DNA of 20,978 bases from a virus. A program made the position numbers and the translations under genes. The notes beneath the pieces are model-generated. The model was given only the letters and a program-made list of their open reading frames with translations, had not been told where the DNA came from and made no database searches. The stretch covers positions 1-20,978 of IMG/VR virus record IMGVR_UViG_3300025168_000830, one strand, 5' to 3'. Within the stretch, counting starts at the first letter, position 1. Each line of letters opens with the position of its first letter. Positions 1 to 20,978 of this stretch are shown here, in pieces.

Positions 1-265
1 CTTCGAAAGACCTCGCACTGGAAACGCTGGATAGTACCTTTTTACTACAGGCAGTTAGTATCAATCTTACATCGACAATCCTACATGTCGCTCTATTTTA
101 TATATAGTGATTGCTAAATACATTTAACATCAACACATATTGATTGTAGATGGTAACATACATTTTTATCTGACACTTTTCGATGTAAAGAATTAGCTCC
201 TTGTCTCATTTCTCGATGTTGATCTATCTTGCTGCATTCTTATATATAATTATACATAAGGGCGC

Positions 266-440
266 GATGTTATGCGCGCGCGTGCGCGTGATCGTGCGCG
301 CGTGCGATCCCATGGGGCCGCGTGCGCGTGCGCGCGGTATTGGAGACGCGAGGGCGTGCGGGAGCGTGCGGGGGCGTGCGCGCGTATATAAACGCGCGAG
401 GGCGCGCCTCAGGGCGCGAGGGCGCGCAAGGGGGCGGCGT
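266..440. repeat. GC-rich low-complexity tract with Z-DNA-like alternation
   Basis: The tract is built from repeated GCGCGTGCGCG, GGGCGTGCG and GCGAGGGCGCGC tokens, interrupted by one short AT island (GTATATAAA near 384-392). Runs of alternating CG/TG steps could favour left-handed DNA; that is inference. It lies next to an AT-rich stretch, giving an abrupt composition step near 260. No unit length is fixed, so this is simple-sequence expansion rather than a true tandem repeat. Confidence 0.6.
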
Positions 441-523
441 TGTGAGCCATGGCCGCTCTCAGAGGCGCCTAGACGGGCCAGGGAGAAGCCTCAGCCTCGC
501 AGCAGGCGCAATCCCACCCCCAT

Positions 524-563
524 GGCCTCTCGTGGCCTCTCAGGGCCTCTCAGGGGCGCTCAG
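524..563. repeat. 10-bp tandem repeat (GGCCTCTCRK), about four units
   Basis: The octamer GGCCTCTC starts at 524, 534 and 544, followed by a degenerate fourth unit (GGGGCGCTCA) near 552-561. The 10-bp period is close to one helical turn. It sits in the gene-free GC-rich region and has no evident coding role. Confidence 0.6.
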
Positions 564-655
564 CAGTGAGCAAGGGCGAGCGGCGCCCTGTAGGCGGCTG
601 TGGGCCCGTGGGGACGACTGCGGCGCGCGCTGCCGGCCGTCCTGGCCCCATGCAT

Positions 656-691
656 GAAAAATCCCCCCACCCCGTGTGAGAGGGCAGGGGG
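656..691 (-). terminator. Likely intrinsic terminator for the leftward operon
   Basis: On the minus strand a C-rich arm (691-682) pairs over 10 positions with a G-rich arm (about 672-663) across an 8-9 nt loop, then runs into ATTTTTC. The stem is complete only in minus-strand RNA, where two positions become G-U wobbles; in plus-strand RNA one of these is an A-C mismatch. It lies about 65 bp past the stop of the 362-aa gene, which suits termination of the leftward run. A second hairpin, GGGCCC-GTAT-GGGCCC, lies at 720-735. Confidence 0.55.
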
Positions 692-735
692 CAGGGGGCG
701 AGGGGGTGTGAGTCTCAGCGGGCCCGTATGGGCCC

Positions 736-757
736 ATAACTAAGGGGGCGCAAGTCT
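736..757 (-). repeat. Gene-end motif copy A (22 bp, 20/22 match to 1862-1883)
   Basis: The minus-strand sequence contains AGACTTGCG followed by a C-run and TTAGTTAT. It abuts the stop codon of the 362-aa gene. The same 22-bp block recurs at 1862-1883 with two mismatches, just after the stop of the 109-aa gene. The core GAGACTTGCG also occurs at the 3' end of the unrelated gene at 4287. Confidence 0.6.
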
Positions 758-1845
758 CAGCCGAGCCAGGACAGGGTGACGGCGCCATCTGCCAGGGGCT
801 GTGCTGAGTCGTGGCCGCGAAGGCTGAACAGGTCGGCCACCGCGCCAGCGCCTCGGCTGGTTTTAGTGCGCAGGATTACTGCACCGAATCCATCCCTGTA
901 CCTGTGGTCGCTTAGATCTCCATCGATGCTGGGGACCGTGATGGAGTCAAGCCCTGAGAGGATGGTGACGCGATCCGGGATCGGCGCGCCCTTCTTTATG
1001 GCCACCGGAATGGCAAGGCGGAAGCCCTCGCGCAAGGCCGCGAGACCGTCGCGGCATGCTGTGGGCCGATCGGCCGCGAATGATGCTGTGACATCCACCC
1101 CGGCGGCGCGCTGCGCGATCAAGCCGAGGGGGCCGCCTACAGGGGCCTTGCAATATTCGTATGCAGTCAAGCCAGGATTCGCCGCAAGGCGTTCTGTGAT
1201 CGGCGCGGCGGTGTGGGGGCTGGTCTCGAAGCCGTACCGCTCGCGAAGGCTTAGCGCCTCGCCTGGGGTGATGTGGACCGGCATTCCATGCCATCCCCCG
1301 GAACTATTCGGCCCCTCATCGGTGCCGCGTAATCTCACGGCCAAAGTCTCACCCGCGAGCCGAGCGGCGGCGTAATGGCGGGCGATGCTCCAAAGGATAG
1401 CCCGCGCATAAATTTCGGGGTCCCAGATCATGCCGAGGGTGCGACGGCCCCTAGCCGCTGAGACTGTCGACCCAAGCCCGCCGTGTCCAGAAAAATTAAG
1501 ACAACCACCCTCTGCAGATCCGCAGCCTGCAGTCGCCCAGGGACAACCATTATGGGCCAGCGCGGCGGCGGTGAGGCCCTCCCGCTCGGCTAGTTCCAGC
1601 AGGGAGGGGATGAACCCCCGCGCGGTGGTGCTGCCCTCGTTGCCCGGCGTGATGGCGCGGGCCAGGGCTTTAGCTGGCAAATGATGAAGGATGAGCCCGC
1701 GACCATGGCCGAGGGCCTCGCCTTTCATCGTCTTGGGGTTTGACGTGGTGAGCAGTTTCGGCAGGCTGAACCCGAACCGCGCGAGGAGATTTCGCACGTC
1801 TAGGGGTATCGCGCCGGGGGTGGCCGCGTGGATGAGTGAGGGCAT
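757..1845 (-). CDS. Unknown 362-aa Cys-containing phage/plasmid-type protein (possibly GP88-like)
   Basis: Function unknown. The part around residues 95-170 has the layout GCPWATAGC...GGCLNFSGHGG, then Arg-rich residues (AARGRRT), a W-D-P-E segment, and VRLRGTDEGPNSSGGW. This order resembles a family of phage/plasmid proteins of unknown role (mycobacteriophage GP88-like: Cys cluster, Arg-Arg-Thr, then RLNGTSD). That match is from memory and is the main uncertainty. The Cys residues could bind a metal, which is inference. The start is the first ATG, directly behind a C-rich leader (TTACCCCTTACACAGAA) with no Shine-Dalgarno. It is the last and largest gene of the leftward GC-rich run and is followed by a terminator-like hairpin. 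Its composition is far more GC-rich than genes right of 4.2 kb. Confidence 0.75.
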   Translation of the reverse strand: MPSLIHAATPGAIPLDVRNLLARFGFSLPKLLTTSNPKTMKGEALGHGRGLILHHLPAKALARAITPGNEGSTTARGFIPSLLELAEREGLTAAALAHNGCPWATAGCGSAEGGCLNFSGHGGLGSTVSAARGRRTLGMIWDPEIYARAILWSIARHYAAARLAGETLAVRLRGTDEGPNSSGGWHGMPVHITPGEALSLRERYGFETSPHTAAPITERLAANPGLTAYEYCKAPVGGPLGLIAQRAAGVDVTASFAADRPTACRDGLAALREGFRLAIPVAIKKGAPIPDRVTILSGLDSITVPSIDGDLSDHRYRDGFGAVILRTKTSRGAGAVADLFSLRGHDSAQPLADGAVTLSWLG

Positions 1846-1861
1846 TTCTGTGTAAGGGGTA

Positions 1862-1883
1862 ATAACTAAAGGGCCGCAAGTCT
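1862..1883 (-). repeat. Gene-end motif copy B with adjoining TTACCCC leader
   Basis: This is the second copy of the 22-bp block at 736-757 (20/22 identical). It fills the short gap between the 109-aa gene (stop at 1892) and the 362-aa gene (start at 1845). It runs directly into the TTACCCCTTAC leader at 1851-1863. The whole 46-bp intergenic space is therefore made of two motifs that recur elsewhere in the window. Confidence 0.6.
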
Positions 1884-1891
1884 TAGGCGCC

Positions 1892-2221
1892 CTAGGGGGC
1901 CGCTAGGGGCAGCACCTCAGCCAGATTGGGAGGGCCTACGGGGTAGGCGTAGCGATCGCCGCCATCCATCGACAGCGCGGCACCTAGGACGACCCAATGC
2001 TCAGCGCGCGGGCGATCCGCTAGTAGCTCAGAATTAAGCCGCGCAACGGCGGCGCGGGCGGCAGCATCTGGACCTGCGGCGAATGGAAGAGTGGCGCGAT
2101 ACTGGGAGGAGCGATCGCGGCCGCGCTTGATTACGGCGGCCCACTTGCCGCCTTGAGTGTTAGTCGGCCCCCGGTACTCAACGGAGCAACCGGGAACGTA
2201 GCGAAAGGGATGGGATGACAT
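1892..2221 (-). CDS. Hypothetical protein, 109 aa
   Basis: Unrecognised. The protein is soluble, with an N-terminal basic segment (VEYRGPTNTQGGKWAAVIKR) that reads like a small beta-rich domain, and an Ala-rich helix near residues 52-68. The start ATG follows the same leader block as the gene at 3014 (27 of 29 bases identical, 2219-2247 versus 3012-3040). The gene carries both HIP1 octamers seen in the window (1952-1959, 2111-2118), which supports long residence in a cyanobacterial genome. It lies 21 bp after the stop of the upstream 110-aa gene and 46 bp before the 362-aa gene, so co-transcription is likely. Confidence 0.65.
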   Translation of the reverse strand: MSSHPFRYVPGCSVEYRGPTNTQGGKWAAVIKRGRDRSSQYRATLPFAAGPDAAARAAVARLNSELLADRPRAEHWVVLGAALSMDGGDRYAYPVGPPNLAEVLPLAAP

Positions 2222-2247
2222 TTTGAAATAGGGGGCAAGGGGTCAGG
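2219..2247 (-). repeat. C-rich leader repeat, copy 1
   Basis: This 29-bp block includes the ATG of the 109-aa gene and matches 3012-3040 at 27 of 29 positions. In gene orientation it reads CCTGACCCCTTGCCCCC, then TATTTCAAAATG. The match ends at or just after the start codon, so it is a conserved translation-initiation region and not a gene duplication. No Shine-Dalgarno is present. Confidence 0.7.
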
Positions 2248-2575
2248 AGTCGAGAGCGCCTAGCGCCTCGTCAATACGCCAGCCGACGAAACTCTCTAGA
2301 TCGTCCGTATCAGGACCGGGCCAGATTTCGCCCTCAGGATCGCCAGACGGATCGATGAGCCAGTGGCCCACCTCGTCGGGATCGTCTGGACAGTGGCCGG
2401 GCTTGACTGTCCACCCTGTGCACTCCTGCAGCAGGTCGGACAGCTCCCACCACTCAAGATGGACACCCTCGCGCCATAAGTCGGCGGCGGCAACAGGTGG
2501 GGTGGCAGGCAGGGCAAGAGAGGCGGCCGCGAATGGCGCGGCCATGATGGCAGAGGGGTTGATCATGCGAGACAC
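2243..2575 (-). CDS. Hypothetical acidic protein, 110 aa
   Basis: Unrecognised. After an Ala-rich N-terminal third (residues about 10-32, hydrophobic enough to be a weak membrane or signal segment) comes an acidic, Trp-rich domain with HLEWWELSDLLQECTGW, then a PDDPDEVGHWLIDPSGDPEG segment and a C-terminal FVGWRIDEALGAL helix. Starts at 2575 (MSRMIN) or 2566 (MIN) are both possible. The longer start overlaps the upstream HTH gene by 13 bp, which suggests translational coupling. Downstream it is separated from the next gene only by the shared C-rich leader. Confidence 0.6.
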   Translation of the reverse strand: MSRMINPSAIMAAPFAAASLALPATPPVAAADLWREGVHLEWWELSDLLQECTGWTVKPGHCPDDPDEVGHWLIDPSGDPEGEIWPGPDTDDLESFVGWRIDEALGALDS

Positions 2576-2754
2576 CAGCGGCGCGCGGTTGTATGGGAGA
2601 CGCCGAGGGCGGCCCCAATGGCGCGGAAGGATTGACCGGCGGCGCGCATGCGGCGCGCGCGCTGTTGTGGGCTCTCAGTGGCCCACAGCAGGATCAGGAC
2701 CGGGAGGATGATCAGGGCCAGGATCGCGGCCGTAATGGTGGTGATGGCTTCCAT
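2563..2754 (-). CDS. Membrane-anchored helix-turn-helix miniprotein, 63 aa
   Basis: Residues about 6-25 (ITAAILALIILPVLILLW) form one hydrophobic membrane span. Residues about 31-60 (QRARRMRAAGQSFRAIGAAL, then GVSHTTARRW) match the common phage/transposase homeodomain-like helix-turn-helix pattern. A single span joined to a DNA-binding motif suggests a membrane-tethered regulator or a DNA-anchoring peptide; this is inference. The ATG at 2754 sits 2 bases beyond the stop of the upstream membrane gene (GTGATCATG junction), and the 3' end overlaps the next gene by 13 bp. A longer frame exists upstream, but its extra N-terminus is antisense-like Arg/Ser-rich sequence inside the neighbouring gene. 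Confidence 0.6.
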   Translation of the reverse strand: MEAITTITAAILALIILPVLILLWATESPQQRARRMRAAGQSFRAIGAALGVSHTTARRWCLA

Positions 2755-2756
2755 GA

Positions 2757-3014
2757 TCACGCCTCGCTCGCTGATCCAGCGGCGGCCACTAGGGACGCTG
2801 CGCCGGTAAAGGCGCAACCCATAATCGCGGCCGTGGCCATAGCTTGGAACCTGTCGCCCTTGTCCTGAGCAATGGAGACGAGGGGAAAAATGGAGAGCAG
2901 GCAAACAGCGGCCGAGGCGCTGAACAGGGCGACGCGGGCGAATTTCTCGCGGCGCTCACGGCGCGCAATAGCGCGGCGAATGTGAGGAGCTGTGGATGGA
3001 TGAAGATTTGACAT
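2757..3014 (-). CDS. Small two-span membrane protein, 85 aa
   Basis: The N-terminus is strongly basic (IRRAIARRERREKFAR, residues about 12-27). It is followed by two hydrophobic segments (about 28-48 and 58-80) separated by QDKGDRFQ. By the positive-inside rule the N-terminus is cytoplasmic. The two-span plan and size recall holin-like or accessory membrane proteins, but no family is recognised. The start ATG lies in leader repeat copy 2 (3012-3040). The stop is 2 bp before the ATG of the membrane-HTH gene, so the two are almost certainly co-translated. Confidence 0.6.
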   Translation of the reverse strand: MSNLHPSTAPHIRRAIARRERREKFARVALFSASAAVCLLSIFPLVSIAQDKGDRFQAMATAAIMGCAFTGAASLVAAAGSASEA

Positions 3015-3040
3015 TTTGAAATAGGGGGTAAGGGGTAAGG
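3012..3040 (-). repeat. C-rich leader repeat, copy 2
   Basis: This is the partner of 2219-2247. In gene orientation it has TTACCCC twice in tandem before TATTTCAAAATG. Immediately upstream (3039-3065) are a 14-bp perfect GC palindrome, GGGGGGCGCCCCCC, and an overlapping GCCCCC/GGGGGC hairpin, so the leader could be partly sequestered in an RNA stem. A shortened relative (ATTTTGAAAGGGGGTAA in plus orientation) precedes the 46-aa gene at 3210-3227. Confidence 0.7.
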
Positions 3041-3071
3041 GGGGCGCCCCCCCGTGAGAGGGGGCGGGTGA

Positions 3072-3212
3072 TTAGTCGGCCCAGCGGCTGAAATTCTCGA
3101 GCCATTCGGCGGCCTCTTGTTCCTCGGTCTTGCGGTTCAGGATTGAATCACAGGTGGCGAGGGCGGCAGCGACTGAGTCAAGGTCGGCGCGGAGTTGAGA
3201 AGAAAGGGACAT
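3072..3212 (-). CDS. Small hypothetical protein, 46 aa
   Basis: Reading from ATG at 3212 gives MSLSSQLRADLDSVAAALAT, continues through CDSILNRKTEEQEAAEW, and ends LENFSRWAD. It is acidic and predicted helical throughout. Support comes from its leader, which repeats the CAAAATGTC start context of the genes at 2221 and 3014, and from its position in the leftward run. No family is recognised. Confidence 0.5.
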   Translation of the reverse strand: MSLSSQLRADLDSVAAALATCDSILNRKTEEQEAAEWLENFSRWAD

Positions 3213-3233
3213 TTTGAAAGGGGGTAAATTTTC

Positions 3234-3248
3234 AGCGGTTTTGCCGCT
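3234..3248. promoter_or_regulatory. Small hairpin upstream of the 46-aa gene
   Basis: AGCGG-TTTTG-CCGCT is an exact 5-bp inverted repeat about 22 bp ahead of the start at 3212. It may be a leader stem or a protein site; no further evidence is available. Confidence 0.3.
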
Positions 3249-3340
3249 TGAGTGAATTGTTGCCGCTAGGGGTCAAAAGTGGAACCCGTTGCGTGACACC
3301 TGTTCGATTGGCACACTTCATGCCGGCCATTTTTCGCAGG

Positions 3341-3496
3341 ATTTTTAAAGTCCCTATAAGTCAAAACCAAAATTTTTAAAGCTCCTAAATTGCAAAATCA
3401 AAATTTTTCAAACCTGCAAAATTGCGCAACCAAAAAAAATCGAGTTGCAAAATTTCCCCAGCAAAAAAAATCGAATTGCTGAACATTGCGGCCAAA
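3341..3496. repeat. Five diverged tandem units of about 31 bp with phased A/T tracts
   Basis: Units begin at about 3341, 3372, 3403, 3435 and 3466. The first two share ATTTTTAAAG plus most of their remainder; units 4 and 5 share AAAAATCGARTTGC. A-tracts start at 3369, 3400, 3432, 3463 and 3494, a spacing of 31-32 bp, close to three helical turns, which predicts intrinsic curvature. The array lies between a terminator (3494-3525) and the 46-aa gene. Iterons of an origin or partition site, or an upstream curved element, are possible readings. There are no unique spacers, so it is not a CRISPR array. Confidence 0.7.
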
Positions 3497-3525
3497 AAAA
3501 TAACCCCGCACGGTGGCGGGGTGGT
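3494..3525 (-). terminator. Intrinsic terminator after the 48-aa gene
   Basis: In the minus strand, CCCCGC - loop - GCGGGG is followed by TTATTTTTTT. It lies just past the stop of the 48-aa gene (3534). The G+C stem plus T-run is the textbook layout, and the orientation fits leftward transcription. Genes left of it therefore probably need their own promoter in 3213-3490. Confidence 0.75.
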
Positions 3526-3533
3526 GGGTGGGA

Positions 3534-3680
3534 TCAGAGGCCATCTCTGAGGTCGCTGAGCTGGTCTAGTTGGTCGTCGTCAAGCTGAAGAGTGATCAGA
3601 AGGTCGTCGGCTAGGCCGTCGGCGTCATCGTTTGCCATGTAGGCGCGGATCACGGCGAGGAGGTCGCGGTGGCCGGTCAT
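3534..3680 (-). CDS. Small acidic protein, 48 aa
   Basis: MTGHRDLLAVIRAYMANDDA is followed by a very acidic tail with DDLLITLQLDDDQLDQLSDL. Such small acidic proteins are sometimes nucleic-acid mimics or inhibitors, but nothing here proves it. ATG at 3680 is preferred over the upstream in-frame start at 3743 because it directly follows a TTACCCC-type leader (TTACCCCCTACTGATTACCCCT), as in the neighbouring genes. The longer start would run through the 16-bp palindrome at 3705-3720. An intrinsic terminator follows, so it may be a single-gene transcript. Confidence 0.5.
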   Translation of the reverse strand: MTGHRDLLAVIRAYMANDDADGLADDLLITLQLDDDQLDQLSDLRDGL

Positions 3681-3704
3681 AGGGGTAATCAGTAGGGGGT
3701 AACA

Positions 3705-3720
3705 CGCGGGCATGCCCGCG
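3705..3720. promoter_or_regulatory. 16-bp perfect palindrome CGCGGGCATGCCCGCG
   Basis: It lies 25 bp upstream of the preferred start of the 48-aa gene. It is adjacent to GCGAA-CA-TTCGC (3736-3747) and ATTCGC-N8-GCGAAT (3742-3761). The cluster of dyads and a TATAAAATATT stretch (minus strand, about 3761-3772) suggest a promoter with operators for leftward transcription. Confidence 0.4.
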
Positions 3721-3999
3721 CATAGAACAACATTAGCGAACATTCGCGCGCATCTGCGAATATTTTATATTTCTTAATATTTCACGCGCGCATGGGGCGG
3801 CGCTGTCGGATCGGGTCGCGGTCAGCGCGGCGCGCGGCCCACTAGGCGACCCCATGGGGGCGGCGGCAGGGTGTCAGCACTGGCCCACCGATGGCGCGCT
3901 GAGAGGCGCGCGGCGGCGCGGCGACAGTTAGTGTCAAAAACTAAAACAACACTAACTAACACGAACCTCGACAACAAAATATTAGATAGTGATATTTTC

Positions 4000-4052
4000 A
4001 CGACGCAATCGTAATTGATTGTTTTTAATTTACGACGCAATCGTAATTGATT
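4000..4052. repeat. 21-bp perfect direct repeat, 32-bp spacing
   Basis: Two identical 21-bp copies lie at 4000-4020 and 4032-4052 (ACGACGCAATCGTAATTGAT plus T). Each contains a partial dyad (AATC-GTAATT-GATT, extended to CAATC/GATTG in copy 1). The 32-bp repeat distance is three helical turns, so two protein dimers would bind on one face of the DNA. Candidate operator pair or iterons. Confidence 0.7.
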
Positions 4053-4097
4053 CTTTACATCAACTTTTTTCAGCTACTGTCACTTAGAGGCGAAAGT

Positions 4098-4148
4098 ATT
4101 ATTGCAAAAAAGATTTAGTTATTGATAATGAGAATCATTTGCAATAAT
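4098..4148. promoter_or_regulatory. Fur-like box (4124-4142) within an 11-bp inverted repeat
   Basis: GATAATGAGAATCATTTGC at 4124-4142 matches the classical Fur consensus GATAATGATAATCATTATC at 16 of 19 positions. It lies between exact inverted arms ATTATTGCAAA (4098-4108) and TTTGCAATAAT (4138-4148). No iron-related gene is visible nearby, so Fur control is inference. Confidence 0.45.
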
Positions 4149-4162
4149 GACACTTTTTGTGG

Positions 4163-4178
4163 TAGTACAAATGTACTA
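4163..4178. promoter_or_regulatory. LexA (SOS) box, cyanobacterial type
   Basis: TAGTACAAATGTACTA is a perfect dyad (6-bp arms, 4-bp centre). Its core AGTACAAATGTACT fits the known cyanobacterial LexA consensus RGTACNNNDGTWCB at every position. It lies in the intergenic region that could serve leftward transcription toward 3680, although the distance is nearly 500 bp. Weaker relatives occur at 32-47 and 18945-18960. Confidence 0.55.
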
Positions 4179-4229
4179 GTGAAAATCGGATTTTTTGTGT
4201 GTGTGAGTGTGAAAAAAAGAACCCCTATA

Positions 4230-4311
4230 AAACCGACCCCTTGCGAGTCTCCGACCCCCTAGAAAACCGGACCCTTGCGAGTCTCCTTAAACCACATCCT
4301 CGCAAGTCTCC
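4230..4311 (-). repeat. Three gene-end motif copies (GGAGACTYGCRAGG)
   Basis: In plus orientation TTGCGAGTCTCC lies at 4241-4252 and 4275-4286, and the variant TCGCAAGTCTCC at 4300-4311. The first two sit in longer similar blocks (AAAACCGRMCCCTTGCGAG). The third lies inside the last codons of the gene ending at 4287, so the protein's C-terminal ETCEDV is repeat-encoded. The related AGACTTGCG core occurs after two genes of the GC-rich block. Confidence 0.6.
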
Positions 4312-4571
4312 GACTCAATCGAAACTTTCAGCATCGATGGCGGGAAGCCCGCCACCATGTTCTGGTGGATCAATGGCCCCTTGAAGTCTTCAGGCACCGA
4401 AGAAGCCTGGACCTCAAGCAACCCGTCAAGCACATCCACCAGATGATTGCGCGATGCCTTCCTCAAAAGCCGTTTGATTTTGACGATATCGTCCCAGTTG
4501 ACCAGCAGGTAGTGGTCGACGTTCATCGCACGCTGAAGCATGTGCATTGTTGCCTTGTCTGAGTCAGTCAT
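4287..4571 (-). CDS. Hypothetical protein, 94 aa
   Basis: Unrecognised, helical and soluble, running MTDSDKATMHMLQRAMNVDH, then YLLVNWDDIVKIKRLLRKAS and further. The ATG at 4571 overlaps the upstream gene's stop by 8 bp; ATG at 4580 is an alternative, while the much longer frame to 4625 would overlap heavily. The last six or so residues are encoded by a copy of a repeat that recurs twice beyond the stop, so the natural C-terminus may have been extended or replaced. It is the last gene of the leftward block. Confidence 0.6.
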   Translation of the reverse strand: MTDSDKATMHMLQRAMNVDHYLLVNWDDIVKIKRLLRKASRNHLVDVLDGLLEVQASSVPEDFKGPLIHQNMVAGFPPSMLKVSIESETCEDVV

Positions 4572-4716
4572 CGGTTTCATCAATTGCTTTTTGTAGGCGC
4601 TCCTGAAGGTCTCGGAGCATTTCATGACGTGGCGAGCTAGACATTCGGGCGAACATCTCTAGCTCCCAGGTGATGGCATCGACTAGAAGCCCGCGCTCTT
4701 TGTTGGTGAAATCCAT
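4564..4716 (-). CDS. Small helical protein, 50 aa
   Basis: MDFTNKERGLLVDAITWELE leads into a helix ending in KAIDETDD. Short Glu-rich proteins starting with a NKERGLL-like helix are common in phages, but I know no function. The ATG at 4716 overlaps the upstream stop as TAATG and has a clear GGAAGGTGG Shine-Dalgarno, so the longer frame to 4749 is rejected. Confidence 0.65.
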   Translation of the reverse strand: MDFTNKERGLLVDAITWELEMFARMSSSPRHEMLRDLQERLQKAIDETDD

Positions 4717-4982
4717 TAGTCCACCTTCCATGGCTTGGTGACTTGCCAACCCTTGATGTTGGCTGCATACATCTCAAGATCCTGGCCTGCACGCTCAAGT
4801 TTCATGTAGTCCTTTCCATTGCCGACATAGCCGTTGCCTTTAAGGATCAGAACCTCTGTGGAGGCATCGATCTCTTCCGACAAGGGAACGCCACGAAATG
4901 AAAGCCAGAGATCGTCGAACTTTGATTTGACAAGAATGTTTTGGCCTAGCTCTAAAGCTTGGCGGAAGGTAGAAGCGTTCAC
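4716..4982 (-). CDS. Hypothetical protein, 88 aa
   Basis: Unrecognised. Single soluble domain containing NILVKSKFDDLWLSFRGVPL and a VLILKGNGYVGNGKDYMKLE segment, probably beta-rich. The start appears to be GTG at 4982. The 65-bp gap upstream holds an ATGCCC-AA-GGGCAT hairpin and an eight-codon reading frame, which could form a leader. The stop overlaps the following gene (TAATG). Confidence 0.6.
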   Translation of the reverse strand: MNASTFRQALELGQNILVKSKFDDLWLSFRGVPLSEEIDASTEVLILKGNGYVGNGKDYMKLERAGQDLEMYAANIKGWQVTKPWKVD

Positions 4983-5047
4983 GAATAAATCAAGATTGGG
5001 TAATGCCCTTGGGCATGTGCAAATCCTACAGGGCTATCGGCTGCGCG

Positions 5048-5383
5048 TCAATACTCGTCCGTGTAAGTCTTGTAATTGACGATCTTGTGGATCGTTGATC
5101 GGTCACAGCCATACCTCAACGCGATCTGCGCTCCGGTTAGTCCATCCTCGGAAAGGCTGCGTATAGCCACGATGTCCGCCGGAGCAAACCTCGAGTTGTA
5201 GTTATCGCAGCCCTTGAGTGGTGGGTTCAAGCCCAATGGGGTGCGCTTTGCGTATGCATAACGCTCAACAGTCTTGAACCTCTCTCCACAATCGAGGCAA
5301 CGGCAATACCGCCAAATTATGTCTTGCCTGCTCTCAGTGGTGGTAACGCGGGTGTTGTTCGAGTTGCACGTACGACAATTCAA
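5048..5383 (-). CDS. NrdR-like zinc ribbon fused to a phage-type helix-turn-helix
   Basis: Residues 1-40 carry CRTC...CLDCGERFKTVERY with Cys pairs C3/C6 and C29/C32 and the CGERFKTVER ending typical of the NrdR zinc ribbon. The NrdR ATP-cone that should follow is missing. Instead the C-terminus (about 72-105: APADIVAIRSLSEDGLTGAQ, then IALRYGCDRSTIHKIV) is a helix-turn-helix of the type often found in phage proteins. A DNA-binding regulator is likely. TTG at 5383 gives the NrdR-like start MNCRTC and a TTGA overlap with the ligase stop; GTG at 5416 is an alternative that adds 11 residues and overlaps the ligase by 37 bp. Confidence 0.75.
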   Translation of the reverse strand: MNCRTCNSNNTRVTTTESRQDIIWRYCRCLDCGERFKTVERYAYAKRTPLGLNPPLKGCDNYNSRFAPADIVAIRSLSEDGLTGAQIALRYGCDRSTIHKIVNYKTYTDEY

Positions 5384-6177
5384 AACTTCTTCATCGCCAA
5401 CGCCCACAAAGGGCACCTTCTGTCAGCGCCAAGCTCACGCTGCAGATCGTGCATAAACACCTTCACCACAATCCCGTCAGTAGGCAAAGACTCGAACAGA
5501 TCTCTCATCTTCCAGCGTTGGTGCAACACCTCAACCTCCTCAGGCCGAGTGCAAACCAAGGTGTCAGGCACTAGGAATCCCCACTCACTAATCACCTGCA
5601 ATGAGGTCAGCTCATTTGCCTCAGCATCAACCAGCGTGTAAGCCATAAACACCAAGCCATCACCACCAGGCGTCTTGTTCAGTGATCGCGCAGCATTCTT
5701 CTGCGAACACTCCGGATCAACGTCATACAGCTCACCATTCACTTGCACTACACCAATTGCCTCGATCGTCCTTGGGATTGAAGGCACAAGACTTACAGCA
5801 GGCATTGCGCTACGGCCTGACCTCGTCCAAGCGGAATCAAGCTTGCCGTCGACATAACGCAGAGCGACTGCACATCCGTCAATCTTTGGTTGCACGATCA
5901 ATGGCGTGCCTTCAGGCAACCTCTCCATCCATTCGCTGAACGGCCTGTTGTCCAGACTCAATAAAGCTGTCCCGCCACCAGGCTTCTGCAGTTCAGGGGC
6001 ATGCGGAGCTACTGCCTGCAGCTGCTTCACCAGCGCATCAAAGTCTTCGTCGGACATCACAGGAGTACCTGCGCGATATGCCGCATCCGCATTGCGGACC
6101 TCGTCGCGCAAAGAGGCGACAGACATCTGGGTAAAGATCATGGGTAAGCCGTGATCATATGGCCTGCTGTCGGTCAT
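5380..6177 (-). CDS. Minimal NAD+-dependent DNA ligase (adenylation domain only)
   Basis: Seals DNA nicks after self-adenylation with NAD+. Residues about 20-60 match domain Ia (VMSDEDFDALVKQL). LLSLDN (72-77) matches the conserved link. The nucleotidyl-transfer motif I is KIDG at 98-101 with catalytic Lys98. Motif III is VNGELYD (147-152), motif IV TDGIVVKV (233-240), and motif V the terminal WALAMKKF (258-265). The protein stops right there: no OB fold, zinc finger, helix-hairpin-helix or BRCT domain, where bacterial LigA has about 670 residues. T5-like phages split ligase into two genes, so a partner might be elsewhere; the next gene is not one. It starts 8 bp after the tail-like gene. Confidence 0.85.
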   Translation of the reverse strand: MTDSRPYDHGLPMIFTQMSVASLRDEVRNADAAYRAGTPVMSDEDFDALVKQLQAVAPHAPELQKPGGGTALLSLDNRPFSEWMERLPEGTPLIVQPKIDGCAVALRYVDGKLDSAWTRSGRSAMPAVSLVPSIPRTIEAIGVVQVNGELYDVDPECSQKNAARSLNKTPGGDGLVFMAYTLVDAEANELTSLQVISEWGFLVPDTLVCTRPEEVEVLHQRWKMRDLFESLPTDGIVVKVFMHDLQRELGADRRCPLWALAMKKF

Positions 6178-6185
6178 GGCAATGG

Positions 6186-6941
6186 CTATTTCAAAGCTTC
6201 CTTAAATGCCCTTCGGAACGTGCCTTCCGCTCTTCTCTCGACCACTTTTGCCACAAAGCTTTGGTAGTCAAAGATCTTGGGTGTCCTTGGCTTCGATTTG
6301 GCATAGGTGAACAGCAGCTGCAGATCAAGAGTGTCTTTTCCTTTGGAGCCCTTCACTCGATAGATGCCGTTGCCTAAGCGATTGCTCCTTGCACTGACAG
6401 ACCTGAACCTCATTCCTCCCGACTGCCCTCCAGGTCTCATGTCGGGCACTGAGAAATAGCGGTAAGCACCTTTTGATTTGCTCCCATAACGCGACTGCAG
6501 TCCATTCCAAGCTTTGGTGTATTCGCCTTGAGATGGCTTCCCATAGCTGTTCAGTTTCAAATTGCTGCGAACGGGAACTGGGTAATAGCTCGGAGGAGCA
6601 ATGCCAGCCGCGTGAAGGTAACGGCTGAACTTTGTTTCGTAGGCAGGACCGCCAACCGTTGACGGATATAAATACCTGGCAGGATCATTTCCTTTGCCAA
6701 CATCTTTTCTAAAGTCGAGTTGAACTTCGTAGTTAGAAACAACTTTGTAGTTCAAGCTTTTCAACGTGAACTGGTTCGGCCTTTCAAAAACCATGTTCAT
6801 GCGATCAGGCACAAACTTATTTGCAATATCGAAACCAAGCCTGCCGATAGCGACCCTTGCGGCCTTAGGCACCTTGGTTCTGGCGTACAGATCTAATCCT
6901 TTGAGAACAGCATCAATGTTGTGGGTAATAGTTGCCGCCAT
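6186..6941 (-). CDS. Phage tail/head-tail-like protein, 251 aa
   Basis: Residues about 5-40 form a helix (NIDAVLKGLDLYARTKVPKA) followed by FDIANKFVPDRMNMVFERP. The middle is rich in Tyr, Gly and Ser. The C-terminus (LLFTYAKSKPRTPKIFDYQS, then FVAKVVERRAEGTFRRAFKE) has the shape of minor tail or tail-completion proteins, in which a basic, aromatic core precedes a C-terminal helix. This is a resemblance only. ATG at 6941 has a GAGAGG Shine-Dalgarno 8-9 nt upstream and is preferred to TTG at 6947. It is the first gene of the leftward run after the origin-like region, an odd partner for a ligase. Confidence 0.55.
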   Translation of the reverse strand: MAATITHNIDAVLKGLDLYARTKVPKAARVAIGRLGFDIANKFVPDRMNMVFERPNQFTLKSLNYKVVSNYEVQLDFRKDVGKGNDPARYLYPSTVGGPAYETKFSRYLHAAGIAPPSYYPVPVRSNLKLNSYGKPSQGEYTKAWNGLQSRYGSKSKGAYRYFSVPDMRPGGQSGGMRFRSVSARSNRLGNGIYRVKGSKGKDTLDLQLLFTYAKSKPRTPKIFDYQSFVAKVVERRAEGTFRRAFKEALK

Positions 6942-6980
6942 AACCAATACCTCTCGGGTCTCGTAACCGCACGGTAGCGA

Positions 6981-6999
6981 GTCTTGGCAAAATCAAGAC
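6981..6999. promoter_or_regulatory. Inverted repeat GTCTTG-N7-CAAGAC
   Basis: Exact 6-bp arms about 40 bp upstream of the tail-like gene, with ACCG-CA-CGGT close by at 6966-6975. Possible operator or leader hairpin for leftward transcription. Confidence 0.35.
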
Positions 7000-7010
7000 G
7001 CCGACTGGGA

Positions 7011-7282
7011 TATTACGGTCATTACGCACCCATAACGGTCACCGTTATGCCAAAAGCCCTTCTGCTCCAAGGGTTCTGCCCTTATAACTAACGATATTAC
7101 ACTAAAATATATATATATATAAGAGAGAGTCTCCCTGCCTTCTCACCCCCTTGTCCTCTCTTGCATGTATATGTATATATGCCTTATTTACCGTAATATC
7201 GTTATGGAATGCTTAGATCAGCTGCAGCGCAGTGGGTTTGACCATTACGGACCCCGTTATTGCCACCGTAATGACGTAATGC
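7011..7282. other. Candidate replication origin: CCGTWATG box array around a (TA)n tract
   Basis: About ten copies of CCGTWATG or its complement lie in three clusters: 7011-7049 (four, including the perfect dyad CATAACGGT-C-ACCGTTATG at 7031-7049), 7191-7206 (two) and 7243-7281 (four). Between the first and second clusters lie TAACGATATTAC (7089-7100), its exact reverse complement at 7193-7204, and a TA-repeat tract at 7104-7122. Iterated boxes, a duplex-unwinding-like AT tract and a position immediately beside a primase-helicase gene match P4-like origins. An operator array is the alternative. Confidence 0.6.
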
Positions 7283-9787
7283 CTATATCTTGTCAATCTC
7301 GATCTTTGTAGTCCTGGAGGGCTTGCCAATACCAGAGAAATGCCTTCCGCCCCCTACAGAAGACCCCTTGAGCCTCCTGAGCATGGTTGTGTAGCAGTTC
7401 GCCCATGACGTGTCAGCAAGGATTGCTGAAAGACCTTTGGAGCTATTGCTGACGTAGAGGCATCGTTCATCGCTTTCAACTTTCAAGCCATGCCTGCCCA
7501 GTGCCCTGACAGCTTCTCCCTTGTCAAGATCAAAATCATTGACCTTGCCCATCACTACTTCGATCAGCTCGCCCACTGACCTTGTGAGTGTCCGGGAGTC
7601 TCCTTCAATCCTTAGCTGATGCTGAAGGATGTGTTGCAAGCATTTATCTTCATCGGAAACTTCTGTTTGCTCAGCAAAGTCATCAAAATTATTAGCCTTA
7701 ATAATTGCAATGGCATCAGCCTCGCTAATAACTTCAGAGCTTTGCAGTGACCAGGCGCCAGCAAGAAGTGTTCCATATTGATCGCCTTGGCGCTGGCTGC
7801 CATGAATGTCAGCAAAAGCACGGGAGAAAATTTTGTTGTTTTCTCTTATGACAGGAATAAGTTGAACAGTTCTATTAATTAAAGCCCTGCCATATTCCCG
7901 TGTTATATGAGAGTCAAGCATGCTGTCGAGCACTTCCCAGTGCTTAGACCTTTTAGCCTCATCCTGTATCGAGGCTGGATTTTTTAAGGTCAACTGAGCA
8001 AAGCGTGAACGATCTGCGCCTTGTTTTAAGTGTGTAGATATTGACGACATCATGAACATTGAGCGGACATGGAAGCGGTTGGCCTCGCCTGTAGAGCTGC
8101 CCTTGATAGCTGTGGCTTGAGATTCAGAAGACGCAACCCTGGCCAGTGAGAGGATGTTTTGCATTCTGAGCTGGTCGGCTCTCTCGTTCGACTCGGCCTC
8201 GTCAAAAATAATTGGCATTGCATCTGATCGAAGTGACTGACGGATGCCTGCTTCAGTCGTGTTGCCAACGACAAAGAGCCCCATATCCGAGAGCAATGGA
8301 TGAACGAAGCGATCAAGGATGGCGGACTTCCCGGATCCAGCCGCTGCAGTCAGCCAGATGTGTGGGCGCCATTGCAGCGCCCCGCAGATTGGGGCAAGTG
8401 CAACCCACCCAGCCAAGAGCATTCCAGAGGTTGGATTTTCCCAAAGAAACTGCTCGGCAATTGAGAGAGTGTGAAAGGCTTCCGCGTCAGAAAGAGGGCT
8501 CGTGGTGCCGTGACCTTCAAGTTTTGACAATCGCTGATAGATGTAGCGCGATTCAAAAAGCTCATTGACTGGCTGAATCTTGTCATCAGCGATCAAACGA
8601 TCGCCAAGATGGAGCACTGTGCGACCTTTGTCCCACCATGCCCCACGCCCTCTAATCCTTAATGGGTCATACACGCCTTGATCAGCCCCAAGCTGAAAGA
8701 GCATTGACGCAGCTCTTACCCAATCAACAGCACCTTTTCCGTTAGGTGCCCATGCTTCCCAAAATTCAAGCGGCGCTAGAGAGACCAGGTTGGTGGAGGT
8801 GTGTGCAGCCCTTGAAAGCCTTGTCACCTGACCAGTGCCGTGAGGCTGATAAAAATATGCGTCAGCGTCAAAGCCAAGGGAGGTGAAGTAGGAACCGGAC
8901 TCTATTTCTGACGGCTCAGGCTCACTTGGGGGGTCAGGGATTGATTGCTGTTCGGCTTCTGCAGGCAATGGCTCTGCAATTTGCTTATGACTTCTTGCGT
9001 ACTCAAGAGCCTCATCTGGAGTCCAAGATGCATCGGCAAGATCCCAGCCAGCAGGAACATTGTCTGGCGGATCAATGATTGCGATCTTTTGCACACCAAG
9101 CTTTAGCAGCATTTGCGCCACTTGATCCATTGCTTGCAGCCCAGGAGCGTCAGCATCCGGCCAAAGCAGGACTGTGTGCCCGACAAGGATGGAAAAATCA
9201 GTCTTGCGAAATGCTTTGCAGCCTGACGACCAAGTTGTGGCGATGAAGTCAGGGAACAGCTTTGCTGCTGCATCGCATGCTTTCTCCCCTTCAGTGATGA
9301 TTACTGTCTTGGAGCACGCCTTGATTTTGGCGTGATTAAGGAGAGGTCTTGGCGCATTAATAACACCTGGCTTCCATGCCCGGCCGTCATAGAGAAATGG
9401 TCTATATCTCTTCCCTGGAAAACGAGCGACCAAAAAGTTGTCGCTGTAATACCAGACGTTTTCAGCACCTTTAACAGGCGGCTCGGCAGGCTTCTTTTCG
9501 ATGCCTAGAAAACGCTCAACTTCAACGATGGCGTCTTTGAACTCTAAATTCATTTTTCGCATCAGCAGGTCCATGCCTGCCCCTGCACCTCCGTTGTGAT
9601 CCTTGCCACCGCACTTATTGCAGAACCAAGAGCCAGAGCCGTCTTTGTCATCAAAGCGATAGCGGTCTTTGCCCCCGCAGAGCGGACATGGCCCGTGCTT
9701 GTCTGTTAGCTGCTCGGCACTGACACCTGCGACGGCACCAAGAATCAAGGGCCACCGCCCCTGAGCGAGATCAATTGTTTTATTCAC
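7283..9787 (-). CDS. Primase-helicase (P4-like zinc ribbon, TOPRIM, AAA+ ATPase), 834 aa
   Basis: Makes primers and unwinds DNA at the replication fork. The N-terminal zinc ribbon has C34/C37 and C56/C59 in CPLCGGKDRYRF...WFCNKCGG, the phage P4 primase type. TOPRIM motifs follow: IITEGEKA with Glu166 and LWPDADAPG with Asp211/Asp213. The C-terminal ATPase has Walker A AAAGSGKS (481-488), Walker B IIFDEAE (526-532) and a later RSRF arginine-finger-like site. The segment at 260-300 is a Pro/Glu-rich linker. The start is GTG at 9787, overlapping the previous stop as GTGA. It ends beside the CCGTWATG array, its probable binding region. Confidence 0.9.
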   Translation of the reverse strand: MNKTIDLAQGRWPLILGAVAGVSAEQLTDKHGPCPLCGGKDRYRFDDKDGSGSWFCNKCGGKDHNGGAGAGMDLLMRKMNLEFKDAIVEVERFLGIEKKPAEPPVKGAENVWYYSDNFLVARFPGKRYRPFLYDGRAWKPGVINAPRPLLNHAKIKACSKTVIITEGEKACDAAAKLFPDFIATTWSSGCKAFRKTDFSILVGHTVLLWPDADAPGLQAMDQVAQMLLKLGVQKIAIIDPPDNVPAGWDLADASWTPDEALEYARSHKQIAEPLPAEAEQQSIPDPPSEPEPSEIESGSYFTSLGFDADAYFYQPHGTGQVTRLSRAAHTSTNLVSLAPLEFWEAWAPNGKGAVDWVRAASMLFQLGADQGVYDPLRIRGRGAWWDKGRTVLHLGDRLIADDKIQPVNELFESRYIYQRLSKLEGHGTTSPLSDAEAFHTLSIAEQFLWENPTSGMLLAGWVALAPICGALQWRPHIWLTAAAGSGKSAILDRFVHPLLSDMGLFVVGNTTEAGIRQSLRSDAMPIIFDEAESNERADQLRMQNILSLARVASSESQATAIKGSSTGEANRFHVRSMFMMSSISTHLKQGADRSRFAQLTLKNPASIQDEAKRSKHWEVLDSMLDSHITREYGRALINRTVQLIPVIRENNKIFSRAFADIHGSQRQGDQYGTLLAGAWSLQSSEVISEADAIAIIKANNFDDFAEQTEVSDEDKCLQHILQHQLRIEGDSRTLTRSVGELIEVVMGKVNDFDLDKGEAVRALGRHGLKVESDERCLYVSNSSKGLSAILADTSWANCYTTMLRRLKGSSVGGGRHFSGIGKPSRTTKIEIDKI

Positions 9788-10044
9788 TTGACTTTGAGTA
9801 CAAATTGCTGGACTTGTTTTTTAGACCTAAATTCTTTGCGCTTAAGCTTTCTCTGGATGTAAGCCAAACGCTCTGGGAACTCCCTCCAAGCTTTCTCTAA
9901 GAGGGTTTGACGCAATGCATGATCAAGCGATTTGAACTCGATCGACTCGCCAGTCAGGTAGTAATAGACGAGGTCGTCGGTCAACCAGTCCTCAAGGCGC
10001 TTGAGATAGTTTTCTTTTAAGCGTTTTTGAAAATCAGTTTTCAT
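9784..10044 (-). CDS. Small basic helical protein, 86 aa
   Basis: Unrecognised. Highly charged and helical, starting MKTDFQKRLKENYLKRLEDW, with an aromatic DDLVYYYLTGE segment and a very basic C-terminus (RKLKRKEFRSKKQ). It overlaps the ribbon-helix-helix gene by 11 bp and the primase by 4 bp, so the three are translationally coupled. A role as a replication accessory or loader fits the context but is inference. Confidence 0.65.
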   Translation of the reverse strand: MKTDFQKRLKENYLKRLEDWLTDDLVYYYLTGESIEFKSLDHALRQTLLEKAWREFPERLAYIQRKLKRKEFRSKKQVQQFVLKVK

Positions 10045-10189
10045 CGCCAGCTTTTGCGGCGGCGATGATCTGACGGACTAAGGCAGAGCGAGAGATTGTC
10101 AGAGTTTTAGCGCGCTGGTCGAGCCAGTTGATCAAAGGTTGAGGGATGTCAAGAGTGATGGTGCGCCTATTGGCGCTATCAGGCTGCAT
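10034..10189 (-). CDS. Ribbon-helix-helix regulator, 51 aa
   Basis: RRTITLDIPQPLINWLDQRA (8-27), then a short linker and ISRSALVRQIIAAAK, is the CopG/Arc ribbon-helix-helix plan: a beta strand, then two helices starting at Pro-x-x-Leu and Ser-Arg-Ser. ATG at 10189 is the only ATG in frame; a TGA lies about 54 bp upstream. A 14-bp dyad at 10223-10236 in front of the gene is a natural operator candidate, so it may repress its own primase operon. Confidence 0.75.
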   Translation of the reverse strand: MQPDSANRRTITLDIPQPLINWLDQRAKTLTISRSALVRQIIAAAKAGDEN

Positions 10190-10222
10190 GGGTTGCGCTT
10201 GGGTTTCGCTGGGGGCAATGTA

Positions 10223-10236
10223 CCTGAAAATTCAGG
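10223..10236. promoter_or_regulatory. Operator-like dyad CCTGAA-AA-TTCAGG
   Basis: Perfect 6-bp arms with a 2-bp centre, between the VRR-NUC stop (10260) and the ribbon-helix-helix start (10189). Its position suggests autoregulation of the RHH-86 aa-primase unit. Confidence 0.45.
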
Positions 10237-10259
10237 AGATGCAATCACGACATCAAGAT

Positions 10260-10613
10260 TCAGGCGCCTAACAGGCGGATAGCGTCTTCTGGTGATCTAG
10301 CGACCCCAGCGATAGCACCAGCAGTTTTTACAGCATGTAGCCAGTTTTGCTGAGGAGTGGTGAGACGACCGTTAGGAGTCTTCACTTCAAGGCTGACAAA
10401 CTGTGCAATCTGCTGCCCGACCATGTCGGGAGTAATAGTGATTGTCTTAAAACCAACCAGATCAGCCGAGCCCTTAGCGAGCCCGAACTGAACGGGTCGA
10501 CCAGTCCGGGGATCAGGGAGCTGGCCGACTTGGTTCCTAAATAAGCGCACATTTGGGTCTGTGCCAAGTGCGAGACGAATCCGCTGCTGGATGTTGGTCT
10601 CGATGTTGGCCAT
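10260..10613 (-). CDS. VRR-NUC domain nuclease, 117 aa
   Basis: Single-domain PD-(D/E)XK nuclease of the VRR-NUC type, found stand-alone in phages and thought to cut branched DNA. Key residues: GSADLVGF (48-55, Asp51), the core strand FVSLEVKTPNGRLT with Glu76-x-Lys78, then TPQQNWLHAVKTAG with Gln88, ending GVARSPEDAIRLL. Length is normal for the stand-alone form. Starts with ATG at 10613 and is probably first in the leftward replication operon, divergent from the gene at 10827. Confidence 0.85.
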   Translation of the reverse strand: MANIETNIQQRIRLALGTDPNVRLFRNQVGQLPDPRTGRPVQFGLAKGSADLVGFKTITITPDMVGQQIAQFVSLEVKTPNGRLTTPQQNWLHAVKTAGAIAGVARSPEDAIRLLGA

Positions 10614-10826
10614 GCAGGCAGGTTAGTCGCTGCTGCGGATTCAGGGAATTTTGCTGCCTTGAGTTGACAGGAGATGATTAATGCTATAGAAAGCTATGGC
10701 GGGCTTAAGCCTGCTCACAAACGACGCCCCGACTCGCTCTGCGACTCACAGTTCATCGTCTCTATCCAATCGTTTGCCGGTAACGATAAAACCGGCTACT
10801 TACCTTTTTAAACTTGGAGTTAATCC
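10614..10826. promoter_or_regulatory. Divergent control region with a candidate sigma-70 promoter (plus strand)
   Basis: TTGACA (10664-10669) and TATAGA (10685-10690) are 15 bp apart, slightly short for sigma-70, pointing toward the gene at 10827. The resulting leader of about 130 nt contains a GGCTTAAGCC palindrome (about 10702-10711) and a GCCGG...CCGGC hairpin (10776-10796). Its pyrimidine-rich centre recalls the variable middle of the tandem element at 11979-12260. Confidence 0.45.
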
Positions 10827-11471
10827 ATGTCTATGCGTTTATTGCAGGTGTCTGTAAAAGGCACTGCAGGTCTTCTTCTTTCAAACGTTGCCTACGCTGA
10901 CCCTCTTGGTCGATTTCAGCCAATGAAGGCGTATTTCACCGACAAGAAAGGCAAGTCAAAAACTGAGGGAGTACACAGAGCTGTGCGAACTTTGGACTGG
11001 CTTTTCAGTGGATATTGGAACAAGGAGGGCGATGTCGCAGTTGACGAAAACGAGAACAATGTTGGATTTGAGAATTTTGCTGATCCTTATCTGCCTGGAG
11101 CAAATTTTCAGCGTTGCATGAGGAATGCGGCTACCAAATGGAAATTGGGTAAAGACACTCTTCGTGCGATTGTGGTAACAAACAATCCATTCATTGAGTA
11201 TGACGGCCCGAAAGATGCTGTTGAGATGTTCAACAGTCGTACTCCTAAATTTCAGCTTTGCAGTTTTACGGGTAGAGGCGTCTGGGTTAACAGGCTATTG
11301 ATTCCTGATTGGTCTGTGCAGTTTGAACTGATGCTTGATGACGAAATTATGGGAACAGATCAGCTACGAAGAATTATGAAAATGGCTGGAAAGTCAGAGG
11401 GTCTTGGTACTTGGCGACCACGTTATGGACGCTTTGAGGTCACTGATATTACAGAAATTGAGGAGGTTTGA
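10827..11471 (+). CDS. Conserved phage protein of unknown function, 214 aa
   Basis: I recognise a widespread phage family from its layout, without a known activity: an N-terminal strand with VKGTAGLLLSN, a central PGANFQRCMRNAATKWK, a VEMFNSRTPKF region, a SVQFELMLDDEIMGTDQLRR segment, and a C-terminal GLGTWRPRYGRFEV. The Gly-rich terminal loop and alternating strands and helices are reminiscent of RAMP/Cas7-like nucleic-acid-binding folds; that is speculative. A GGAG Shine-Dalgarno lies 7 nt before the ATG. The next gene follows after 4 bp. Confidence 0.7.
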   Translation: MSMRLLQVSVKGTAGLLLSNVAYADPLGRFQPMKAYFTDKKGKSKTEGVHRAVRTLDWLFSGYWNKEGDVAVDENENNVGFENFADPYLPGANFQRCMRNAATKWKLGKDTLRAIVVTNNPFIEYDGPKDAVEMFNSRTPKFQLCSFTGRGVWVNRLLIPDWSVQFELMLDDEIMGTDQLRRIMKMAGKSEGLGTWRPRYGRFEVTDITEIEEV

Positions 11472-11475
11472 GTAA

Positions 11476-11976
11476 ATGAAACGCAAACAACCTAAAGACT
11501 TGCCTCTCGAAATTGCAGGCATTGACTGGAGAGCCATCAAAAAAGGTGACAGCATCACTGCTGAAAAGGTCAGCGAAATGTGGGACATCTTGTTTGGTGA
11601 CACGCGAAACAAAGACGATCAGTTCGTTTTTGTAAATGTAAAGGAATGGCTTGACTCTGCCCTTAAGTCAATTGGCAAGGAGATGGTGCTTCGCGAGTCA
11701 AAGGGTGTTTTGATCGTTTTAACCGATGATCAAGCTGTTGGTTACTTGGACAGCCAAGCTAATCAAGGGCTAAGAAAACACAAAAACAACACAAGGAGAA
11801 TGTTTACTGCTATTGATCAAGGCAATCTTAGTCCGTCTCAATGCGATCAGCTAAGTGTGAATCAAGCTAAACATGCTTTTATATCAAGTGCTGCTGAGGG
11901 TGCTAAGAAGCAAGCAATAAGCCTGCACAAGCAAGGCGGAAAGCTTCCAAAACTGCGCCCACCAGAAGACAATTGA
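11476..11976 (+). CDS. Hypothetical phage protein, 166 aa
   Basis: Unrecognised. The N-terminal third reads like a phage-type initiator or regulator (GIDWRAIKKGDSITAEKVSE, then MWDILFGD). The middle has FVFVNVKEWLDSALKSIGKE and GVLIVLTDDQAVGYLDSQAN. The C-terminus is basic and unordered (HKQGGKLPKLRPPEDN). It has a GGAGG Shine-Dalgarno 9 nt before the ATG, inside the end of the upstream gene, so the two form a short operon. The tandem hairpin element begins 2 bp after its stop. Confidence 0.65.
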   Translation: MKRKQPKDLPLEIAGIDWRAIKKGDSITAEKVSEMWDILFGDTRNKDDQFVFVNVKEWLDSALKSIGKEMVLRESKGVLIVLTDDQAVGYLDSQANQGLRKHKNNTRRMFTAIDQGNLSPSQCDQLSVNQAKHAFISSAAEGAKKQAISLHKQGGKLPKLRPPEDN

Positions 11977-11978
11977 TG

Positions 11979-12110
11979 TCTGGGCAATGCCAATAAGTCC
12001 CAGGCTCTAACCCCGCTTCTTGCTTCTTCGTTCTGCGTTGTAACTCGTCCCTACGCACCTCCCTGTTTCTTATTGCCATCGCTTCCAAGTTCCACGATTA
12101 AGAACTTGGC
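11979..12110. ncRNA. Structured tandem element, copy 1
   Basis: Two hairpins flank a pyrimidine-rich middle. Hairpin 1: CTGGG (11980-11984) and CCCAG (11999-12003) with a 14-nt loop. Hairpin 2: CCAAGTTC (12085-12092) and GAACTTGG (12102-12109) with loop CACGATTAA. The hairpin-2 stem is preceded by TTATTGCCATCGCTT, which is conserved in copy 2. Coding strand is unknown because both strands can fold. No clear promoter or T-run is visible, so a 3'-UTR element or a DNA-level element remains possible. Confidence 0.6.
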
Positions 12111-12123
12111 CAAAAGTATTTTA

Positions 12124-12260
12124 TCTAGGCAACGTCAATAAGTCCTAGTTCACCTCGACGCCCTGCAACTTACTGCGTTTCGTCTCATCGCGGCTCTCTT
12201 CGCCTCTACGCTCTACGCCTTACCGCCATCGCTTTCCAGTTCCACGATTAAGAACTGGAC
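12124..12260. ncRNA. Structured tandem element, copy 2
   Basis: Same plan as copy 1. Hairpin 1: CTAGG (12125-12129) and CCTAG (12144-12148), again with a 14-nt loop. Hairpin 2: TCCAGTTC (12235-12242) and GAACTGGA (12252-12259), again with loop CACGATTAA. Against copy 1, three stem positions differ and each is matched by a compensating change in the opposite arm. The middle (12149-12219) is not alignable with confidence. It ends 1 bp before the stop codon of the leftward helicase gene. Confidence 0.6.
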
Positions 12261-12261
12261 C

Positions 12262-13647
12262 TTAATACTTCCTCCCATAAAAGATCTTGTAAGCCCAGCC
12301 GGACTTGTATCCCTTCTTTTTGGCTAGTGCAAGAAGTTCAGGCAAGGTTCGCGCCATTGCCTGTGCTTTTTTGCGTTCACGGCGTTCAGCAGAAGCTTCC
12401 CGACGCATCTCTTGTAATTCGCCGTCCTTGTGTGCAAGCTCGCGAGTCTTCTCTTTGAAGACGTGACCACAGCATGGGCATTCAGGCTGCGGCTTGAAGG
12501 CTGCAAAGCATTTTGGGCACTGCCGCACTGATGGTGCTGGTTCGTCCTTGCGTTGCCTTTTTGGCTTGCTGTCTAACGACCAATCGCGGCGATCATCAAC
12601 AAAGCCATGTTTGACAGTGCTGCCAACGTGATCCAGAACAATTGCGATCTTGCCATTTTGAGGCCGGAGGATCCGTCCAACTTGCTGCAAGTACAGCGAC
12701 TCTGACTGAGTTGGTCTGAGGAGAATTGCTGCGGAGACTGCTGGTACATCAGTGCCTTCTGAGACGACATCAACGGAGCAGAGGACTTGAGTGCGACCAT
12801 CGGCAAGACCGGAGATCGCTTCATCACGTTCATCCATGGGCATGTTGCCTGTGACGAGCTTTGCGCGATACCCAGCTGCTTTGAAAGACTCACAAACAGA
12901 GGATGCGTGTTTTACGGAGCAGCAGAAAGCAATAGCAGGTAAGCCGTCAGCGAAGCGACGGTAACAATCGCAGGCAGAACCAGTAATTGTGGGGCGATCC
13001 ATCGCCTGAGAAAGCTGATCATTTGCGTAGTCACCCGCTCGAGTTTTTACTTGGGACAGATCTGCGAGCATTGGCGGAGCGAAGACCTTGTGCGGCGACA
13101 GAAAGCCACCATTTACGAGCTGTTCGACGGAAGGCCCTGACACGAGGGTGTCGAAGTGGCTGCCAAGGCCGCGACCGTCTAATCGGCTGGGAGTAGCGGT
13201 GACGCCAATTTTCCTGGCGTGACTGAACTGGGCGGTAATTTTGTCCCAAGAGCCAGCTACTGCATGGTGTGCTTCATCAATGATGATCAGGTCTGGATTG
13301 AAGTCAGTAGTTGTTAAGCGACGTACAAGTGTCTGAACTGAGGCGATTTGTACCTTGTGTTCTGAGGGCGTGAAGCCTGCAGCGATGATGCCGTGCTGTA
13401 CACCTGCAGCAGTGAGCTTGGATGAGGCTTGCTTGATGAGTTCACGGCGGTGAACAAGGATGAGAGTGGACTTGCTTTTGATCGTTGCGCTACGTGCAAT
13501 TTCAACGAAGACGACAGTCTTGCCAGACCCAGTAGGCATGACAAGTAGTGAGGAGCGACGACCTTGACCGAAAGCCCAGCGGAGGTCTGCTACTGCTTGT
13601 AATTGATAAGGACGTAAGGGCATCGAAGTTGCGTGATGCGTGCTCAT
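12262..13647 (-). CDS. SF2 DEAD/DEAH-box helicase with C-terminal zinc finger, 461 aa
   Basis: ATP-dependent helicase for DNA replication or recombination. Numbered from MSTHHATSMPLRPYQ: Q-motif region RPYQLQAV, Walker A PTGSGKT (38-44), DEAH (124-127), TATP (150-153) and motif VI QVGRILRP (322-329). The tail carries a zinc finger CPKC...CPCC (C377, C380, C390, C393) and a charged helix. The ORF can be extended to 13674, but ATG at 13647 or a later MPLRPYQ start leaves room for the divergent nuclease gene. Its 3' end abuts the tandem hairpin element, which could act as its 3' UTR. Confidence 0.88.
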   Translation of the reverse strand: MSTHHATSMPLRPYQLQAVADLRWAFGQGRRSSLLVMPTGSGKTVVFVEIARSATIKSKSTLILVHRRELIKQASSKLTAAGVQHGIIAAGFTPSEHKVQIASVQTLVRRLTTTDFNPDLIIIDEAHHAVAGSWDKITAQFSHARKIGVTATPSRLDGRGLGSHFDTLVSGPSVEQLVNGGFLSPHKVFAPPMLADLSQVKTRAGDYANDQLSQAMDRPTITGSACDCYRRFADGLPAIAFCCSVKHASSVCESFKAAGYRAKLVTGNMPMDERDEAISGLADGRTQVLCSVDVVSEGTDVPAVSAAILLRPTQSESLYLQQVGRILRPQNGKIAIVLDHVGSTVKHGFVDDRRDWSLDSKPKRQRKDEPAPSVRQCPKCFAAFKPQPECPCCGHVFKEKTRELAHKDGELQEMRREASAERRERKKAQAMARTLPELLALAKKKGYKSGWAYKIFYGRKY

Positions 13648-13681
13648 GGTATACGATGAGCCTGCAAGCGACAAGCTGCTT

Positions 13682-14527
13682 ATGCTTACCCAATTAACAA
13701 ACGCCGAGTATCACGCCCATGAGGCGATCTCAAAAAGCAAGCTCGATGCTGCACGCAAAAGTGGCAAGCATCTACACGATATGCTCTATGGCCCACCACG
13801 GGAGTCAACTGCGGCTTTCAGCTTCGGTACTGCTTTTCATGCTGCAGTCTTGCCTGGTGAGGACTTCTCTCAGGTGGCTGTTCGCATGCCAAAGGACATC
13901 ACAAGCAAGGCCACAAAGGCTGGAAAAGAGTTTGCTAAAGAGCACGAAGGCAAGATCATTTTGAATCACAGCGATTCATATGCTCTTGATCAAATGATGC
14001 TTAGCGTCAGAGAACACCCTGCAGCCTCTGGACTTCTTGGCGGTGAACTTCTAGGTAAATCAGAGCAAAGCTTTTTCTGCAAAGACACTGGCGACACGGA
14101 TCTGGAACTTAAATGCCGTCCTGACTTCATGTTGGATGACGGCAGCCTGATCATTGACATCAAAACCACCACCGATGCCTCACCTAATGGTTTCAAGAAA
14201 AGCCTTGCAAGTTTTCGCTATCACGTCCAAGCGGCTTGGTATTTGGAAGTGGTCGAGAAGGCTACTGGCCGCCGTCCTGAAGCTTTCATCTTCATTGCGA
14301 CTGAGAAACAACGTCCGTTTTCGACAGCTGTCTATGTAGCTGACTCAGACTGCATCCGCATTGGCATGGAACAAGCCCGAGAGGACTTGCTGAATATTGC
14401 CAAATGGAAGAACACCGGCATCTATCCGGGCTATTCAAGTCAGGCAGAGATGATATCTCTGCCGAAGTGGATGCTGCCTCGCGAGGACGGTGCTATGCCT
14501 GCGTCTGAACCCATTCAGCTGTATTGA
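13682..14527 (+). CDS. RecE-like PD-(D/E)XK exonuclease, 281 aa
   Basis: Resembles the C-terminal domain of exonuclease VIII (RecE), which resects DNA ends to give single strands for RecT. It begins MLTQLTNAEYHAHEAISKSK. Family signatures are FGTAFHAAVL, KCRPDFMLDDGSLIIDIKTT (Asp of RPDF, then Asp-x-Lys) and YHVQAAWYL, which carries the usual Gln-Tyr motif. ATG at 13682 gives the natural start; the ORF extends 14 codons further to 13640 but would overlap the divergent helicase. Gene order with RecT downstream supports the role. Confidence 0.85.
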   Translation: MLTQLTNAEYHAHEAISKSKLDAARKSGKHLHDMLYGPPRESTAAFSFGTAFHAAVLPGEDFSQVAVRMPKDITSKATKAGKEFAKEHEGKIILNHSDSYALDQMMLSVREHPAASGLLGGELLGKSEQSFFCKDTGDTDLELKCRPDFMLDDGSLIIDIKTTTDASPNGFKKSLASFRYHVQAAWYLEVVEKATGRRPEAFIFIATEKQRPFSTAVYVADSDCIRIGMEQAREDLLNIAKWKNTGIYPGYSSQAEMISLPKWMLPREDGAMPASEPIQLY

Positions 14528-14528
14528 C

Positions 14529-14681
14529 ATGCCATCAGGACGCCATTTGACCTGGGGTACAAGACCGCAGGATGTGATCGCTGAAGCAAAGGCAAATGCT
14601 CTTGCTGCCTTGGTCCTTGATTCACCAAAACTTACGCATCTTGAGCAAGCTTTTTGGGAGGTATACAAGAAAAGAAGATGA
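14529..14681 (+). CDS. Small hypothetical protein, 50 aa
   Basis: MPSGRHLTWGTRPQDVIAEA continues through a helix ending HLEQAFWEVYKKRR. It starts 1 bp after the nuclease stop and lies before the RecT-like gene, so it is probably a co-transcribed accessory. No known family. An upstream in-frame start at 14490 would lie inside the nuclease gene. Confidence 0.6.
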   Translation: MPSGRHLTWGTRPQDVIAEAKANALAALVLDSPKLTHLEQAFWEVYKKRR

Positions 14682-14765
14682 TTCAACGGGGGATAACAGT
14701 GCGGAGTGCCTCATTGCTGGCCAGGCGTGTCAACCCCCGATCAATGTCCCTTTACCTATTTATTT

Positions 14766-15437
14766 ATGAGTGACGAACACGCATTAGTCAGGACGCAGCA
14801 GGGCTCGATCTATTCGAATGTTGCTTCGTTTGAATCTGCGCAGCGAATGGCGGCTTCATTAGCCGACAGCAAGTTGGTGCCTATTCAGTATCAAGGCCAG
14901 GCTGGATTGTCGAATTGCATCGTGGCGATGGAGATTGCCAATCGGATGGGCATGAGTGCTTTTCAGGTGATGCAAAACCTGAATGTGATTCATGGTCGTC
15001 CCAGCTGGAGCAGTCAGTTCATTATTGGATTGATTAAAGGCTGCGGTCGCTTTGAGGATTTTGACTATCGAGAGTCAGAAGATTCCTGCCAGTGTTTTGC
15101 AACCTTTAAAACCGGATCTAAGCAGGTCTCAGGACCGAAAATCACCATGCAAATGGCTAAAGATGAGGGCTGGACGAAGAACAGCAAGTGGCGCACAATG
15201 CCTCAGACCATGCTGCGCTACAGAGCTGCTAGTGCTTTTGGGCGCTTTCATATTCCAGATTTGATCTTGGGTATTCAAAGCGTGGAGGAGAATGAAGTGA
15301 TCGACGTTCAAGTTGATGTAGCCGAATCACCACCGGCTGCACCATCCACAACGCTTGATCGTCTCAACGAGAAACTTTCAACTCCTAAAACCGAACCGGA
15401 GCCAGTCTCCGATGACTCTGATGACTTTTTTGACTGA
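14766..15437 (+). CDS. RecT-like single-strand annealing protein, 223 aa
   Basis: Pairs complementary single strands during phage recombination. Signatures: AMEIANRMGMSAFQVMQNLN, IHGRPSWSSQFIIGLI, and KWRTMPQTMLRYRAASAFGR. These match the pattern seen in RecT-type proteins (a YEIAxxxGLSPxxxxxQVYxIHGKP-like segment, then a WxxxPxxMLRxRAxxxA segment). The C-terminus is acidic and ends DDSDDFFD, like an SSB tail. ATG at 14766 is preferred; its leader CCCTTTACCTATTTATTT resembles the C-rich leaders of the left block. A 20-codon upstream extension is unlikely. Confidence 0.75.
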   Translation: MSDEHALVRTQQGSIYSNVASFESAQRMAASLADSKLVPIQYQGQAGLSNCIVAMEIANRMGMSAFQVMQNLNVIHGRPSWSSQFIIGLIKGCGRFEDFDYRESEDSCQCFATFKTGSKQVSGPKITMQMAKDEGWTKNSKWRTMPQTMLRYRAASAFGRFHIPDLILGIQSVEENEVIDVQVDVAESPPAAPSTTLDRLNEKLSTPKTEPEPVSDDSDDFFD

Positions 15438-15597
15438 ATCAAACCTTGCTGAACGCTGGCAGTGCCACCGGCAAACTCTTGCTAGGTGGCGTGCGGCGGG
15501 ATCTGGGCCCCCGTTTATCAAGCTTCAGAACAAGGTGCTCTACAAGTTGTCCGACATAGAGCAGTACGAAACCACCAAAACCATCACCCCCGAGTAA
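15412..15597 (+). CDS. Excisionase/AlpA-like helix-turn-helix protein, 61 aa
   Basis: A MerR-fold HTH_17 type domain: NLAERWQCHRQTLARWRAAG, then SGPPFIKLQNKVLYKLSDIE. The Pro-Pro-Phe-x-Lys wing and the Tyr-x-x-x-Asp-Ile ending are typical of Xis and AlpA proteins. It may act in excision or as a transcription regulator; no integrase is visible here. It starts with ATG at 15412 or 15421 inside the RecT gene end, overlapping by about 20 bp. Confidence 0.8.
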   Translation: MTLMTFLTESNLAERWQCHRQTLARWRAAGSGPPFIKLQNKVLYKLSDIEQYETTKTITPE

Positions 15598-15600
15598 ATC

Positions 15601-16059
15601 ATGGAATTTAAGTTCAACTCCAGTGTCTTCAAGGTTTCAGCTGAGCAGCACCAGGAGCAAAAAGGCGACAAGTATGACCCCGGCAAGAACTACCCAAATT
15701 TTGAGGGGACGCTAAGCATCCCAAAGGGGCAGTTGTACGCATTAGCCGAGTACCTGCAATACGCAAGCGGGACCGACCTGAAACATGACAGCTACTTAAA
15801 CGATGTCGTGATCCCAATCAAAGTTGCTGGCTGGGCAAAGACGTCTTCTTCTGGCAAGAAGTATTTGAGCCTTCAGTACACACCTAACTACAAGACGCTA
15901 CTAGCTGCGCAAGAAGCAAAAGAAGCGCAAGCCATTTCTGCGCATGCTGAAACGTTGCAGCAACCCTCTGAAGCCTGTTCTGTCAACACTGCTGCCGCTA
16001 ACTTGGCGCAAACCACTGGTGGGGTTGTTGTGAAGGACACAGAGGAGGACATTTTTTAA
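15601..16059 (+). CDS. Possible single-stranded DNA-binding protein, 152 aa
   Basis: Not recognised by family, but three traits fit a phage SSB. There is a beta-rich N-terminal domain (FEGTLSIPKGQLYALAEYLQ; VVIPIKVAGWAKTSSSGKKY with LSLQYTP). The segment at about 105-140 is low-complexity Ala/Gln. The acidic C-terminal end is VKDTEEDIF, similar to the SSB interaction tip. Position right after RecE/RecT-like genes supports this. An alternative is an unrelated recombination accessory. ATG at 15601 is 3 bp after the previous stop. Confidence 0.5.
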   Translation: MEFKFNSSVFKVSAEQHQEQKGDKYDPGKNYPNFEGTLSIPKGQLYALAEYLQYASGTDLKHDSYLNDVVIPIKVAGWAKTSSSGKKYLSLQYTPNYKTLLAAQEAKEAQAISAHAETLQQPSEACSVNTAAANLAQTTGGVVVKDTEEDIF

Positions 16060-16060
16060 G

Positions 16061-16252
16061 GTGAAAATCCCGAACTCTCCAGCTGAGTTCATCAAAGGGT
16101 GCTTAGACAGCGCCCTTGAAGACTTAGGCGATGACTCTCATGTGACGATCCCGACCTTGCATCTCAAACGGATCATGGATGGTTACTGGGAAGCCATGGA
16201 ACTCGTAGCAGATCAACAGAAAGTTATTGATGCCTTTACTAAGAATGCTTGA
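16061..16252 (+). CDS. Small hypothetical protein, 63 aa
   Basis: MKIPNSPAEFIKGCLDSALE is followed by an acidic then helical tail ending AMELVADQQKVIDAFTKNA. It starts with GTG at 16061 right after the previous stop. It ends overlapping the next gene by 8 bp. Unknown function. Confidence 0.6.
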   Translation: MKIPNSPAEFIKGCLDSALEDLGDDSHVTIPTLHLKRIMDGYWEAMELVADQQKVIDAFTKNA

Positions 16253-16472
16253 ACGAATGGGACTATCAATGGTCAGGCTGGGCAGTGATCGCCCGGTCTG
16301 GCTAGTCCAACCACCGGCCTGGGTAGTTCAGCACCTTGAACCACTACCGTCTCAAAAATTTAAACTTGAGATGTCACCTATTGCCAAGGTTGGTGTCTGG
16401 ATGATTCAAAGGTCCAATCCACTTGCGAGTGTGAATGAGGCTGGTAGAGTCATCAAGATCACGCTGCCATGA
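16245..16472 (+). CDS. Small hypothetical protein, 75 aa
   Basis: MLERMGLSMVRLGSDRPVWL is followed by VQPPAWVVQHLEPLPSQ and a beta-rich C-terminus ending VIKITLP. ATG at 16245 overlaps the end of the upstream gene (8 bp), so coupling is likely. Unrecognised. A promoter follows its stop, marking the end of this sub-operon. Confidence 0.55.
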   Translation: MLERMGLSMVRLGSDRPVWLVQPPAWVVQHLEPLPSQKFKLEMSPIAKVGVWMIQRSNPLASVNEAGRVIKITLP

Positions 16473-16507
16473 GCAGCTAAAACCGTGTATCTGCAAGTCC
16501 TTGTGGG

Positions 16508-16540
16508 TATACTGCTGACTTAGTACCCCTTACCTAAATG
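16508..16540 (+). promoter_or_regulatory. Candidate -10 element and TACCCCTTAC leader
   Basis: TATACT at 16508-16513, preceded by TTGTGGG, gives a likely -10 box. Transcription would start near 16519-16520, so the mRNA would begin at about TTAGTACCCCTTACCTAAATG, a leader of under 20 nt. No good -35 is visible. The CCCCTTAC part is the same motif that precedes starts in the GC-rich left block, placing it at the very 5' end of the transcript. Confidence 0.45.
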
Positions 16541-16924
16541 TTTGACCCTTTTTACGAAAGCGACAGCCTTGGTCGAGTCCTTTATGTAAAGGACTTGCAA
16601 GGGTTGAATCGGAGTGATTGCTTATTGCTTGAGCAAGAACTTAATTTAGCCATTGCGCGTATGACGCAAACAATGGAAAGAGATTGGGACACGGCTGAGT
16701 CTGGTCTGCTAAAAAAGATCAGTATTAAGCTAAAAGTCTGCGAGAAATTTCTTAAGCGTGTTTCTCAAGTTAGAGAGCATGATCTCCTGAAAGTAGATGA
16801 GTACCATTTGGTATTTCTGCGTCAAAGGCTTGCCAATCATCTTGGGCCTATGGCTGCAGACAAAATGATGAACGAAGCGAGGCAAGACGCATTTCGTCAG
16901 CTCAACAAAGAATCCATCTCTTAA
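16538..16924 (+). CDS. Hypothetical helical protein, 128 aa
   Basis: Unrecognised. Mostly alpha-helical, including LLLEQELNLAIARMTQTMER, SGLLKKISIKLKVCEKFLKR and KVDEYHLVFLRQRLANHLGP. Coiled-coil-like heptads are likely but no catalytic motif is seen. It has its own promoter-like sequence directly upstream with the CCCCTTAC leader, and is followed after 8 bp by the ribbon-helix-helix gene. Confidence 0.65.
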   Translation: MFDPFYESDSLGRVLYVKDLQGLNRSDCLLLEQELNLAIARMTQTMERDWDTAESGLLKKISIKLKVCEKFLKRVSQVREHDLLKVDEYHLVFLRQRLANHLGPMAADKMMNEARQDAFRQLNKESIS

Positions 16925-16932
16925 CTTTTCAA

Positions 16933-17241
16933 ATGCCTGATTGCAATCGCACCTATCCCGTGCGCGTCGATGTTCGCCTGACAGAAGAAGAGCGCGACCT
17001 CTTGAATGAAGAGGCACTTAAGCGTGGTATCACTCGCCAGGAGCTACTTAGGGCTCGAGTGTTGAGTGAAGCCAATCAGCCTGCACCTGTCCCTGAGATT
17101 AAACCTAAGCACTATTCCAAGGGTCGTGACTCCATCGATCAAGCTATTGACGCTGTCAACCGCCGGTACGACATTCCGCGTTCACAGGTAGAACCATTGA
17201 TCTGCACGATCATTTGTGCTTTAAATGCTCAGGCCAAGTGA
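16933..17241 (+). CDS. Ribbon-helix-helix protein (MobC-like), 102 aa
   Basis: The N-terminus YPVRVDVRLTEEERDLLNEE, then ALKRGITRQELLRARVL, has the ribbon-helix-helix plan seen in plasmid MobC and phage regulators. A Pro-rich linker (about 50-62) leads to a second helical domain (KGRDSIDQAIDAVNRRYDIP). DNA binding is likely, with the target unknown. No relaxase gene is nearby. It overlaps the next gene as GTGA. Confidence 0.7.
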   Translation: MPDCNRTYPVRVDVRLTEEERDLLNEEALKRGITRQELLRARVLSEANQPAPVPEIKPKHYSKGRDSIDQAIDAVNRRYDIPRSQVEPLICTIICALNAQAK

Positions 17242-17426
17242 AATCACTAGAAGACGCGCTGGATGAGCTTTATGAGGGGCAAACAAACGTAGCGGTACAG
17301 GCTGCGGAGTTAAATATGAGTAAAACCGATTTGCAGCAGGTCTTCAGGGATTATGTGTCAAAACGGTTAATTGATGATGACATCTGGGCAAGAGATGTGG
17401 AGATATCTTGGCCTTACATCACCTGA
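17238..17426 (+). CDS. Small hypothetical protein, 62 aa
   Basis: Starts with GTG at 17238 in a GTGA overlap. VKSLEDALDELYEGQTNVAV is followed by QAAELNMSKTDLQQVFRDYV, a helical arrangement resembling a small helix-turn-helix (AVQAAELNMSKTDLQQVF). The C-terminus is IWARDVEISWPYIT. Probable regulator, low certainty. Confidence 0.55.
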   Translation: MKSLEDALDELYEGQTNVAVQAAELNMSKTDLQQVFRDYVSKRLIDDDIWARDVEISWPYIT

Positions 17427-17436
17427 GAAGTAATTC

Positions 17437-17748
17437 ATGGCTTCTTATCGCTATCACGCTGGTCGACTGGTAGTCACAGAAGACCATGGTTCATGGCGAG
17501 CCAAGATAAAAACCAAACACAAGCAAGTCTTGTTGCCTCTGACTGCTACCAAGCCAGAACAAGCCATCCTTGAAGCGGAGCAGCTTTACGCCGATGCAAG
17601 ATCTCTTGAAGATGACAGACCACGCTGCATGCAGTGCATACACTGGGAAGTAATCAAGGCTGACTGCAATGTCGGCTGTCTCGAAGGGAGAATGACAGGT
17701 GGGAGTTTCGCAAAAGACTGTGCCTACTTCTGGCGAAATACCGATTGA
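17437..17748 (+). CDS. Hypothetical protein with Cys cluster, 103 aa
   Basis: The N-terminal half is beta-like (SYRYHAGRLVVTEDHGSWRA, then KIKTKHKQVLLPL), followed by a helix (KPEQAILEAEQLYADARSL). The C-terminus carries CMQCIHWE and CNVGCLEGRMTGGSFAKDC, five Cys that could bind a metal. This arrangement is similar to small cyanobacterial or cyanophage proteins with unknown roles. Only 10 bp separate it from the gene upstream. Confidence 0.6.
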   Translation: MASYRYHAGRLVVTEDHGSWRAKIKTKHKQVLLPLTATKPEQAILEAEQLYADARSLEDDRPRCMQCIHWEVIKADCNVGCLEGRMTGGSFAKDCAYFWRNTD

Positions 17749-17917
17749 TGCAATTGATTGTGGAAATGGTTACTACATCATCCAAGGAGTCGATGCGAGG
17801 GGCGAAGCTATCTACAAAAGTTGCAAACCAAAGGGTGAGGTGTGCCGTTTCTCTTGGGACTATTGGCAAGCCATCATGTACGTGGATCAATTTAAGAATG
17901 CCAACGCCAAAAATTGA
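17699..17917 (+). CDS. Small hypothetical protein, 72 aa
   Basis: Starts with GTG at 17699 or 17720, overlapping the Cys-cluster gene. The sequence (IDCGNGYYIIQGVDARGEAI; CKPKGEVCRFSWDYWQAIMY) is compact with two further Cys. It has a believable domain look but no recognised family. It overlaps the next gene by 20 bp. Confidence 0.5.
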   Translation: MGVSQKTVPTSGEIPIDAIDCGNGYYIIQGVDARGEAIYKSCKPKGEVCRFSWDYWQAIMYVDQFKNANAKN

Positions 17918-18053
17918 GAAGATCCTGAAAGACGGTGAGTGGGTGTGGGAAGTCTCTTATGCCGGGACAGTCCAGTATCACAGACAAGACTGGCAGGCCA
18001 AATGGCTGTATGAGCAGGCTGTGCAGGCTTATTCGAGGAAAGAGTCTTCGTAG
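17898..18053 (+). CDS. Small hypothetical protein, 51 aa
   Basis: From ATG at 17898, MPTPKIEKILKDGEWVWEVS is followed by YAGTVQYHRQDWQAKWLYEQ. It is rich in Trp and Tyr, with a C-terminal helix. It overlaps the gene upstream and converges with the leftward gene ending at 18029, overlapping it by 25 bp. An upstream start at 17745 in the same frame would read through the other gene and is rejected. Confidence 0.5.
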   Translation: MPTPKIEKILKDGEWVWEVSYAGTVQYHRQDWQAKWLYEQAVQAYSRKESS

Positions 18054-18277
18054 TCCATCACTGCTATTCGCCCGACTGCTTGCTTAAGCATCTTTGACTG
18101 ATGCCAGTTCTGGCGAACTAAAGCGGTACAGACACCTTTTACAGCATCAAAGTCATTGCAGTCATTGATTTCTCTAACTGTCCTTTCCACCATTAGTTCT
18201 TCTTCAAGGCTTTGCTCAACGATCATCCAATCCATCGACTCCCTGAAGGGATCGTAAGGTTCGTCGTTCAGAGGCAT
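18029..18277 (-). CDS. Hypothetical acidic protein, 82 aa
   Basis: MPLNDEPYDPFRESMDWMIV is followed by EQSLEEELMVERTVREINDC and a helix ending in GRIAVMDYEDSFLE. ATG at 18277 has the strongest Shine-Dalgarno seen on this strand (GGAGGA, 6 nt upstream) and is preferred over the extension to 18310. It overlaps the 68-aa frame upstream by 62 bp. Unknown function. Confidence 0.65.
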   Translation of the reverse strand: MPLNDEPYDPFRESMDWMIVEQSLEEELMVERTVREINDCNDFDAVKGVCTALVRQNWHQSKMLKQAVGRIAVMDYEDSFLE

Positions 18278-18422
18278 AGGGTTCCTCCGTTTTGAACCGT
18301 ATGTAATCACCTATAGCCGGAAATAACCAGTCCTGCACTGGCAAGCAAGCTTCCCAATTGACGGGTTGAACGCAGTTCATTACGACTGTCGTCCACAACG
18401 CGCTGATGTAGCCCCAGTTCAT
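18216..18422 (-). CDS. Small hypothetical protein, 68 aa
   Basis: Starts with an ATGA overlap at the dCTP deaminase stop. The middle (CVQPVNWEACLPVQDWLFPA, then IGDYIRFKTEEPY) looks like a real small domain. The last 20 or so residues are read through the overlapping downstream gene, so the C-terminus may be a by-product of the overlap. It belongs to the deaminase operon by position. Confidence 0.45.
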   Translation of the reverse strand: MNWGYISALWTTVVMNCVQPVNWEACLPVQDWLFPAIGDYIRFKTEEPYASERRTLRSLQGVDGLDDR

Positions 18423-18937
18423 GCAACGCTTGGCATAACGGTCCCATGGTTGTTGTAGTTGCCGGTTAGGGCATAGCTATGCATTGGCACGTTGTTCATT
18501 AGGTGAAAGACCATCTGACCAATCTTGAGTCCTGGGTACAGGGGCAAATCGTGGTAACGACGTTCATTCTTTAATTCGAGAGTGAGCTTGCTTCCGTGCC
18601 AGCCTGGATCGCACCAACCAGCAAGAAGATGATTAAGGCCTTCTCTGGCACGGCTTGACTTGAGTACAAACTGAGCGGAGATGTCGTCCGGGAGATTAAA
18701 GCACTCACGTGTCTCAGCCAAGCAAAAGCCGCCGGGCGAAAGCAGGTATGGGTCATCCTTCGTTGCCTTCTTGATGTCTACCCGAAACAGGTCTTTATTT
18801 GTTGGAGACTCAACCATCAAGAAATTGCCAAGCACTACGTCAAGGCTGGCTGGGTTGATCAGCTCTGGATTGAAGGGCCACACCATTTGGCTGTTTTCAC
18901 AACGCGCACGAATCTCCCAATCGCAAAGGACTGCCAC
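18419..18937 (-). CDS. dcd: dCTP deaminase, 172 aa
   Basis: Converts dCTP to dUTP, feeding thymidylate synthesis; common in phages. Motifs fit the trimeric Dcd/dUTPase fold: NPASLDVVLGN (28-38), LSPGGFCLAET (66-76), KSSRAREGL (93-101), DPGWHG (110-115) and LTLELKN with the expected catalytic Glu121. PGLKIGQMVFHLM (135-147) completes the core. Length is close to the usual 180-200. It starts with GTG at 18937, shortly after a palindrome (18945-18960) resembling a degenerate LexA box. It lies between a C39-like peptidase and small genes, all transcribed leftward. Confidence 0.85.
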   Translation of the reverse strand: MAVLCDWEIRARCENSQMVWPFNPELINPASLDVVLGNFLMVESPTNKDLFRVDIKKATKDDPYLLSPGGFCLAETRECFNLPDDISAQFVLKSSRAREGLNHLLAGWCDPGWHGSKLTLELKNERRYHDLPLYPGLKIGQMVFHLMNNVPMHSYALTGNYNNHGTVMPSVA

Positions 18938-18944
18938 GCTTTAT

Positions 18945-18960
18945 AGGTAAAAACGTACCT
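18945..18960. promoter_or_regulatory. Dyad AGGTA-N6-TACCT ahead of dcd
   Basis: Located 8 bp upstream of the dCTP deaminase GTG. Its core on the minus strand (GGTACGTTTTTACC) differs from the cyanobacterial LexA consensus RGTACNNNDGTWCB at one position. It overlaps the end of the C39-like gene. Could be a weak LexA site or an unrelated dyad. Confidence 0.3.
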
Positions 18961-19688
18961 TAGCTTTCATCGACCAAAATCACCCAGCCCGTTCCAACAC
19001 CATCAACTTCCCAACGCGAACTAAATTCGGATTGTCTTACTTCTATTTGCTCACCTCCTGTAGAACTCGAATGACCGCCTCGCAGTAGATCAGGCTTGCC
19101 TCGTGGATCTTGCATGACCCAACTTGGGTTATTGCTGTTCTTGCCTTTATAGCCAGTGATCAAAGACCAATGGCCGCAGTTGCCGCTGTCGCATTGTGGC
19201 TGCTCTCCCTGTGACAAATCACCCTTATGCAACCAGCCAACCAAAACAGGTCTTCCCATTTCGATTTCCATCTCAATCATTTCGGCATCGCCGTCAATCC
19301 GAAACTCAACATTCAGACCCAAAGTCTTCAGCGTTTCAATTTGCGCTCCAATGACAGTTGAATCTCCAAAGCCTTGGCGGACGTAATTGTATTCATCATC
19401 TGTTTCAACCTTCCTGTAAAACGCGGCAACCATTGCTGCTGCTGAACTAAAACACTCTCTATAGCCCTCGCCACTGGCATTATCGAGTTGGCTGAAATAA
19501 GGCGTGTAGACCTGTTGGTCAATGCCTGATGCTTTCCACGCATCAACCCAAGCGGCATCGTCATCAAGTAACCCTTCAGGCAAGGAGTCCTCAAGCTCTT
19601 TAATAGCGGCAAGTTGGTGAGGAGTGCCACGAAACCAATGGAAGAAAGGCAGTAACGATAAAACCACGATTACGACCCAAATCCACAT
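18960..19688 (-). CDS. Membrane-anchored C39-like cysteine peptidase, 242 aa (possible endolysin)
   Basis: An N-terminal anchor (residues 3-18, WIWVVIVVLSLLPFFH) precedes a C39-like peptidase fold: YFSQLDN (64-70), ECFSSAAAM with likely nucleophile Cys79, a CGHWSLITGY loop with His173, and QDPRG with Asp194, the usual Cys-His-Asp set. Papain-like C39 domains can process leader peptides or cleave peptidoglycan; next to small membrane proteins, a lysis role is likely but inferred. It follows the 57-aa gene with no gap (TAAATG). Confidence 0.8.
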   Translation of the reverse strand: MWIWVVIVVLSLLPFFHWFRGTPHQLAAIKELEDSLPEGLLDDDAAWVDAWKASGIDQQVYTPYFSQLDNASGEGYRECFSSAAAMVAAFYRKVETDDEYNYVRQGFGDSTVIGAQIETLKTLGLNVEFRIDGDAEMIEMEIEMGRPVLVGWLHKGDLSQGEQPQCDSGNCGHWSLITGYKGKNSNNPSWVMQDPRGKPDLLRGGHSSSTGGEQIEVRQSEFSSRWEVDGVGTGWVILVDES

Positions 19689-19862
19689 TTACTTTTCAAC
19701 CCGTCCTCCAGGGAAGAGTAGATCCTGCACATACTTGCAAGCAACGTCATCAAGCTGGTTGTCGGTTTGCTTGCTGATCTTGATCAGACAATCCATCAAC
19801 AGCTGTTTTACCGCTGGTGACTTGATGAACGCAAACAGAATTGGCCTTAGAAGTAACAGCAT
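19689..19862 (-). CDS. Small holin-associated-type protein, 57 aa
   Basis: From ATG at 19862: MLLLLRPILFAFIKSPAVKQ, then LLMDCLIKISKQTDNQLDDV, ending VQDLLFPGGRVEK. The N-terminus is hydrophobic and the rest amphipathic. I recognise this general layout (LxFIxSPAVKQL...TDNQLDD) from cyanophage small proteins placed near lysis genes, without a proven role. The stop TAA directly precedes the C39-like ATG. Confidence 0.65.
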   Translation of the reverse strand: MLLLLRPILFAFIKSPAVKQLLMDCLIKISKQTDNQLDDVACKYVQDLLFPGGRVEK

Positions 19863-19886
19863 GGGAACACTGCATTTGCCGAAATT

Positions 19887-20141
19887 CTAGACGCGGTTCT
19901 GATGACCCTCAAGCCTGGCAACATTCTGCTCTAGGTCTGAGATTCGAGCGAATAGCTCTTGATCTCTTACGCGCAGATCAGCGTGGAGAACATCCATACG
20001 GCTCGCTAAATTATCCACAGCTGATGTGAGGCGTACCAAAGAATCTCTGCCGTCTTGGCCTTGGCGGTTTGCTCCCCGCACACCACTAGCCGCTACGCCT
20101 ATTGACGCTCCAGCAACAGCAGCCCAGATTTCAACCACCAT
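19887..20141 (-). CDS. Membrane-anchored coiled-coil protein, 84 aa
   Basis: Residues 1-19 (MVVEIWAAVAGASIGVAAS) form a membrane span. A basic linker and a coiled coil follow (LVRLTSAVDNLASRMDVLHA, then RDQELFARISDLEQNVARLE). This arrangement resembles XhlA-like or spanin-like lysis accessory proteins. It is first in the leftward lysis-like run and divergent from the holin-like gene at 20165, with only 23 bp between the two starts, so their promoters must overlap the coding ends. Confidence 0.65.
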   Translation of the reverse strand: MVVEIWAAVAGASIGVAASGVRGANRQGQDGRDSLVRLTSAVDNLASRMDVLHADLRVRDQELFARISDLEQNVARLEGHQNRV

Positions 20142-20164
20142 CCGACCAATAGCGTTGTTTCATC

Positions 20165-20431
20165 ATGGCAGAAGAACAGGTTAAGCAAGAGCAAGAAAAC
20201 GACAACTCAAGATTGGGTGATGTCATCAAGGTTGTGCTGCTCGGCTGGGCAATGGCAATCCTGACCGCAAATTACCTTGGTGTCTTCAAACAGTCTCTTG
20301 ATCCCACCTACCCAGCTTCCATATTGAGTGGAACGGCAGCTTCCTTTGGTCTAGCTGTTGGCGCAAACAAGAAAGCAAAAAAAGAAGAGCCTACAATTAA
20401 GGAACAAACCCCTACGTCTAAGCCCAAATGA
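20165..20431 (+). CDS. Holin-like two-span membrane protein, 88 aa
   Basis: Charged N-terminus, then span 1 (about 19-40: VIKVVLLGWAMAILTANYLG) and a weaker span 2 (about 48-66: YPASILSGTAASFGLAVGAN), then a Lys/Glu/Pro tail. Two spans with charged ends are the class II holin plan; the family assignment is by resemblance to cyanophage proteins. It overlaps the next gene as ATGA. Confidence 0.6.
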   Translation: MAEEQVKQEQENDNSRLGDVIKVVLLGWAMAILTANYLGVFKQSLDPTYPASILSGTAASFGLAVGANKKAKKEEPTIKEQTPTSKPK

Positions 20432-20925
20432 GACGTTTTATTTTTGTATCGTGCCTAACATTGTTTGCGATAAGTCCTGCTTCGGCGGACATCACGCACA
20501 AGATCCAATCCAGCATTTCGCTAACTGTTGATGGAGCAGCGTCCCAAGCAACAAGGATCCCGAGCACATTATCTGTATCTGGTTCTAACGTCACTCTGGG
20601 TACTGCTCCTAAGTTCGGGAGTCATAGCGCCGGGACCGCTCTTGGTTACACTCCTGGCGAGTTTACTATTACTACTGCTGGCGACAGCTTTACATATTCA
20701 GAGTCGTTTATAGGCGGAGACAATACGCCAACTGTTCTCTCAACAACAGTTACCGCCGGAGTAGTCCCAGCATTGCCTACATTCGGAAATACAACGACAA
20801 CTTCTGGCGGTGTGGCTGGAACATTGGCTGGCTTAATCGCAACTGATGGAGCAATGTCAATTACTGCTGGCGGCGCTGGCACCACTGCAATTGGTCAAGT
20901 TATCCAAGAGTTGACAGTTAAGTAA
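20428..20925 (+). CDS. Secreted Ser/Thr/Gly-rich protein, 165 aa
   Basis: A clear Sec signal peptide (MRRFIFVSCLTLFAISPASA, cleavage near residue 20) precedes DITHKIQSSISLTVDGAASQ, a start I associate with a widespread cyanophage protein of unknown role. The remainder is beta-rich with repeated small residues (TTSGGVAGTLAGLIATDGAM) and few charged residues, as in exported or particle-surface proteins. It overlaps both neighbours (ATGA before, TAATG after), so translation is coupled. Confidence 0.75.
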   Translation: MRRFIFVSCLTLFAISPASADITHKIQSSISLTVDGAASQATRIPSTLSVSGSNVTLGTAPKFGSHSAGTALGYTPGEFTITTAGDSFTYSESFIGGDNTPTVLSTTVTAGVVPALPTFGNTTTTSGGVAGTLAGLIATDGAMSITAGGAGTTAIGQVIQELTVK

Positions 20926-20978
20926 TGCGTGTTCTTTTACTTGCTCTCTATGCAGGCTTTGACCTGCTAGCAACTGCT
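20925..20978 (+). CDS. Start of a further gene, cut by the window end
   Basis: ATG at 20925 overlaps the previous stop (TAATG) and is open to the last base: MRVLLLALYAGFDLLATA, a hydrophobic start that could be a signal peptide or membrane anchor. Only 18 codons are visible. Confidence 0.5.
   Translation, partial: MRVLLLALYAGFDLLATA

What the first reader, a model, noticed from the sequence alone, without database searches (positions are those of the whole stretch)
11979..12260. Tandem duplicated element with three compensatory base-pair changes: a probable new structured RNA
Seen: two copies of a roughly 135-bp element lie head to tail between two convergent genes. Both ends are conserved while the pyrimidine-rich middle is not. 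In hairpin 1 (CTGGG/CCCAG against CTAGG/CCTAG) one pair changes on both sides. In hairpin 2 (CCAAGTTC/GAACTTGG against TCCAGTTC/GAACTGGA) two pairs change on both sides. No stem position changes alone, and the 9-nt loop CACGATTAA is identical. Established: paired changes of this kind are the classical evidence for selected secondary structure. Inference: a phage non-coding RNA, a bidirectional 3'-end protection element, or a mobile hairpin family. I do not recognise it as a known RNA class.
Basis: partly seen in the sequence, partly recalled or inferred. Interest (0 to 1): 0.85.

Follow-up and report, generated by a model that had tools for sequence, protein, structure and literature searches.

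The report
Marine phage VIPR guide-RNA array
The two repeated structured RNAs are guide RNAs of a virus-encoded relative of CRISPR (a VIPR system, first described in 2026), here from marine phages whose guides are built on a different repeating letter pattern from the published ones.

Summary
In detail: two head-to-tail structured elements with compensatory stem changes. They are not an unknown RNA class. Related arrays of 1 to 7 or more units occur in 66 IMG/VR contigs. In 45 of the 46 with enough upstream sequence they lie just downstream of one gene, window 10827-11471. Its profile matches the solved phage SUSP1 Vipr protein (E=9.6e-24), and its AlphaFold model matches CRISPR Csm3/Cas7 RAMPs. 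The pyrimidine-rich middle that looked unconserved is a tandem pentanucleotide tract (period 5, z=47 over 105 non-redundant middles) held in register by the 3' hairpin, a covarying H-type pseudoknot. This is the published anatomy of vrRNAs, the guides of VIPR systems (PMC13142463). The window therefore holds a VIPR locus: vipr, an accessory (vap) gene and two vrRNAs with 15 and 16 repeats. What is new here is a marine branch whose fixed triplet is Y[U/G]C rather than the GGY seen beside five other Vipr homologues. The variable dinucleotides resemble codon positions 1-2, consistent with the 1-nt-skip DNA-targeting rule, but no target was found and nothing was tested at the bench. Verdict: new variant of a very recently described system.

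The parts
10827..11471 (+). vipr gene (214 aa, phrog_4652): RAMP-fold protein expected to bind the guide RNAs
   Evidence: Profile hits PDB 36pp 'SUSP1 Vipr protein' E=9.6e-24; hhalign to SUSP1 Vipr prob 99.5, 28% identity; AF2 pLDDT 85.8, best Foldseek matches Csm3/Cmr/Cas7 RAMPs
11476..11976 (+). accessory (vap-position) gene, 166 aa, largely helical
   Evidence: Next to vipr in the array contigs; AF2 pLDDT 86.1; matches the protein downstream of Vipr in Gordonia phage Trine (267 aa, Foldseek prob 1.00, E=3.8e-3); no significant sequence match to SUSP1 Vap1
11980..12003 (+). vrRNA1 5' hairpin (CTGGG/CCCAG)
12004..12077 (+). vrRNA1 guide tract, 15 pentamers (triplet + NN)
   Evidence: family periodicity
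12078..12109 (+). vrRNA1 3' pseudoknot tail: ATCG 12078-12081 pairs with CGAT 12095-12098; stem 12085-12092/12102-12109
   Evidence: same topology in SUSP1
12125..12148 (+). vrRNA2 5' hairpin (CTAGG/CCTAG)
12149..12227 (+). vrRNA2 guide tract, 16 pentamers; period-5 score 6.5 against a maximum of 4.6 elsewhere in the window
12228..12259 (+). vrRNA2 3' pseudoknot tail: ATCG 12228-12231 pairs with CGAT 12245-12248; stem 12235-12242/12252-12259

Best explanation
The element is a two-unit array of vrRNAs, the guide RNAs of a VIPR system whose vipr and accessory genes lie directly upstream. Each unit has a 5' hairpin, a tract of 15-16 pentanucleotides, each a near-fixed triplet (Y, U or G, then C or U) plus a variable dinucleotide, and a 3' H-type pseudoknot. 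Shown here: the anatomy, the family-wide covariation, the 5-nt register fixed to the pseudoknot, and the coupling to a Vipr/RAMP gene. Inferred from the published SUSP1 system: Vipr subunits polymerise along the tract, the triplets are held by the protein, and the dinucleotides pair with DNA of a competing phage, skipping one target base after each pair, so that transcription is blocked. The differing stems between units may limit mispairing or recombination between neighbours; that is a guess.
For: Vipr identity. 45 of 46 arrays with enough upstream sequence have vipr just upstream on the same strand. Period-5 power z=46.7, harmonic 2.5 z=59, period 3 not enriched; the register is fixed to the 3' tail in 92 of 105 middles and unrelated to the 5' hairpin. 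Pseudoknot stem covariation and the same 5' hairpin / pentamer / pseudoknot order in SUSP1. Published vrRNA description (PMC13142463). Dinucleotides fit sense codon positions 1-2 best (+47 log-likelihood, TA observed/expected 0.51, mixture weight 0.71), as a wobble-skipping guide would. Copy number differs between close relatives at the same site (window 2, L042 2, L041 3).
Against: The triplet is Y[U/G]C rather than GGY. No DNA target was found for the two window guides or for other guides tested. The accessory protein has no significant sequence match to known vap proteins. No expression data.
Confidence: 0.94

Rival explanations
1. It is a VIPR guide array, but the marine branch reads its target differently, for example with another skip length, on RNA, or by a code involving the altered triplet.
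For: The triplet differs from all other Vipr phages examined, and no target was found under the 1-nt-skip rule.
Against: Dinucleotide statistics fit codon positions 1-2, as expected if one base in three is skipped.
Confidence: 0.15
2. A binding array or sponge for an RNA-binding ring protein with a 5-nt footprint (TRAP-like), unrelated to DNA targeting.
For: Strict 5-nt period with fixed triplets.
Against: The neighbouring gene is a RAMP homologous to the solved SUSP1 Vipr; dinucleotides look codon-like and are conserved between orthologous guides.
Confidence: 0.03
3. Bidirectional terminator or 3'-end protection element between convergent genes.
For: Hairpins sit between convergent gene ends.
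Against: No terminator-like site was found in the array; the downstream gene varies while the upstream pair is constant; the pentamer tract is unexplained.
Confidence: 0.02
4. A mobile hairpin (MITE-like) or integron attC-like cassette array.
For: Tandem units with shared ends and changing contents; an integrase-like ORF follows the array in L035 (read by eye).
Against: Always at one site beside vipr; 0 matches in 84,980 bacterial and archaeal species genomes; pseudoknot tail and 5-nt register.
Confidence: 0.01

Closest known systems
VIPR system of Escherichia phage SUSP1 (type II; PMC13142463, PDB 36pp)
   Same: RAMP-fold Vipr (28% identity), accessory gene beside it, tandem ~100-150-nt guide RNAs with a 5' hairpin, pentamer tract and 3' H-type pseudoknot, same strand as the genes
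   Different: Fixed triplet Y[U/G]C instead of GGY; accessory protein without detectable sequence similarity; arrays up to 7 or more units and tracts up to about 35 pentamers
Vipr loci of Gordonia phages Trine and MakoManhole, Mycobacterium phage LittleE, Pseudomonas phage Medea1
   Same: phrog_4652/Vipr homologues (26-32% identity) with pentamer tracts next to them; Trine's downstream protein matches the window's accessory protein in fold
   Different: All use GGC/GGU + NN
Class 1 CRISPR backbone proteins (Csm3, Cmr, Cas7)
   Same: Fold of the Vipr-like protein
   Different: 5-nt rather than 6-nt period, no CRISPR repeats, no other cas gene recognised; the guide tract is itself repetitive

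Membership tests
VIPR system | Vipr: single-RRM RAMP protein | tested here: met
   Profile hit to SUSP1 Vipr E=9.6e-24; hhalign prob 99.5; RAMP fold
VIPR system | vrRNAs of tandem pentanucleotide repeats, a fixed triplet alternating with a variable dinucleotide (GGY/NN or a related consensus) | tested here: met
   Period-5 z=46.7; triplet Y[U/G]C + NN
VIPR system | Conserved 3' tail after the repeats, with a pseudoknot in the SUSP1 clade | tested here: met
   ATCG/CGAT pseudoknot plus covarying stem; register anchored to it; same topology in SUSP1
VIPR system | Accessory (vap) gene next to vipr | tested here: met
   Adjacent in the array contigs; fold match to the protein beside Trine Vipr. 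Sequence tests against known vap proteins negative
VIPR system | Dinucleotides address double-stranded DNA with a 1-nt skip | tested here: inconclusive
   Codon-position statistics favour it; no target found
VIPR system | vrRNAs expressed and bound by Vipr | not testable with these tools
   Needs RNA-seq and pull-down
SUSP1 / P. fulva VIPR clades | Exact GGY/NN repeat | tested here: not met
   Marine triplet is Y[U/G]C; the most divergent marine locus L056 has YGC. Not filed under these clades
CRISPR-Cas array | Near-identical repeats separated by non-repetitive spacers, with cas genes | tested here: not met
   Unit ends vary by compensatory change, the middle is periodic; no cas gene other than the RAMP homologue recognised among the window proteins scanned
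Known Rfam family | Match at or near the family threshold | tested here: not met
   None at gathering score; none for the element at E<=10

The most novel reading that the evidence does not exclude
A separate lineage of VIPR in marine phages has changed the fixed part of the guide code from GGY to Y[U/G]C while keeping the 5-nt architecture and codon-wobble-skipping guides, so that its Vipr and guides would be orthogonal to the known ones; L056, with YGC, would be an intermediate.
Probability: 0.7. Interest if true: 0.82.

Novelty: new variant of a known kind. Interest (0 to 1): 0.74.

Why it matters
VIPR is proposed as an ancestor of CRISPR and was described only in April 2026, with GGY/NN guides 'or a related consensus'. 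A marine branch with a different fixed triplet would show that the scaffold letters of the code can evolve, give natural variants for learning how Vipr reads RNA, and point to a guide-based contest between phages in the ocean. It would also supply many natural arrays for target decoding.

Tried and rejected
Rfam search gave nothing useful. Blastn against GenBank phages found only chance matches. Reading the arrays as coding was rejected because period 3 is not enriched. attC/integron, MITE, terminator and TRAP readings were considered and rejected for the reasons given under rivals. A Rho-binding (rut) reading was dropped once the strict 5-nt register and the Vipr gene were found. Target searches: exact partial patterns of both window guides and two other guides in IMG/VR gave matches no better than chance outside the searched core. 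The best, vrRNA2 against L082, matches 22 of 24 bases over 12 dinucleotides, but after allowing for the scan it is borderline and I do not claim it. A mismatch-tolerant search of 42 records and a 1.2-Mb set including seven cyanophages gave no excess over order-shuffled guides. Vipr relatives in genome contigs: none confirmed. The fold of the accessory protein had no PDB match.

Full report
Observation. The window is a whole IMG/VR virus record of 20,978 bp. The two elements are exactly as described: hairpins at 11980-12003 and 12085-12109, and again at 12125-12148 and 12235-12259, with one and two double-sided pair changes and an identical loop. They lie between the end of a 166-aa + strand gene (11976) and the end of a 470-aa helicase gene on the - strand (12262).

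A family of arrays. The 19-mer AGTTCCACGATTAAGAACT is found in 39 IMG/VR contigs and a relaxed pattern in 70, but the relaxed pattern is absent from one-genome-per-species contigs of 84,980 bacteria and archaea. A descriptor search found arrays of 1 to 7 or more units in 66 contigs. Each unit is a 5' hairpin, a variable middle of about 40-180 nt and a 3' hairpin whose loop (CGAT) pairs with ATCG just upstream, an H-type pseudoknot. Hairpins chosen only by loop and upstream motif are 97.0% paired against 65.2% when arms are re-dealt, with 25 distinct stems. The 5' hairpin also pairs better than re-dealt controls where its sequence varies enough to tell. G-U pairs outnumber A-C mismatches on the + strand in both hairpins, so the RNA strand is most likely +, the strand of the upstream genes.

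The middle is a code. Over 172 distinct middles TC recurs at 5, 10, 15 ... 35 nt. Over 105 non-redundant middles the period-5 signal is 47 s.d. above dinucleotide-preserving shuffles, and period 3 is absent. The pentamer is a pyrimidine, then U or G, then C or U, then two free bases. Its register is fixed relative to the pseudoknot in 92 of 105 cases and unrelated to the 5' hairpin. In the window vrRNA1 has 15 pentamers and vrRNA2 16; the second tract scores 6.5 against a maximum of 4.6 elsewhere in the window.

The genes. In 45 of the 46 arrays with enough upstream sequence, a homologue of the window's 214-aa gene (10827-11471) lies just upstream on the same strand, while the downstream gene varies. 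A 166-aa-type second gene accompanies it. The profile of the 214-aa family has one PDB match, the SUSP1 Vipr protein, E=9.6e-24, confirmed by hhalign. Its AlphaFold model (pLDDT 85.8) matches CRISPR RAMPs, mainly Csm3 and Cmr/Cas7-type chains. The second protein has no PDB match, but its model matches the protein encoded downstream of Vipr in Gordonia phage Trine (gene order).

What it is. VIPR systems were reported in a 2026 preprint (PMC13142463): a Vipr RAMP, an accessory gene and vrRNAs of YNNGG repeats followed by a conserved tail, with a pseudoknot in the SUSP1 clade. The dinucleotides address DNA with one skipped base per repeat, and natural targets are competing phages and satellites. 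I found the same order of 5' hairpin, pentamer tract and pseudoknot tail in the SUSP1 sequence, and pentamer tracts beside Vipr homologues in four other phages. The window therefore holds a VIPR locus with two guide RNAs.

How it differs. SUSP1 and the four other phages examined all use GG plus a pyrimidine. The marine clades use Y[U/G]C, and the most divergent one (L056, vipr - array - accessory gene order) uses YGC. The preprint mentions 'a related consensus' for some types, but its supplement could not be read here, so I cannot say whether this triplet is already listed.

Does it target DNA by the same rule? The variable dinucleotides fit sense codon positions 1-2 better than any other reading (+47 log-likelihood against the mixture; TA at 0.51 of expectation; mixture weight 0.71 sense and 0.18 antisense for positions 1-2), as the wobble-skipping rule would predict. 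Between orthologous guides the first triplet base changes fastest and the dinucleotides are comparatively conserved. This is suggestive, not proof: base composition alone is not fully excluded, other pentamer phases also give some high likelihoods because they are strongly biased, and no target was found.

Host. The closest named relative of the window's primase is in Synechococcus phage S-H1 (49.7% identity), in which I found no array.

Verdict. A real, well-supported guide-RNA array of a recently described RNA-guided system, in a branch with an altered repeat triplet: new variant of a known kind.

Noticed in passing
window 1-3000: G+C is 60-65% here against about 50% in the rest of the record, so the contig may be chimeric or carry an acquired segment.
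   Followed up: no
window 3341-3476, 3980-4043, 4219-4324: Short 31-34-bp direct repeats in tandem, mostly in sequence without clear genes, possibly iterons or an origin.
   Followed up: no
window 16933-17241: Match to mobilisation protein NikA just above the Pfam cut-off, unusual in a phage.
   Followed up: no
L056:2637-4414: Gene order is vipr - array - accessory gene, and the repeat triplet is YGC, between GGC and Y[U/G]C.
   Followed up: partly
L034:408-881: The vipr homologue lacks an internal stretch of about 55 residues compared with its relatives, so it may be inactive.
   Followed up: no
L088:3585-4388 (Gordonia phage Trine gene 40): The annotated start of this CDS covers the GGC/NN guide tract at 3628, so the true start is probably further downstream.
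   Followed up: no
L090:1672-1858 and 3264-3448 (Mycobacterium phage LittleE): GG+pyrimidine pentamer tracts on both sides of the Vipr homologue, the first pair inside a stretch annotated as a coding gene on the other strand.
   Followed up: no
L035, L046, L048, L059, L068: Several units lack the usual 5' hairpin and seem to carry a TTTTTGTCTTAGC-like motif after the previous tail instead (read by eye).
   Followed up: no
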